From Salipaludibacillus neizhouensis (GTDB lineage Bacteria; Bacillota; Bacilli; Bacillales; Salisediminibacteriaceae): 64,000 bases of DNA. Shown here piece by piece: positions 1 to 64,000 of the stretch. Positions within the stretch are counted from its first letter, which is position 1, and each line of letters begins with the position of its first letter. A program made the position numbers and the translations under genes. The notes beneath the pieces were generated by a model. That model did not search any database, was not told the origin of the DNA, and was given only the letters and a program-made list of their open reading frames with translations. Location of the stretch: positions 717,187-781,186 of the forward strand of contig NZ_KZ614147.1 in the NCBI RefSeq assembly GCF_002886185.1, read 5' to 3'.

Positions 1-1
1 C

Positions 2-343
2 CACTTGGCGATAAACGATAATGAAAATATTGTAGCATGTGTGGCATTGGAGCCAATTACAGAAAAAGATACGATGATTCGAACGTTGATACTCGATTCA
101 AATGAAGTGAACGGAAGCTTTCTATTACGAATGCTGGAAACAGCTTTCCAATTAGCGACGAAACAAGGAGCAGACACGGTTTATCTAGTGGCAGCACATG
201 CAGACGAAGTATTACTCTCATTAGGCTTCCAAAAAGTAGATCCTTCTGAAATACCAAAGGAAATTCAAGATCTACCTAACGTACCAGATCACACATTATC
301 ACCATTAACAATCTTTAAAAAGTCTGTAATTGTGGATAACTAA
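2..343 (+). CDS. ywlB: YwlB-like acetyltransferase, 5' truncated by window edge
   Basis: This is the C-terminal part of a small GNAT-like protein. The reading frame is open to the left edge, so the true start lies outside the window; the TTG at 5 has no ribosome binding site and is probably internal. The visible part resembles the end of a GNAT fold, with an ACVAL strand, a helix containing LLRMLETAFQLA, and a LGFQKV strand near the end. Identification rests on position: in B. subtilis ywlB directly precedes ywlC, as here. Substrate is unknown. The last codons contain a perfect DnaA box. Confidence 0.6.
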   Translation, partial: HLAINDNENIVACVALEPITEKDTMIRTLILDSNEVNGSFLLRMLETAFQLATKQGADTVYLVAAHADEVLLSLGFQKVDPSEIPKEIQDLPNVPDHTLSPLTIFKKSVIVDN

Positions 344-383
344 TGAGTTTTACACACCTCTCCACAGGCTTATACACAGAAAA

Positions 384-427
384 ACAAAGGTTGTCCACAT
401 AATTTGTGGATAACCTTTGTTTTATTT
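384..427 (+). terminator. Rho-independent terminator after ywlB
   Basis: A 15-bp stem (384-398 with 406-420, one G-T pair) with a 7-base loop is followed by a T-rich tail. The two stem arms contain inverted DnaA boxes, so one sequence may serve both as terminator and protein-binding site. Confidence 0.75.
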
Positions 428-670
428 GGTGGATTGCTCCTAAAATTGGTCGAGTTACGCATTTACGGCTGAGAGTGGTGCAAAACTTAGATCGAGTCGC
501 TCGTTTTCAGGTGAAAGTGGCACATTATTGCACCCAACCTCCACAATCCCAACATTTAACCCCCATACTATTTTATAAACCAAAAAAACTCAGCAGTGAA
601 TATACCCTCTCTACTTATTGACATTGGAGGAAATGCAGATCACAATAAATATCAGCAAGGAGGACAAGAA
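428..670 (+). promoter_or_regulatory. ywlC upstream region with candidate sigma-A promoter
   Basis: TTGACA at 618-623 and CACAAT at 641-646 are separated by 17 bases, a reasonable sigma-A match upstream of the ywlC ribosome binding site at 658-664. The -10 has two mismatches. No gene was seen between 428 and 617. Confidence 0.45.
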
Positions 671-1723
671 ATGACTTATCAACAGACAAAACAGTGGATT
701 GTGGATGGTAATGTGGATAACTATCCGAATGATACGCAAATACAAGAAGTAGCTGAATACATAAAAAACAATCAGGTTGTTGCTTTTCCGACAGAAACGG
801 TCTACGGACTAGGTGGTAATGCCCGGTCAGATCAGGCAATTGACAAGATTTTTCAAGCGAAGGGAAGACCTTCAGATAATCCTTTGATTGTGCACATATC
901 ATCAAAGAGTCAACTCGCGGAATATGTGGAAAACATTACGGATAATGCTAAACAACTAATTGAAGCTTTTTGGCCAGGGCCTCTAACAATCGTTCTTCCA
1001 CACAACGGGAAACTATCACCGAAAGTCACGGCAGGTTTATCCACAGTGGCGGTGAGGATGCCGGATCACCCAGTGGCTTTAGCAATAATTGAAGCTGCGG
1101 GATTACCAATTGCGGCACCTAGTGCAAATCGATCTGGACGACCAAGTCCGACTACGGCAGCGCACGTCACACAAGATTTGGACGGTAAAATAGCCGGAGT
1201 TGTCGATGGCGGAGCTACGGGAGTAGGGGTGGAATCCACGGTGGTAGATTGTACAACAGAAAAGGTGATGATCCTTCGCCCGGGTGGAATAACGAAAGAA
1301 GCATTAGAACAAGTTGTCGGTGAAGTCCTCCAGGATCCTGCGCTCACAGAGGAAGAAGAAGCCCCGAAGTCGCCGGGGATGAAATATACCCATTACGCAC
1401 CGAGTGCACCTTTAATTTTGGTGGATGGAGATATCAATTTTTTACGAAAAAATGTGTTAGCATCCAAGCAAGAAGGGAAGAGGGTAGGTACACTCCTAAC
1501 ACAGGAACATCAAGGTTTGAGTGAAGCCGACAAAGAGGTGATCATCGGTTCAAAAGAATATTTGCCAGAGGTGGCGCGAGCATTGTATGAAGCGCTGCGA
1601 GGCTTTGAGGCAAACGAAGTAGATATTATTTATTCAGAGGTCTTTCCTGAAACAGACCTTGGAAGTGCCATTATGAACCGCCTAAGAAAAGCTGCAGGAG
1701 GAAAGATTCTTCAGCAAAAATAA
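671..1723 (+). CDS. ywlC: L-threonylcarbamoyladenylate synthase, YwlC/Sua5
   Basis: Makes threonylcarbamoyl-AMP from threonine, bicarbonate and ATP, the first step of t6A37 tRNA modification in the cytosol. The 350-residue product has an N-terminal YrdC domain with the AKGRPSDNPLIVHI and SANRSGRPSPT motifs and a C-terminal Sua5 domain from about residue 215, with KSPGMKYTHYAP at the junction. Length matches B. subtilis YwlC (about 346). ATG 671 was chosen because an AAGGAGG lies at 658-664; an in-frame ATG at 596 has no such site. A DnaA box lies inside the first codons. Confidence 0.93.
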   Translation: MTYQQTKQWIVDGNVDNYPNDTQIQEVAEYIKNNQVVAFPTETVYGLGGNARSDQAIDKIFQAKGRPSDNPLIVHISSKSQLAEYVENITDNAKQLIEAFWPGPLTIVLPHNGKLSPKVTAGLSTVAVRMPDHPVALAIIEAAGLPIAAPSANRSGRPSPTTAAHVTQDLDGKIAGVVDGGATGVGVESTVVDCTTEKVMILRPGGITKEALEQVVGEVLQDPALTEEEEAPKSPGMKYTHYAPSAPLILVDGDINFLRKNVLASKQEGKRVGTLLTQEHQGLSEADKEVIIGSKEYLPEVARALYEALRGFEANEVDIIYSEVFPETDLGSAIMNRLRKAAGGKILQQK

Positions 1724-1737
1724 GTTTTCATACTAAT

Positions 1738-1780
1738 CTCCCTCGGACACGCATAAATTGATATAGCTAGTCCGAGGGGG
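1738..1780 (+). promoter_or_regulatory. Hairpin covering the mntP ribosome binding site
   Basis: CTCCCTCGGAC at 1738-1748 pairs with GTCCGAGGGGG at 1770-1780 (one G-T pair, 21-base loop). The 3' arm is part of the Shine-Dalgarno stretch before ATG 1787. There is no T-tract, so it is a poor terminator. It could mask the ribosome binding site. Confidence 0.5.
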
Positions 1781-1786
1781 GATATA

Positions 1787-2335
1787 ATGGTCGCGGAATT
1801 TATCACAATTGGAATCATGGCGCTGGCACTAAGTCTGGATGCATTTTCCTTATCGCTTGGATTAGGAATGGCGGGATTGAGGTACCGGCGGATATTCATC
1901 ATAGGTTCTTTGATTGGCCTTTTTCATATGTTGATGCCACTTGGAGGCATTATTATAGGGCAGGCACTTTCTCACTATTTAGGTCCGCTAACCTACTTCA
2001 TTGGCGGGAGTGGCCTCATCTTTTTAGGGATTCAAATGTTGGCATCTTCATTTAAGTACGGAGCAGATTCCTTACTTGCCCCTAAAGGAATAGGCCTCTT
2101 TATTTTTGCGATAAGTGTAAGTGTGGATAGTTTTTCGGCTGGGTTAAGCTTAGGAATGGTAGGCGCAAAAACATGGCTCACTGTTATAAGCTTTGGCGTT
2201 ATTAGTGCGATTCTAACCTGGATTGGTTTACTCGTAGGTAAAAAAGCTGGCGGCTGGGTTGGGAAGAACAGTGAAGGAGTCGGGGGAATTATACTCATCC
2301 TTTTTGGAGTGAAAATGATTATGGGTGCAGTATAA
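1787..2335 (+). CDS. mntP: MntP-family manganese efflux protein (YwlD)
   Basis: Integral membrane protein of 182 residues, the usual MntP length, with about six membrane segments. Two similar halves each carry the acidic membrane motif of the family (SLDAFSLSLGLG near residue 17 and SVSVDSFSAGLSLG near residue 110). MntP proteins export Mn(II). Position after ywlC matches B. subtilis ywlD. ATG 1787 follows a GAGGGGGG ribosome binding site that lies in a stable hairpin, hinting at translational control. No yybP-ykoY riboswitch was recognised. Confidence 0.85.
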   Translation: MVAEFITIGIMALALSLDAFSLSLGLGMAGLRYRRIFIIGSLIGLFHMLMPLGGIIIGQALSHYLGPLTYFIGGSGLIFLGIQMLASSFKYGADSLLAPKGIGLFIFAISVSVDSFSAGLSLGMVGAKTWLTVISFGVISAILTWIGLLVGKKAGGWVGKNSEGVGGIILILFGVKMIMGAV

Positions 2336-2570
2336 GAAAAGGAATGGTCCCTGATATGGAAAACCTGACGTGTTTCATACTGGACTGAATTTTCGTAGTA
2401 ATTAAAGTATGCCACATTAAAAAATATGTTAAAATATAGTAGGATGTTGGTCCTGTTCTTTAAGAAGGTATTCGGATAATGAAAGCATCCTATCAAGGAT
2501 TTTATGAGTGAAAATATAGGAGACTATTTCGAACGGAACAACCAAACCATAAAGAAAGAAGTGAATATTC

Positions 2571-3233
2571 ATGGAAAGAGTATTATTTGTATGCACAGGA
2601 AATACGTGCCGCAGTCCAATGGCTGAGGCGATATTTGAGCATAAAAAAACATCAGAAGGGCTGCAGGCTAAATCAGCAGGTATTCATGCTGCGGAAGGTT
2701 TACCGATTTCAGAAGGATCGAAAGCAGCTATTGCAAAAAGAGGGATTCTTGAAAGTCATCAATCAAAGTCACTTTCCCCGGAATTATTTAATTGGGCTGA
2801 GATCGTTTTAACGATGACAGGAAACCAAAAGAGGGCCATCATTCAGCAGTATCCAGGTAAGGCTTCTCAAATTTTTTCTTTAAAGGAATATGTGCTGGCA
2901 GATCCGGAATTAGAGAAGAAACTGGAAGATCACAGACAGCATGTTTCTGAAATTGATAGAAAAAGATCTGAATTCCTTCAGGAAAATCAGGATAAAGTCG
3001 ATAAATATAATGAGAAAAAAGAAATCTCTAATCAAAAACAACTTGAAGAAGAATTGTTGGAACTTCTTTTACCTCACCAAGCAGCGATTGATCGTCTTGA
3101 ATGGGACTTACCATCGTTTGATATTAGTGATCCATTTGGAGCGGATCATGAAGTCTATGAAGACACCTACAAAGAATTAGAAGAGGCAATTGAAAAATTA
3201 CTTGAAAAAATGAAAAGCGGCCACAACCTTTAA
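2571..3233 (+). CDS. ywlE: Protein-arginine-phosphatase YwlE with long insertion
   Basis: Low-molecular-weight phosphatase fold. The P-loop CTGNTCRSP gives catalytic Cys8 and Arg14. Thr12 occupies the position that in B. subtilis YwlE selects phosphoarginine over phosphotyrosine, so it probably reverses McsB arginine phosphorylation. The general-acid loop DPFGADHEVYEDTY lies near residue 187. At 220 residues it is about 70 longer than B. subtilis YwlE; the extra part (about 111-183) is highly charged and helix-rich, probably a coiled coil, inserted just before the acid loop. The start has a GAAAGAAG ribosome binding site. Confidence 0.88.
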   Translation: MERVLFVCTGNTCRSPMAEAIFEHKKTSEGLQAKSAGIHAAEGLPISEGSKAAIAKRGILESHQSKSLSPELFNWAEIVLTMTGNQKRAIIQQYPGKASQIFSLKEYVLADPELEKKLEDHRQHVSEIDRKRSEFLQENQDKVDKYNEKKEISNQKQLEEELLELLLPHQAAIDRLEWDLPSFDISDPFGADHEVYEDTYKELEEAIEKLLEKMKSGHNL

Positions 3234-3259
3234 AACAACACGAGTGAGGGGACTGTAAA

Positions 3260-4579
3260 ATGGGGACAGTAGTGGGGAATGATCAGGGGGGAAAACAGTC
3301 TTACCGGTTTGGGTTACGTAAAAAAATGGTGATTGGCATCTGTTCAGTGGCGGCGATAACTTATATAACGAGCGCATTTTTTGTTTTTTTCTTAAGTGAA
3401 TACATAGGGGGGACCTTAGGCTTAAATGCCGATGCATTCTTAATTGCAACGTTTGTAATGGGGATCATTTGGTGTGGCATTCTAGGTTTTTTCGGAGCAG
3501 GAATGATTACAAAACCACTGAGAAATTTAGAATTGGCTGCTAGAAAAGTTGCAGATGGAGATATCCGTGAAAATGTCGAGCTGCCAAAAGCAGATGATGA
3601 ATTGCGTGCATTGGCAAGCGCCTTTAATAATATGGTGGAGAACTTGAGAAGCATGGTTACCGATGTAGACACTAATTTTCAACAAACAAATGAAAAAGTT
3701 GTTCATATCAAAGATGCTTCCGACGCAGCCGCAACACAGGCAAGAAGTATCAGTAGAACCGTGGAGGAAATTTCAGCCGGCGCAGAAGGCTCAGCGACAG
3801 CCATTCAAAAAACAGCGGAGAGTGTGGAAGATGTGAGGATGATTGCTACTCAAGTGCAATCACATGCGACTAGTTCGGACAAGCTTTCCAAGGAGATGGT
3901 GGCTCAGCTGAAAGAGAGTAACGAGGTTATTCAGTCATTAATAGACGGGATTCAACAGGTGTCAACGGAAAACCAATCTTCTTTAGCGACTGTCCAACGT
4001 TTGGAAACAAACGCCAAAGAAGTTGGAGAAATTATTTCACTTGTCGGAGATATTGCCGAGCAAACAAACTTATTGGCGCTCAACGCTTCAATTGAGGCGG
4101 CACGAGCTGGTGGGCAAGGAAAAGGTTTTGCTGTGGTGGCTGATGAAGTTCGTAAGCTGGCCGATGAGAGTGCCACTGCTGTTCAAGGTATTTCCGAATT
4201 GATTCGTAATATTCAAATGGAAGTTCGCAATGTAGTGACACAAATCACGGATCAAGTGAGTGCTGCTAATAAAGAGGCGGATAAAGGAACGCAAACGAGT
4301 GAAGCAATTGACAGCATGTCTGACTCTGTGACGGAAGTTGCCGAAGCGATTCAAGAAATCCTTCAGTTAGTAGACCTGCAAGTTGCCAATGTTGAATCGA
4401 CTTCCTGAGAGTCCCAGGATGTAGCCGCTATTGCGGAAGAAACATCTGCAGGAGCCGCGGAAGTTACCTCATCTGCCCAGGAACAAACGGTAGTCATCGA
4501 AGAAATTGCCGCATCGGCAGAGGTATTATTAGAGCAAGCGAATCATTTGAAAAAAACAATTAGTCGTTTTACTGTATAA
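3260..4579 (+). pseudogene. Methyl-accepting chemotaxis protein gene interrupted by in-frame TGA
   Basis: The frame encodes two membrane helices (about residues 20-45 and 55-85) with almost no external domain, a HAMP region, and a cytoplasmic signalling domain with the conserved tip [22 protein letters not shown] at 4406-4408 ends the product at 382 residues. The same frame then continues for 56 more codons of typical receptor sequence (VAAIAEETSAGAAEVT) to a TAA at 4577-4579. The loss removes much of the returning signalling helix, so the product is probably inactive. A GAGGGGA site precedes ATG 3260. It sits between ywlE and rpiB. A sequencing error cannot be excluded. Confidence 0.8.
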
Positions 4580-4602
4580 GAAAAAATAGGAGGTAAGGCA
4601 GT

Positions 4603-5049
4603 ATGATCATATCAATAGGAGCAGATCACGCAGGTTTTGCACTAAAAGAAGATATCGTTAATGTGGTAAAGGAATTAGGACATGAAGTGAAAGACGTCGG
4701 CTGCAATTGTGCAGATTCTGTGGACTACGCGGATTACGGCATTCCCGTTGCGGAGATGGTCGCAAATGGCGAAGCAGACAGAGGAATTGTCATCTGCGGA
4801 ACAGGAATTGGCATGTCCATATCTGCGAATAAAGTCAAAGGCATTCGTTGTGCACTCGTCCATGATCTATTCTCGGCAAAAGCAACGAGAGAGCACAATG
4901 ATACAAATGTTTTAGCAATGGGGGAACGAGTGATTGGACCTGGACTTGCACAGGAAATCGCAAAAGTTTGGCTCTCAACAGATTTTGAAGGCGGCCGTCA
5001 CGCGCGCAGAATCGGGAAAATCTCAGACTACGAAACAACAAACGATTAA
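4603..5049 (+). CDS. rpiB: Ribose-5-phosphate isomerase B
   Basis: Interconverts ribose 5-phosphate and ribulose 5-phosphate in the pentose phosphate pathway. The 148-residue product shows the RpiB/LacAB signature: SIGADHAGFALK at the N-terminus, CGTGIGMSISANK around the catalytic Cys, and TREHNDTNVLAMG. ATG 4603 follows AGGAGG. Gene order ywlE-rpiB-ywlG-glyA matches B. subtilis (ywlF). A strong hairpin of the GTAGCACCT family follows the stop codon. Confidence 0.92.
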   Translation: MIISIGADHAGFALKEDIVNVVKELGHEVKDVGCNCADSVDYADYGIPVAEMVANGEADRGIVICGTGIGMSISANKVKGIRCALVHDLFSAKATREHNDTNVLAMGERVIGPGLAQEIAKVWLSTDFEGGRHARRIGKISDYETTND

Positions 5050-5056
5050 TACTTCT

Positions 5057-5092
5057 GAGTAGCACCTCTTTCCCCCACAAGAGGTGCTACTC
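5057..5092 (+). repeat. GTAGCACCT-family hairpin after rpiB
   Basis: A perfect 14-bp stem (5057-5070 with 5079-5092) with an 8-base loop. Its core GTAGCACCTC/GAGGTGCTAC is a variant of the palindrome found at 7371, 19569-20115, 35486-35710 and 44286. It may act as a weak terminator, but the tail is T-poor. Confidence 0.75.
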
Positions 5093-5126
5093 CTATAATC
5101 ATTCGTTTTAGAAAGGAGAAACCGAG

Positions 5127-5669
5127 ATGAAAGATAGCATAGCACCTGCTTTAACAAAAGCACTATCAGACCTGCAAGATGTTGCCCACTTGACAGAAGA
5201 AGATGTGTTAATCGTTGGCACGAGTACAAGTGAAGTGGTTGGGAAACATATAGGGAGTTCAGGTACAACCGATGTTGCTCATGAATTATGGCAGGGATTA
5301 CAAGCCTTTCAGGGTAAAACTGGAGTCCAGCTCGCTTTTCAATGCTGTGAGCATTTAAATCGTGCCATTTTAATCGAAAAAACAACCGCCAAAGAGCTTA
5401 GATTAGACCCGGTAGCCGCTATTCCTGTCGCAACAGCCGGCGGATCAATGGCAGCGTACGTATATGGAAAACTAAAGAATCCTGTCATGGTAGAAGAGAT
5501 TCAAGCGGACGCGGGTATCGATATTGGAGATACCTTTATAGGCATGCACTTAAAGAAAGTAGCCGTTCCGGTCCGTTCAACCGTCTCTGAAATTGGAGAA
5601 GCGCATGTTACGTTAGCGCGTACGAGACCAAAACTCATCGGTGGGGAACGCACCGTTTATACGGTATAG
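5127..5669 (+). CDS. ywlG: UPF0340 family protein YwlG
   Basis: A conserved protein of unknown function, 180 residues, recognised by the family pattern GTSTSEVVGKHIGSSG near residue 35 and the AFQCCEHLNRAIL stretch near residue 73. Gene order rpiB-ywlG-glyA is the same as in B. subtilis. ATG 5127 has an AGAAAGGAG ribosome binding site. No membrane segment or signal peptide is seen. The function should be regarded as unknown. Confidence 0.85.
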   Translation: MKDSIAPALTKALSDLQDVAHLTEEDVLIVGTSTSEVVGKHIGSSGTTDVAHELWQGLQAFQGKTGVQLAFQCCEHLNRAILIEKTTAKELRLDPVAAIPVATAGGSMAAYVYGKLKNPVMVEEIQADAGIDIGDTFIGMHLKKVAVPVRSTVSEIGEAHVTLARTRPKLIGGERTVYTV

Positions 5670-5748
5670 AAGGAAAAGTGCATAAGGGTAAAGCTGAGAT
5701 GCAAGGTAGATCACGCATAAAAATGATAATTCTGAAAAAATAACTTGC

Positions 5749-5764
5749 TTAAAAGCGTTTTCAT
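5749..5764 (+). promoter_or_regulatory. Candidate CcpA (cre) site upstream of glyA
   Basis: The 16-mer TTAAAAGCGTTTTCAT matches the cre pattern WTGNAARCGNWWWCAW at all but one position (A for G at position 3). It lies about 135 bp before glyA. Binding is inferred from the match only. No clear PurBox pair was found in the same spacer. Confidence 0.35.
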
Positions 5765-5897
5765 TCGTCTGACAAGTCGAAATACCTTTTACAAGCTTCA
5801 AATAACAGTATAAAATAGAGCGGAGAAAACAAATAACCACGTGTATAGATAGATTTGAAAAGATCTGCGTGAAGAAAGTTCAAGGAGGATGTAATAA

Positions 5898-7166
5898 ATG
5901 ACAACGGTAGACAAGCGTGATTTGGCACATGTACGGAAACAGGATGCAGAGGTTTTTACAGCAATGAATGACGAGCTTCATCGACAGCGTGACAATATTG
6001 AATTGATCGCATCTGAAAATTTTGTTTCAAAAGCTGTAATGGAAGCGCAAGGCTCAGTATTAACGAATAAATATGCAGAAGGTTACCCGAACAAAAGATA
6101 CTACGGTGGCTGTGAACATGTGGATGTTGTAGAAGATATCGCGCGCAATCGTGCAAAAGAAATCTTTGGCGCAGAGCATGTAAACGTACAACCTCACTCT
6201 GGTGCGCAAGCGAATATGGCCGTTTATTTTGCTTTCCTCGAGCAAGGCGACACTGTTCTTGGAATGAACTTATCTCATGGTGGACATTTAACCCACGGAA
6301 GTCCCGTAAACTTCAGTGGAAAACAATACAACTTCGTCGAATACGGTGTTGATAAAGACACAAGTATTCTTGATTATGACGATGTTCGTGCAAAAGCGTT
6401 AAAGCATAAACCGAAAATGATCGTTGCTGGAGCAAGTGCTTACCCAAGAGAAATTGACTTTGCTAAATTCCGTGAAATTGCAGATGAAGTCGGCGCTTAT
6501 CTCATGGTAGACATGGCACATATCGCAGGACTCGTTGCAACGGGTGATCATCCAAGCCCCGTTCCTTTCTCTGATTTCGTAACAACAACAACGCATAAAA
6601 CACTTCGCGGACCTCGTGGAGGAATGATTTTATGTAAAGAGGAGTATGGCAAAAAGATCGATAAAGCAATTTTCCCAGGTCTTCAAGGCGGACCACTCAT
6701 GCACGTGATCGCCGCAAAAGCAGTATCATTTGGAGAAGTGTTAACAGAAGAATTTTCTGCGTACTCAAAACAAGTTAAATTAAACGCCAAAGCACTAGCT
6801 GCCTCTCTTCAAGAGAACGGCATCGATATCGTTTCTGGTGGAACGGATAACCACATCGTTTTACTTGATTTGAGAGGACTATCTCTTACCGGAAAGGTCG
6901 CAGAAGAAACGATGGACAAAGTCGGGATTACTACGAACAAAAATACAATTCCATTTGACCCGGAGAGCCCGTTTGTAACAAGTGGTCTTCGCACTGGAAC
7001 GGCTGCAGTAACTTCTCGTGGTTTCAAAGAGGCAGAGCTTAAGGAAATCGGAAAAATTATGGCGACTGTTTTAAAGGCCACTGATGATGAGGAAGTACTT
7101 AAAAAAGGTCATGAAGCTGTTCTTAGCCTAACATCTCGCTTCCCGATGTACGAAGACGAAGAATAG
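5898..7166 (+). CDS. glyA: Serine hydroxymethyltransferase
   Basis: PLP enzyme that converts serine and tetrahydrofolate to glycine and 5,10-methylene-tetrahydrofolate, feeding purine, thymidylate and methionine synthesis. The 422-residue product has the PLP-lysine motif [14 protein letters not shown], the N-terminal [20 protein letters not shown] stretch, and [14 protein letters not shown] 5898 follows AAGGAGG. It is followed by more than 400 bp of repeats and then upp, as in B. subtilis where glyA is followed by upp. Confidence 0.96.
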
Positions 7167-7193
7167 ATTTTTAAAATGTCACATAGGATGTCG

Positions 7194-7349
7194 TTTAGTG
7201 CCACTCGGGCCGGAGCGAGGCAAGTGAATGGCACCAACCATTTCCGATAGCGCCACTCAAGTGTCCGATTTGGATTTGAATGGCACTAATCGTCTTCGAT
7301 AGCGCCACTCAAATGTCCGAATCAATTTGAGCGGTATCAACGAGTTACA
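7194..7349 (+). repeat. Three direct repeats of 52 bp
   Basis: The motif GCCACTC recurs in register at 52-bp steps; units start near 7194, 7246 and 7298. Units 2 and 3 both begin GATAGCGCCACTCAA. Each unit also carries an inverted partner (AATGGCAC or similar), so each can fold into a hairpin. They fill the glyA-upp spacer. The GTGCCACTC core resembles the GTGACACTC palindromes at 38178-38373 and 53432-53515. Confidence 0.7.
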
Positions 7350-7370
7350 ATATTATAAAAGCACTCTAAC

Positions 7371-7405
7371 CAGTAGCACCTACATCCCCACAGTAGGTGC
7401 TACTG
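7371..7405 (+). repeat. GTAGCACCTAC-family hairpin between glyA and upp
   Basis: CAGTAGCACCTAC (7371-7383) is the exact inverse of GTAGGTGCTACTG (7393-7405), with a 9-base loop. This arrangement, with the GTAGCACCTAC arm first, is also seen at 5057 and 44286, and is opposite to the array units. Confidence 0.8.
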
Positions 7406-7495
7406 TTATGGAGGTCACTAGGTCACTTTATGCTACTGTCATGAAAGTCCTTCACAAACATTTGAATAGTTAGAATTATTCATTACCTTTTCTAC

Positions 7496-7524
7496 TTGCT
7501 TAGAGGCTGTGGTTTGTGTAAAAT
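7496..7524 (+). promoter_or_regulatory. Candidate sigma-A promoter of upp
   Basis: TTGCTT at 7496-7501 and TAAAAT at 7519-7524 are separated by 17 bases and lie about 58 bp before the upp start. Confidence 0.55.
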
Positions 7525-7554
7525 TCCTTAAGAGTAAACAGTTATATTACATAA

Positions 7555-8211
<657 letters not shown>

Positions 8212-8219
8212 ATCATACG

Positions 8220-8253
8220 CAAAAAAACACTCGCAGATGCGAGTGTTTTTTTG
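8220..8253 (+). terminator. upp terminator
   Basis: ACACTCGC (8227-8234) pairs with GCGAGTGT (8239-8246) around an AGAT loop, flanked by an A-run and followed by seven T residues. Confidence 0.9.
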
Positions 8254-8263
8254 TTTCTGTATG

Positions 8264-8304
8264 CTTCCAAATAATGGGGGGACAGACCCGCCATTATTTG
8301 GAAG
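8264..8304. repeat. GGGG-ACAGACCC-type palindrome
   Basis: CTTCCAAATAATGG (8264-8277) is the perfect inverse of CCATTATTTGGAAG (8291-8304). The centre reads GGGG-ACAG-ACCCG. Related copies lie at 38410-38440, 44059-44087, 45497-45523 and 46606-46640. It overlaps the 3' end of the minus-strand gene 8294-8920. Confidence 0.75.
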
Positions 8305-8920
8305 ATGGAAAGATGCTTGGATTTTGGGGTGGAGGGCCTATCGGGTTGCACCTTAATTCTTGAGCGATAAAGTTTTTGCGAGGGTTGGCAAGGCTAGCGC
8401 AGATTGCCAAGGCCGTATCTAACTGAACATAGATCGATTGACAAAAAAACAACGTTAGGTCAATACTCCAATCTCCTCCGGCAGAGAAGAAACAACCGCT
8501 GCAGGATTGGTTATCTACTTCACATACAACCTTTGTTTCTTCAGGGACACAAACCTGTACATTTTCAGCGACAGCGAATTTAACTTCCCTTGAAAACAAT
8601 TGCCCCTTTTCCCCCGTAAGAACAACTTGAAAAGAACCAGTTTTTTTGATTTTTACAGATTGAATCCCACAACGGTCTGTTCTTGAACCGGTTTCGCTGC
8701 AAGCTAAATCTAAAAACATACAATTTACTTCAACGGGCTCACCTGGATCAAAAAACGTACATGGATTAATGGGCTTGTCATGAGAGGAAGTGTTATCTTC
8801 TAAATAGAATTTCAGACTATTACTGTTAAAATGAAAATCTTTTGTCACATTATGTTTTGTCCAATCATATATTTTGCTGACAGATAGACATACCTGTTCC
8901 CGTTTTGGCATCATCATCAT
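8294..8920 (-). CDS. Cysteine-rich protein of unknown function
   Basis: A 208-residue product, about twelve Cys residues, no signal peptide. The N-terminal CLSVSKIYDWT stretch and scattered Cys pairs recall surface or spore-coat proteins of Bacillaceae, but the family was not identified. It starts with four successive ATG codons after AGAAAGG; the last ATG has the best spacing, so the protein may be one to three residues shorter. The stop codon lies inside the palindrome 8264-8304, so the last residues are encoded by repeat DNA and the original C-terminus may have been replaced. It is transcribed towards upp. Confidence 0.55.
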   Translation of the reverse strand: MMMMPKREQVCLSVSKIYDWTKHNVTKDFHFNSNSLKFYLEDNTSSHDKPINPCTFFDPGEPVEVNCMFLDLACSETGSRTDRCGIQSVKIKKTGSFQVVLTGEKGQLFSREVKFAVAENVQVCVPEETKVVCEVDNQSCSGCFFSAGGDWSIDLTLFFCQSIYVQLDTALAICASLANPRKNFIAQELRCNPIGPPPQNPSIFPSSK

Positions 8921-8954
8921 CCTTTCTGTGAAACCGAAGACATTAACATTCTAT

Positions 8955-9161
8955 TCAGCCGGTAAACGTAATAAAAAATTTGAAATATTGGGTATCTCTC
9001 TCTTTTATACATGTATTCATTTGCGCCTCTAAATGTTCATCTAACATCACAGAAGCAGATTGTTGATTTGAAAAATAATTCGCAAAGCTACCGCATGGTT
9101 TTTCAAAACCAACGCATCGAAACAAAACTTGAAAATGGGATAAAAAAGAAGGGAATGACAT
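8955..9161 (-). CDS. Possible small gene upstream of the Cys-rich gene
   Basis: A 68-residue frame on the same strand as, and 34 bp before, the Cys-rich gene. It has four Cys and no recognised domain. No good ribosome binding site is seen before the ATG. It could be a small partner gene or simply an open frame in the vpr upstream region. Confidence 0.2.
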   Translation of the reverse strand: MSFPSFLSHFQVLFRCVGFEKPCGSFANYFSNQQSASVMLDEHLEAQMNTCIKERDTQYFKFFITFTG

Positions 9162-9201
9162 AACCTACTCTTTATCTGACTGCATAAAAGGGGTATTAAA
9201 A

Positions 9202-11511
9202 ATGAACATGAAAAAACTTCTATCTTATCTGGCAGTATTTTTTATAAGTTTGGCTGCTTTTACGTTTCATACACCAGAAAGCGGTGCAATAAATACACGA
9301 TCAGACGATAACCAAATCCAAACAGAAGAAAACACCTTTTTTCCGCAACGGCCCGATATTTCGGAAGAAACTGGAGGGAGATCTTCCGGCTCAAAGGTAT
9401 TTATTATTGAGGCACGAGATGACGCAGCGACCCTTGCAGAAGTACTGGAGGAGAATTTTGAAGAAGTAAAAATACGGAAAATGTTTTCAACGATTTATAA
9501 CGGTTTTTCGATGGAGGTTCCTGAGCAATACGTGCAGGAGTTAGAGCAATTAGACGGAGTTGCCCGTATGGATGAAGTTGCTTTATACGAACCTTATGTG
9601 GATGAAAGTGTTCCTTTTATCGGGGGGACCTCCGGCGAAGTAAATAACATTTTAACCCGTGGCAATGACGAACTGACCGGGGAAGGTGTCAAAGTAGCGA
9701 TCATCGATACGGGGATTGACTATGAGCATCCTGACTTGAAGAAAAGTTATCATGGGGGATTCGATGTTGTCGATCAGGATGATGATCCGATGGAAACAAA
9801 GAAGGAACAAGGGATGCCAACCTTGCATGGGACGCATGTAGCGGGAATCATTTCGGCGAACGGCAAGTTCAAGGGGGTGGCACCCGGAGCGGAAATTTAC
9901 GCCTACCGAGCGTTGGGGCCAACAGGAATGGGAACAACGGAACAAGTCATTGAATCGATTGAAAAAGCAGTGGAGGATGGGGCGGATGTCATAAACCTAT
10001 CGCTTGGAAACACGGTGAACGGACCGGATTGGCCAACGAGCATGGCGTTAGATAAGGCGGTTGAAGCAGGCGTTGTTGCCGTTACTTCTAATGGCAACAG
10101 TGGACCTAATCTTTGGACAGTAGGATCACCGGGAACGTCATCCAAAGCGATTTCTGTCGGCGCATCCACGCCGCCGATGCTTATTCCTTACTTGATCAGA
10201 GACGGAGATCGTGACAAAGAAATACAGGTACAGCCGATGCAAAAAGCGGAGCCGTGGAAGCTGAAACGAGGATATCCATTTATAGATGTAGGTCTTGGCC
10301 GTGAAGAAGATTATGAGAACGTGGATGCAGACGATAAATTTATTTTGGCAAAACGAGGTGTCACCAGTTTTACATTGAAGGCGAAATTAGCAAAGGAAAA
10401 AGGGGCGAGAGGGTTAATTGTTTATAACCATCAACCGGGAGAATTTGCCGGTATGCTCGAAGAAGAAGTGGATTTGCCTGTAGTGAGTGTATCAAAAGAA
10501 GATGGGGAAAGCTTGACAAAAGAGATAGAATCCTCGCCAAATGAACATATCCGGACCATATACCGAAAAGAAGAGGATCAAATCGCTCCATTCAGTTCAA
10601 GAGGACCCGTTACGTACACGTGGGACGTGAAGCCGGATTTAGTAGCACCTGGTGTTGCAATTGGGAGCACGGTTCCAAATGGTTACATGGATTTGAACGG
10701 GACAAGCATGTCCTCTCCTCATGTTGCAGGAGCAGTAGCATTATTGCTGCAAAAGTATCCGGACTGGTCACCGGAACAAGTGAAGGCAGCCTTGATGAAT
10801 ACGGCAAAAGTATTGAAAGAAGAAGATGGGGAACCTATTGCTCCTCACATTCAAGGAACGGGGAGAATCCAACTCGACAAAGCGTTAGCAGTCGAAACAC
10901 TCGTTTATCCGGGACAAATAAGCTTTGGTAAATGGCTGCGTACCGATAGACGCTTGGAAAAAACGGTGCCACTGACGATAGAGAATGTCTCCGATGAACG
11001 GAAAAAATACAGTATAAAACCTCCTTTCGAAGTGCCTGACGGTATTCAGTGGAAAGTACCGTTTTCGGTATATTTGGACCCTGGAGAGAAAGAGACAGTA
11101 GATGTGGAGATAGATGTTTTTCCATCTGTATTTGATGAAGGGATGTACCACGACCGGATCCGTGTAGAAAGTGGGAGTGATGTGACGGAAATTCCCTATC
11201 TATTTTTTGTCGAAGAACCAGACTATCCTCGTCTGATGTCTTTCATGTTTGAGCATGCAGCCGAACCAAATATATATCACTATGAAGTTTACCTGCCCGG
11301 CGGTGCCGAAGAATTGGGAATCGCGTTGTACGATCCGGATACGTTTCAATTCATTACGTATATAGATGTCGAGAAAGACATTCACCGAGGCATGTTTGAA
11401 GAGGATCTCCTCATTGAAGATCTCCCTGAAGGACTTTATAAAGCATTAATTTTTGCCAAAAAGGAGGATCAAGAGGACACAATAGAACAAACACTTTATA
11501 TCGGAGAGTAG
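9202..11511 (+). CDS. vpr: Vpr-like secreted subtilisin-family serine protease
   Basis: Extracellular protease of 769 residues (B. subtilis Vpr about 806). Order: signal peptide (1 to about 29), I9-type propeptide (about 65-130), then a peptidase S8 domain with the triad Asp169 (VAIIDTGIDYEHPDL), His212 (GTHVAG) and Ser502 (GTSMSSPHVAG), the oxyanion Asn298 (SNGNSGP), a PA domain inserted at about 360-445, and a C-terminal beta-rich part. The GxSxSSP and NGTSM motifs are intact, so it should be active. ATG 9202 follows AAAAGGGG. A terminator follows. It lies between upp and the atp operon, where B. subtilis has no such gene. Confidence 0.9.
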   Translation: MNMKKLLSYLAVFFISLAAFTFHTPESGAINTRSDDNQIQTEENTFFPQRPDISEETGGRSSGSKVFIIEARDDAATLAEVLEENFEEVKIRKMFSTIYNGFSMEVPEQYVQELEQLDGVARMDEVALYEPYVDESVPFIGGTSGEVNNILTRGNDELTGEGVKVAIIDTGIDYEHPDLKKSYHGGFDVVDQDDDPMETKKEQGMPTLHGTHVAGIISANGKFKGVAPGAEIYAYRALGPTGMGTTEQVIESIEKAVEDGADVINLSLGNTVNGPDWPTSMALDKAVEAGVVAVTSNGNSGPNLWTVGSPGTSSKAISVGASTPPMLIPYLIRDGDRDKEIQVQPMQKAEPWKLKRGYPFIDVGLGREEDYENVDADDKFILAKRGVTSFTLKAKLAKEKGARGLIVYNHQPGEFAGMLEEEVDLPVVSVSKEDGESLTKEIESSPNEHIRTIYRKEEDQIAPFSSRGPVTYTWDVKPDLVAPGVAIGSTVPNGYMDLNGTSMSSPHVAGAVALLLQKYPDWSPEQVKAALMNTAKVLKEEDGEPIAPHIQGTGRIQLDKALAVETLVYPGQISFGKWLRTDRRLEKTVPLTIENVSDERKKYSIKPPFEVPDGIQWKVPFSVYLDPGEKETVDVEIDVFPSVFDEGMYHDRIRVESGSDVTEIPYLFFVEEPDYPRLMSFMFEHAAEPNIYHYEVYLPGGAEELGIALYDPDTFQFITYIDVEKDIHRGMFEEDLLIEDLPEGLYKALIFAKKEDQEDTIEQTLYIGE

Positions 11512-11524
11512 CTAAGTCAGAAAA

Positions 11525-11562
11525 CTAAGAGGGAGAACTATCCCTTCTTAGTTTTTTTTGTA
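11525..11562 (+). terminator. vpr terminator
   Basis: AACTAAGA-GGGA pairs with TCCC-TTCTTAGTT (one bulge) and is followed by a run of eight T residues. Confidence 0.85.
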
Positions 11563-11595
11563 CATGTAATTGGAATTTAATGTGAGGGCAGAAGG

Positions 11596-11630
11596 AAATG
11601 TGACAATCAAGTCAATAAATTGTCACATTT
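11596..11630. promoter_or_regulatory. 12-bp perfect inverted repeat upstream of the atp promoter
   Basis: AAATGTGACAAT (11596-11607) is the exact inverse of ATTGTCACATTT (11619-11630), 11 bases apart, without a T-tract. A TATAAT with weak -35 follows at 11658. It could be an operator; the TGTGA/TCACA halves recall Fnr/Crp-type sites but the spacing is too long for one. Confidence 0.4.
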
Positions 11631-11768
11631 CAGTCACAAATAGATAGAAAGTTTAGGTATAATAAACATTGGCATAGTGGAAATACACATTATTATGATT
11701 AAGTTTGAAAGCGTTCCAATATTGTTTTTCGACAAAAATTGTAAAACGTTTGCAATTCCGATAATTGA

Positions 11769-11797
11769 TTGACATGAAGCCATTCGTATTGTACGAT
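11769..11797 (+). promoter_or_regulatory. Candidate sigma-A promoter of the atp operon
   Basis: A perfect TTGACA (11769-11774) is 17 bases from TACGAT (11792-11797). Transcription would begin near 11804, which excludes the ATG at 11806 as the first gene start. The 290-bp spacer before it holds the inverted repeat at 11596 and imperfect palindromes near 11705 and 11738. Confidence 0.55.
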
Positions 11798-11865
11798 TAC
11801 AAAGTATGTCCAGTGTTATCAATAAACGGAAATACGAAAGTCTTACGATGGAATATGGTGAAATA

Positions 11866-12102
11866 ATGTCACAACCTTCACGGGTACGTTCAGTAGTAAA
11901 AGCTTTAGCATTAATGACCACCATTAGTTCGTATTTTATCGGGTCCATTGTGATTGGAGTTTTTGCTGGAATTTGGTTAGACAATTATTTTAACACTAGT
12001 GGAGTTTTTCTTATCATTGGTTTTTTCCTTGGGCTGGGCACAGCTGTTATGGGGATATATTATGCGGTTCGCAAATTTCTGGGAGGAAATCAATATGAAT
12101 GA
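11866..12102 (+). CDS. atpZ: AtpZ-like small membrane protein
   Basis: First gene of the atp operon; about 78 residues with two membrane segments (near LALMTTISSYFIGSIVIGVF and VFLIIGFFLGLGTAVMGIYY). AtpZ/AtpI proteins help assemble the F-type ATP synthase and are linked to Mg2+ handling in alkaliphilic Bacillus. The start is uncertain: ATG 11866 fits the family length, ATG 11848 is possible, and ATG 11806 lies too close to the promoter. Its 3' end overlaps atpI by 8 bases. Confidence 0.7.
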   Translation: MSQPSRVRSVVKALALMTTISSYFIGSIVIGVFAGIWLDNYFNTSGVFLIIGFFLGLGTAVMGIYYAVRKFLGGNQYE

Positions 12103-12469
12103 TTATACATCTATCGCAAAACGGTTCAGTATAATCACACTAGTAGTTGTAAGTGTCTCACTTATCGTAGCGGTTTTAGGGTTTTATCCACTTTTTTTCC
12201 AAGGACTTTCTTTAGGTGCATTATTCAGTCTTTTTAGTTTATTAAGTACATATTTTCAAGTGAAACGTGTTGGAAACAGTGTTCAATCAGGTAGAGTCAA
12301 ATGGTTCTTTGGAACAACTTCAAGAATACTGTTGTTTGTTGTAGCAATTAGTATCGCTGTGGAATTTCCTGCTTATTTCCATTTAATTGGCGTGGTAATC
12401 GGGTTGATGTTCACGTATCTTCTGTTATTGATTGGTCCGGCTATCTTTCGGAAATCATTCAGTAATTAA
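12095..12469 (+). CDS. atpI: ATP synthase subunit I
   Basis: A 124-residue membrane protein with four predicted segments. AtpI acts as a chaperone for c-ring assembly. ATG 12095 follows GGGAGGAAAT; the longer open frame from 11999 overlaps atpZ and has no ribosome binding site. The 161-bp spacer before atpB shows no gene. Confidence 0.85.
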   Translation: MNDYTSIAKRFSIITLVVVSVSLIVAVLGFYPLFFQGLSLGALFSLFSLLSTYFQVKRVGNSVQSGRVKWFFGTTSRILLFVVAISIAVEFPAYFHLIGVVIGLMFTYLLLLIGPAIFRKSFSN

Positions 12470-12624
12470 GGAACGATTGTGCAGACCTATGCTAGAGAGA
12501 AGTGCGCCGCATTTCCTTAGTGGGATCGGGTAGGACAAGCCATAACCACTTCTAACAGGGGATCAGAATGAACGGGCAAGACAAAGTAAATCCAATATAG
12601 CTTCAAATTAGTGAAAGGGGGTGA

Positions 12625-13356
<732 letters not shown>

Positions 13357-13470
13357 ACAATGATCCGCTAACTGTTCATCTCAGTGAATAAGATCTCTTT
13401 TAAAAAATTTGGAAGAGTGAATTTATTTCATAAAAAAACTATTTTTACAATATCTAAGGAGGATTTTATT

Positions 13471-13698
13471 ATGGATCTTGGTATTATTGCCATAGGAGCA
13501 GGTTTAGCGGCAGGTTTAGCAGGAATTGGTGGAGCTATCGGTGTAGCAATGGTAGTAGGTAACGCAATTCAAGGAATGTCACGTCAGCCAGAAATGCGTG
13601 GACCACTTCAAACAGTTATGTTCATCGGTGTTCCACTTGTAGAGGCATTGCCGATTCTTGCAATTGTAGTTTCTATATTATTATACCTACAAATGTAG
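13471..13698 (+). CDS. atpE: F0F1 ATP synthase subunit c
   Basis: Proton-carrying ring subunit, 75 residues, two helices joined by a polar RQPE loop. The carboxylate is Glu58 within PLVEALP: Pro55 and Pro61 make the PxxExxP motif seen in alkaliphilic Bacillus, where neutralophiles have Ala at the first Pro. The helix-1 motif reads G-x-A-x-G-x-A, between the neutralophile GxGxGxG and the alkaliphile AxAxAxA. ATG 13471 follows AAGGAGG; the frame opens further upstream without a ribosome binding site. A hairpin follows. Confidence 0.95.
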
Positions 13699-13726
13699 TG
13701 TATTTGAGAGCTTTTTATTGAATTGC

Positions 13727-13826
13727 AATGGCGAAGGACAGTATTAAATCTTCGCCATTCCTTTTGTATTGAAGGTAGTTCAGAAAGACCGGTTATGACT
13801 CAAGTCAAGTTTCATCGACTTAAGTA
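13727..13826 (+). other. Two hairpins in the atpE-atpF spacer
   Basis: AATGGCGAAG (13727-13736) pairs with CTTCGCCATT (13750-13759). ACTCAAGTC (near 13798) pairs with GACTTAAGT with one mismatch. The spacer is 178 bp, long for an operon. The hairpins may protect or process the atpE mRNA. Confidence 0.5.
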
Positions 13827-13876
13827 TCCTCCTTTTTGAACAAGCCAATTAACCAAAAGATAAGGAGGCGGATCTT

Positions 13877-14364
13877 TTGATTCAAGAATTTACATGGCTC
13901 GACGCGATTTATCAGCTAGCTGCATTTTCGGTCCTTTTACTAGTACTGAAAAAATATGCTTTTGGCCCGATAATGGATATGATGGCTAAGCGTGAAAAGC
14001 ATGTCGCCGACCAAATTTCTTCTGCTGAGAAAAATCGTGAAGAAGCTGAAAAGTATTTAACGGAACAACGAGAAGCTATTCAGGAAGCTCGTAACGAAGC
14101 GAATGTAATCGTCGATAATGCTAAAAAAATGAGTAATCAACAAGCTAGCGAGATTTTAGATAAAGCAAGAAAAGAATCAGAAAGACTGAAAGAAACAGCA
14201 CTTGTTGAAATCAACACTGAAAAAGAACGAGCAGTTGCCGCACTTCGTGAGCAAGTGGCTACATTGTCTGTACTTGTCGCATCTAAGGTAATTGAGAAAG
14301 AACTGGACGATCAAGAGCAAGAAAGGCTTATTCAGGAAACACTCAGAGAAGTTGGCGGAAACCT

Positions 14365-14368
<4 letters not shown>
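13877..14368 (+). CDS. atpF: F0F1 ATP synthase subunit b
   Basis: Peripheral-stalk subunit, 163 residues: one N-terminal membrane helix (about 8-28) followed by a long charged coiled coil. It starts with TTG at 13877, supported by AAGGAGG at 13862-13868 and by alignment to the usual N-terminus. The stop overlaps atpH by four bases (ATGA), indicating translational coupling. Confidence 0.93.
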
Positions 14369-16436
<2,068 letters not shown>

Positions 16437-16477
16437 GTCATTTAAAATAGAGTATTAAAACGAAAAGCAGACCATTT

Positions 16478-16587
16478 AGCGCCTGCCAGCGAAAGACGAT
16501 ATGTCACAAGTGTGAGAAGAAAGCTTTGAGTTATCTTTCTTTCTCACTCTTAGCAAAACGCAAAGTCTTGCCGCTTGTTCTGGCGCT
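16478..16587 (+). other. Folded RNA element in the atpA-atpG spacer
   Basis: Nested helices can form in the 181-bp spacer: AGCGCC (16478-16483) with GGCGCT (16582-16587), AAGAC (16493-16497) with GTCTT (16565-16569), and GTGAGAAGAAAG (16512-16523) with CTTTCTTTCTCAC (16535-16547, one bulge). No T-tract follows. A processing or stability element in the atp mRNA is likely. Confidence 0.45.
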
Positions 16588-16611
16588 GTGCTTTTCAATA
16601 GAAGGTGGTGA

Positions 16612-17505
<894 letters not shown>

Positions 17506-17529
17506 AGCACTCTAGCAGTTATGAAGTAA

Positions 17530-18948
<1,419 letters not shown>

Positions 18949-18993
18949 ATGCAATAGGAAGCGAAATCGCTTCAAGATAACCTTGGCAAGAGC

Positions 18994-19022
18994 ATCCCCC
19001 TTATTGAAAAATAAAAGGGGAT
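18994..19022 (+). other. Hairpin in the atpD-atpC spacer
   Basis: ATCCCCCTTATT pairs with AATAAAAGGGGAT around a GAAA tetraloop within the 134-bp spacer. No T-tract follows, so it may attenuate or protect rather than terminate. Confidence 0.5.
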
Positions 19023-19082
19023 CCCTCTCGAATCCTGGCTTATCCTGCGGGTGAATATTCTCTTTCCTAAGGAGGGTGAATC

Positions 19083-19490
19083 ATGAAAACGATGCAAACC
19101 AATGTCGTTACTCCTGATGGCAGTGTATTTAGCGGACAAGTAGAAATGGTAAGCGCGAAAACACAAGCGGGCGATCTTGGTATTTTACCGGATCACATCC
19201 CCTTGGTAACACCACTTGCCATCGGTGCAATCCGTATTAAATTAAACAATAAAGTAGAACTTATCGCAGTCAGCGGTGGCATCATGGAAGTCCGCGGTGA
19301 CGAAGTAAACATCCTTGCAGAATCCGCAGAAGTACCAACTAGTATCGATGTCGCACGAGCACGCGCAGCAAAAGAACGCGCCGAACGCCGACTCGAGCAA
19401 GCCAAAAAAGACAACCTCGACTTCAATCGTGCTGAACTCGCCCTCAAGCGAGCCATCAACCGTTTAGAAGTTTCTCAGAATAAAATTTAG
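19083..19490 (+). CDS. atpC: F0F1 ATP synthase subunit epsilon
   Basis: Rotor subunit and ATPase brake, 135 residues. An N-terminal beta sandwich with [20 protein letters not shown] is followed by two helices ([19 protein letters not shown] and [13 protein letters not shown]). ATG 19083 follows AAGGAGG. It is the last gene of the operon, followed by a terminator at 19503. Confidence 0.95.
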
Positions 19491-19502
19491 TGTTGTTGTT
19501 TG

Positions 19503-19540
19503 ACCCCCGGCGCCTTAGAGCGCATTCGGGGTTTTTTTGG
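19503..19540 (+). terminator. atp operon terminator
   Basis: CCCCGGCGC pairs with GCGC(ATT)CGGGG around a CTTAGA loop and is followed by seven T residues. Confidence 0.88.
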
Positions 19541-19568
19541 TGTTTTTTTTGAAGTGGGGGTGGGTGCG

Positions 19569-20115
19569 GTAGGTGCTACTGGCGTAGCACCTACAAACGT
19601 AGCATGTAGAAAACCAGAGCATAAGCGAGGATAAAGGAGGTTGAGTGTTGGAAAAAGAGGTAGGTGCTACCGTTGTAGCACCTACAAAAGTAGCACGTAG
19701 AAAACCAGAGTATAAGCGAGGATAAAGGAGGTTGAGTGTTGGAAAAAGAGGTAGGTGCTACCGGGGTAGCACCTACAAAAGTAGCACGTTAAAAACGAGA
19801 GCATAAGCGAGGATAAAGGAGGTTGAGTGTTGGAAAAAGAGGTAGGTGCTACCGAGGTAGCACCTACAAAAGTAGCACGTTGAAAATGAGAGCATAAGCG
19901 AGTATAAGAGAGGTTGAAAGCTGAAAAAAGAGGTAGGTGCTACTGGCGTAGCACCTACAAAAGTAGCACGTTAAAAACAAGAGCATAAGCGAGGATAAGA
20001 GAGTTTGGAAGTCGAAAAAAGAGGTATGCGCTCCTGCGGTTACTCGTCGGAGAAAACATTGCTACCCCGGTAGCACCTACAAAAGTAGCGCGTCGAAAAC
20101 AAGAGCATAAGCGAG
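19569..20115 (+). repeat. Six-unit 91-bp tandem array of GTAG-headed hairpins
   Basis: Units begin at 19569, 19660, 19751, 19842, 19933 and 20024, exactly 91 bp apart. Each of the first five starts with GTAGGTGCTAC, a 4-base loop (TGGC, CGTT, CGGG, CGAG, TGGC) and GTAGCACCTAC, so the 11-bp stem is invariant while the loop varies. AAAAGTAGCACG and a spacer ending GGAAAAAGAG or similar follow. The sixth unit is degenerate at its head (GTATGCGC) but keeps the right arm. GTAG heads and flanking half-palindromes are features of REP elements moved by RAYT proteins, and a RAYT gene lies 150 bp away. Confidence 0.9.
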
Positions 20116-20267
20116 TAAACAGAAAGTTTAAAATCGCTCTAAAAAACTAATCAGTCAATAACTATTAATCAATCTAATTAGCTCTTTGCGGAATATACAG
20201 CTACTGAAACATCAAACCAAATGATAATTACCCAAAACCATTTTTCATTAATAACTAAAAATACGTA

Positions 20268-20822
20268 TTAATTTGTGTTGCACCATTGAATATACTGCAT
20301 TTTTCGTTGATGATAGGTACCAGTAAAAGAGCGTAATAATGGGGTAAAGTTGATGTAGGGGGGTGTTAGTGAATTTTCACTGGATTGAATGAATAGAGGA
20401 TAACTACTCCATTGATAATCTTTCGGAGATTCAACGGAGTGGATTTCAACAGGATTAAAGTGAATGTAGCGACTCATGTGGAGTAGTGTGCGAGGAGTCG
20501 AAGCCGGTTTAGCAAAAAAGCGTTTCTCAAACAAATGACCGCGGGTATTATATTTTTTATTGAAAAAGGTGGCATACTTCTTTTTTTCCAAAAACATAAT
20601 ATTAGAATAGCTTTGAGTATTTGAGAACAGCAACAAATGAAAGTGAGTTTTCATTAATACATAAGATACTAATTGAAAAGGATACTTTTTGTTTGCTTCA
20701 TCTAGCAGTTGAAGGAAATAAACAAAATCATCGTCTGATCTGAATAAAGGCTCCTTCCAGTTAGAACGACTAGTAATATGATAATAATAACTTTTTTGCC
20801 ATCGGCGATTTACGTGAGGCAT
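20268..20822 (-). CDS. REP-associated tyrosine transposase (RAYT, Y1/HUH family)
   Basis: A 184-residue single-strand DNA nuclease of the IS200-like TnpA/RAYT class. The HUH motif is H-F-H in MKTHFHLLLF; the helix KKKYATFFNKKYNTRGHLFEKRFF carries the candidate catalytic Tyr; YIHFNPVE and the WSSYP box near the end are typical of RAYTs. ATG 20822 was chosen because TAGGAG precedes it on this strand; the frame extends to 20876 without such a site. It is a lone gene without inverted-repeat transposon ends, pointed towards the hairpin array, as in REP-RAYT loci. Short CAACACAAAT copies in inverted orientation lie at both its ends. Confidence 0.85.
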   Translation of the reverse strand: MPHVNRRWQKSYYYHITSRSNWKEPLFRSDDDFVYFLQLLDEANKKYPFQLVSYVLMKTHFHLLLFSNTQSYSNIMFLEKKKYATFFNKKYNTRGHLFEKRFFAKPASTPRTLLHMSRYIHFNPVEIHSVESPKDYQWSSYPLFIQSSENSLTPPYINFTPLLRSFTGTYHQRKMQYIQWCNTN

Positions 20823-20879
20823 TATACCATCTCCTAATTCATAATATAATTGTTTTGCATAGAAAAACCAACACAAATA

Positions 20880-21860
20880 GAGTTATGTGACGATAGACCA
20901 ACACAAAGTATAGTTATTCAATTGCAGCAAACGGCAAATAAAGAAATTAGGACTACTTAATTAGGAATCCAAGTTTTCTACAGACTGCTGTAATAGTGGT
21001 ACACACACATTAAACGATCGATTGAATTGAAGAATTAAAAGGAAGGATAGAAGAGCGATTCAAATATGTAGAAAAGATAGAAAGTAAGAGGTAATTACTA
21101 GATGAATAAAGATAGAATGTAAAAGAGAAGGTGAGAAAAAACGAAGCAAAAGTGTCAATTCGCTTACCAAAATATTACTATAACCGACAGACATTGGCAA
21201 GAAAAACATCGAACATTATTTTCCGGGAAATATGTTGTTACTAGTTGTCGAGATAAAAGGAATCTATTTAATTCCTTTCAAATCAAGCTATTATCGTAAA
21301 CGTTATTGGTTACATAGAAAATGTTCGAAAAAGTGAGAAGACGCTAAGCTAGTTGAGGAAGCAACAAACAATCTCATGCGGCGAATAACCGGAAGAAGCA
21401 GATAAATGAAAGCCTCCGCACACGATCATTATCTGAAAAGTTAGCCCACTTGAAGCTTCTGCCTACCTGGGGGAAATTCTCTATATGCAAGCCATATCGC
21501 TAGGCGATACGACTTGCAAATCAACCGAAAACCCTGGAAATAGAGCGAAAATAACCACATAATTAATATCTCTCATAATGTTGGAAGTTCTATCAATTAC
21601 TATTAACTTCATAGCGCTGCAAAATACCCGGAACCATAACTATTCTCCAATTAAGACCCCCTACCTAAATTAGCCTTCTCCAGAAACCTACTTAGAAAAT
21701 AAAATCATTCATTTAATTAGGATTTATCCATAAGCATTAAAAGAACAATAGAACTTAGATATAAAAGCAAATGGGAAGACACCCGAAAGGTATCGACAGC
21801 AAGGATTAAGACACTGGGAATAACATTGACGAAATAAATATCTGATAATTGAGAATAATA
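20880..21860. other. About 1 kb without recognisable genes upstream of nuoA
   Basis: No frame with a ribosome binding site or familiar protein was seen on either strand. A 31-base hairpin lies at 21487-21517 (GCAAG and TATCGC arms with GCGATA and CTTGC). The composition is AT-rich and the stretch may hold decayed mobile or coding DNA. Confidence 0.5.
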
Positions 21861-21890
21861 TAGACAAAATTTTCTTTGCTTTGGTATACT
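21861..21890 (+). promoter_or_regulatory. Candidate sigma-A promoter of the nuo operon
   Basis: TAGACA (21861-21866) and TATACT (21885-21890) are 18 bases apart, 60 bp before nuoA. Confidence 0.55.
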
Positions 21891-21950
21891 TTGGGTGAGA
21901 GTTGGAAAAGTTCGTTAATTTCATATTGTTAAACGGGAGGGAGTGAAGGT

Positions 21951-22322
21951 ATGCAGCTGGGAGTTTACTATGATAACTATCTGCTTGTTTTGATATTTAT
22001 TTTGCTCGGAATTGCACTTCCAGTGGTTGCTTTAACGTTTGGAAGATTCGTCAGGCCTCACAATCCGTATCCGGCTAAGACCTCACCTTATGAGAGTGGG
22101 ATCAAACCGGAAGGAGATGCTCAAGTTCGATACCATGTAGCCTACTACATTATCGCGCTTGAATTTATCATTTTCGATGTTGAAACCGTTTTCATGTATC
22201 CGTGGGCAGTTGTACTTTATCAGCTAGGATGGGTGGGACTCAATATGATGCTCATCTTCATCGCAATATTAGCGCTCGGGCTCGCCTATTCTTGGAAAAA
22301 GAAGGTGCTAGAATGGAACTAA
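21951..22322 (+). CDS. nuoA: NADH-quinone oxidoreductase subunit A
   Basis: Membrane subunit of complex I, 123 residues, three helices. The conserved YESGIKP segment and the [16 protein letters not shown] helix are clear. ATG 21951 follows GGGAGGGAGTGA. First gene of an 11-gene operon and overlaps nuoB by ten bases. Confidence 0.95.
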
Positions 22323-22849
22323 AAGGGATAAAAGGCTTTGACCAGTCGGAAGAGTATGATCGAAGACTTCTTGAAGACGTAAAAAAGAGCGTGTTTTTCA
22401 CAAAAGTCGATCAGTTAAAAGCCTGGTCGAGAACAAGGTCGTTTTGGCCATTATCATTTGGACTTGCTTGCTGTGCGATTGAAATGATGGGAACAGGAGG
22501 GAGCAGATACGATTTTGACCGCTTCGGCGTTATTTTCCGGGCATCTCCGCGACATGCCGATGTGATGATCGTAGCCGGAACCGTCACCGCAAAGATGTCT
22601 CCCGTACTCCGAACACTGTATGACCAAATGCCCGAGCCAAAATGGGTAATTGCGATGGGGTCCTGTGCAACCTGTGGCGGGCCGTACAAAGAAGCCTACA
22701 GTGTCTTGAACGGTGTCGATAAAATTGTGCCAGTCGATGTTTATGTGTCTGGGTGTCCACCAACACCGCCAGCCCTGTTAGACGGTGTTGAAAAACTGCG
22801 GCAGAAAATTCGTCTCGAAGCAAAAGGAGAGCGGGTGTTGAAAGGATGA
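22313..22849 (+). CDS. nuoB: NADH-quinone oxidoreductase subunit B
   Basis: Carries the terminal [4Fe-4S] cluster N2 next to the quinone site; 178 residues. Ligands Cys53-Cys54 (GLACCAIEM), Cys118 (GSCATCGG) and Cys148 (SGCPP) are all present. ATG 22313 has AAGGTG before it and gives the usual length; the frame opens upstream inside nuoA. It overlaps nuoC by four bases. Confidence 0.95.
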
Positions 22850-23325
22850 GTCAGGAACTGCTTGATCTCATTGCCGAAAAAATCAACACCCTTCAGGGAG
22901 CAGATACGATCGAAGAAGCAAAACTAAATTTTCACAAACCAATGATTATCCTTGCTTCCCAAAACTGGGATCTCAACACTGTAAACGTCCTTCGTACGGA
23001 TGAATTCCTTCAATTCGACTTCCTGTCCTGTGTCTCCGCGATCGATTACGAGGAGCATATGGAAGTAATCTACAATTTCTACTCAACGACGTTAGACCAC
23101 TACCTTTATGTAAAAGTGAAAACGCCCAGGGGAAATCCGGTCATCATCTCACTCGAGCCAGTCTATAAAGCAGCCGATTACATGGAACGCGAAATCTATG
23201 ATTTGATGGGAATCGACTTTACAGGTCACTGGAATTTAAAACGAATTTTGCTCCCGGATGAGTGGGAAGGACACCCGCTGCGCAAAGATTATGTCACCGA
23301 TAAAAAAGCACTAGGCTTGGATTAA
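22846..23325 (+). CDS. nuoC: NADH-quinone oxidoreductase subunit C
   Basis: Peripheral-arm subunit, 159 residues, with the family end [19 protein letters not shown] and [15 protein letters not shown]. It lacks the long charged N-terminal extension found in many Bacillus NuoC proteins. Starts at an ATGA overlap with nuoB. A 124-bp spacer separates it from nuoD. Confidence 0.93.
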
Positions 23326-23449
23326 AGCGTAATTGGCAAAAAATCAAAAATCTTGCTCGTCACGAATCGAACGCATGAAAAAACCTACTCAACTTAAATT
23401 CACCTATTATTCAACTTCAACAGCTTTTTCAAAAGGGGGTGCGTAATAA

Positions 23450-24562
23450 ATGTCAGAGTTGAAAACAGAAACAATGACGCTCAATATGGGACCGCAACAC
23501 CCAAGTACCCACGGAGTTTTCCGCCTCAAACTCGAAGTCGACGGAGAACATATCGTGAACGCGGAACCAGTAATGGGCTACCTTCACCGCGGAACCGAAA
23601 AACTAGCAGAGAATTTCCTGTATACACAGTTTATCCCTTACACTGACAGACTCGACTACATGAACGCAATGACGAACAATTACATTTATTGTTCCGCCAT
23701 AGAAGAATTATTAGAATGGGAAATTCCCGAACGGGCGGAGTATTTACGAGTGATTACAATGGAGCTGAATCGAATCGCCAGTCACCTCGTCTGGTGGGGA
23801 ACGTACCTACTCGATATCGGCGCAATGAGCCCGTTTCTCTATGCATTCCGCGATCGGGAAACGATTCTTGACCGATTGAACGAAATAAGCGGGGCAAGAA
23901 TGACTTTTACCTATCACCGAATCGGCGGCGTAAAATGGGACGCCCCGGATGGATGGCTCGCCAAGGTCCAAGAAACTGTAAAAGAACTTCATGAGAATAT
24001 CCAGGAATTTCACACACTCGTCACCGGAAACGAAATTTTTCAAGCACGAACAATTGGAGTCGGGATCCTTTCCAAAGAAAAAGTGATCAATTGGGGATTA
24101 TCCGGCCCCATTGCGCGAGGCAGTGGCGTCAACATCGATCTTCGTAAAACAGCGCCATATTGTATTTATGACCGATTCGATTTCGATATCCCTACCGAAA
24201 AAGAAGGGGACGTTTACGCCAGGTATAAAGTACGCGTCGCTGAAATGTTTCAGTCCTTGCGGATTATTGAGCAGGCCTGTGAACAAATTCCAGAAGGAGA
24301 AATCATCACGAAAAAAGGCAAACGAATCATGATGATCAAACCGCCCGCCGGCGAAGTATACCGACGAGTGGAAGCGTCCAAAGGCGAAATCGGCGTGTAT
24401 GCCGTGAGCAACGGAACAAATAAACCGTATCGAATCAAACTCAGACGGCCGTCATTCGTCAACGTATCCATCCTGCAAGATTTGCTCAAAGGAGAATCCA
24501 TCCAAAACCTCGTCGCGATCTTCGGAAGTCTCGATGTCGTACTAGGGGAGGTAGATGCGTAG
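23450..24562 (+). CDS. nuoD: NADH-quinone oxidoreductase subunit D
   Basis: Quinone-site subunit, 370 residues. The N-terminal LNMGPQHPSTHGVFRLKLE motif, with the quinone-site His, and the GYLHRGTEKLAE motif are present; the end has the family PSFVNVSILQDLLKG. ATG 23450 follows AAGGGGGTG. The TAG stop shares one base with the GTG start of nuoH. Confidence 0.96.
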   Translation: MSELKTETMTLNMGPQHPSTHGVFRLKLEVDGEHIVNAEPVMGYLHRGTEKLAENFLYTQFIPYTDRLDYMNAMTNNYIYCSAIEELLEWEIPERAEYLRVITMELNRIASHLVWWGTYLLDIGAMSPFLYAFRDRETILDRLNEISGARMTFTYHRIGGVKWDAPDGWLAKVQETVKELHENIQEFHTLVTGNEIFQARTIGVGILSKEKVINWGLSGPIARGSGVNIDLRKTAPYCIYDRFDFDIPTEKEGDVYARYKVRVAEMFQSLRIIEQACEQIPEGEIITKKGKRIMMIKPPAGEVYRRVEASKGEIGVYAVSNGTNKPYRIKLRRPSFVNVSILQDLLKGESIQNLVAIFGSLDVVLGEVDA

Positions 24563-25524
24563 TGGACGTAATCCTGATGGTGGTGTACGCCGGAATCGTC
24601 ATGAACCTCCTTCTTGGTGGCGTCACCTTTGCTATTCTTTTCGAACGGAAAGTCATCGGCTATATGCAACTTCGCCCGGGGCCAAACAGACACGGACCAT
24701 GGGGATTACTGCAAACCATCGCAGACGTCACCAAACTACTCATGAAAGAAGACATTATCCCAAACGAAGCCGATAAAAAAATCTTCGTTTTAGCACCAGT
24801 CCTGGCATTCGCACCAGCATTCGCCGTCTTTGCCGTCCTGCCATTTACCGAAAACCTCAGCGGCGCAGACCTGAACATCGGTATCCTGTACATCCTCGGA
24901 GTATCGTCTATCACCATGCTCGGCGTACTCATGGGAGGATGGAGTTCAAACAACAAATACTCCTTGCTCGGATCGATACGCGGAATCGCCCAAATGGTCA
25001 GCTATGAAATACCGCTCGTCTTATCCGTCCTTGGGATCATCGTCCTTGTCGGCTCACTCAACCTACGAGACATCGTCGGCTACCAGGAAAGCATCGGAAT
25101 CTGGTTCATCATTCCACAATTTCTCGCATTCATCGTCTACTTCATCTCATCCATCGCAGAATTGAACCGCTCACCATTTGACCTGCCAGAAGCAGAATCC
25201 GAACTCGTCTCAGGCTATCACACCGAATACTCAGGATTCAGATTCGCCTTCTTCATGCTAGCAGAGTACACATACGCCATCGCCATCTCAGCACTCGCGA
25301 CCATCCTCTTCTTCGGCGGATGGCTAGGGCCAGCCTTTTTGCCAGGAATCATCTGGTTCCTCCTGAAGATGGCCGCCTTCATGTTCGGATGGTACTGGTT
25401 ACGCGCCACCCTCCCACGGGCCCGCGTCGACCACCTCATGAACTTTGGCTGGAAAGTACTCATCCCGCTAGCCCTGTTGAACATCGTCATAACATCAATC
25501 ATCAAAGTGTGGATGGGGGGATAA
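24562..25524 (+). CDS. nuoH: NADH-quinone oxidoreductase subunit H
   Basis: Membrane subunit linking quinone reduction to proton pumping; 320 residues, about eight helices. The ERKVIGYMQLRPGPNRHGPWG loop region and ELNRSPFDLPEAESELVSG are conserved. It starts with GTG at 24562, one base overlapping nuoD, with GGGGAGG upstream inside nuoD. Codons here are strongly C-ending compared with the atp genes. Confidence 0.95.
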   Translation: MDVILMVVYAGIVMNLLLGGVTFAILFERKVIGYMQLRPGPNRHGPWGLLQTIADVTKLLMKEDIIPNEADKKIFVLAPVLAFAPAFAVFAVLPFTENLSGADLNIGILYILGVSSITMLGVLMGGWSSNNKYSLLGSIRGIAQMVSYEIPLVLSVLGIIVLVGSLNLRDIVGYQESIGIWFIIPQFLAFIVYFISSIAELNRSPFDLPEAESELVSGYHTEYSGFRFAFFMLAEYTYAIAISALATILFFGGWLGPAFLPGIIWFLLKMAAFMFGWYWLRATLPRARVDHLMNFGWKVLIPLALLNIVITSIIKVWMGG

Positions 25525-25525
25525 C

Positions 25526-26356
25526 ATGTTTCGACTCTTAAAAGGATTTGGCGTAACCCTAAACTACTTCACCAAAAAAAACATTACCATCCAATACCCG
25601 GAAGAAAAAGTAAACATGCCAGAACGATTTCGCGGCATCCAACGGTTTTTCCCAGACAAATGCATCGTCTGTGACCTGTGTGTCAAAATTTGCCCAACCG
25701 ACGTCATCACACTAACCGGTAAAAAAGACAAAGACAACCCAAAAAAGAAAATCATCGACACCTACAACATCGACTTCCAAGGCTGCATACTCTGCGACTT
25801 CTGCACCGAAGTATGCCCAACCGACGCCATCGTCATGACCGCCCGATACGACAACTTAAGCGAATTTAACCGAGCCGCACACTTCAAAGACATCACATGG
25901 CTCACCGACAATCACGAACCCGGCAACTACACCGAACCCGACCCAGAAGCCGAAGCCCAAGAAAAAGCCGCCAAAGAAGCCAAGGCCAAAGCCAAAGCAG
26001 AAGCCAGAGCGAACCAAACCAAGACGACGGAGAAAACAGAAGCAACCGATCCTGCAACGCAGTCACGAGCCCAAGTAAAAGCAACTCCGAAGCAAGACGA
26101 AGCAGCTTCAACCAAACCCGCTCCTCAGGCGGATGCCAAAACATCTTCCCAAACAAAGGAGGATGCTAACGAAGCAAAAACAAAAATGATCCCTTCTACC
26201 ACGGAAAAGGAGGCCGTTGAAGGAAAAAAAGAACCAGAGATACCAGCGGAAACAACGAAAGAGACAAAACATGAAACAAATGAAGCATCTTCCAAACCAG
26301 ATGAATCACCTCGAAAGTCTGACGAGGGGCAGGCGGAAAGAGGTGACAAGCTGTGA
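25526..26356 (+). CDS. nuoI: NADH-quinone oxidoreductase subunit I with long disordered tail
   Basis: Electron-transfer subunit with two [4Fe-4S] clusters: Cys46-49-52-56 (CIVCDLCVKICP) and Cys87-90-93-97 (CILCDFCTEVCP). The ferredoxin core ends near residue 130, the usual end of the protein. About 140 further residues follow, rich in Lys, Glu, Ala and Thr, with no hydrophobic core and probably disordered. The tail is in frame and followed by a coupled start of nuoJ (GTGA overlap), so it appears to be real coding sequence. Confidence 0.93.
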   Translation: MFRLLKGFGVTLNYFTKKNITIQYPEEKVNMPERFRGIQRFFPDKCIVCDLCVKICPTDVITLTGKKDKDNPKKKIIDTYNIDFQGCILCDFCTEVCPTDAIVMTARYDNLSEFNRAAHFKDITWLTDNHEPGNYTEPDPEAEAQEKAAKEAKAKAKAEARANQTKTTEKTEATDPATQSRAQVKATPKQDEAASTKPAPQADAKTSSQTKEDANEAKTKMIPSTTEKEAVEGKKEPEIPAETTKETKHETNEASSKPDESPRKSDEGQAERGDKL

Positions 26357-26850
26357 ACGCGCAAATGTTCTTCTTTATTGTTTTTGCTCTCATCGCCATT
26401 ATTAGTGCCGTACTGATTATGGCCTTAGAGCGGATCGCGCATCGGGTTGTCGCCATGGCCTTCAGTTTTTTCGCCGTAGCAGCCATTTACTTTTTACTCG
26501 GAGCTGAGTTTATCGGCATCGTTCAAATCATGGTTTACGTAGGCGCGATTACAATCCTGTTTGTCTTCGGTATGATGATGACCGAACACCGGAATGTTGG
26601 CTTTGGACCTGACCCAAGAAAAACACAACAAATCCTTGGTTTTGTCGGAGTAGGATTCTTACTCGCTTTTATGCTCTATGCGATTGTTACTGCAGACTTG
26701 CCAAATAGCGGCGAACCGTATGTCGGCAGTGCGGAAATAATTGGACTCGAGTTATACGGTCATTATTTCATCGCCTTTATCGGTTCGGCATTTTTACTAA
26801 CTTCTGCTCTTATCGGAGCGGTGGTTATTGCCAGAAAGGAGGCCGACTAA
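26353..26850 (+). CDS. nuoJ: NADH-quinone oxidoreductase subunit J
   Basis: Membrane subunit of the proton-pumping arm, 165 residues, five helices. The third helix motif GIVQIMVYVGAITILFVFG, with its pi-bulge, is typical. It starts with GTG at 26353, overlapping the nuoI stop by four bases (AAGAGGTGA upstream). nuoK starts directly after the stop. Confidence 0.93.
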   Translation: MNAQMFFFIVFALIAIISAVLIMALERIAHRVVAMAFSFFAVAAIYFLLGAEFIGIVQIMVYVGAITILFVFGMMMTEHRNVGFGPDPRKTQQILGFVGVGFLLAFMLYAIVTADLPNSGEPYVGSAEIIGLELYGHYFIAFIGSAFLLTSALIGAVVIARKEAD

Positions 26851-27159
26851 ATGGTCTCGATTACACTTTTTCTTGCTCTCGCAGCAATCCTGTTTTGCAT
26901 CGGACTTTATGGCGTCCTGACGAGAAGACATCTGGTCATCGTTCTCGCCAGCATTGAATTAATGCTAAATGCCGTCAATATAAATCTCGTCGCTTTCTCG
27001 GCTATCGGGCCATTCGCAAACATTACCGGGCAAGTATTCACCTTGTTCGTCATTACCGTAGCCGCCGCCGAAGCAGCAGTCGCCCTGGCGATTCTCATCG
27101 CCCTTTACCGAAATCGAAACTCGATCGACGTTTTGAAGCATGATTTATTGAGGTGGTAG
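26851..27159 (+). CDS. nuoK: NADH-quinone oxidoreductase subunit K
   Basis: Small pump-arm subunit of 102 residues, three helices. The conserved membrane Glu residues are in [17 protein letters not shown] and [15 protein letters not shown] 26851 directly follows the nuoJ stop; AGAAAGGAGG lies inside nuoJ. Confidence 0.94.
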
Positions 27160-27336
27160 ATTTACCAGGTGGAGTAATGAGCGAGTGGAAGAGATGAATG
27201 CGCAAAGTGGCCGGTCGAAATGCGCTGCGCCCTCTGCTTATGCGCGAGAAGAGCGGAAAATGAGCATCTGGCACTAATCTGTGAGCACTAAAACACCGCA
27301 ATGTGTCACGGTATTTTAAAAGAGAAAGGGGTTGGT
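27160..27336 (+). other. nuoK-nuoL spacer with ATGCGC repeats
   Basis: The only long spacer inside the nuo operon (177 bp). It contains four ATGCGC motifs between 27195 and 27245 and the stretch GGAAAATGAGCA. A similar arrangement recurs at 51385-51445. No promoter was identified. Confidence 0.4.
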
Positions 27337-29331
27337 ATGATGCACTATGCCTGGTTAATCCCGGTTTTTCCTCTTATCACCTTCTTGATTCTATTAGTCG
27401 CTGGACGAGTTTTGAAAGAGAAAGTAGCCTATATTGGCATAGCCGGATTGGCTCTTTCGTTTCTTCTATCAGTACTCGTCTTGCTTGAACGAATTGGAGG
27501 AGAAACATACACCTATGTTTTAAACTGGATGACGGTCGGAGAAAATGTGGTCACGATGGGGTATGAAGTCACAGCATTAAATGCGATGATGCTCATCGTC
27601 GTCACTCTCGTCAGTTTGGTTGTCCATATTTTCTCTAAAGAGTATATGAAGGAAGACGACCGAATTCATGTATTTTTCGCTTATTTAGGGTTATTTTCCT
27701 TTTCGATGCTAGGGCTTGTTTTAGCACCAAATATCTTGCAATTATTTATTTTCTGGGAGCTCGTCGGCTTATGTTCCTTCTTACTCGTAGGTTTCTGGTA
27801 TTTCAAGCCAGAGGCAGCAGCTGCGGCTAAAAAAGCTTTTCTCATCACCAGAATTGGGGATGTTGGGCTATTAATCGGGCTAGTTCTTCTATTTAACCGA
27901 GTAGGAAGCTTCAACTATGCAGAAATTTACACAGCGGTTGAGATGGATCAACTAAGCGCACCCATGATAACAACGATTGCTCTGCTCATTTTCTTAGGAG
28001 CAGTCGGAAAATCGGCGCAATTCCCACTTCACGTCTGGCTGCCGGACGCCATGGAGGGGCCAACACCGGTTAGTGCTTTGATTCATGCCGCGACCATGGT
28101 TGCCGCGGGTGTGTACTTGATAGGTGTCATGTATCCATTATTTTTAGCGTCCTCGACAGCGATGACCGTCGTGGCCTACACAGGTGCGCTCACTGCACTA
28201 TTTGCCGCAACGATGGCGTTGGTCAATAACGATATAAAACGAATTCTCGCATACTCGACAATCAGTCAGTTGGGATTTATGATTCTTGCATTAGGGACGG
28301 CTGGCTATGTAGCGGGGTTGTTTCATCTCATGACACATGCCTTTTTCAAAGCGTTGCTGTTCCTTGGAGCAGGTAGTGTCATATTTGCCGTGCACCATCG
28401 GCAGGATATCCGTGATATGGGCGGCTTATGGGGGAAAATGAAGGTTACGTCCGTTACATTTTTGATTGGATCACTTGCAATCGCAGGGATATTCCCGTTA
28501 GCTGGTTTCTGGAGCAAAGAAGAAATCCTTGCCTCAACCTTGATAAATGGAGATGGATTCTTGTTTCTGATTGCACTTGTTACCGCATTTTTGACCGCAT
28601 TTTATATGTTTCGTTTATTCTTTAAAACTTTCACGGGGGAGTTTAAGGGCGGAGATTTAAATGATCCGACCGAAGAAACGTTTAATGAACAAGCCGCATG
28701 GGAGGCAACACAATCGGCTGAAGTAGGATTAGATGCAGGTTATGAAGAGAGAAAAGTGTATCCGAACCATCAGGAAGTACCTGAGAACGAACCTAGAGAA
28801 AACGCAGGTTTGATGACATTTCCGTTAATGGTGCTGGCTGTTTTAGCAGTAATTGCCGGGTTTATCAATGCGCCGTTTCTCGGCCATCAGCTGGAAGCAT
28901 TTCTAACCGCAGGCTTGAATGTCGGCACACAGCCTCACGGGGCACTTTGGTTAGCATTTTTATCCGTAGCTGTGGCGGTTGCGGGAATTTCGTTAGCCTG
29001 GGCGATGTACGTGAAGGGATTTATTAGAGAAGATTTCTTTTCCAGCAAAGCACCATCGATACACAAGCTATTTCAGAACAACTATTATCTTGACGACATT
29101 TACTTGGCTGTATTCGTCCGTCCAACGAAAGAAATCAGTCTCTTATTATGGGAGATGGATAAAACGATTGTTGACGGGGTCATTACTCTGATCGGATCTT
29201 TAACAAGTCGCTCAGGAAAAGCGATGGGCAAACATCAAGACGGGCAATTACAAACGTACGGGCTCGTGACCGTTTTTGGTGGAATGGTAGTTATAGGACT
29301 CGCCTTCGCAGTAAGGGGGTATTTTGGATGA
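27337..29331 (+). CDS. nuoL: NADH-quinone oxidoreductase subunit L
   Basis: Largest pump subunit with the lateral helix, 664 residues, about sixteen membrane segments. Family motifs FWELVGLCSFLLVGFW and HAFFKALLFLGAGSVI are present, and the antiporter-type Lys lies in KSAQFPLHVWLPDAM. An acidic loop around residues 450-488 is a typical variable region. ATG 27337 follows GAAAGGGG; the frame is open from 27301 without a site. Confidence 0.94.
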   Translation: MMHYAWLIPVFPLITFLILLVAGRVLKEKVAYIGIAGLALSFLLSVLVLLERIGGETYTYVLNWMTVGENVVTMGYEVTALNAMMLIVVTLVSLVVHIFSKEYMKEDDRIHVFFAYLGLFSFSMLGLVLAPNILQLFIFWELVGLCSFLLVGFWYFKPEAAAAAKKAFLITRIGDVGLLIGLVLLFNRVGSFNYAEIYTAVEMDQLSAPMITTIALLIFLGAVGKSAQFPLHVWLPDAMEGPTPVSALIHAATMVAAGVYLIGVMYPLFLASSTAMTVVAYTGALTALFAATMALVNNDIKRILAYSTISQLGFMILALGTAGYVAGLFHLMTHAFFKALLFLGAGSVIFAVHHRQDIRDMGGLWGKMKVTSVTFLIGSLAIAGIFPLAGFWSKEEILASTLINGDGFLFLIALVTAFLTAFYMFRLFFKTFTGEFKGGDLNDPTEETFNEQAAWEATQSAEVGLDAGYEERKVYPNHQEVPENEPRENAGLMTFPLMVLAVLAVIAGFINAPFLGHQLEAFLTAGLNVGTQPHGALWLAFLSVAVAVAGISLAWAMYVKGFIREDFFSSKAPSIHKLFQNNYYLDDIYLAVFVRPTKEISLLLWEMDKTIVDGVITLIGSLTSRSGKAMGKHQDGQLQTYGLVTVFGGMVVIGLAFAVRGYFG

Positions 29332-30860
29332 TGGCAAACATGCTGATTTGGCTCGTCTTTCTTCCGTTAATCGGAGCGATCTTGCTTTTTACAATTCCGA
29401 AAGAAAACGTCAATGTCATTCGCTCGCTCGCGACAATTGTCTCAGGAATGGCACTTATTTTAACCGTGATCATTTGGGGAGGTTTTGATCGCGGAGTTTC
29501 TGGTATTCAAAACGGAACGACACTGCCGTGGTTTGACCTAGGTTTTTTACAAATTAATTTTGAAATTGGCATCGATGGATTGTCGATGCCGTTGCTGCTG
29601 CTGACAACCCTCGTGACTACGCTATCAATCTTTGCTTCGTTTTCGATTGAAAAAAGAGTCAAAGAGTTTTATATTTGGACGTTAATTTTACTCTCAGGCA
29701 TGCTCGGTGTTTTCGTTGCACTGGATATGTTTTTATTCTTCCTGTTTTTCGAGCTCACACTTGTCCCGATGTTTTTCCTCATCGGTATTTGGGGCGGAAA
29801 AATGAGGTCGTACGCATCTTTCAAGTTTTTACTTTATACAGGAATTGGCAGTGGCATCATGTTCATGACGTTCCTTGCTATTTTTACAAAGGGTGCAGAG
29901 GCTATGAACTTTCAAGGAACCTCGTTCAGTATGATCCGGCTCGCCGAAATTTTCGCTAATCCCGCAAATCCTGAGGTACTGTCAGAAGGAGTGAAAGCCG
30001 CACTTTTTCTAGGATTGCTCGTTGCGTTTGCAATCAAGCTGCCGGTTTTTCCTTTCCATACATGGCTTCCGAACGCGCACGTAGAGGCGCCAACCGCGGT
30101 CAGTATGATCTTAGCAGGTATCTTGCTGAAAATGGGGGGTTACGGCTTGATTCGCGCAGGCTTTGGAATTCTGCCTGATCAAGCAGCGAAATTCGCAACG
30201 CTGATCGCGATCCTTGGGCTGATCAACATTATTTACGGGGCATTACTGGCCCTCGTTCAAACCGATTTAAAAGCCCTGGTAGCTTACTCCAGCATTAGCC
30301 ACATGGGCATTGTACTGTTGGGGATTGCTTCGTTTACGCACTCCGGCATGCAAGGGGCGGTCTTCCAATTGGTCTCGCACGGATTCATTTCCGCCTTGCT
30401 GTTCTTTATGGTCGGAGCGATGTATGAACGGACGAAAACACGGACAATTTCCGAAATGGGAGGTCTCTCGAAATCAGTGCCTATTTTAGCCGGGTTCATG
30501 CTAGCAGCAGCTATGGCTTCAATTGGGCTTCCGGGATTATCTGGTTTTGTCAGTGAATTACTGGCGTTTATCGGAATTTTCGGTGCCTCGGCAGACTTGA
30601 TTCCAGCGGCAATGACAATTGGAATTATCGCTGGAATTGGAATCATTCTTACAGCAGCCTATCTTCTTTGGGCGATGCAACGAACGACCTTTGGACCAAT
30701 CAAGGAAAAATTTATGAACCTTCCGGATGCTCGTCCGATGGAATATGTTCCAATGGTAGGACTCCTGGCTTTGAGTTTGATTCTAGGCGTGTACCCTCAT
30801 ATTCTCAGTGACGTCATCAACACCACAGTAATCGACATCGTGTCGAGGATAGGAGGTTAA
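29328..30860 (+). CDS. nuoM: NADH-quinone oxidoreductase subunit M
   Basis: Antiporter-like pump subunit, 510 residues, about fourteen helices. FFELTLVPMFFLIGIWGG carries the conserved Glu, and KLPVFPFHTWLPNAHVEAPT the conserved Lys and His. The ATG overlaps the nuoL stop (ATGA). Five bases separate it from nuoN. Confidence 0.95.
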   Translation: MMANMLIWLVFLPLIGAILLFTIPKENVNVIRSLATIVSGMALILTVIIWGGFDRGVSGIQNGTTLPWFDLGFLQINFEIGIDGLSMPLLLLTTLVTTLSIFASFSIEKRVKEFYIWTLILLSGMLGVFVALDMFLFFLFFELTLVPMFFLIGIWGGKMRSYASFKFLLYTGIGSGIMFMTFLAIFTKGAEAMNFQGTSFSMIRLAEIFANPANPEVLSEGVKAALFLGLLVAFAIKLPVFPFHTWLPNAHVEAPTAVSMILAGILLKMGGYGLIRAGFGILPDQAAKFATLIAILGLINIIYGALLALVQTDLKALVAYSSISHMGIVLLGIASFTHSGMQGAVFQLVSHGFISALLFFMVGAMYERTKTRTISEMGGLSKSVPILAGFMLAAAMASIGLPGLSGFVSELLAFIGIFGASADLIPAAMTIGIIAGIGIILTAAYLLWAMQRTTFGPIKEKFMNLPDARPMEYVPMVGLLALSLILGVYPHILSDVINTTVIDIVSRIGG

Positions 30861-30864
30861 AGCC

Positions 30865-32328
30865 ATGATCGTATTGGAAACGGACTGGTCTTTAATGACG
30901 CCGGAAATTAGCTTAGCCGCATTGGCATTGCTCGTTTTCACGATTGATTTCATGACAGGCATTCACGGAAAAAAACCGTTTATTGGTCGTCTCGCCGTCC
31001 TGTCCTTGCTCGTGACGGCGGTGCTTGTCATCCTTTTAAATCCAGGTGGAGGTTCGATTGGTGACTTGTTTCTTGTTGATCCATTCGCGAGGTTGTTCAA
31101 GCTCATTATTTTAATTGGGGTAGCGATGGTCATCATGATCAGCATGTACTACCTCGACCGCAATCCGGAAGTGTATCAAGGAGAGTATTATTCGATCATG
31201 ATGTTTGCGGCTTTGGGAGCGATGCTCATGGTCTCATCGGCAGACTTGATCACCCTATTTATCGGACTTGAAATTTTAAGCATCTCCTCCTACGTGTTGG
31301 CTGGCTTCAAAAAGCATCATCGCCATTCAACGGAAGCGGCGCTTAAATATGTGATCCTCGGAGGAACAGCCTCGGCGTTTATTTTATACGGAATGTCTTT
31401 TTTATATGGTCTCACTGGATCCACGAGTTTAGTGGAGATTGGCCAGGCGATGCCAGTTTTATTTCAGCAATATCCCGCCCTCGTTGGGATGAGTTTTTTA
31501 TTTATGCTGGTGGGCTTTGGTTTTAAAATATCGATCGTCCCTTTTCACATGTGGGCACCAGACGTTTATCAAGGCTCGCCAACGCCAGTCACTGCTTTTT
31601 TAACGGTTGTTTCCAAGCTCGCGGGTTTTGCAATTGTCATTCGAATCTTCACATTAGCATTTGGCTTCGAAGGAATTCATGGCGAATGGAGTTTTATCCT
31701 TGCAGTCATGGCTGCGATCACGATGATTACCGGAAACTTCATCGCCCTTACGCAAAACAATGTGAAGCGGCTCATGGCATATTCAGGCATCGCTCAAGCA
31801 GGGTACTTACTCGTCCCATTCGCGGTGGTACTCGGCGACTTTTCATCCACGGTAATTGTATTCTATAGTGTAGCTTATCTAATGATGACGCTCGGTGCAT
31901 TTGCGGTAATCACACTCGTTACGGAAGATTCGGGAATGACCGACATCTCCAGTTTTGCCGGACTTTATTACCGATCGCCGTACATGGCCATCGCGATGAC
32001 AGTGTTTCTCGTTTCGCTCGGCGGATTACCCTTAACGGCAGGATTTATAGGGAAAGTAAACATCTTTATCCTTGCTGCGGCCGGAGACATGCTCTGGCTC
32101 GCAATCATAATGATTCTCACAAGCGTCGTTTCGTTCTATTACTATTTTGGATTTATTAAACAAATGTTTATGACCGAGCCACGACCAAATGACAAAGAGT
32201 TATTCGTACCAGGAGGACTATTAACCGTAGTCACTGTCTCACTCGCCGTCGTCCTTCTCCTTGGCATTGCACCTAATCTTTTATTGGACATCTTCAATCA
32301 ATACAATTGGATGCCATCTTTTAACTAA
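30865..32328 (+). CDS. nuoN: NADH-quinone oxidoreductase subunit N
   Basis: Third antiporter-like pump subunit, 487 residues, about fourteen helices. GLEILSISSYVLAGF, VPFHMWAPDVYQGSPTPVTAF and RLMAYSGIAQAGYLLVPF are conserved. ATG 30865 follows AGGAGGTTAAAG. It ends the operon; the complete locus lacks nuoE, nuoF and nuoG, as in other Bacillus complex I loci, so the electron donor is probably not NADH directly. Confidence 0.95.
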   Translation: MIVLETDWSLMTPEISLAALALLVFTIDFMTGIHGKKPFIGRLAVLSLLVTAVLVILLNPGGGSIGDLFLVDPFARLFKLIILIGVAMVIMISMYYLDRNPEVYQGEYYSIMMFAALGAMLMVSSADLITLFIGLEILSISSYVLAGFKKHHRHSTEAALKYVILGGTASAFILYGMSFLYGLTGSTSLVEIGQAMPVLFQQYPALVGMSFLFMLVGFGFKISIVPFHMWAPDVYQGSPTPVTAFLTVVSKLAGFAIVIRIFTLAFGFEGIHGEWSFILAVMAAITMITGNFIALTQNNVKRLMAYSGIAQAGYLLVPFAVVLGDFSSTVIVFYSVAYLMMTLGAFAVITLVTEDSGMTDISSFAGLYYRSPYMAIAMTVFLVSLGGLPLTAGFIGKVNIFILAAAGDMLWLAIIMILTSVVSFYYYFGFIKQMFMTEPRPNDKELFVPGGLLTVVTVSLAVVLLLGIAPNLLLDIFNQYNWMPSFN

Positions 32329-32356
32329 ATAGTGTGGGTGGGTAAATGGCGAGGAT

Positions 32357-32396
32357 ACTGAAAAAGTCGATGTGGACTTTTTCAGTGTTTTTTTTG
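32357..32396 (+). terminator. nuo operon terminator
   Basis: ACTGAAAAAGTC (32357-32368) pairs perfectly with GACTTTTTCAGT (32375-32386), followed by a run of eight T residues. A near copy follows spoIIQ at 38029. Confidence 0.9.
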
Positions 32397-32421
32397 GAGA
32401 TTGTTTTATGCTTTCGAACAG

Positions 32422-32548
32422 AGGTACTCGAATCCGCTCTAGGCGGACGCTTTCCGCGGGCAATGCTTCAGCCTCCTGTGGGGAGACCCCGCAGAGCGTT
32501 CATTTGCTCGAGGAGGCTCGCGGATCATCCACGGAAAGCGAGCGGTAA
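32422..32548. repeat. Bacillaceae-type CTTTCCGCGGGCA element
   Basis: It begins AGAGGTACTCGAATCCGCTC and contains GACGCTTTCCGCGGGCA, with the inverted end CCACGGAAAGCG near 32529. Such elements are common between genes in Bacillaceae. A truncated copy with nearly the same first 45 bases lies at 38075-38122, again directly after a CTGAAAAAGTC terminator. Confidence 0.65.
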
Positions 32549-33271
32549 TTCTTACAAACAACCTTCCTTGATAACAAATTAGAAAAAAATACAAAACTTT
32601 TTAAGACTGCAGTGCAGTTTTTCTTAAGGAGTAATAATGAGCATAAACGGACAAAAAATACTTATCTTCGACGAAAAGTAACAAGGTATATGAAAAAAAA
32701 GTCGAAAAATAGACTTTTTACAAAATTTTTTATAAAAATTGTGTAACCAAATTATTGTCTTGACGACTAACATTTTAACTAGTAATACTATTTTTCAGAA
32801 GCAATCATATGATGATAACCGGAGACAGCGTAGATACTGAAAAAGCTGTGCCTACCATTAGAACAGTGTTTATCACGTATAAAGTTAAAGTTTCATGCCT
32901 GATTATACATAGGTTTAGGCTCTAAAACAGTCGGTATTGAATTTTATACAACGATATTCATTTTTAATGTGAAAAAATGCATTGTGAAAATGAAAACAGG
33001 TTTGACAAAACTCGAAAATGTGAACAGTACTCTTAAGACCGATTCAGTTATTATTTTTTGATAGATCTAGGTCAATGGATCGAGTTTGGACTTTGACAAT
33101 TCAATACATTTATCTGTGACTAGTTTTTAATTATGAAAAAAACAGTAGCCTTGCAATCAGTTATCAGTTATGATTATAATTATGTGTTTTGCAGTTTTAA
33201 ACGAGCCTCTTTTTTCCAAGAAGGTAGAAACGTGAACATTCTTTTTTTCATGGATATATGGAGGTTTTAAG
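32549..33271 (+). other. Non-coding stretch before ywzB with promoter candidate
   Basis: No gene was seen. AAAAAGTC (32696-32703) pairs with GACTTTTT (32712-32719), a terminator-like hairpin. TTGACG at 32760-32765 and TAATAC at 32783-32788, 17 bases apart, are a weak sigma-A candidate, but 480 bp from ywzB. Confidence 0.35.
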
Positions 33272-33505
33272 ATGATCGATTCTCTGGGACAGCAATCATT
33301 ATTTAATATTTTAATTAGTTTAATGGTTCTGACTGTAGTTTGGTGGTCGGTCCAGTCATTTAAATTTGAATTGTTTCTAACAAATCCAAATGGAGCTAAA
33401 GCAAAAGCATTAATGGTAATTATCACCATTGCCTTAACTCATTTAGTCACCAGTTTTTTACTCAGTTATTTGAACTGGTCTACGATGCTAAGACACCTTT
33501 TCTAA
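33272..33505 (+). CDS. ywzB: DUF1146 membrane protein YwzB
   Basis: A 77-residue protein with two membrane helices. The order GQQSLFNILISL, WWSVQSFKFE, ITIALTHLVTSF and SYLNWSTMLRHLF matches the DUF1146 family (YwzB). In B. subtilis ywzB also lies between the atp operon and murAA. ATG 33272 follows TGGAGG. Function is unknown. No ywmB gene was seen between it and murAA, where B. subtilis has one. Confidence 0.85.
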   Translation: MIDSLGQQSLFNILISLMVLTVVWWSVQSFKFELFLTNPNGAKAKALMVIITIALTHLVTSFLLSYLNWSTMLRHLF

Positions 33506-34003
33506 TCGTCAAAACTTGTTAGATGCTGGCGAGAAACGCGAAGGTTAGACGAAAAGAAACGTAGGAATAATCATGAGTCTGCGATTAGCGGATTATTCCA
33601 TGTATGGCTGCAACATACGAGGTTACAATGTCATTAAGAGACCTAAATCGGTATGGACGGAGAACCACGTAACATATTTATATAGCCAAATATTGGATTC
33701 GTGATTAGTGATTTTAATGAACCGATTGTTTAAAAATTAGCAAAGGAATTCTTTGCATCGCCAGAATATAACTTACGTTAATTAACACAGTTTTTACACA
33801 TCAATTATCAAACCAGTTAATACACTTGGCAAAGAAGGCACAACACTGGTTATCGCACTTATATAACTATCAGTGCTTGAACTACACAGAAATATTATGA
33901 CTTGCTTAAAGGTTAGGCTGTAAAAGAACAGCTACTTTTGGCACGTCAAAGATTGCGATTGAATAATAATGAATATACAATCTGGACGCGGAGGGGAATA
34001 CAA
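33506..34003 (+). other. ywzB-murAA spacer
   Basis: About 500 bp without a convincing gene. GGAATAATC (33564-33572) pairs with GATTATTCC (33591-33599) but no T-tract follows. The frame from 33938 to 34003 is only an upstream extension of murAA. Confidence 0.4.
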
Positions 34004-35344
34004 TTGGAAAAAATTATAGTCCGCGGTGGTAACCGGTTAAGCGGTACTGTCCGAGTTGAAGGGGCAAAGAACGCTGTTTTACCTGTTATTGCTGCATCCA
34101 TTTTAGCAAGTAAGGGTAAGAGTCACATATATGATGTACCAGCCTTAGCTGACGTATACACGATAAACGAAGTTTTACGCAATTTAAATACAAAAGTTTC
34201 CTATGATGGAAATGGACACATTGAAGTTGACGCACAGGGTCAATTAAAAACAGAAGCACCGTTCGAATATGTCCGAAAAATGCGAGCATCCTTCTTAGTA
34301 ATGGGACCTTTGCTGGCAAGGTTCGGCCATGCACGAATCGCTTTACCAGGCGGATGTGCAATTGGCTCACGTCCTATTGATCAACACCTTAAAGGTTTTG
34401 AAGCAATGGGCGCAAAAGTAGAAATCGGTAACGGCTATATCGAAGCTAGAGTTGACGATCGTCTTTACGGAAACAAAGTTTATCTTGATTTCCCAAGTGT
34501 TGGGGCAACGGAAAATATCATGATGGCGGCTACTACAGCAATCGGTACAACCATTATTGAAAATGCGGCAGAGGAACCTGAAATAGTTTGTCTTGCAAAT
34601 TATTTAAATGCCATGGGCGCAAAAGTTCGTGGAGCAGGAACTGGCACAATTAAAATTGACGGTGTCGAAGAATTAGTTGGTGCAGAGCATACAATTATCC
34701 CGGATCGAATTGAAGCTGGCACGTTTATGGTAGCAGCTGCGATTACAGGTGGAGATGTTCTTGTAGAAAATGTGTTAACAGAACACATGCGACCACTTAT
34801 TTCCAAAATGACTGAGATGGGCGTCATTATTATTGAAGAAGATAATGGTGTGCGCGTGATTGGACCGGACAAATTAAAAGCGGTAGATATTAAAACAATG
34901 CCACATCCTGGTTTTCCAACAGATATGCAAGCACAAATGATGGCACTTATGCTCCATGCAGAAGGCACAAGCGTGATTACAGAAACTGTATTCGAAAATC
35001 GTTTTATGCATGTGGAAGAGTTCCGCCGCATGAACGGGAATGTAAAAATAGAAGGTCGGGCAGCTATTATTGAAGGCCCACTAAACTTACAAGGTGCCGA
35101 AGTATCTTCTACAGATCTTCGTGCTGGAGCAGCACTCGTTCTCGCTGGCCTTGTAGCTGAAGGTATTACACGTGTTACAGAGCTTAAACACATCGATAGA
35201 GGCTACGTAGACTTCTCTGATAAGTTACTCTCCTTAGGTGCACACATTGAGCGTGTGAATGAGGAAGAAGAAGAGCTTGCTGAGATGGAGAATCTCGAGG
35301 CACCAGCTCCTCTTAAGAAGCTAGATCCAAATTTCGCTTCCTAA
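34004..35344 (+). CDS. murAA: UDP-N-acetylglucosamine 1-carboxyvinyltransferase MurAA
   Basis: First committed step of peptidoglycan synthesis: transfers enolpyruvate from PEP to UDP-GlcNAc. The 446-residue product has the catalytic Cys118 in [18 protein letters not shown], which also makes it the fosfomycin target. The TTG at 34004 was chosen because CGGAGGGG precedes it and the product then begins [16 protein letters not shown], as in B. subtilis. The C-terminal acidic extension is slightly longer than usual. A terminator follows. Confidence 0.95.
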
Positions 35345-35394
35345 TTATTCTCAAAACGCTATCTTTTATATTATTTAAGTGATTAAATAGTGTT

Positions 35395-35425
35395 CCCCTT
35401 GCGAATGACTCGCAAGGGGATTTTT
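35395..35425 (+). terminator. murAA terminator
   Basis: CCCCTTGCGA (35395-35404) pairs with TCGCAAGGGG (35410-35419), followed by ATTTTT. Confidence 0.9.
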
Positions 35426-35485
35426 CATGTGATTTTTAAGGTAGGTGAAAATCACTTGACGGCGATCGAGAGAAAGTCTCGCGTG

Positions 35486-35710
35486 GTAGGTGCTACGTTT
35501 GTAGGTGCTACGGCGGTAGCACCTACCGAAAAAAACGAGAGAAAAGCTCGCGTATACGCGCTGATGCGCCGGAAATCAAGGTGCTACGTTTGTAGGTGCT
35601 ACGGCGGTAGCACCTACCGAAAAAAACGAGAGAAAAGCTCGCATATACGCGCTGATGCGCCGGAAATCAAGGTGCTACGTTTGTAGGTGCTACGCAGGTA
35701 GCACCTACCA
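35486..35710 (-). repeat. Second 91-bp array of GTAG-headed hairpins
   Basis: Hairpins GTAGGTGCTAC-N4-GTAGCACCTAC start at 35501, 35592 and 35683, again exactly 91 bp apart, preceded by an extra GTAGGTGCTAC at 35486. The unit core GTGCTACGTTTGTAGGTGCTAC corresponds to the reverse complement of the core at 19569-20115, while most of the spacer differs. The array fills the murAA-spoIID spacer. Frames through it are not genes. Confidence 0.88.
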
Positions 35711-35877
35711 CCTATAAACATAGCAATCGCAAGAGCATCCATTGCGCTGGAACCTCCGGAAAATTGAAAACTACTAATTTTTCTTAACAGTTCTAATGAT
35801 TCACTAGAGTTCATAGATATGAGATGAGAGAAAAGATGTAATAGAAGGAATAGTAGAGTGATGAAGGAGGTTATCTC

Positions 35878-36954
35878 GTGAAAGGGTTTCTTATGGTAGG
35901 AGTCATATTTGCATTTGCAATACTAATTGTCCCAGCACTTTTGGTAACGGGGTTTTCGGGTGGAAACGCGCTAGATTCAGCGCCAGTCAGTGTGAGGGGG
36001 AGTCAGGCAACTGTAGAAACGACGAAAGAGCAAACGGGTACAAATGATAAAAAGGAAACAAAACCTGCAACAACTTATGAACTGCCAACTGAAGCACAGA
36101 CCGTTTCGGTTTTCCGTTCAACAACAGAAATGATAGAGGAAGTCCCATTGGAAGAATACATCATTGGAGTTGTCGCTTCAGAAATGCCGGCATCCTATGA
36201 GATGGAAGCGTTGAAAGCGCAAGCGCTAACGGCAAGAACGTATTATATTCGTCAAATCCTTGATGGTGCTGACCTTGAGTTACCTGAAGGGGCTGATGTG
36301 ACGGATACAGTTATGCATCAAGTTTTCAAAAACGAAGCAGAACTAAAGGAGAATTGGGGAAGTGACTATGATTGGATGATGTCCCGCATTCAAAAAGCCG
36401 TTTATGATACGGAAGGCCAGATCATTACCTATGAGGAAGAACCTATTACGGCAACTTTCTTTTCAACAAGCAACGGATACACAGAGAACTCCGAAGAATA
36501 CTGGCCGAATGAAATACCATACTTAAGAAGTGTTGAAAGTCCCTGGGATTTAGAATCACCACGTTATAAGGATGTGCGCGAGATATCTGCGGGGGAATTT
36601 CAAGAGCTGTTACAGGTGAATCTACCTGATGGAGAAGTGGGAGAGATAGTCTCTCGTACAACGGGTGGTAGAGTTGCAGAAGTGAAAATTGGCGATAAAA
36701 CATTTACAGGCAGAGATATTCGCGATAAGTTGGAGCTTGATTCCAGTGACTTTGATTGGAGTCGAAACGGGGACACGGTTGTGATTGAGACACGTGGTTG
36801 GGGACACGGTGTTGGAATGAGTCAATTTGGCGCAGATGGTATGGCGAAAGCCGGAAATGATTATCGTGATATCATCCATTATTATTATCAGGGGGTATCT
36901 ATTGTAGAGGCAGCAACCGTACTTGCACAGACTGATTTCGGAAAAAATAGTTAA
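35878..36954 (+). CDS. spoIID: Stage II sporulation protein D
   Basis: Lytic transglycosylase that, with SpoIIP and SpoIIM, degrades septal peptidoglycan during engulfment. The 358-residue product has an N-terminal membrane anchor (about 5-28), the SpoIID domain with the catalytic Glu in VPLEEYIIGVVASEMPASYE, and RGWGHGVGMSQFGADGMA. GTG 35878 follows AAGGAGG. It is usually expressed from sigma-E in the mother cell; no clean sigma-E promoter was found upstream. Confidence 0.95.
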   Translation: MKGFLMVGVIFAFAILIVPALLVTGFSGGNALDSAPVSVRGSQATVETTKEQTGTNDKKETKPATTYELPTEAQTVSVFRSTTEMIEEVPLEEYIIGVVASEMPASYEMEALKAQALTARTYYIRQILDGADLELPEGADVTDTVMHQVFKNEAELKENWGSDYDWMMSRIQKAVYDTEGQIITYEEEPITATFFSTSNGYTENSEEYWPNEIPYLRSVESPWDLESPRYKDVREISAGEFQELLQVNLPDGEVGEIVSRTTGGRVAEVKIGDKTFTGRDIRDKLELDSSDFDWSRNGDTVVIETRGWGHGVGMSQFGADGMAKAGNDYRDIIHYYYQGVSIVEAATVLAQTDFGKNS

Positions 36955-36986
36955 GACTTTAGAAGCGAGATGGAGTCAAAAACCTT

Positions 36987-37017
36987 GTAAACACTGAGTT
37001 TCTAAGTGGTGAAAAAA
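36987..37017 (+). promoter_or_regulatory. Candidate sigma-F promoter of spoIIQ
   Basis: GTAAA (36987-36991), 16 bases, then GGTGAAAAAA (37008-37017) fits the sigma-F pattern GYWTA-N16-GGNRANAHTR with one mismatch in each box. spoIIQ is under sigma-F in B. subtilis, which supports the call. Confidence 0.5.
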
Positions 37018-37082
37018 TAATTTTCTAAATAATGTATATATTCTCGGCAATCTGATCAGAATGTTGCTGAGGTGATGATTAC

Positions 37083-38012
37083 ATGAACAATCATGATGAA
37101 AAGCAAGCTTCCAAGTGGGGGCGGATGCAGGCGAAAATGAAACGTCTAGCGAAAAAACGTTGGATGTTGCCGGCATTGTATTTAGGTTTATCAGCAGTAG
37201 TGTTAACAACTTTCTTGTGGATGACATCAACAACTGATCTGACAGATGAACAACGAGACTCTGAGTTTGATATAGAGAACATCGGTGGGCATCAAGAAGA
37301 AGGCAGTCCAGAAGAATTGGCAGATGAAAACACAGGAGATCCACAAGCGGAAGAGGAAGAAGCAGTTCCTGTTGTCGCTCAAGATGAAGTTTTTGAATTA
37401 CCAGTAATGGATGAAAACGAAGTTGCAGTTGTAGGTACTTTTCATGACTATGAAGCATCCGTCGAGGAACAAGAGACAGCGCTAGTCCGATATAACAACT
37501 ATTTCTATCAAAACAAAGGTATTGATCTTGCTAAAGAAGACGGCGAGGCCTTTGATGTAACAGCTTCCATGAGTGGTACTATTGTGAAAGCGGAAGAAGA
37601 CGCATTGTTTGGTCAAGTGGTTCACGTGGAACACGACGAAGATATTCTTTCGATCTACCAAAGTTTAGATGAATTGAAAGTAGAAGTCGGGCAAACCGTC
37701 AAGCAAGGTGACGTTCTCGGTGAAGCTGGAAGAAGCTTGTACAATCAAGATGCAGGTATTCACACACACTTTGAAATTCGGAAAGATGGTGTACCGGTGA
37801 ATCCAATCGACTTTGTCGACCAAGGAATCTCGGCTCTACCAAACGTATCAGCTGAAGAAGCAGATGAACAAATCGAACCAGAATCTTTACCGGATCCAGA
37901 AGAAGATACGGAAGACTCAGGGAATGAAAAAGATTCAGAGAATGATGAAGAGCCAGCAGATAAAGAAGATCCAAAGAAAGATCCAGAAAAAGATCCAGAG
38001 CTAGATTCATAA
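37083..38012 (+). CDS. spoIIQ: Stage II sporulation protein Q (degenerate LytM domain)
   Basis: Forespore membrane protein that pairs with SpoIIIAH to form the mother cell-forespore channel and ratchet. The 309 residues show one membrane helix (about 29-48), an acidic linker, an M23/LytM domain (about 155-245), and a long Asp/Glu/Lys-rich tail. The HxH motif (HTHFEIR) remains, but the usual HxxxD zinc site reads GEAFD, lacking its His, so it is probably not an active endopeptidase, similar to B. subtilis SpoIIQ. ATG 37083 follows GAGGTGAT. Confidence 0.92.
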   Translation: MNNHDEKQASKWGRMQAKMKRLAKKRWMLPALYLGLSAVVLTTFLWMTSTTDLTDEQRDSEFDIENIGGHQEEGSPEELADENTGDPQAEEEEAVPVVAQDEVFELPVMDENEVAVVGTFHDYEASVEEQETALVRYNNYFYQNKGIDLAKEDGEAFDVTASMSGTIVKAEEDALFGQVVHVEHDEDILSIYQSLDELKVEVGQTVKQGDVLGEAGRSLYNQDAGIHTHFEIRKDGVPVNPIDFVDQGISALPNVSAEEADEQIEPESLPDPEEDTEDSGNEKDSENDEEPADKEDPKKDPEKDPELDS

Positions 38013-38027
38013 GAGGAAAAAGAGAAA

Positions 38028-38064
38028 CACTGAAAAGTCAATTTGGACTTTTCAGTGTTTTTTT
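38028..38064 (+). terminator. spoIIQ terminator
   Basis: ACACTGAAAAGTC pairs with GACTTTTCAGTGT, followed by seven T residues. It is a near copy of the nuo terminator at 32357. Confidence 0.88.
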
Positions 38065-38074
38065 GATCAGAGGT

Positions 38075-38122
38075 ACTCGAATTCGCTCAAGGTGGATGCT
38101 TTCCGTGGGCAACGAACTCAGC
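38075..38122. repeat. Truncated copy of the CTTTCCG(T/C)GGGCA element
   Basis: AGAGGTACTCGAATTCGCTC followed by GATGCTTTCCGTGGGCAA repeats the beginning of the element at 32422, with no inverted end. Confidence 0.65.
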
Positions 38123-38177
38123 CTTAGTTCGTTCCTGATGACTAATAATTTTTATGAAAATGTTGAGCGGGAAAGTT

Positions 38178-38440
38178 ATGACGACACTCAGGTGCTTAAT
38201 GTCAGATTGAATAGAGCTATCTCCCGTGTTTAATGACACTAGGAGCTCATTTCTCCTATGAGTGTAACTATGTGATGTCTTTAGTTACACTCAAATTCAC
38301 ACAGACCCGACGAGTGGAGCTTTTTCAGGTGTTTAGTGACACTCAAAGGTCGCTCTACTATGCCCAGTGTCACCAATACCTTCTCTAGTTCATTGAATTC
38401 AAGGAACCGCATTTCCAATTTATGGGGGGGCTGACCCCTT
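38178..38440. repeat. Cluster of GTGACACTC and GGGGCTGACCCC repeats
   Basis: GACACTCA, TAATGACACTA, GTTACACTCA, TAGTGACACTCA and CAGTGTCACCA recur between 38190 and 38373 in both orientations. A GGGG-CTGA-CCCC palindrome with the TTCCAATTTAT lead-in lies at 38412-38440. The whole spoIIQ-spoIIID spacer (over 600 bp) is repeat-derived apart from the promoter region. Confidence 0.6.
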
Positions 38441-38545
38441 AGAGAGACCCCTTAGAGAACCCTCAGAGACCTTTCGAATTTTGAAAATGATAGGTTGTCC
38501 TTGGTGTGCTTAGACTTCCTTTGTTTTTCCATTTGTGTGATTTAG

Positions 38546-38574
38546 GCATATATTCCCTCCTTGTTTAATAAAAT
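38546..38574 (+). promoter_or_regulatory. Candidate sigma-E promoter of spoIIID
   Basis: GCATATAT (38546-38553) and AATAAAAT (38567-38574), 13 bases apart, resemble the sigma-E boxes KMATATT and CATANANT. spoIIID depends on sigma-E in B. subtilis. Confidence 0.45.
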
Positions 38575-38634
38575 TTAACAAACCTTATAGCAACAAGAGA
38601 AGGTCGTTCGATGAGAATAAGGGAGGCGAGAGAT

Positions 38635-38922
38635 GTGCACGATTACATCAAAGAGAGGACCATCAAGATAGGAAGGTACATCGTTGAGACAAAGAAAACT
38701 GTTCGAACGATTGCAAAAGAGTTCGGCGTGTCAAAAAGCACCGTTCATAAAGATTTAACGGAACGCTTGCCTGCAATTAACCCGGAACTGGCCAATGAAG
38801 TGAAAGGGGTTCTTGAATACCATAAGTCGATTCGGCACTTGCGGGGAGGGGAAGCTACAAAAGTAAAGTATAAGCAGCCTGCCCTGAAGGACCGAAAAGG
38901 GACCATCATGGAAACAAGATAG
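38635..38922 (+). CDS. spoIIID: Sporulation transcription factor SpoIIID
   Basis: Mother-cell DNA-binding regulator that tunes the sigma-E regulon and sigK transcription. The 95-residue product has a helix-turn-helix in TIAKEFGVSKSTVHKDLTER (about 23-42) and the basic C-terminal stretch SIRHLRGGEATKVKYK. GTG 38635 was chosen because GGGAGG precedes it and the protein then begins with the family start (M)HDYIKERTIKIG; B. subtilis spoIIID also starts with GTG. Confidence 0.95.
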   Translation: MHDYIKERTIKIGRYIVETKKTVRTIAKEFGVSKSTVHKDLTERLPAINPELANEVKGVLEYHKSIRHLRGGEATKVKYKQPALKDRKGTIMETR

Positions 38923-38954
38923 AAAAAGGTTAAAACGATTCCGTTATATCTTTT

Positions 38955-38990
38955 GAGTGCTCCAGTACCTATTCACAGGAGCACTCTCTT
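38955..38990 (+). terminator. Hairpin after spoIIID
   Basis: GAGTGCTCC (38955-38963) pairs with GGAGCACTC (38978-38986); the tail TCTTATTT is only moderately T-rich. Confidence 0.6.
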
Positions 38991-39244
38991 ATTTGCGACT
39001 AGTTAGATGAACAGAAAAAAACAGGTCTCCGTTTTCGCTTGGACATCGCTTCGAGTGAAATTCATTTCCATAAAACCGACTAATGTTAAAGGCGAGTTCA
39101 CTAGAGTGAAACGCTTTTTTGTGCCTAAAAGAAAGGGAATCCCAAGACAAAACAATTTTCCGCCTCATATCTCTCAAAATCCGAACTAATTTCCTATCTT
39201 TTTACAAAAAAACACAAAAAAATCAAAAGACCTATCACTTTCAG

Positions 39245-39272
39245 GTGACAATTTGTGATAAAATATTATAAT
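39245..39272 (+). promoter_or_regulatory. Candidate sigma-A promoter of mbl
   Basis: GTGACA (39245-39250), 16 bases, then a perfect TATAAT (39267-39272). This gives a leader of about 320 bases before mbl. Confidence 0.6.
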
Positions 39273-39474
39273 GAGTGAAGAGACTGGAAAAAATAATCAT
39301 TGACAAATGTAAAAAGCTTCTTAAAAAGGATTTAACAACGCGAAATCCGAGTACATATGCGAAACGCGTTCGTTTGAACAAAATAGTTGGATCCACCATT
39401 CATTCATGCAAGTTACTCATTGGCTGGCGAATTCAAAGGCCATCATATTCTTTCTTTAGAAGTTAAGAATTAAT

Positions 39475-39501
39475 AAAAGACGGCTGTGCCGTTTTTCTTA
39501 T
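39475..39501 (+). terminator. Terminator-like hairpin within the mbl leader
   Basis: AAAAGACGGC-TGT-GCCGTTTTTCTTA: a short GC stem followed by TTTTTC. Near copies occur at 41509-41537, 44192-44218 and 44352-44378. It lies between the mbl promoter and mbl, so it may attenuate mbl transcription. Confidence 0.5.
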
Positions 39502-39598
39502 AAAACAGCTTAAAATTAATACACTTATTAACAATAAAAAGCAGCGGTAATTAATCATACAAGTGAAGAACCAGTACGAATCAGGGAGGAAATCAGCA

Positions 39599-40603
39599 AT
39601 GTTTGGAAGGGATATCGGAATTGATTTAGGAACAGCCAACGTTTTGATTCACGTGAAAGGAAGAGGAATCGTACTCGATGAACCTTCAGTGGTTGCAATT
39701 GACACACAATCCAGAAAAGTTCTTGCGGTGGGCGATGAAGCCTTTAAAATGGTCGGACGTACGCCAGGAAACATCGTCGCTATTCGTCCTTTAAGAGACG
39801 GCGTTATTGCAGACTTTGATACGACAGAAGCCATGCTCAATCACTTCTTGTCCAAAATCAAAGTAAAAGGCTGGTTTTCCAAGCCGCGCATTCTTATATG
39901 CTGCCCAACGAACATTACTTCCGTCGAGCAAAAAGCGATACGGGAAGCTGCCGAAAAAAGCGGAGGAAAAAACGTTTACCTGGAAGAAGAACCTAAAGTA
40001 GCAGCAGTTGGAGCCGGAATGGATATTTACCAGCCAAGCGGAAACATGGTTGTTGATATAGGTGGAGGGACGACCGACGTCGCAGTTTTATCGATGGGAG
40101 ACATTGTGACAGCCTCCTCGATCAAAGTTGCCGGGGACCGGTTTGACGCAGACATCCTCCACTACATCAAAAAGAAATACAAACTTCTTATCGGAGAACG
40201 GACATCGGAAACAATTAAGTTCGAAGTTGGAACGGTATTTCCAGGGGCGCGTTCAGAAGAAATCGATATTCGCGGACGGGATATGGTGAGCGGACTACCG
40301 AGAACCATCAATATTAAATCCGAAGAAATTCGCCTAGCCATGGAAGAATCCGTTTCTCACATCGTCACATCAGCCAAAAATGTTTTAGAGAAAACACCAC
40401 CGGAACTTTCTGCCGATATTATTGACCGCGGGATTATCATCACCGGGGGCGGAGCTTTCTTGCACGGTATTGATCAACTACTTGCAGAAGAATTAAAAGT
40501 CCCTGTTTTCATAGCAGAAGATCCAATGCACTGCGTCGCAAACGGAACGGGCATATTGCTGGAAAACCTGGATCGAATTAATAAAAACAAAATCAGAGCG
40601 TAA
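39599..40603 (+). CDS. mbl: Rod-shape protein Mbl (MreB-like actin)
   Basis: Bacterial actin that guides lateral wall synthesis. The 334-residue product has the actin ATPase motifs DIGIDLGTANVLIHV (phosphate 1), MVVDIGGGTTDVAVLSM (phosphate 2) and GIIITGGGAFLHGID (adenosine). spoIIID-mbl-flhO-flhP is the B. subtilis order, which separates Mbl from MreB. ATG 39599 follows AGGGAGG; the open frame starts at 39563. Confidence 0.95.
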   Translation: MFGRDIGIDLGTANVLIHVKGRGIVLDEPSVVAIDTQSRKVLAVGDEAFKMVGRTPGNIVAIRPLRDGVIADFDTTEAMLNHFLSKIKVKGWFSKPRILICCPTNITSVEQKAIREAAEKSGGKNVYLEEEPKVAAVGAGMDIYQPSGNMVVDIGGGTTDVAVLSMGDIVTASSIKVAGDRFDADILHYIKKKYKLLIGERTSETIKFEVGTVFPGARSEEIDIRGRDMVSGLPRTINIKSEEIRLAMEESVSHIVTSAKNVLEKTPPELSADIIDRGIIITGGGAFLHGIDQLLAEELKVPVFIAEDPMHCVANGTGILLENLDRINKNKIRA

Positions 40604-40627
40604 CCACATTATAAAGAGGTGACCCAG

Positions 40628-41452
40628 ATGTTAAGAGGATTATACGCGGCTGGAGCGGGCATGATCTCCCAGCAACGCAAACAAGAAATGCTTTCGAACA
40701 ATATAGCGAACATTAATACACCGGGATACAAGGAAGATCAGGGTTCCTTGCGTACATTTCCAGACATGATGATCAAAGCTCTGGGGACCGATCACATTCA
40801 AACGACCGGATCCAACCATGTGGGTACACTTGCAACTGGCGTCTACATGCAGGAACAAACACCGAACTTCACCCAGGGTGATATACAAGAAACCGGCAAC
40901 AACACGGACGTGGCGCTTCTACAGGCCCTCGTCCCAATTAACGAAGAGACCGACGAAGAAGCCATGCTCGTCTTTGAAACACAGAATGACAACGGCGATA
41001 TCCGTTATACACGAAACGGTAACTTTGCCATTGACAGTCAAGGGACGCTAACTAATTCCAGTGGCCATTACATACTAGGTGTAGACGGAAACCCGATAAC
41101 TGTTAATAACGAGAACATTACCATCAACAGTGAAGGCCAAATCTTCTCCGCGGAGCAAGATCTATTGGGCCAAATTAATGTCGCTGTCGTTACCGATCCT
41201 GGACAACTAGTCAAGGAAGGGGAAGGACTCTTTCGATATGATGGAGACAACGATGTCGTCACTGCCGTCGATAACGACGAGGTGACTTTTCAACTGCAAC
41301 AAGGTTTCGTTGAACGGTCAAACGTAGATGCCACCCGGACAATGACAGAAATGATGACTGCCCTTCGAACATTCGAGGCGAATCAAAAAGTTTTACAAGC
41401 ATATGATCAAACAATGCAGCGAACGGTGAATGATGTTGGAAAGATTGGCTAA
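40628..41452 (+). CDS. flhO: Flagellar hook-basal body protein FlhO
   Basis: Rod or hook-family protein of the flagellar axis, 274 residues. The N-terminal LSNNIANINTPGYKE motif and C-terminal heptad region with VERSNVDATRTMTEMMTALRTFEANQKVLQAYDQT form the D0 coiled-coil domains of the FlgG/FlgF family. ATG 40628 follows AAAGAGGTGA; the in-frame GTG at 40619 overlaps that site. It is followed by flhP after a 105-bp spacer with a repeated hairpin. Confidence 0.9.
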   Translation: MLRGLYAAGAGMISQQRKQEMLSNNIANINTPGYKEDQGSLRTFPDMMIKALGTDHIQTTGSNHVGTLATGVYMQEQTPNFTQGDIQETGNNTDVALLQALVPINEETDEEAMLVFETQNDNGDIRYTRNGNFAIDSQGTLTNSSGHYILGVDGNPITVNNENITINSEGQIFSAEQDLLGQINVAVVTDPGQLVKEGEGLFRYDGDNDVVTAVDNDEVTFQLQQGFVERSNVDATRTMTEMMTALRTFEANQKVLQAYDQTMQRTVNDVGKIG

Positions 41453-41475
41453 GAAAAATCTAGTTTTTCTAGTAA

Positions 41476-41538
41476 AATTGGCAGCTACTCGGAAGCTGAC
41501 GTTGCATTTAATAAAAGACGCTTTGCGTTTTTCTTATG
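41476..41538. repeat. GGCAGCTAC element with terminator hairpin
   Basis: AATTGGCAGCTACTCGGAAGC, then TGACGTTGCATTTAATAAAAG, then the hairpin ACGCTTTGCGTTTTTCTTATG. The same element at 44234-44379 is split by about 82 bp carrying a GTAGCACCTAC hairpin. Confidence 0.7.
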
Positions 41539-41557
41539 AAAGGGCAGGTGAACGCAC

Positions 41558-42388
41558 GTGAACCAATCCATGATAAATTCAGCTGTAACCATGGGTCAAT
41601 TACAGCTCAAATTAGATACAACAGGGAATAACCTGGCAAATGTGAATACTACCGGTTTTAAAAGAAGTGATACAAGTTTTGCAGACTTACTTTTTCAACA
41701 AGTGAACAATCAATCGGCGGCAAATCAAGAAGTTGGTAGATTAACACCTAACGGAATTCGTGTTGGTTCTGGGGCTGCGGTGGCACAAACGGCCGTTCGT
41801 TTTGAACAAGGATCGATTAGTCAGTCAGGTCGTGAATTCGATGTGGCATTAACAGAGCCGGGCTATTTCTTTGAATTGGCTGAAACACCAGGAGGCGACC
41901 GCCAGTTCACGCGTGACGGCGCATTTTATCTAAGTCCGAATCCAAATAATAATACGCAAAACTTTCTTGTGAATTCACAAGGTGATTACGTGCTTTCAGC
42001 AGCTGGTGAACCAATTGAGCTACCTTCCAGTTACGATGACTTCCAAATTAATGAAGAAGGAGCCATTACGGTAACGCTGAATGATGGGACGTTAGTCGAT
42101 GCCGGCCAACTTCAGCTTGTCAACATTACAAAACCTCAGCTATTAGCAAGTATCGGCGAAAACAACTATGTTTTACCTGACTTAGATGCACTGGACACGG
42201 ATCTTGCAGATGTTCTGGAGGAAGCGGCGGGTGCGCAAGTATTCATGCAATCTGCCTTGGAAACATCAAACGTGGATTCAGCCAAAGAAATGACAGATAT
42301 GATGGAAGCACAACGATCTTATCAGTTTAATTCAAAGGCTATAAGCATTACGGATCAAATGATGGGGCTTGTCACAAATCTACGATAA
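41558..42388 (+). CDS. flhP: Flagellar hook-basal body protein FlhP
   Basis: Paralogue of FlhO, 276 residues, with the N-terminal TTGNNLANVNTTGFKRSD motif and C-terminal ALETSNVDSAKEMTDMMEAQRSYQFNSKAI. Both flhO and flhP form part of the rod. GTG 41558 follows GGGCAGGTGA; an ATG 12 bases later is an alternative. It is followed by the EpuA-like gene after 48 bp. Confidence 0.9.
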   Translation: MNQSMINSAVTMGQLQLKLDTTGNNLANVNTTGFKRSDTSFADLLFQQVNNQSAANQEVGRLTPNGIRVGSGAAVAQTAVRFEQGSISQSGREFDVALTEPGYFFELAETPGGDRQFTRDGAFYLSPNPNNNTQNFLVNSQGDYVLSAAGEPIELPSSYDDFQINEEGAITVTLNDGTLVDAGQLQLVNITKPQLLASIGENNYVLPDLDALDTDLADVLEEAAGAQVFMQSALETSNVDSAKEMTDMMEAQRSYQFNSKAISITDQMMGLVTNLR

Positions 42389-42436
42389 AGCTACAATAGA
42401 TGGAGCCAAGCCGGATATGACGAGGAGTAAGTGGTC

Positions 42437-43315
42437 ATGAGCAAACGTGAAGAAAACCATCCGAAATACAATGAAGATATGATGAAGCCATTTACATCTT
42501 ATTCCTCCGAACCAAATCAGCCAGAGGAAAAAGACAGCGAAAAATCATCTTCTCAAGATCAAGAACAATCGTCTTCAGGCAACCATCAGGAAGACGACCA
42601 GGTTACCGACGAGCAAGATTCGATCATTGATGCATCTAATGCGGAGACTTCCTTCCATTCGATGCCTAATAGTGACACTGAGAAAAGTCCTAAGGTGCCC
42701 GCGGAGGATCATGCGGATGACTCCCTTGTTGACCCTTCAATTTCTGAATCGGATCAAACAGCAGACGTTGAGTTCAGTCGAGAAGCAGGTGTGCCACTGA
42801 CTGCTGAAAAAGATCAGGAAATTCCGAAAGCTGATGATCAATCGGAAGTTAAAAGGGAAGGTCCAACCGAAGATTCTGATTCTGATGTTGATGGCGGTAA
42901 ACCAGAACCTACTGAAGATGACGATGATGCTGATACAATCATCGCTAGTGGAGGGCTCGGCCTAGGTGCAGTAGAGGAAACGCAATCGGAATCTCCTTCA
43001 GATAATGAGAAGGATGAAGAAACGTTGAAGCAAGAAGAAAAAACGCAAGAAGAGGAAGACAGTTCGGCAGCCAACGATGGTAAAAAGCGTAAAAACAAAA
43101 AAAACAAACCAAGTGGCCGCATTCGGCTCATTCCTATTTGGTTTCGAGTGATCCTGGTCTTATTTTTAGTAATTGCTAGCGTTATATTAGGAGCAATGGT
43201 CGGCTACGGTATCATTGGACCAGGTGGCAACCCAATGGATGTTTTTGAACCAGATACCTGGTATCATATATACGATATAGTTTTTGACGGCACCGAAGCA
43301 GAACGACAAAGATAA
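42437..43315 (+). CDS. EpuA-family membrane protein with long acidic N-terminus
   Basis: The last 80 residues match the EpuA family (often annotated as RNA polymerase subunit beta associated): a basic stretch KKRKNKKNKPSGRIRLIPIW, one membrane helix, and the end MVGYGIIGPGGNPMDVFEPDTWYHI. The first 210 residues are Asp/Glu/Ser-rich and probably disordered, an addition to a family whose members are often under 100 residues. It lies between flhP and fabZ, the usual place in Bacillaceae. ATG 42437 follows GAGGAG. Function is not established. Confidence 0.75.
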   Translation: MSKREENHPKYNEDMMKPFTSYSSEPNQPEEKDSEKSSSQDQEQSSSGNHQEDDQVTDEQDSIIDASNAETSFHSMPNSDTEKSPKVPAEDHADDSLVDPSISESDQTADVEFSREAGVPLTAEKDQEIPKADDQSEVKREGPTEDSDSDVDGGKPEPTEDDDDADTIIASGGLGLGAVEETQSESPSDNEKDEETLKQEEKTQEEEDSSAANDGKKRKNKKNKPSGRIRLIPIWFRVILVLFLVIASVILGAMVGYGIIGPGGNPMDVFEPDTWYHIYDIVFDGTEAERQR

Positions 43316-43324
43316 TCCCAACCA

Positions 43325-43361
43325 TCCCATGCTGAGTTCTTACTCATCGTGGGATTTTTTT
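43325..43361 (+). terminator. Terminator after the EpuA-like gene
   Basis: TCCCA-TG-CTGAGT pairs with ACTCA-TCG-TGGGA, followed by seven T residues. Confidence 0.85.
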
Positions 43362-43492
43362 GAATCTGCGGACATAGATTTGACAATCGAATCCGCCAAT
43401 CCTTGTGAATACTTCTTTTCAACCAGAATAGCGGACGGAAGCGGAACCATAAAACTCTTTCTGCCTAAGTTCCTCAATTATCATGCTATATC

Positions 43493-43521
43493 TTGTCTCC
43501 CTTCTCAAAAAGACGTAAACT
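43493..43521 (+). promoter_or_regulatory. Candidate sigma-A promoter of fabZ
   Basis: TTGTCT (43493-43498), 17 bases, TAAACT (43516-43521), 50 bp before fabZ. Confidence 0.5.
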
Positions 43522-43570
43522 AGAAGGAAGTTAGAAATGATAACCTGATAATAGTAGGAGGCATACAAAA

Positions 43571-44002
43571 ATGCTAAACATTGAAGAAATAAAAGAAATC
43601 ATTCCTCATCGATATCCGTTTTTACTTGTTGATCGTATTTTGGAAGTCGAAGAAGGAAAACGTGCGGTGGGTATTAAAAATGTTTCCGCGAATGAAGAAT
43701 ACTTTAATGGTCATTTCCCTGATTTCCCGGTGATGCCTGGCGTGTTAATCATCGAGGCTCTCGCTCAAGTTGGAGCAGTAGCGATGCTCAAAAAAGAAGA
43801 AAACCGAGGCAAATTGGCTTTCTTCGCAGGAATCGATGGATGTCGCTTTAAGGGACAAGTCAAACCTGGCGACCAATTAAAACTAGAAGTCGAAATGACC
43901 CGGGTGAGAGGCAAGATTGGCAAAGGAAAAGCAGTAGCATCTGTTGACGGAGTAACTGTAGCTGAAGCTGAGCTAATGTTTGCCCTAGCTGATAAAGAAT
44001 AA
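43571..44002 (+). CDS. fabZ: 3-hydroxyacyl-ACP dehydratase FabZ
   Basis: Dehydrates 3-hydroxyacyl-ACP in fatty acid elongation. The 143-residue hot-dog protein has the active-site His in [21 protein letters not shown] with the catalytic Glu in IIEALAQ, and [11 protein letters not shown] at the N-terminus. ATG 43571 follows AGGAGG. It corresponds to ywpB of B. subtilis, which also follows flhP. Promoter and terminator suggest a single-gene unit. Confidence 0.95.
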
Positions 44003-44014
44003 TAAATAACAGAC

Positions 44015-44047
44015 GTGTAGCCGGAATCCATCCGAGCTACACTTTTT
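44015..44047 (+). terminator. fabZ terminator
   Basis: GTGTAG-CCGGA pairs with TCCG-AGCTACAC, followed by TTTTT. Confidence 0.85.
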
Positions 44048-44058
44048 CGTATAAGGAA

Positions 44059-44087
44059 ATTTATGGGGGGTCAGACCCCCCATAAAT
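44059..44087. repeat. Perfect GGGGTCAGACCCC palindrome
   Basis: ATTTATGGGGGG (44059-44070), loop TCAGA, CCCCCCATAAAT (44076-44087): a flawless 12-bp stem. It is the clearest copy of the family seen at 8264, 38412, 45497 and 46606. Confidence 0.85.
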
Positions 44088-44110
44088 ATGGAAACTCTAA
44101 GCAGCCGCCT

Positions 44111-44149
44111 AAAACAAAAAAACAACTCCAGTGATCATCACTGGAGTTG
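44111..44149 (-). terminator. Terminator-like hairpin oriented leftward
   Basis: CAACTCCAGTG (44123-44133) pairs with CACTGGAGTTG (44139-44149). On the minus strand a T-rich run follows, so it could end leftward transcription from 44375-45406. Confidence 0.7.
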
Positions 44150-44233
44150 CCGTGAACAGTTGCAACGTTTCATATTAGAAGATAAAAATTTAACAAAAGC
44201 CGCAACGCGTTTTTCTTAAAAGATAATTTATAT

Positions 44234-44379
44234 AATTGGCAGCTACCTTCACACCGCGCGTATCAAGGGAAACCCATCCTTCTTTCGAGTAGCACCTACA
44301 CACACTTCGTAGGTGCTACTCGGGGCGGTGGAAGCTGACGCTGCATTTAATAAAAGACGGCTATGCCGTTTTTCTTATG
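44234..44379. repeat. Composite repeat: GGCAGCTAC element split by a GTAGCACCTAC hairpin
   Basis: The left part (to 44246) and right part (from about 44329) together match the element at 41476-41538. Between them lie about 82 bp containing GAGTAGCACCTAC and GTAGGTGCTACTC around a 9-base loop (44287-44321). GCTAC occurs at both edges of the inserted part. The terminal hairpin overlaps the stop codon of the STAS gene and could terminate it. Confidence 0.75.
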
Positions 44380-45406
44380 GAATCTGACGGCCTTCTTGAG
44401 ACAAAGCAAATAAAATAGCATGCTTCAATGTAGAAAAGCAATGAAAGTTATTATCTCTGAGTGTAAAGCCACCCTGTGTCATTTTCATACTTAGATCGGG
44501 TGAGATACCGACAAGAATTGTATCCGTACCCAGCAGCGAAGTAGTCGATGTTAACCCTTGAATCAGCGACAAGCTATGTTCATTCGCATCGCCATCTAGA
44601 CCAGTCAGATCTAAAATTAAATACTTGGCTTGGAACTTAGGGAGTCTTTCCAAGGTTTTATCAAGCAGTTCATTGGCTCGATTTTCATCATACCTTCCTA
44701 ATAACGGGATCACAACAATGTCATCTAACACCGGTATGATCGGAGAGGAAATTTCCTGGATTAAATCGGTTAATTCTTTCGTTCGTTCATCAACCATTTC
44801 CTCAAGCTTCAAAATATGAGCCTGCTCTTCATTGCGAGCCAAATCATGCATATTAACTGCCGGTGTCACGGAAGATGGCCCAAGTGTGTACTCATCATAG
44901 TCATCCCCCATTGCCTGAGACTTCGAGATGTTATACCAAATGTTTTCATGAAACAGACCAGACAAGACGCCAGCCCAGTGACCCGGCAAAAATAAGTTGG
45001 GTTTCTTCTTACCTTGCTTTTTAATAATTTTATTTTCCCAGCTGTCTTCTACTTGTATAACAGCAGTTTTATTTTCCAACGATACCTCTTTAATTGTCAC
45101 CTTCCCCCAACCGGCAGAACCATAAATCTTAGGAAGGATATCAAATATCTCATTGATATCCGTTTGTTTATAAAAATTACTGACATCGGTACCCATTCTA
45201 AATCCAGTTGTCTCTAAAACGACATCAGCTGCTTCCTCCCCGGAAACCTCTTGAATCGTTTCTAAAAAGCTTTTCATGGCAGTATCTATCCAAAAAAGAA
45301 CAACATCCTCCCCAAGATACCTAAACGTACCCTTTTCCGTTACCCACTCGAAAGGCATATCATTAACTTCTATTTTAGGTAGGTCAGTCTCTTCGTAATC
45401 TGACAT
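44375..45406 (-). CDS. V4R-like and STAS domain protein, RsbR-type regulator
   Basis: A 343-residue cytoplasmic protein. The first 190 residues resemble a V4R/hydrocarbon-binding sensor (TTGFRMGTDVSNFY, LPGHWAGVLSGLF), followed by a short helix and a C-terminal STAS domain (about 225-340) with SPIIPVLDDIVVIPLLGRYD, as in stressosome RsbR proteins. The positions corresponding to the phosphorylated Thr residues of RsbR appear changed (DLTGLDGDANEHS and SPDLSMKMTQGGF), so regulation by RsbT-type kinases may be lost. ATG 45406 has a GGAGCG site. No partner kinase is nearby. Confidence 0.7.
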   Translation of the reverse strand: MSDYEETDLPKIEVNDMPFEWVTEKGTFRYLGEDVVLFWIDTAMKSFLETIQEVSGEEAADVVLETTGFRMGTDVSNFYKQTDINEIFDILPKIYGSAGWGKVTIKEVSLENKTAVIQVEDSWENKIIKKQGKKKPNLFLPGHWAGVLSGLFHENIWYNISKSQAMGDDYDEYTLGPSSVTPAVNMHDLARNEEQAHILKLEEMVDERTKELTDLIQEISSPIIPVLDDIVVIPLLGRYDENRANELLDKTLERLPKFQAKYLILDLTGLDGDANEHSLSLIQGLTSTTSLLGTDTILVGISPDLSMKMTQGGFTLRDNNFHCFSTLKHAILFALSQEGRQIP

Positions 45407-45496
45407 AGAAAATCGCTCCTTCTGTTATTAATCGCTCAATAAGCATATAAATTCAATTATTACATAACTCCCGCAAAAAATAAAAGAAAGAGAAAA

Positions 45497-45523
45497 AGGG
45501 GGTCAGACCCGCCATTATTTGGA
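45497..45523. repeat. Half copy of the GGGGTCAGACCC family
   Basis: GGGGGTCAGACCCGCCATTA followed by TTTGGAA matches the right half of the palindrome at 8264-8304; the left arm is missing. Confidence 0.65.
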
Positions 45524-45566
45524 ATTTTGATGAGGCTTTAATTTGCTTTCTCAGTAATGGGTGGTG

Positions 45567-46532
45567 TTATAGAAGCTTTACGGTGCTTTGGTTGATGATG
45601 GATACATCGCTTCGGCTTTTCATATCTTTCATTAACTGAAACAAGGCACTGTCTTTCTTTTTTGCTTCGATCATACAATCAATCTGATCAACGGAGCCTT
45701 TCACTTCCTTTAAAAAGTCAAAAAACAGCTCCGTGTCGATATATTCGTGGTGAGCCCGGTATTGGGTTTCGCTTTTAGGACTGGAAATGTGCATTTTCAC
45801 AGGTAAATTTGATTGGGTCCACGTTTGGAGCACTCTATCCCAATCCTCCCGCCAATTAACTGTCCCTGGATTAGCCAGGTGATGATGGTAATCGAAAACC
45901 ATCGGTACCTCTAGCTTTTCGCACAAATACAACGTATCCGATAACGTGAATTTGGTATCATCGTTCTCCAACATGACCATTGCTTGTAATTGTTGAGGGA
46001 CGAGCCCCCAGTTTTCAATAAAGTTTTCTAATGCCTTTGTTTTGTCATTATAGTGTCCGCCAACATGAAGCACACACCGGTGCTTAGGATCGACTCCCAT
46101 ACCCATGAGAAGCTTATAGTGGTAGCGGAGTGTCCTGATCGAAGTTTGCAGAATATCTTTGTCGGCATTATTCAGAACAACGAAGTGATCCGGGTGAAAA
46201 TCAACTCGGATGTGATGGCGGTTGATGATTTCTTTTATCTCTTCAAATTCAGCCTTTAACGGAGAAATATAATTCCAATTACCGATCTCAGGATGATTGA
46301 CCAAAGGCACAAGCTTGGAGCTAAGGCGAAAAAAAGTAATATCATTTGCCACATTGTGTTTAAGAAGTCGTATGCAGTTTTGTAAATTAGTCTGTGCGAG
46401 CCGGGAAAGTTTTCTAATAGCGGCGTCTGTATTAGCAATCTTTTCGAACTGCGCAAAAGTCATTGTTTTCGAAGGAGATGCATTTTTAACGACAGAACTC
46501 ATTGCTACATAACCTAGACGAATGATTGTCAT
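45567..46532 (-). CDS. uvsE: UV damage DNA endonuclease UvsE
   Basis: Nicks DNA 5' of UV photoproducts in an alternative excision repair path. The 321-residue TIM-barrel protein has the family N-terminus IRLGYVAMSS, metal-ligand segments VDFHPDHFVVLN, LHVGGHYNDK, VMLENDD, MVFDYHHHLANPG and the HISSPKS and DCMIEAKKKD boxes. Length fits B. subtilis UvsE (YwjD). ATG 46532 is preceded by AAAAAGGATGA on this strand. Confidence 0.93.
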   Translation of the reverse strand: MTIIRLGYVAMSSVVKNASPSKTMTFAQFEKIANTDAAIRKLSRLAQTNLQNCIRLLKHNVANDITFFRLSSKLVPLVNHPEIGNWNYISPLKAEFEEIKEIINRHHIRVDFHPDHFVVLNNADKDILQTSIRTLRYHYKLLMGMGVDPKHRCVLHVGGHYNDKTKALENFIENWGLVPQQLQAMVMLENDDTKFTLSDTLYLCEKLEVPMVFDYHHHLANPGTVNWREDWDRVLQTWTQSNLPVKMHISSPKSETQYRAHHEYIDTELFFDFLKEVKGSVDQIDCMIEAKKKDSALFQLMKDMKSRSDVSIINQSTVKLL

Positions 46533-46605
46533 AGAAAGTCATCCTTTTTACTTTTTCTCTTATCCTCTCCATTCCGTCATCCACTTAATTAGCCAAAACA
46601 CCATT

Positions 46606-46640
46606 TCCAATAAATGGGGGGTCTGACCCCCAAAAATGGA
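46606..46640. repeat. GGGGTCTGACCCCC palindrome upstream of uvsE
   Basis: TTCCAATAAATGGGGGGTCT then GACCCCCAAAAATGGA: the family of 44059, with an imperfect outer stem. Confidence 0.65.
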
Positions 46641-46962
46641 CCCCAAAATCCGCAAAAAAGACAATATTATTATGAAAAAGTGTGTAATTTGAATATGTAT
46701 TTGAAATAATTTTTGATGACTAGATTAAAAATAGGGAGCCATGAAGTGTACTCATGAAAGTATTTTTCGTGGGAATTCGTATTTACGGAAGTAGGGGAAG
46801 AATATGGGAGATTATCAAAAAGGGCTAATTCATGTTTTAACTGATGGCTGCGGTGTAATACCCTGTAGTAGAGCCAGTCTTAATAGCAATCATCCATTGA
46901 ATTTACGGTCAAGGCTCATACATCCGTAAAACAATCTCAAAAAAAATTAGGAGGAATACATC
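46641..46962 (+). other. Spacer before the lipoprotein cluster
   Basis: No gene or strong promoter was identified. AGGAGG precedes the first lipoprotein start. Confidence 0.3.
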
Positions 46963-47316
46963 ATGAAAAAAGCAATTTTAACACTCGCATCAGGAGTATT
47001 ATCACTAGGAATTTTAGCAGCCTGTGGAGGCAACAACGAAGAAGACGTAAACGTAGATGTCAATGAAGGTGGCACTACAAATGAAGTTGAAACCACTGAC
47101 AACAGTATGAACGAAGAAAACAGCATGGACGAAGGAATGAATGAAGAAAACAGCATGAATGAAGGAATGAAAGAAGAAAACAGTATGAACGAAGGAATGA
47201 AAGAAGAAAACAGTATGGATGAAGGAATGAATGAGGAAAAAAGTATGAACGAAGAGGAAAGCGTGGAAGAGAACAACAGCATGAATGATGAAATGGATGA
47301 AACAAACAACTCATAA
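46963..47316 (+). CDS. Small acidic lipoprotein 1 with decapeptide repeats
   Basis: A 117-residue secreted lipoprotein: basic start, hydrophobic core, lipobox LAAC with Cys21, then a very acidic tail. The tail contains about four copies of a ten-residue unit (N/K)EENSM(N/D)EGM between residues 45 and 90. It is the first of five paralogues in a row; no known domain is seen. AGGAGG precedes ATG. Anchoring to the outer membrane face is inferred from the lipobox. Confidence 0.8.
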   Translation: MKKAILTLASGVLSLGILAACGGNNEEDVNVDVNEGGTTNEVETTDNSMNEENSMDEGMNEENSMNEGMKEENSMNEGMKEENSMDEGMNEEKSMNEEESVEENNSMNDEMDETNNS

Positions 47317-47396
47317 GCAATAAGTGGTTAAAAATAGAAGGTATGAAATAAACAGTTAGACGAAAACTAGGTAAAACACATATAAGGAGGAAATGA

Positions 47397-47714
47397 ATGA
47401 TGAAGAAAAAATTAATGTTAACCGCAATGTCGAGTGTATTGACTTTAGGTGTGCTTGCAGCTTGTGGAGGGAATAATGAAGAAACACCAGTAAATGATGC
47501 ACCAGCAAACGATACTGGTACAGAAACTAATTTAGAGGAAAACGGTACTATGAACGAAGAAGAAGGTATGCCTGAAGAAAACGGCAAGAATGAAGGAGAG
47601 AATATGCCTGAAGAGAATGGTATGGGTGAAGAAGAAGGCGCGAAGGATGAAGAACTAGGTGACGACACGAACGACGATATGGGCGAAATGCCCGATGAAA
47701 AGAATAATTCTTAA
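47397..47714 (+). CDS. Small acidic lipoprotein 2
   Basis: A 105-residue paralogue: signal MMKKKLMLTAMSSVLTLGVL, lipobox LAAC, then Glu/Gly/Met/Asn-rich sequence with EENG and MPEE repeats. ATG 47397 or the next ATG at 47400 may be used; AAGGAGG precedes both. It is 80 bp after the first copy, with no terminator between. Confidence 0.78.
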   Translation: MMKKKLMLTAMSSVLTLGVLAACGGNNEETPVNDAPANDTGTETNLEENGTMNEEEGMPEENGKNEGENMPEENGMGEEEGAKDEELGDDTNDDMGEMPDEKNNS

Positions 47715-47774
47715 TATGACAGGGAAACATTGAAATACTAAATATAATTTAATGAGAAAAGGAGGATTTCTATT

Positions 47775-47942
47775 TTGAAAAAGAAACTAATGTTAGTGGC
47801 AATGTCAAGCGTACTGGCACTCGGTGTTCTTGGAGCATGCGGAGATGTAGACGAAGAGCCAATCAATGATGATCCAGTGTTGGAGAACAACGTGGACAAT
47901 GATATGGGCAATAACAACATGGAAGTAGAAGTAAATGAGTAA
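47775..47942 (+). CDS. Small acidic lipoprotein 3 (TTG start)
   Basis: A 55-residue paralogue beginning at TTG 47775 after GGAGGATTTC: product starts (M)KKKLMLVAMSSVLALGVLG and has Cys at the lipobox GAC, followed by a short acidic Asn-rich tail. It is missed if only ATG starts are used. The start is supported by near identity of its signal peptide to the neighbours. Confidence 0.75.
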   Translation: MKKKLMLVAMSSVLALGVLGACGDVDEEPINDDPVLENNVDNDMGNNNMEVEVNE

Positions 47943-48007
47943 TCACTAAGTTTTGATAATCGTGAATACTTTGATTCTTATCAATAAAATAGGAGGATGA
48001 GGAAATC

Positions 48008-48151
48008 ATGAAAAAGAAATTAATGCTGACAGTTTTATCAAGTGTATTTGCACTCGGTGTACTTGGAGCATGTGGTGATGTAGAAGAGCCAGTCAACGAA
48101 GATCCAGCTATAGAGAACAATGCTGTAATAAACGATGAAGGCAATATGTAA
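48008..48151 (+). CDS. Small acidic lipoprotein 4
   Basis: A 47-residue paralogue: MKKKLMLTVLSSVFALGVLG, lipobox GAC, then DVEEPVNEDPAIENN. Its mature part closely matches lipoprotein 3, so the two probably arose by recent duplication. AGGAGGATGAGG precedes the ATG. A terminator follows at 48191. Confidence 0.75.
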   Translation: MKKKLMLTVLSSVFALGVLGACGDVEEPVNEDPAIENNAVINDEGNM

Positions 48152-48190
48152 ATAACTATCAAACCCCCCTTATTTGATATATATATATTA

Positions 48191-48219
48191 AAGGATACGC
48201 TTTGAGCGTATCCTTTTTC
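48191..48219 (+). terminator. Terminator after lipoprotein 4
   Basis: AAGGATACGC (48191-48200) pairs with GCGTATCCTT (48206-48215), followed by TTTTCG. The remaining spacer to 48455 shows no gene. Confidence 0.85.
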
Positions 48220-48455
48220 GCTTAGTTTTTGAATTCGGTGCCTTTATGTTTCCAAATAACTACATTCCATAAAATACTTTATTTACATGATTTATCATAA
48301 TACTGTGAGAAAGTATGGAAGACTTCCTAAAAGCTGTGGAAGATATTGCTAGTTGGATTTTTAAGAGTTAAGATAATCTTAGTTGATCAGTACCTATGAA
48401 TCAACAGAGAACAATGGTCAGCACATAGATATGTATAATGAGGAGGAATTTTATT

Positions 48456-48662
48456 ATGAAAAAGAAATTAATGCTTACTGTACTATCAAGCGTGTTAACT
48501 CTAGGTGTCTTGGCTGCATGTGGTGGCACTGAAAACGAAACTGAACTCGAAACTGATCCAGCAGTAGAAAACAATACTACTGAGGTTGAAGTAGAAGAAG
48601 AACCAGCTGCTGAAAATGCGGAACTAGAAGAAGTGCCTGCTGAAGATAACGCTGCAGAATAA
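48456..48662 (+). CDS. Small acidic lipoprotein 5
   Basis: A 68-residue paralogue: MKKKLMLTVLSSVLTLGVLA, lipobox LAAC, then Glu/Ala/Thr-rich sequence with EEEPAAENAELEEVPAEDNA. ATG 48456 was chosen because AGGAGGAATTTTATT precedes it; the ATG at 48438 lacks a site. It is separated from the first four by a terminator, so it is probably transcribed alone. Confidence 0.78.
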   Translation: MKKKLMLTVLSSVLTLGVLAACGGTENETELETDPAVENNTTEVEVEEEPAAENAELEEVPAEDNAAE

Positions 48663-48681
48663 TAATTAAATGAAATCTACT

Positions 48682-48709
48682 CCCTGCCTTTATAAGGTAG
48701 GGTTTTTTT
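48682..48709 (+). terminator. Terminator after lipoprotein 5
   Basis: CCCTGCCTT pairs with AAGGTAGGG (one mismatch), followed by seven T residues. Confidence 0.85.
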
Positions 48710-48866
48710 ATGATAAATAGTTTTTAAAGAAGAATGAGCTGGCCAAGCGATATCGTGAGTTAGAAAGGAAATGCATCAGTCCTTAAGGAAAATGCGCTAC
48801 CAATAAAGAAGGATCCCCCTATCCCTCGCCAAAAGCCTAAAAAAGCTACCTCCTGCATCAAAAAAA

Positions 48867-48900
48867 GCACAGAAAAAGTATCCTTCACTTTTTTCTGCGC
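48867..48900 (-). terminator. Terminator of the small minus-strand gene
   Basis: On the minus strand CAGAAAAAAGT pairs with ACTTTTTCTG and is followed by a T-run. Confidence 0.75.
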
Positions 48901-48938
48901 CTTCTGCAACATCGTTCATTGCGCGCTACGAGCAATGG

Positions 48939-49175
48939 TTACGAGCAACCTTCACACTCATAATAAGAATCTTTCAACTCTAACACCTTCAGCAATTCAA
49001 CAATTTTAATATCATCTTCCTCTGTAAACTCCATATCAGCCACACGCTCGGTAATTTTAGCCCGCGCTTTGTCTTCATTCATTTCAGCGATACTGAATTC
49101 ACTTTTCACACCCGTAGAGATCACCTCATAGGCGAATAAATATCGTTTCAATCCTTTGTCAATATCTACACTCAT
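48939..49175 (-). CDS. Small protein of unknown function
   Basis: A 78-residue acidic protein, MSVDIDKGLKRYLFAYEVIS at the start and a C-terminal YYECEGCS with two Cys. No membrane segment or signal. ATG 49175 was chosen because GGAGGG precedes it on this strand; the frame continues upstream to 49355 without a site. It has a promoter-side hairpin (49283-49307) and a terminator, suggesting an independent unit. Family not recognised. Confidence 0.65.
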   Translation of the reverse strand: MSVDIDKGLKRYLFAYEVISTGVKSEFSIAEMNEDKARAKITERVADMEFTEEDDIKIVELLKVLELKDSYYECEGCS

Positions 49176-49282
49176 ATTCAACCCTCCATTACAATTATAA
49201 TTTAAATGTATACCCTTCCCATGATAGATGAAAAGTCTATCAAAGGTAAAACAAAGAGTATCACAAAAGTACACAAAAAAAA

Positions 49283-49312
49283 GATACTCCTTGGGACGAG
49301 GAGTATCTTTTT
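49283..49312. terminator. Hairpin with T-run, possibly bidirectional
   Basis: GATACTCC (49283-49290) pairs with GGAGTATC (49300-49307), with an A-run before and T-run after. Nothing else was identified between 49313 and 49635. Confidence 0.7.
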
Positions 49313-49635
49313 CGCTGTTAAAGAGAAACCCCTTCAACAAGCATTTATCTATCAAAATGATAGGGGGGAGAGATGAAAGTGGTGGATTTCAACTCTTAGT
49401 ATAAGTGTACCCAGCCCTACCGCCTTTAAAACATTTTAATTTAAAAAACTTTTAAAAAACTTTCTGAAAACTGGAATCATAAATAATTGCCCATGAAAAT
49501 TCTGACATTTATATTCACTAAATAGGACAATAGAACCTACTAACCTATCGATATCTTTGATAAAATTAATTCACCATAGCGGAAATTAGGAGAATAGACT
49601 CTATTTTCGCGAAAAAACACGAGAGAGGTGAATGC

Positions 49636-51234
49636 ATGTCTTTTTTAGAGTCGAAAATCCGTTCAACACTTTTTGTTTCCGTTGCAGCAACAGGGGTAGC
49701 ATTGATCGCACCTAGCATGGCAGAAGCTTCCTTTGGAGATAACACCCTCCGACAAGGGATGGAAAACAGCGAAGTTAAACAACTGCAAGAACGCTTAATA
49801 GAAAAAGGGCATTTCAAACACCATACCGCTACAGGCTATTTCGGTGACCTGACTCGCGAAGCTGTTGTTACATTCCAAAAGGCGAATAAACTAACACAGG
49901 ACGGAATTGTCGGACGACAAACATTCGGAGCATTAAGTGGCAGTACTTCCACATCCAATTCTAGTAGCTCTACCAGTAACAGTTCCTCAAACAAAGCAAC
50001 TGTTAAAGCGATCAGCAACACTAAACAAGTAATGCGACAAGGAACGTCGAATAGTGATGTTACTAGTTTACAAGCTTACTTGAAAAAAGCGGGTTTTTAC
50101 GAGGGTTCAACATCAGGAAAATACGGTGCTCCAACGGTACAAGCTGTTCGGAAATTTCAACAAGCACGCAGTTTAACCGTAGACGGATTAGCAGGCCCTA
50201 ATACATTAGCCCGCATCAACGCGGAAATAAACAATACATCCACTACTAAAAAGAGTGACAACACTGACAATAAAGAAGCATCAAAAGACTCTAATGTATC
50301 CTCCAGCTTATCGAACGTTGTCTTAAGACAAGGATCCAGAGGAGATAAGGTACGAAGCCTGCAAACGCGTCTCAAAGACTTAGGTTTTTTATCTGGCAGT
50401 GCTGATGGTGTATACGGACCACAAACTTCCAATGCTGTAAAATCCCTTCAACGTCAGGCGAAAATTGGCGTAGACGGCATTTTTGGACCAAACACATTTA
50501 AACAATTGGAGACAATCGTGAAAAAAGACAGTAATACATCAACCGAATCCAAACCAACAGGCGGATCAAGCGGCTCAATTGAAAACAGTAAATCAAATGG
50601 ATCAAATGCCTCTCATACACTTAAAGAGGGAAGCACAGGATCCAATGTTGTCGAATTGCAAAACATGCTGCGTGCTATTGGACATTTAACTGGCAGAGCA
50701 GACGGCCAATTCGGACCGCAAACAAAATCAGCTCTCGTAAAATTCCAAAAAGATTGGAAACTCGTATCAGACGGGATTGCAACAAAATCTACCTGGGACA
50801 AGCTTCAGGAAGTGTCATCGATACATAAAGAAGAATCCGGCTCTAGTGGTGGATCAGGCTCATCGAACACATCCTTCAACACAATCAATCTAGTTGCAGA
50901 CGCAGGAAGCTACATCGGCGTACCGTATGTATGGGGCGGAACAACTGCCAACGGATTTGACTGTAGTGGATTCATCCAAAACGTATTCAAAAAAAATGGA
51001 GTTACCTTACCAAGAACCGTCGCATTGCAATGGAACGCGACGAAATCTGTATCCACACCAAAGGTAGGCGACATCGTTTATTTCGAAACTTACACAAAAG
51101 GACCATCACATAATGGGATATATATAGGAAATAACCAATTCATCCACAGTGGCTCTTCAACAGGCGTTACCATCACGAGTATGGATAACAGCTACTGGAA
51201 ACCACGTTACTTAGGAGCCCGGCGCGCATCCTAA
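49636..51234 (+). CDS. Secreted NlpC/P60 endopeptidase with four PG-binding domains
   Basis: Cell-wall hydrolase of 532 residues. Signal peptide (1 to about 31), then four PG_binding_1 repeats (about 36-99, 130-192, 228-290 and 325-387), each of the form LRQGxxxxxVxxLQ...GxFGPxTxxAVxxFQ, joined by Ser/Asn/Lys linkers. A C-terminal NlpC/P60 domain (about 415-530) has catalytic Cys in ANGFDCSGFIQNVF and His in GPSHNGIYIG. It probably cleaves peptide stems of peptidoglycan. ATG 49636 follows GAGAGGTGA. Confidence 0.9.
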   Translation: MSFLESKIRSTLFVSVAATGVALIAPSMAEASFGDNTLRQGMENSEVKQLQERLIEKGHFKHHTATGYFGDLTREAVVTFQKANKLTQDGIVGRQTFGALSGSTSTSNSSSSTSNSSSNKATVKAISNTKQVMRQGTSNSDVTSLQAYLKKAGFYEGSTSGKYGAPTVQAVRKFQQARSLTVDGLAGPNTLARINAEINNTSTTKKSDNTDNKEASKDSNVSSSLSNVVLRQGSRGDKVRSLQTRLKDLGFLSGSADGVYGPQTSNAVKSLQRQAKIGVDGIFGPNTFKQLETIVKKDSNTSTESKPTGGSSGSIENSKSNGSNASHTLKEGSTGSNVVELQNMLRAIGHLTGRADGQFGPQTKSALVKFQKDWKLVSDGIATKSTWDKLQEVSSIHKEESGSSGGSGSSNTSFNTINLVADAGSYIGVPYVWGGTTANGFDCSGFIQNVFKKNGVTLPRTVALQWNATKSVSTPKVGDIVYFETYTKGPSHNGIYIGNNQFIHSGSSTGVTITSMDNSYWKPRYLGARRAS

Positions 51235-51314
51235 ATAGCAGATGAAACGCAAAAAGTATCGTGCTTCAGTAGATCTATCAAGTTTAAATCGATCACATGT
51301 TACTGATTCGAACA

Positions 51315-51369
51315 GGCATGGTGATAACTAAAGGCTTCCGAGCCTCTAGATATCACCATGCCTTTTTTT
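51315..51369 (+). terminator. Terminator after the NlpC/P60 gene
   Basis: GGCATGGTGATA (51315-51326) pairs with TATCACCATGCC (51351-51362), with an inner AGGCT/AGCCT hairpin, followed by seven T residues. Confidence 0.9.
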
Positions 51370-51384
51370 ATGAAAAGTATAGCG

Positions 51385-51450
51385 GCGCCTGGACGGAGGA
51401 ATGCGCGAAAGAGCCCTAAAAATGAGCACCGAGCAAAGAATGCGCATCTG
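51385..51450. repeat. GAATGCGC repeat pair
   Basis: GGAATGCGCGAAAGAGCC, then AAAATGAGCACCGAGC and AGAATGCGCATCTGC. A related set of ATGCGC and AAAATGAGCA motifs lies in the nuoK-nuoL spacer. Confidence 0.4.
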
Positions 51451-51590
51451 CATAATACAAAAACAACCAACAACCCGCTATACATTTCCACAACATTTGT
51501 TTAGTATAAGACACATAGTAAACTTTCCATAGAAAAACAAAATGACCACATACATAATCAACCAGATGCCAGAGCGAAAGGAGTGCCTCT

Positions 51591-53315
51591 ATGAGTTTCA
51601 AAAAGCGAAGACCACTTAATCTCCAAGAAAATTATGACCGACAAGCTTTTATGAGAGACCTCGTTGCCGGTCTAACCATATTTGTCATGCTAGTCCCTCA
51701 AGGAATGGCGTATGCGATGTTAGCAGGCTTACCTCCAGTAATGGGCCTGTATGCATCAACTATCCCTTTATTCATCTATGCCCTCTTTGCTTCGTCGAGG
51801 CATTTAGCAGTCGGACCAGCCGCGATTGCATCATTATTAGTGCTATCCAGTGTATCCGCATATGCCGAGCCTGGTTCATCTGAATACATTTCACTCGTAT
51901 TAATCCTGACATTTATGGTCGGTGCAGTGGAACTCTTGCTAGGACTTATAAAAGCAGGTTTCCTCGTTAAATTTATCTCGCATCCCGTCATGAACGGGTA
52001 CACATCCGCAGCTGCGATTGTCATCGGTGTGAGTCAGCTGAACCATTTACTCGGTGTTGAAACGAAAAATTTTATGCAAATTCAATTTCTCATTATCGAA
52101 CTGATCGAGAACATCAGCCGCACACATTTAATCACCGTAGCGATTGGACTTGGCAGTGTCATCACTCTCGTTGTTTTGAAAAAAATCAATCCGAAAATTC
52201 CGGCGGCACTTATCGTTCTCGTCTTATCGATCATCACGGTGAACACCTTTCAATTAGATCAACGTGGCGTAACTATTGTAGGTGACGTACCAAGCGGATT
52301 TCCAGCTTTGACGATTCCGAACTTGACGCCAGAAAACATGTTTACGTTATTTTTGATGGTCATAACGATTGCGCTCATCGGATTCATGGAATCACTCGCC
52401 ATCTCACAGGCGATTGCGGACAAGGAAAAATATAAAGTCGATCCGAATAAAGAATTAAGAGCATTAGGATTGTCAAACATAGCAGGTTCTTTTTTCTCGG
52501 CCTATCCTGTGACAGGAAGCTTCTCTAGAAGCGCCGTTAATCATCAATCTGGTGCGGTATCACAACTATCATCAATTATTACCGCGGTATCGGTGTTACT
52601 GACGTTGCTATTATTCACCTCTTATTTTTACTATTTACCGACCGCGGCTTTAGCAGCAATTATTTTTGTCGCAATTGTAGGACTAGTTGACATAAAGACA
52701 GCAAAATACCTATTTAAAGTGAAACCTCTCGACGGTTGGGTGTGGGTCGTCACATTTTCAATTACCTTACTGATCGGGATAAAATGGGGGATTCTTGTTG
52801 GAGTGGCTTTCTCATTATTTCTCTTGTTAAAACGAAGCTCCGCACCAAAAGTAGTGGAATTAGGCTACGTTGAAGAAGACCACGAATTCCGCAATCTTAA
52901 CAGAATCACGGAAGCAAAACGACTCAAAGACACGTTAATGGTGCGAATCGATTCAAGCCTTTACTTTGCAAACATCGCCCATTGCGAAAAAATAATCAGA
53001 GATCTACTTCAGAATACGTCGGATACGAAATGGATGGTCATCGACATGTCGGGGGTTAACGACATTGATACCATTTCCATCAAAGTTCTGGAGGAAATCA
53101 TGGAAGAATACCAGGAAAAAGGTGTCTCGTTTCTCTATGCAAACTTAAAAGGCCAAGTGAGAGACTCTTTAACCAACGCGGACTGGGACCGGAAATACAA
53201 AGAAAAAACCTCCTACATCACCATGGACCATTTACTGGAGGACAACGACATAGGCGGCAAACGCAACACGGCCCAAACAGACATTACCCAAGACAACGAT
53301 GATTACATGATTTAA
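51591..53315 (+). CDS. SulP-family anion transporter with STAS domain
   Basis: Inner-membrane anion transporter, 574 residues. The membrane part (about 20-410) has the SulP signature GLTIFVMLVPQGMAYAMLAG and ends before a C-terminal STAS domain (about 440-550, VIDMSGVNDIDTISIKVLEE). The substrate (sulfate, bicarbonate or another anion) cannot be told from sequence. ATG 51591 follows AAAGGAG. A perfect bidirectional terminator separates it from the convergent hydrolase gene. Confidence 0.88.
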   Translation: MSFKKRRPLNLQENYDRQAFMRDLVAGLTIFVMLVPQGMAYAMLAGLPPVMGLYASTIPLFIYALFASSRHLAVGPAAIASLLVLSSVSAYAEPGSSEYISLVLILTFMVGAVELLLGLIKAGFLVKFISHPVMNGYTSAAAIVIGVSQLNHLLGVETKNFMQIQFLIIELIENISRTHLITVAIGLGSVITLVVLKKINPKIPAALIVLVLSIITVNTFQLDQRGVTIVGDVPSGFPALTIPNLTPENMFTLFLMVITIALIGFMESLAISQAIADKEKYKVDPNKELRALGLSNIAGSFFSAYPVTGSFSRSAVNHQSGAVSQLSSIITAVSVLLTLLLFTSYFYYLPTAALAAIIFVAIVGLVDIKTAKYLFKVKPLDGWVWVVTFSITLLIGIKWGILVGVAFSLFLLLKRSSAPKVVELGYVEEDHEFRNLNRITEAKRLKDTLMVRIDSSLYFANIAHCEKIIRDLLQNTSDTKWMVIDMSGVNDIDTISIKVLEEIMEEYQEKGVSFLYANLKGQVRDSLTNADWDRKYKEKTSYITMDHLLEDNDIGGKRNTAQTDITQDNDDYMI

Positions 53316-53431
53316 GGGTTGCTTCTGGGAAAACGTAATGAAATAAGTTTTAAGAACATTCAGCCAACCCGGAGTCGCTCGACTGTCGGTGAAAAGAGCA
53401 TTTAGCGACGGTTAAACTGCTTAAGAGTGCC

Positions 53432-53515
53432 GAGTGTCACTATCCTGGTCTTACAGTGACACTCACGAAAAAGCTCAGTCACGATTGTATCTATTCAAGC
53501 TAGATAGTGACACTC
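53432..53515. repeat. GTGACACTC palindromes
   Basis: GAGTGTCACT (53432-53441) is the exact inverse of AGTGACACTC (53455-53464); a third copy, TAGTGACACTCA, lies near 53505. Same family as 38178-38373. Confidence 0.65.
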
Positions 53516-53570
53516 ACCGCCAGAAATCAGCATGAATGTCATCAACCAACCAATCACGTCATCATTTATC

Positions 53571-53612
53571 ACATACAAAAGCTCCGCCATCATTGGCGGA
53601 GCTTTTGTATGT
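53571..53612. terminator. Bidirectional terminator between convergent genes
   Basis: An 18-bp perfect stem (53571-53588 with 53595-53612) around ATCATT, with the TTTTG and CAAAA runs inside the stem. It serves the SulP gene and the hydrolase gene on the other strand. Confidence 0.85.
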
Positions 53613-53663
53613 AAGACGATTAACGATATATAGGAGAGGGGATAGTAGTATATTGAAAAAAGA

Positions 53664-54644
53664 TTATAAACGACCTGCGCCAAGGTAAGAATTGCTCCAA
53701 TAAGAAGTGTTCAAATTAGACACCGTAACGCCAGTAGAAGAACCGGCATGGATGAACTCATTATTACCTAAGTAAATACCAGCGTGAGATGGTCCGGAAT
53801 GAGTGGTGGCAAAGAAAACGATATCGCCAACTTGCGGATTAGAAACACTCGTCGCCGCACCATGAATCGCTGATACCGTTCGAGGAATGCTCTGCCCATT
53901 TTTACTGAATGCATAATTTAAAAATCCGCTGCAATCAAATCCGGAGGGGGAAGTTCCGCCCCAGCTGTATGGAGAACCAATTTGCCCTTTAGCAGTTGAA
54001 ATAACTCCACTCGCACTAGAAGAACTGCCAGAAGAATTGCTGCTAACAGATCCAGTAGAACCGGATTTAGAATTACTCTTACTAGCGCTACTAGATCCAG
54101 AAGAACTGACAGAACCGCCTAATGCATCAAACGTTTGAGGACCAGCAACGCCATCCACTGAAATCCCGGCACTACGTTGAAAAGACTGAACAGCACTGCG
54201 TGTTTGACTTCCGAAAACACCATCAACCGAACCAGCATTTGCACCACTGCTATTCAATGCTGACTGCAAAGATCGAACACCAGAACCTCGACTGCCATAA
54301 CGAAGAGTTCCCGAAAAATTTACCGTAGAAGAACTCGCACTAACTGAAGAACCGCCACTATCAGAAACACCTAAAGAACGAAACGTTTGCGGACCAACAA
54401 TACCATCTACTAAAATTCCCTTACTGCTCTGAAAACTTCTAACAGCCTGCTTTGTAGCTGAATCAAAGTTACCAGTGGAAGAAGAAGCGTAATGCCCTGT
54501 GTCCCGCAGCACATCCTGTAACTCCTCCACATCAGCATGATTCGAACCTGTACGCAACGTCTGATCGCCAAGAGCCGCACCTGACACCGCTGGAAAAATT
54601 AATACCGAACTAGCCAAAACAACACTCATAAGCCCTTTTTTCAT
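53664..54644 (-). CDS. Secreted NlpC/P60 endopeptidase with two PG-binding domains (copy A)
   Basis: A 326-residue wall hydrolase: signal peptide (MKKGLMSVVLASSVLIFPAV), two PG_binding_1 domains (about 27-90 and 108-170), a Ser/Gly linker and a C-terminal NlpC/P60 domain with Cys in PSGFDCSGFLNYAF and His in GPSHAGIYLG. ATG 54644 follows GGGGAGAG on this strand; the frame extends to 54671 without a site. It is a close paralogue of 55141-56133 and shares the domain type of 49636-51234. Confidence 0.9.
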   Translation of the reverse strand: MKKGLMSVVLASSVLIFPAVSGAALGDQTLRTGSNHADVEELQDVLRDTGHYASSSTGNFDSATKQAVRSFQSSKGILVDGIVGPQTFRSLGVSDSGGSSVSASSSTVNFSGTLRYGSRGSGVRSLQSALNSSGANAGSVDGVFGSQTRSAVQSFQRSAGISVDGVAGPQTFDALGGSVSSSGSSSASKSNSKSGSTGSVSSNSSGSSSSASGVISTAKGQIGSPYSWGGTSPSGFDCSGFLNYAFSKNGQSIPRTVSAIHGAATSVSNPQVGDIVFFATTHSGPSHAGIYLGNNEFIHAGSSTGVTVSNLNTSYWSNSYLGAGRL

Positions 54645-54899
54645 AAAATTAAACTCTCCCCTTATTACCAATTTGTAAAAAACCTCCTAGAAAAATAGTT
54701 CTTTTCAATACAAGGCTTAGTTTATATGGAAAATATGGAAGGGACAATAGATTTTTCCAAACTGTAATGATATCTAACCTCCCTGTAAAACTTGTAACAT
54801 AAAAGTAATTTAATCCAAGCTCAAAGTCCTATACAGCAAAAATCTAATAGACCTAGTATGTTGTTTTTAGAAGTTTCTTTAAAGATGCGAAATACGGAG
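54645..54899 (-). other. Upstream region of copy A
   Basis: No gene recognised. The 5' flank near the start codon (GGGGAGAG) is similar to that of copy B, so the duplication may include the leader. Confidence 0.35.
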
Positions 54900-55015
54900 T
54901 CGGTAGCCAGTAAAGCGATAGCTGAAGGCCCCAACAGGGTTTTATCCCGATGAGGCCGAGGCAGTTGTTTGGAAAGCGACCTCCTTGAAGCGAATTCAAG
55001 ATAGAGCACCTTCTC
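54900..55015 (-). repeat. Degenerate CTTTCC-type element
   Basis: Read on the minus strand it gives AGGTGCTCTATCTTGAATTC, then GGTCGCTTTCC and CTGCCTCGGCCTCATCGGG, resembling the element at 32422 but diverged. It lies in the spacer between the two paralogous hydrolase genes. Confidence 0.45.
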
Positions 55016-55026
55016 TCAAAACATAA

Positions 55027-55063
55027 AAAAGAACCTGCCATTTGGACGATGGCAGGTTCTTTT
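55027..55063 (-). terminator. Terminator of hydrolase copy B
   Basis: AAGAACCTGCCAT pairs with ATGGCAGGTTCTT around a 7-base loop, followed on the minus strand by a T-run. Confidence 0.85.
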
Positions 55064-55140
55064 TAAATAGATGTTTAACTTCATATATTAGGGGGGATAG
55101 TAGTGTAATGATTAAAGTTAATTGATAGATAAATTAGAAA

Positions 55141-56133
55141 TTATAGACGACCTGCACCCATGTAAGCCTTGCTCCAGTAAGGGTTGCTCATGTTAGAAAT
55201 AGTTACTCCAGTAGAAGAACCTGAATGAATGAACTGATTATTACCTAAGTAGATACCAGCGTGAGATGGGCCAGTTCTTGTTTCAAAGAATACGATATCT
55301 CCACGTTGTGGGCTAGAAACTTTTGTAGCTGCACTGTAAATAGAAGCTACTGTTCTAGGCATACTTTGACCATTTTGATGGAAAGCATAATTCAAGAAGC
55401 CACTGCAATCAAATCCGGATGGAGTTGTTCCGCCCCATACATAGGAAGCGCCAATTTGTCCGCGAGCTGTTGAGATGATAGATTCTACAGTAGAAGAACT
55501 TGCAGAAGATGCGCTGTTACTAACTGATCCAGTAGATCCTGAACTAGCAGTTGATCCGCCTGATGAGCTAGAAGCTGAACTTCCAGATCCGCCATTTAAA
55601 GCTTTGTATGTTTGTGGTCCGGCAATACCATCTACGCCAATTCCTGCACTACGTTGGAAGCTGCGAACAGCACTTGCTGTGTTAGGTCCAAATACGCCAT
55701 CTGCCGTTCCTGCATTAGCACCATTGTTGTTTAAAGCATTTTGTAACGTACGAACAGCAGATCCACGGCTTCCTTGACGAAGCGTTTGTGAAAAGTTAAT
55801 TGAAGATGAACTTGCTGAAACTTTACTAGAAGAAGAACTGCTTCCGCCAGAAACACCTAACGCACTAAATGTATTGGGTCCGGCAATTCCATCAACGCTA
55901 AGTCCTTTACTCTTTTGAAAAGCACGTACAGATTTGTTTGTTACAGGACCGAAATAACCTGTGGAATTACTAGAGTTAAAATGCCCTGTGTCCCGCAGTG
56001 CATCTTGTAACTCTTCTACGTCTCCGTGACGAATTCCCTCACGTAATGTTTGATCTCCTAATGCTGCACCTGAAACTGTTGGTAAAACCAACAATGAACC
56101 TGCCAATATAACACTCATTACTACTTTTTTCAT
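55141..56133 (-). CDS. Secreted NlpC/P60 endopeptidase with two PG-binding domains (copy B)
   Basis: A 330-residue paralogue of the downstream gene with the same layout: signal peptide (MKKVVMSVILAGSLLVLPTV), two PG_binding_1 domains, a Ser-rich linker and NlpC/P60 with Cys in PSGFDCSGFLNYAFHQNG and His in GPSHAGIYLG. ATG 56133 follows GGGGAGAG. Its codons are more A/T-ending than those of copy A. The tandem layout points to gene duplication. Confidence 0.9.
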   Translation of the reverse strand: MKKVVMSVILAGSLLVLPTVSGAALGDQTLREGIRHGDVEELQDALRDTGHFNSSNSTGYFGPVTNKSVRAFQKSKGLSVDGIAGPNTFSALGVSGGSSSSSSKVSASSSSINFSQTLRQGSRGSAVRTLQNALNNNGANAGTADGVFGPNTASAVRSFQRSAGIGVDGIAGPQTYKALNGGSGSSASSSSGGSTASSGSTGSVSNSASSASSSTVESIISTARGQIGASYVWGGTTPSGFDCSGFLNYAFHQNGQSMPRTVASIYSAATKVSSPQRGDIVFFETRTGPSHAGIYLGNNQFIHSGSSTGVTISNMSNPYWSKAYMGAGRL

Positions 56134-56491
56134 TTTAAATACTCTCCCCTTATGTATTAATTAATTAATTGTCGTTTGTTGTTTACAAGACTCAGAATAT
56201 AATAGATTTTCAAGTGAAACAATAGATTTTCACACATTGTAACAAGCCATAATCAATTTGTAATAGTTGTAATGAAAAAGTAATATAAAACAAATCCAAT
56301 GACCTATGTTCAAGCGCTAATTTATATGAAATAAGAGTCTTTGTTACTTGTTATAAATTGCAGATTTAGATGCTGTATCTAGAGGTTTTACGGGGTTATT
56401 TATCTTCTATAAACAATTTAATAGATATTCATTTAACTGGACTTATGACCTAGTCATGATACCAGTCATAAAACTTGTGTGTAAGAGATAA
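56134..56491 (-). other. Spacer between hydrolase copy B and the amidase
   Basis: About 360 bp, AT-rich, no gene or clear promoter recognised. Confidence 0.3.
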
Positions 56492-56525
56492 CAAAAAACT
56501 CCATGCAATGGTTATCGCATGGAGT
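56492..56525 (-). terminator. Amidase terminator
   Basis: On the minus strand ACTCCATGC and GCATGGAGT pair around a 10-base loop and are followed by TTTTTTG. Confidence 0.85.
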
Positions 56526-56538
56526 CGGATAAGAGATG

Positions 56539-59500
56539 TTAGTTAAAGTAGTTCACAAGACCATTAAGAATTCCTTCGGCAGAACGCTGTCGATAAGAAC
56601 TTTGCCGTAATTTAGCGGCATCACCTGTATGATCCATGAAACCAACCTCTAGTAAAGCACTTGGGATTTTTGTTTCACGAATGACGTGGAAGTTTCCTTC
56701 TGCGACCCTTCGATAGTTAGTCCCCAGTTTTGCAATGGTTGCATCTTGTAAAGCATGAGCCAGTTTTTTACTCAGAGCTGCTTCAAATCTAGTGTGATAA
56801 AATGTTTCCGTTCCATTTGCTGTGCCGTTATAGGCATTCGCATGGATACTAACAAATACATCGGCACCAGAAGCATTAGCAATAGCTGATCGTTCTCGTA
56901 GCTCATAAAATACGTCTGTTGACCTTACCATAATAACCGTGGCACCGGCTTCTTCGAGTAGTTTCTGCGCTCGAAGCGTAATATCAAGAATGAGTTCTTT
57001 TTCTTCCATTCCTCCAGCTTGTGCACCAGGATCAGGTCCGCCATGGCCTGCATCAAGAACAATCGTACGTCCACTTAGAGGACCGCTGTTTGGAACAGTG
57101 GCAATAGAAACGAGATCTACATAATTCCCGGATACATAAGCTGTTTTACCATTAAAATTGATTTGGAACCAGCCGCTGGAATGTTGTGATACAACATTTA
57201 CTAGTGCGCCATCTGGTAAAGTTCCTAGTATGCTATAGCTTCCTGATGGTCCGGTTCTAACGTTCAATGTAGAGTTAACATTGATTGTACCTATTTGAAT
57301 CCGATCAGGAAGAGCTTGTTTTTTAGATGCATAGTCTAATTGAATGCTAGCTTGCTTTTCAATAAAGGCATCGATACCAGGTGTGCTCATAATCGTTTCA
57401 TAACGAGCTTGAGCGACAGAGAATCTGCCCTCATTATGCTGGGTTGTCGCCCATGTTAACAAGTTTTGCGCAGCGGCATTGACACCACCTATAAACCGTT
57501 GATCATTCGGATAAAGCAAATATCCATTCGTAAACTTTTCAAGTATTCCAGAAAGAGTTGTTTCTTTTTTAGCTTGATTGTATAAGCTGTCTGCAGAAGG
57601 AACTTTTTCGCCATTTTCGGCGGATGCTAATCGAAACTCTGTCTCATTAATTATCGCGTAATTAACGAGTGGAGCTGCTAAAATTGTTTTATAGCGGTCA
57701 ATCGCAGTCTCAAAGTTACCGTCTGCTTGCTGTCTTGAAGCCCAGTTCAAAAGCGATTGTGCGCCTGAGTTGATCCCTTCGTGGAAACGTTTATCAGTCG
57801 GATAAAGTGTATAACCCTCGATAAAGCCACTTAATTGGTGGGATGCACTGGATTGAGATGATGCATCTGTGTATATTTTATTGGCTGACGGCAACGTAAG
57901 TCCTTTGTCAGCATACGATTTCTTGATTTCAGTTTCTGTTACGAGATCACTATCAAGAACGGGGAGACCTAAAATCGTTTCATAACGATCTAGCGCCGTA
58001 TCATACCGTCCATTTTGGTGCTGAGAGCTAGCCCAGTTTAAGAGATTTCTCGTAGCATTTTTCAGTCCCTTTGCCATCTCTGAATCCCCATCATAGAGCA
58101 GATAGCCTTCTAGGTAAGCAGTTAGGATGCCGGAAGCAGTTGTTTGCTCTTGCGCATACTTTGTATAACTTGCTAGAGTTGGGATTCGTTGATTACTATC
58201 GGCAAAATTTTGCTGAATCTTTGTTAGATCTTGAATTGACTTAGGAACTCCGTTAGTTTCCAGTAATACTTTGTAACGACTTTTTGCTGCGTTGTAATCG
58301 CCTTGTTGATGATACCTCTTCGCTAAGTCGAGAAGAGTTTGTGAGCTAGAAGCAAGTCCTGTTTTAAAGCGAGAGTCATTTGGATAAAATGCATATCCCT
58401 CTTGGTACGCCTCAAACAATCCCGTTGCCGTTCTAATATTTTGTGCTGCCTCGTAAATCACATCGGCGGGACGTTTTCCTTGTTCCGCATTTGCTAGTTT
58501 TGTTTTCGTCTCACTTTCCACTGCAGATGAAAGTGTTGGTGCAGCTAAAATCGCTTCATAACGATCGATCGCTGTCTCGTAATCTGCTAGGTTATGTTTC
58601 CCTATGGCCCATGTTAATAACGAAGCTGCACTTTGATGAACACCATCACGGAAGCGAGTGTCATTCGGATAAAAAGTGTATCCATCGCTGAATAACGCTA
58701 GCTTATGAGAAGCGCGATATTCTTTCACCGCAGACTGGTAGATGGCATCGGCGGATCTTTTCCCAGCTTCAGCAGCAGCCATTAGTGACGTTGCATTTTC
58801 CGTAATATCGGAAGAAACAGATGGCGTGTCGATAATCATTTGATATCGGCTCTTGGCCGTATCAAACTTTCCTTGGTCGTGTTGGCTTTCCGCCCACGAC
58901 AATAAGTTTTTTGCAGCAGTATTTAATCCCTTCTGAAAACGGGAATCTGTTGGGTACCAAGTTAGCGCGGAATGAAAATGGGTAAACAACGCAGAAGCTT
59001 TTGTTTGTTTGTTAGCTTCATCCAATAATGTGTTTGCACTTGGAATGGATTTTTTGTCGTTGGCATACGCCAAGTGTTTCTTCGTTGTTTCATTTAGTAA
59101 TGGCGAAATGCCGGACGTTGCTAGAATTGTTTCATAACGGTCTTTCGCTGTTGCAAAGTCTCCAGCTTGGTGTTTTCCTCGTGCCCAGCTTAAAAGAGAT
59201 TGAGCACTGGATTCAACGCCAGTAATGAACCGACTGTCTTTCGGATAAGCATTCAGACCTTCTGTATACAATTGCAGCTTTCCGGATGCCGTGCGTTCAT
59301 TGGTTGCTTCCGTATAAATCACATCTGCCGAACGTTGCTGGATTGTGACAGAATTGTTCGTCACTTCAGGAGAACTTGGTTCTTTTTCAAGTGCCTCTAA
59401 ACGTTCCTGGATGCTTTGCTCTAAACCTTCAGGTAAAGTTGGAGTGTTTAAAATCGTTTCATACCTGTCCATAGCTGTTTCCACATTGCCTTTTTCTTCT

Positions 59501-60234
59501 TGGGTAACTGCCCAATTGAACAAGTTCTGTGCACTATAGTGAACACCTTCCGTGAAACGTTCGTCTTCAGAAAAGACGTTATAGCCTTCCGTAAAAGCAG
59601 CTAATTTTGCGGAAGCTGTTCTTGCTGCATTAGCCGTCTCATACATCTCATCCGCGATTGGATAAGCTTGTTCTTCCTCTGCGAACTCTTTTTTCCAGGA
59701 AGCTTCTTCTATCAGGTCTTCCGGTACTTCCTTAGAAGCCAAGATTGCCTCATAGTAAGTTATTGCTTCGGGAAAATCGGACTCCAGGTGCTTCTCGGAA
59801 GCTAGTTCCATAGAAGCTACTAGCGTATTATAGAAGTCTGTGAGAAAGGTTTCTTCCTCTTGCCATTCGTCATAACTCTCGTTAAACAAGGTTAAACGAT
59901 CCACATAGGATTCTTCGCTCTCCACCACGGATAGCCATTCTTCATAAGTTGGTTCGGTCGTTTCCTCTTCCACCACTGGAATCTCACTATTTGATTCCGC
60001 ATTTTCTTCTTCGACTACGATAGTTTCATCAGCTTCATTGTCTGAAGCCTCCTCCAAATTAGTTGAAGACTCGACTGTGGTTTCTTCTTGATTTTCCTCG
60101 GAGATATCATCAGAAGATTCATTACTTTCAACTTCAATCTCCTTAATCTCATCATTAGAGTCATTTGCAAAAACAAATGAGGGAGTTAAAGTGATAAGGA
60201 AAGAAAGAAAGACCAGTGTTAATAGTTGTTTCAT
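56539..60234 (-). CDS. Giant secreted N-acetylmuramoyl-L-alanine amidase with tandem helical repeats
   Basis: A 1231-residue secreted enzyme. Signal peptide (1 to about 23), an acidic disordered stretch (to about 95), then about nine repeats of roughly 77 residues, each with a core like RFxxGVxxSAQxLLxWAxxQHxxGxFxTAxDRYETIL; these look TPR-like. Next is an SH3b domain (LNVRTGPSGSYSILG) and a C-terminal Amidase_3 domain with zinc ligands in VLDAGHGGPDPGA, MEEKELIL and SIHANA, and the catalytic Glu in SALLEVGFMDH. It is divergent from the export genes at 60738. The repeats may bind wall or polymer. Confidence 0.9.
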   Translation of the reverse strand: MKQLLTLVFLSFLITLTPSFVFANDSNDEIKEIEVESNESSDDISEENQEETTVESSTNLEEASDNEADETIVVEEENAESNSEIPVVEEETTEPTYEEWLSVVESEESYVDRLTLFNESYDEWQEEETFLTDFYNTLVASMELASEKHLESDFPEAITYYEAILASKEVPEDLIEEASWKKEFAEEEQAYPIADEMYETANAARTASAKLAAFTEGYNVFSEDERFTEGVHYSAQNLFNWAVTQEEKGNVETAMDRYETILNTPTLPEGLEQSIQERLEALEKEPSSPEVTNNSVTIQQRSADVIYTEATNERTASGKLQLYTEGLNAYPKDSRFITGVESSAQSLLSWARGKHQAGDFATAKDRYETILATSGISPLLNETTKKHLAYANDKKSIPSANTLLDEANKQTKASALFTHFHSALTWYPTDSRFQKGLNTAAKNLLSWAESQHDQGKFDTAKSRYQMIIDTPSVSSDITENATSLMAAAEAGKRSADAIYQSAVKEYRASHKLALFSDGYTFYPNDTRFRDGVHQSAASLLTWAIGKHNLADYETAIDRYEAILAAPTLSSAVESETKTKLANAEQGKRPADVIYEAAQNIRTATGLFEAYQEGYAFYPNDSRFKTGLASSSQTLLDLAKRYHQQGDYNAAKSRYKVLLETNGVPKSIQDLTKIQQNFADSNQRIPTLASYTKYAQEQTTASGILTAYLEGYLLYDGDSEMAKGLKNATRNLLNWASSQHQNGRYDTALDRYETILGLPVLDSDLVTETEIKKSYADKGLTLPSANKIYTDASSQSSASHQLSGFIEGYTLYPTDKRFHEGINSGAQSLLNWASRQQADGNFETAIDRYKTILAAPLVNYAIINETEFRLASAENGEKVPSADSLYNQAKKETTLSGILEKFTNGYLLYPNDQRFIGGVNAAAQNLLTWATTQHNEGRFSVAQARYETIMSTPGIDAFIEKQASIQLDYASKKQALPDRIQIGTINVNSTLNVRTGPSGSYSILGTLPDGALVNVVSQHSSGWFQINFNGKTAYVSGNYVDLVSIATVPNSGPLSGRTIVLDAGHGGPDPGAQAGGMEEKELILDITLRAQKLLEEAGATVIMVRSTDVFYELRERSAIANASGADVFVSIHANAYNGTANGTETFYHTRFEAALSKKLAHALQDATIAKLGTNYRRVAEGNFHVIRETKIPSALLEVGFMDHTGDAAKLRQSSYRQRSAEGILNGLVNYFN

Positions 60235-60737
60235 TTAATATCCCCTATCTATTTAATTGAAAGTATTCATGTAAAAGCTGAAAAGGCCTCCTTTCGATTT
60301 TCTTAATGATTAATGATATAATCATTAAAGTAGTTATGGGACGCTAAAAAAAGAGTTTCTCATTACCTAACCTAGTTAAAGTTAGTGAGAGTTCAGGATA
60401 ATAAACATCAAATGCTAGTGGGTATAGAGTGTATTCTTAATAAAATGTCTATTTCGTTGTTTAACAGGAAATATTCACCTTATTGCGACCATTATAATAT
60501 GTAAAACTATAAAAAAAAATGGGTACTTTATATTTTAATTGTTTAAATTTGTCGTTTTATAGTAGGATATTACGCTTATTACATACATAAATCGATGTTT
60601 TTAAAAGAGAGATAACTCAAAGAATCCAATGGATAATCGTGAAGGAATCATTCAAAAGACCCTATCCTTCATAATAATATTGACGTATATTAATATCGGT
60701 AATAAAACCTAGGAATAAGCGCAATAATAGAATTTAT
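60235..60737 (+). promoter_or_regulatory. Divergent spacer between amidase and export genes
   Basis: AT-rich 500 bp. A candidate rightward sigma-A promoter is TTGACG (60680-60685), 17 bases, TAAAAC (60703-60708). Little else was recognised. Confidence 0.35.
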
Positions 60738-61541
60738 ATGAAACAGGCGGTGTCAGTTTTCGTGATGAAAAATTATTTGCAAGAGATGATGAAAAGAAAA
60801 GATTTGTTAATTTATTTAGTGAAATCCGGATTGAAAGCAGAAAACCGAAATAGTTACCTTGGCTATTTCTGGTGGTTGTTAGACCCTTTATTGAATGTTC
60901 TTGTTTATTATTTTCTAGTCGTTGTCATTTTAGAGCGTGGCGGAGAAAATTATGCCGTTTATTTAGTCATCGGGTTAGTTTCATGGAGATGGATGACGGC
61001 AACGATCAACACGTCTTCCAAATCGATACTTAAATATTCATCGATTATAAACCAAGTGTATTTGCCAAAATCAATATTCCCGCTGGCAGTGTCATCCACG
61101 CAATTATTTAATTTCTCTTTCGGTTTAGTTGTCATTGGAGGATTCCTAGCTGTCTTTGGAGTAATACCGGGGTGGCAAATTGTGTTCTTGCCAATCATTA
61201 TCCTTATCCAGTTGCTTTTATTGTTAGCGATTGGACTATTTATTTCATATGTAACGGTGTTTATTAGAGACATTGATAATATTCTACCGCATATCATGCG
61301 TTTATTTTTCTATGCTTCCCCTATTATATGGGAAGGAAGCCGACTTCCGGAACGGTATGACTGGGTAGTTGCCATTAATCCAGTCGCAATTATCATAAAC
61401 TCCTACCGTGATGTCTTGATGTATCAGTCACTTCCGGATTTCACCAGCTTACTTGTTATCGGTGTATCATCCATTGTAGCGATTGTTGGAATGATTTTTT
61501 ATTACAGTAAAAATGAGTACAAAATTATAAAGGCTTTATAA
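60738..61541 (+). CDS. ABC-2 type polymer export permease, TagG-like
   Basis: Membrane half of a polysaccharide or teichoic-acid exporter, 267 residues with about six helices. The N-terminal NSYLGYFWWLLDPLLNVLVYY region and C-terminal FFYASPIIWEGSRLPERY are typical of the TagG/RfbA/KpsM family. The start is uncertain: ATG 60738 has no clear ribosome binding site, and ATG 60765 is an alternative. Fifteen bases separate its stop from the ATPase gene. The exported polymer is not known. Confidence 0.85.
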   Translation: MKQAVSVFVMKNYLQEMMKRKDLLIYLVKSGLKAENRNSYLGYFWWLLDPLLNVLVYYFLVVVILERGGENYAVYLVIGLVSWRWMTATINTSSKSILKYSSIINQVYLPKSIFPLAVSSTQLFNFSFGLVVIGGFLAVFGVIPGWQIVFLPIIILIQLLLLLAIGLFISYVTVFIRDIDNILPHIMRLFFYASPIIWEGSRLPERYDWVVAINPVAIIINSYRDVLMYQSLPDFTSLLVIGVSSIVAIVGMIFYYSKNEYKIIKAL

Positions 61542-61556
61542 AATGAGGGTAACGTG

Positions 61557-63095
61557 ATGAAAAATGTGAGAGAAGAAATGACAGTAGCATCAAATGAAGC
61601 AAGAGAAGTAATTGTTGAGTCCGGTAACATGGGCGTCTCCTTCAAGACTGGACTAAAAAAAGATGATTACAAATCAAAAGTGATCAATCTTCTGACAAAA
61701 AAGGAAAAGAAAAAGAAGAGCAAAACAATATGGCCATTGAAGGATATCAGTTTCCAAGGCTATAAAGGGGAAGTTCTCGGGATCATCGGGTCAAATGGTT
61801 CCGGAAAAACAACACTTTGTAAAGTAATCTCAGGAATTCTGCAACCGGATAAAGGGGAAATGTTTGTAGATGGGAAAGTATCTGCACTTTTTTCCTATGG
61901 GATGGGGTTCAGTAAAGAACTGACTGGCCGGGAAAACGTTTATTTAAATGGAATGATGCTCGGACTGGAAAAAGAAAAAATTAATCAATTTATCGAGGAG
62001 ATCCATGAGTTTTCAGGACTTGGGTTATTTATGGACCAGCCGATGAAATATTATTCAAGCGGGATGAAAGCGAGACTAGGATTTAGTGTCGCTTCTTATT
62101 TAGAGCCGGAAATCCTCATTCTTGATGAAGCCTTAAACACGGGTGATAAAGAATTTAGTGATAAAGCAGCGGTTAAGATACAAGAACTCGTAAAAAAAGC
62201 GAAGATGGTCATTATTGTGACGCACAGCTTAGGATTTGCGGAGAAAAACTGTGATCGCTTAATCTGGTTGGAAAAGGGTGCTGTAAGAGAAACCGGTGTC
62301 CCTAAAGAAGTGATTCAGCATTACAAAGATTCACAGCCGGTCCGACCGAAAAAACCAAAGAAAAGCTTAGACTTGAAAAAGACGGAAACGACCATCAAAG
62401 ACAATTCTGTCGTAAAGGCCGAGAATGTCAGTGTCTCGTACCGGTTGAATAAAGAGAAGTTCTGGGCCTTGAAAAACGTTAGCTTTGATATAAAAGAAGG
62501 CGAAATTGTCGGGATTATCGGCCACAATGGCGCTGGGAAAAGCACGTTATGCAGGGTTCTGACGAAAATATTGGATCCTGAAGAAGGAAAGGTTCACCTT
62601 CAAGGGGAAACCTCCGCCTTGTTAGGATATGGAACAGGATTTAATGCCCAGTTAAGTGGAATGGATAACATCTATTTAAACGGAATGTTACTCGGAATGC
62701 CTTTACAAAAAGTGAAAGCAAACGTAGAAGAAATTAAAAGTTTCTCCGAATTAGGGAAGAAAATTCATCAACCTGTGAAAGAATACTCCAGTGGCATGCA
62801 AGCAAGATTAGGTTTCAGCATCGCAGCTACGTTACAACCGGATATCTTTATTATCGACGAAGCACTATCGACAGGAGATATGGCATTTAGGCAAAAGGCG
62901 ACGGAGAAGATTCAAGAGATGATTGAAAGCGCAAAAGCAGTCATCGTCGTCACACACAGTATGAAATTCGTGGAAACAGTCTGTTCCAGAGCGATATGGT
63001 TTGAAAAGGGTGAGGTTGTTTTTGACGGGGATCCTCAAGAAGCGGTTAAAAGATATGAGGAACGAGTCAATAAAAAGTCAAACAGTAAAAAATAG
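61557..63095 (+). CDS. Polymer-export ABC ATPase with two fused TagH-like domains
   Basis: A 512-residue cytoplasmic ATPase containing two complete nucleotide-binding domains, each of TagH type. Domain 1 (about 20-250) has Walker A GSNGSGKTT, signature YSSGMKARLGFS and Walker B ILILDEAL. Domain 2 (about 285-505) has GHNGAGKST, YSSGMQARLGFS and IFIIDEAL. Partners of TagG are usually single-domain proteins that dimerise. Both sites look intact. ATG 61557 follows GAGGG (61545-61549); the in-frame GTG at 61554 is closer to that site than usual. Confidence 0.9.
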   Translation: MKNVREEMTVASNEAREVIVESGNMGVSFKTGLKKDDYKSKVINLLTKKEKKKKSKTIWPLKDISFQGYKGEVLGIIGSNGSGKTTLCKVISGILQPDKGEMFVDGKVSALFSYGMGFSKELTGRENVYLNGMMLGLEKEKINQFIEEIHEFSGLGLFMDQPMKYYSSGMKARLGFSVASYLEPEILILDEALNTGDKEFSDKAAVKIQELVKKAKMVIIVTHSLGFAEKNCDRLIWLEKGAVRETGVPKEVIQHYKDSQPVRPKKPKKSLDLKKTETTIKDNSVVKAENVSVSYRLNKEKFWALKNVSFDIKEGEIVGIIGHNGAGKSTLCRVLTKILDPEEGKVHLQGETSALLGYGTGFNAQLSGMDNIYLNGMLLGMPLQKVKANVEEIKSFSELGKKIHQPVKEYSSGMQARLGFSIAATLQPDIFIIDEALSTGDMAFRQKATEKIQEMIESAKAVIVVTHSMKFVETVCSRAIWFEKGEVVFDGDPQEAVKRYEERVNKKSNSKK

Positions 63096-63113
63096 GATCG
63101 AAGGTGTGTATGA

Positions 63114-64000
63114 ATGAAAAAGATACTGGCTCTACTTTCTAAAATGATTCATTGGATCTTGTACAAACGATTAAATACAAAACAAAAAAAGTACGTGGCT
63201 AACATGCTTACTGAACAGCAAAAAGAAGGGATAAAGCGACTTTTCAGAAAAGCAGCTATCCCTAATAAAGACGGGATGTATATGGGGCGGATCGACCGGG
63301 CGAAATACAAGCTGAGAAACCTCGGATTTGAAGCAAAAGCAGTCGAAGATTTAGAGAGTGTCCTGGAAGAAGTAGACTCTCCCTATTTTAAAAGATTGGC
63401 CGCTTGGGAGCTTGCTTTATGGTATGCGAACAAGCAAACCGTCGAAGGCGCAGAAAAGAGTTTAACCTATATTCCCCTGGCATTAGATGGAGAGAAAGAT
63501 AAAGAACACCTAAGACAAATTTCCATTGTTACAGCGGAATGCTTGGATCGAATGAATCATAAAGGAAAAGCACTAGATGCACTGAACCGTGTCTTATATA
63601 AAGAACAGCACCCGGATCTTTATCTTGCCTTATCGAATATAGAGAGCAAGGAAGAAAATAAGCTGGAAAAAATAAACAAGATGTTCACTTCGTTTGGATT
63701 AAGGAATGTAGCCCTGGAAAAATCCGAGACGAAAACTGCCTATGACCGGTTGATTACAGTACCCGACACAGTTGCTTTTAAAGAAGAGAAAGAGAATCCG
63801 AAAGTCACGGTCATTATGCCGGTTTATCATGCTGAAGAATTGATCCATACGGCGATCCAATCGATACTCTCTCAAACTTGGAAAAACCTAGAAGTGATTG
63901 TCGTCGATGATTGTAGCAGTGACAATACTTTTTCAGTCGCACAGTCCTACGAACAAAAAGATAGTCGAGTGAAAGTAATCAAAACAGACGTTAATGGCGG
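63114..64000 (+). CDS. Family 2 glycosyltransferase, 3' truncated by window edge
   Basis: Open to the right edge (at least 295 residues). The first 215 residues are helical and TPR-like (for example LAAWELALWYANKQ and KGKALDALNRVLY). A GT-A family 2 domain starts near residue 230 with KVTVIMPVYHAEELIHTAIQ and carries VIVVDDCSSDNT, the nucleotide-binding acidic motif. ATG 63114 is 18 bp after the ATPase stop with AAGGTG upstream. It probably builds the polymer exported by the two upstream proteins. Confidence 0.85.
   Translation, partial: MKKILALLSKMIHWILYKRLNTKQKKYVANMLTEQQKEGIKRLFRKAAIPNKDGMYMGRIDRAKYKLRNLGFEAKAVEDLESVLEEVDSPYFKRLAAWELALWYANKQTVEGAEKSLTYIPLALDGEKDKEHLRQISIVTAECLDRMNHKGKALDALNRVLYKEQHPDLYLALSNIESKEENKLEKINKMFTSFGLRNVALEKSETKTAYDRLITVPDTVAFKEEKENPKVTVIMPVYHAEELIHTAIQSILSQTWKNLEVIVVDDCSSDNTFSVAQSYEQKDSRVKVIKTDVNG

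Follow-up and report, generated by a model that had tools for sequence, protein, structure and literature searches.

The window analysed here, a continuous stretch of 64,000 nucleotides, carries between atpC and nuoA a gene for a RAYT, a single-strand transposase-like protein of the Y1 HUH type, and the gap between this gene and the convergent atpC contains a tandem array of hairpin-bearing units. The same hairpin arms recur at other places of the window, as listed below.

7373..7403, no strand: lone inverted pair of the same arms, N9 apart
19083..19490, plus strand: atpC, convergent with the RAYT gene, the same neighbour in six genomes
19568..20128, minus strand (sense of the RAYT strand): tandem hairpin-unit array, between atpC and the RAYT gene, 3' of the latter
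19569..19594, no strand: hairpin 1, loop TGGC (GCCA in RAYT sense)
19660..19685, no strand: hairpin 2, loop CGTT (AACG in RAYT sense)
19751..19776, no strand: hairpin 3, loop CGGG (CCCG in RAYT sense)
19842..19867, no strand: hairpin 4, loop CGAG (CTCG in RAYT sense)
19933..19958, no strand: hairpin 5, loop TGGC (GCCA in RAYT sense)
20024..20128, minus strand: sixth, RAYT-proximal unit, with the 3' arm retained (20070-20080) and a CTCCTGCGGTTACTCGTCGGAG segment as the other half
20268..20822, minus strand: RAYT gene, Y1 HUH single-strand transposase-like protein of 184 aa, with H60, H62, Y119, N123 and P124
21951..22322, plus strand: nuoA, other flank of the RAYT locus
35486..35709, plus strand: second array, with three hairpins spaced by 91 bp; its spacer is purine-rich and differs from that of the first
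44228..44377, plus strand: element of the dispersed family B1, ~150 bp, with the same arms inverted (GTAGCACCTAC-N9-GTAGGTGCTAC)

The array contains five perfect 26-nt hairpins of the form GTAGGTGCTAC-N4-GTAGCACCTAC (11-N4-11) at a step of exactly 91 bp, and ends ~140 bp from the RAYT stop codon. A preliminary description of this DNA, whose coordinates for array and gene (19569-20822) are correct, had counted six units of 91 bp. Five of these are perfect and keep the exact period, and in them the invariant 11-bp stem with changing 4-base loops was found again at the positions given; the sixth is altered and off the period, its 3' arm (20070) lying 122 bp past that of the fifth. The five units are identical to each other at 76-85 of 91 bases, and TRF reports a period of 91, 5.0 copies and 91% matches. 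With up to one mismatch allowed, the 11-mer arm has 22 matches in the window, all of them exact, against 0.36 expected from 100 shuffles of the window, in which the largest count was 2. As single-stranded DNA the 26-mer folds at -10.7 kcal/mol (z -4.75), and the region around the sixth unit (20041-20131) folds barely better than its shuffles (z -1.46). An Rfam search of the window gave nothing at gathering scores. A CRISPR-like or coding reading of the array was dropped because the spacers, too, are repeated and 91 is not divisible by three. The family B1 element of the window ends in a terminator-like hairpin.

The protein encoded beside the array matches Pfam Y1_Tnp (E 7.4e-11, 42.7 bits with a cut-off of 23) and, as its best model by far, NCBIfam NF047646 for REP-associated transposases (E 1.1e-18), although its 67.5 bits are under the curated cut-off of 80. 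It has an HFH motif at residues 60-62 and its conserved tyrosine, Y119 in YIHFNP, corresponds to Y115 of E. coli RayT. Both proteins share H60, H62, Y119, N123 and P124 without change in a six-row alignment. The marks of a RAYT, namely the HUH motif, the single catalytic Tyr and the Y-x3-NP signature, are therefore all present. The earlier reading of a lone Y1/HUH transposase with H-F-H and WSSYP motifs holds for the Y1 domain and the HFH; WSSYP is there but is not the catalytic motif. The gene is present as a single copy in its genome, where the protein has one 100% match; its remaining matches there are to a paralogue of 36% identity and to another that is broken into two parts. Its open frame reaches back to a TTG at 20876. 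An AlphaFold model built with three sequences was too poor (pLDDT 49.8) and was left out of fold searches, and matches to PDB sequences were weak ones to CorA alone, at E 0.017 and worse, which were taken as chance.

The preliminary description also held that the protein recognises its hairpins through GTAG, and this does not agree with the sequence of the protein. E. coli RayT is described as touching GTAG via W94, Q95, E100, H101 and R104 (PMC6006769). In the window protein these five residues are F, E, A, K and S, so that the set found in subclasses with canonical GTAG recognition (2.2, 2.4, 2.5 and 2.7: W94, Q95, E/D100, H/R101, R104) is missing. Moreover, the arrays beside related RAYTs start with GTTG, GTGG, AACC, GTTC, GGAC or TTGA. 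Naming genomes by G numbers, with G000 as the genome of the window, a 5' GT[AG]G foot is found in G000, G009 and G002 (GTGG) and is missing in the arrays of G003 (GTTG at the RAYT), G010, G016, G019 and G047. Since both the contact residues and, in related arrays, GTAG itself are absent, recognition of the hairpin probably rests on something else. The GGGGTCAGACCCC palindrome, which had been named as a competing target, does exist, with 12 exact copies in 601 kb, but was rejected as the true target of the RAYT: none is near the gene (none within 19.0-22.5 kb of the window).

The preliminary description had proposed a whole-genome count and a check for intergenic bias. G000 (5.5 Mb) contains 318 copies of the arm GTAGGTGCTAC (166 + 152) versus 0 + 1 of the reversed control, and its 36 perfect hairpins are distributed over 18 places; in the stretches of it that were analysed the hairpins are spaced by 91 bp in 17 of 18 steps and by 92 bp in the other. 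Many of the 318 arms belong to family B1, which is more dispersed, is ~150 bp long, has the arms in inverted order about N9 apart and sits 3' of a gene of the same direction in 43 of 53 cases. None of 16 arrays in G000 and none of 10 in G010 lies inside an ORF of at least 90 aa. G019 is not clean in this respect, as mechanically called ORFs overlap part of 7 of its 13 array places, and the intergenic claim thus rests on G000 and G010. The gaps that hold arrays are those of convergent, divergent and co-directional gene pairs. In G000 the 26-nt hairpin therefore has the properties of a REP, a high-copy intergenic palindrome of 20-40 bp. It does not form REPINs or BIMEs, whose unit consists of alternating inverted REPs: the units here are direct repeats, head to tail, with one symmetric hairpin each, and the array, which had been supposed to be a BIME-like amplification, is not BIME-like in the strict sense.

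With the window protein as query and a limit of E 0.001 or better, a RAYT match was obtained in 25 of 40 genomes. Among the eight members of the genus, probably Salipaludibacillus, that were examined (G000-G007), G002, G003 and G007 have, beside G000, a close RAYT (54-58% identity to the window protein), none was found in G001, G004 and G006, and those of G005 are more distant (best 42%). A relaxed form of the hairpin (GTWGGTGCWAC-N4-GTWGCACCWAC) occurs 36 times in G000, 20 in G002, 70 in G003, 65 in G009 and 2 in G007, and the other 35 of the 40 genomes have none; three of the four genomes with a close RAYT at the atpC-nuoA locus thus have 20-70 hairpins. Next to the 318 exact arms of G000 there are 135 in G009, 40 in G002, 36 in G003 and 16 in G007. 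The count falls to 3 in G005, 2 in G004 and 1 each in G001 and G006, with 0-2 in each of the remaining 31 genomes, so that outside those five it is 0-3, where the reversed control reaches up to 6. The exact palindrome is also present in the named relatives Salipaludibacillus (CUR1, aurantiacus, keqinensis) and Texcoconibacillus texcoconensis. In a tree of atpD (1400 bases) G005 falls on the side of the RAYT carriers, apart from G001, G004 and G006, and its lack of the window hairpin is therefore not simply a matter of distance. Equal copy numbers in relatives without the RAYT, which would speak against the association, were not seen for the window hairpin. The number of hairpins follows the RAYT, and the RAYTs of the sister genus at the same place have hairpins of their own; on these comparisons, the proposed pairing of RAYT and hairpin is well supported.

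The locus itself is conserved. In G000, G002, G003, G007, G010 and G016, which represent two genera, the RAYT gene is flanked by nuoA and by atpC, with which it converges, and in five of these six, the exception being G007, a tandem array fills the gap between the RAYT stop codon and atpC:

G000: 91-bp units, GTAGGTGCTAC
G002: 103-bp units, GTGGGTGTTACC
G003: 91-bp units, GTTGGTGCTAC-N4-GTTGCACCTAC, with two T-T mismatches
G010: 91-bp units, 16.5 copies, AACCCGGGTT-N6-AACCCGGGTT
G016: 89-bp units, TTGAACC stem

G019 and G047 have arrays of 101 bp behind their RAYTs, that of G019 away from the atp locus. In total, 41 RAYT loci, a part of the matches listed, were examined with 1.5 kb of flank each. 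A hairpin array with units of 89-103 bp is present at seven, always 3' of the gene, its start lying 24-245 bp from where the match to the window protein stops; at the other 34 no such array was found within 1.5 kb. On the 5' side of the RAYT, L022 and L197 have other tandem repeats, with periods of 51 and 42 bp. The array-bearing RAYTs of the fixed locus are 38-57% identical in the six genome pairs computed out of ten. A search for RAYT relics at the atp locus of G001, G004, G006, G009, G012, G026 and G032 gave nothing better than E 0.5, and some of these seven genomes have RAYTs elsewhere. Read by eye, the spacers share a pyrimidine-rich motif across genera (CTCGCTTATGCTCTCGTTTTC in G000, CGCTCATGCTCTTGTTTTC in G010).

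The hairpins are largely genome-specific. In searches tolerating at most one mismatch, G010 has 84 copies of its own hairpin and 39 other genomes have none; the G019 hairpin is found 42 times in G019, twice in G007 and in none of 38 others; the G016 stem has 26 copies in G016, four in G049 and none in 33 others; and the G047 hairpin has 21 in G047, 11 in G019 and none in 11 others. G007 possesses a second RAYT (L043) that is 42% identical to the G019 RAYT and is grouped with it with modest support, and related hairpins adjoin this gene. The RAYTs of G019 and G047 (L041 and L197) are 64% identical, and their units have a common 101-bp frame (TGGCACC...GTGCCACGTTG) within which the core hairpin has been exchanged. 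At its final unit the G047 array retains a G019-type hairpin, and five G019 arrays have a G047-type hairpin at the 5' end of the row, the other G047-type sites in G019 being isolated. This arrangement fits a renewal of the arrays from their 5' end, and renewal in the opposite direction may also be read from it. As related species keep the gene and the row and differ in the sequence of the hairpin, the comparison suggests that gene and repeats evolve together.

Because the spacers are asymmetric, the strand of each unit can be read. As a proxy for the replichore, in place of mapped origins, we took the sign of the GC skew over up to 10 kb on each side (less where a stretch ended), masking the array plus 100 bp. 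By this measure the RAYT-sense strand is the lagging strand in 44 of 52 distinct arrays, with L136/L051 and L137/L072, which are the same places, counted once (binomial p 4e-7, assuming independence of the arrays, which is uncertain). The bias is strong in G000 (15/16), G010 (10/10) and G019 (11/13), weak in G003 (4/6) and absent in CUR1 (1/4); G002 has 2/2, one a fragment of 49 bp, and G016 1/1. The sole exception in G000 is the second array of the window (35486..35709), with its different spacer, and of the two in G019 one is a mixed call (0.51) and the other a fragment of 53 bp. Such a bias is as expected for transposition of single strands, and IS608 and ISDra2 are described as working on the lagging-strand template (PMC6006769). 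Transcription was rejected as its cause on two cases, which are few: at C1:1638178 of G000 and C1:1527390 of G010 both flanking ORFs are on the lagging strand and the arrays follow replication.

Units are more similar within than between arrays (0.905 versus 0.581 in G000, 0.933 versus 0.801 in G010, 0.921 versus 0.644 in G019), which fits amplification in place after the dispersal of a few units. The period recurs at independent places of a genome, with 91 bp in 57 of 62 steps below 300 bp in G010 and 101 bp in 23 of 29 in G019. The loops are not as free as the preliminary description had assumed when it took stem and GTAG to be all that is recognised. In G000, loop base 3 is C in 30 of the 34 hairpins that could be oriented (of 36), or in 22 of 25 distinct combinations of locus and loop, and bases 1 and 2 are mixed. 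It is C or T in the 15 orientable hairpins of G019 (of 42) and C in 27 of 33 in G003, a set that includes duplicate loci and that shows rather little variation at bases 1 and 2 either. G010 has 6-base loops, and of 68 such loops 57 have C at base 1 and 53 have T at base 4. For group 3 TnpAREP, certain loop bases have been found essential in vitro (PMC8266576).

A different arrangement is seen in G009, a Texcoconibacillus, where a RAYT of 37% identity has the window-type hairpin on both sides. On contig C8 (161 kb), 44 of the 65 hairpins of this genome lie at 45.5-142.7 kb, around the RAYT at 67.5 kb, and 41 of the 44 are outside ORFs of at least 80 aa. Within 45-143 kb, a stretch of ~98 kb, 39 of the 66 gaps of at least 60 bp have a hairpin; outside it none does (0/24 before and 0/5 after, 0/29 together). 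A second RAYT is located on C8 at 130.9 kb. A reading of this cluster as a genomic island was considered, and the ten proteins sampled look ordinary: eight of the stretch match ordinary families (transporters, enzymes and one S-layer domain), another inside it has no match at E 1e-10, and the tenth, encoded just beyond its edge, contains an S-layer domain; no tRNA was found in three of its nine stretches. Preferential production of REPs near the rayt gene has been proposed (Nunvar 2010, PMC2817692), and the filling of a single stretch in G009 makes local spread measurable.

Taken together, these data make it probable that the hairpin arrays and the RAYT constitute a REP-RAYT-type system of Bacillales. 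For its mechanism we infer binding, cleavage, excision of a unit and insertion as follows. The HUH/Y1 protein would recognise the 26-nt hairpin that closes each unit as single-stranded DNA, probably via the stem sequence and loop base 3, would nick beside it and would free units made of a spacer of 65-75 nt plus the hairpin. The freed units would be reinserted into intergenic DNA exposed on the lagging-strand template and, after a first unit, more could be added or amplified head to tail, giving arrays of exact period. As the RAYT diverges, its preferred hairpin would shift and the units of the array would be replaced, until each lineage had its own hairpin. More tentatively, since we hold this to be possible but somewhat short of an even chance, the Bacillales proteins could form a separate REP-RAYT lineage without GTAG recognition, whose mobile unit would be an asymmetric spacer plus hairpin of ~90-100 nt. 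Such units would enter the lagging-strand template always the same way round and be joined head to tail; in the row next to the gene, new hairpins would come in at one end and old ones persist at the other. If so, successive pairs of enzyme and substrate would be recorded there in order.

Arrays and neighbouring RAYT can, however, part company. G005 has a genome-specific array family of its own, built of 53-bp units, with 95 matches on the forward and 61 on the reverse strand, some sites being counted on both; no RAYT was detected in the 1.5 kb adjoining its array right behind atpC, and the 20 kb around its best RAYT contain none of the hairpins of this family. G007 keeps the RAYT of the atp locus but has two hairpins and no array. 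The protein could thus have merely seeded single units long ago and then had no more part in the process, slippage during replication or unequal recombination between direct repeats having produced the exact-period arrays. No transposase is needed for tandem repeats of ~90 bp to expand, and the likeness of units within one array, the existence of single-unit loci and the G005 arrays without an adjacent RAYT detected at the atp locus would all be in keeping with such a history, which overlaps with the mechanism proposed above, where the amplification step is left open. We nevertheless consider it rather unlikely, as slippage alone gives neither the same period at independent places of a genome nor an array directly 3' of the RAYT in seven genomes.

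Two further explanations leave the RAYT without a part. That the hairpins are copied transcription terminators or stabilisers of mRNA 3' ends, with the RAYT as a bystander in a quiet intergenic place, seems quite improbable: the G000 arrays L093, L094, L095, L098 and L130 have no T-run, the arrays occur in gaps of all three gene orientations and mostly track GC skew, and sequences specific to a lineage are not expected of terminators, even if the G000 and G010 arrays are intergenic, a T-run follows 2-3 bases past the hairpins of the window, L097 and L129 in RAYT sense, and family B1, with the same arms, its preferred position 3' of genes and its terminator-like hairpin end, would suit this role. 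KOPS and ter sites are polarised along the replichore, and the strong GC-skew polarity in G000, G010 and G019 could indicate that the arms are, like them, double-stranded sites of a chromosome-organising protein, the more so as each arm is a short dyad (GTAG-GTG-CTAC) and two dyads lie ~15 bp apart in several lineages. Such sites are usually conserved, whereas the sequences described here are replaced between species of one family, and the adjacency to the RAYT would be left unexplained, which makes this idea highly improbable.

The REP-RAYT-type system favoured here resembles the E. coli REPtron in its HUH protein with a single Tyr and Y-x3-NP, in the lone gene near intergenic palindromes and in having one protein per repeat family. 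It differs from that system (TnpAREP/RayT with GTAG-tagged REPs/BIMEs) in that the window protein is only 19% identical, the units are head to tail with a single hairpin and a spacer of ~65 nt, and GTAG is not kept by related arrays. Nor are cognate REPs found inverted on both sides of the gene as in a REPtron: the window array is 3' alone, and hairpins on both sides are seen in G009. A repeat cluster is reported beside each of the three RAYTs of P. fluorescens SBW25 (Bertels and Rainey 2011, PMC3116915), and the same article describes tandem REP arrays that are forward at ~2 Mb and reverse at ~4 Mb, opposite on the chromosome halves, with alternating GI/GIII REPs and an inverted REP doublet held to be the replicative unit. 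The tandem arrays beside RAYTs are common to SBW25 and the genomes studied here; the Bacillales host, the one hairpin per unit and the position 3' of the gene in the seven cases found are not. As tandem arrays, RAYT clusters and opposite orientation have been reported for SBW25, the kind of system is known and the variant is new within the literature searched.

Among other RAYT groups, subclass 2.4 with its 'double foot' REPs has been reported as abundant in Cyanobacteria and Bacteroidetes, with scattered members in other groups (Quentin 2018, PMC6006769). The window hairpin, whose two ends are GTAG and CTAC, is like these REPs as described, but the RAYT lacks the GTAG-contact residues, and related arrays do not preserve the foot. 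The window protein may also resemble subclass 2.1 or TIRYT proteins in an FExR motif that replaces the GTAG-contact WQ motif. Subclass 2.1 has a C-terminal HTH-like extension, and no REP was found beside its genes (PMC6006769, PMC3733652), unlike the window protein, which is short (184 aa) and has arrays. With IS200/IS605 elements such as IS608 the system has in common a Y1 HUH enzyme, the lagging-strand bias and subterminal hairpins; however, its gene is single-copy at an atpC-nuoA locus common to six genomes. No transposon ends were identified around the window RAYT and the ORF list holds no tnpB-sized ORF beside it; a mobile element of this family would have defined ends and several near-identical copies.

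Our search of the open literature, mostly at the level of titles and abstracts and thus short of establishing absence from print, gave no description of these arrays or of Bacillales REP-RAYT pairs; RayT is named in the transposase-count tables of two Geobacillus genome papers (PMC9693769, PMC4847372). As far as this search shows, the system is a new Bacillales variant with an unusual unit and recognition mode. One fixed locus with divergent RAYTs and different hairpins offers natural pairs for testing the co-evolution of enzyme and substrate. Such co-evolution has been studied mainly in Proteobacteria, where the repeats are for the most part symmetric and opinions differ on which unit is dispersed; the asymmetric units show the strand of insertion directly, which palindromic REPs do not. 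The hosts are salt-loving relatives of Bacillus.

In Texcoconibacillus (G009), hairpins of the type found in the window array occupy 39 of the 66 intergenic gaps along a stretch of about 98 kb around RAYT, and none of the 29 gaps on the same contig beyond it. The borders of this stretch are sharp, and the genes sampled from it are ordinary in appearance. Its position and those of other repeats are listed here.

Repeats and repeat-filled stretches
G009 C8:45547-142721 (loci L119-L126, L112): hairpin-filled stretch
G005 C6:62322-62877 (locus L140) and further places: 53-bp tandem hairpin arrays
Window 20024-20065; also L101, L102, L097, L118: CTCCTGCG...CGACGAG-like segment
Window 44228-44377; partial copy, 41490-41536: structured element of ~120-150 bp
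Window 44067, 45499, 46618, 38426, 8278: GGGGTCAGACCCC-like palindromes

The tandem hairpin arrays of the related genome G005 are specific to it and are built of a 53-bp unit, GGTCACAAG...CTTGTGCC; one of them lies behind atpC, and RAYT was not detected beside that array. In several genomes array hairpins are broken up by the CTCCTGCG...CGACGAG-like segment, which in G015 builds tandem repeats of its own and is possibly another repeat family. The arrays of G000 (the window genome), G002, G003, G010, G019 and G047 all have a C-rich stretch (CGCACC..CC or ACCCAAGC..CC) after their final unit at the RAYT-distal end, and most also have a terminator-like hairpin there, an arrangement that looks like a fixed array boundary.

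The structured element, which also ends in a terminator-like hairpin, is abundant in G000, with 53 matches within 601 kb, a density biased by the picking of these stretches partly for the arm of the window hairpin. Forty-three of the 53 are located 3' of a co-directional gene, and in variant B1 the middle segment is swapped for a GTAGCACCTAC-N9-GTAGGTGCTAC pair. Rfam gave no match in the window.

The GGGGTCAGACCCC-like palindromes gave 9 window matches at five places (≤2 mismatches), against 0.39 expected, and are similar to the GGGGWSAS motif described for TIRYT repeats in PMC3733652. Two RAYT paralogues were found in G000, one with an open frame of 267 aa (C2:1165621) and one broken (C2:998614-999133). 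Further tandem repeats, at window 47107-47254 and 47552-47638, have periods of 30, 18 and 36 bp, all multiples of three, and possibly lie inside coding sequence.
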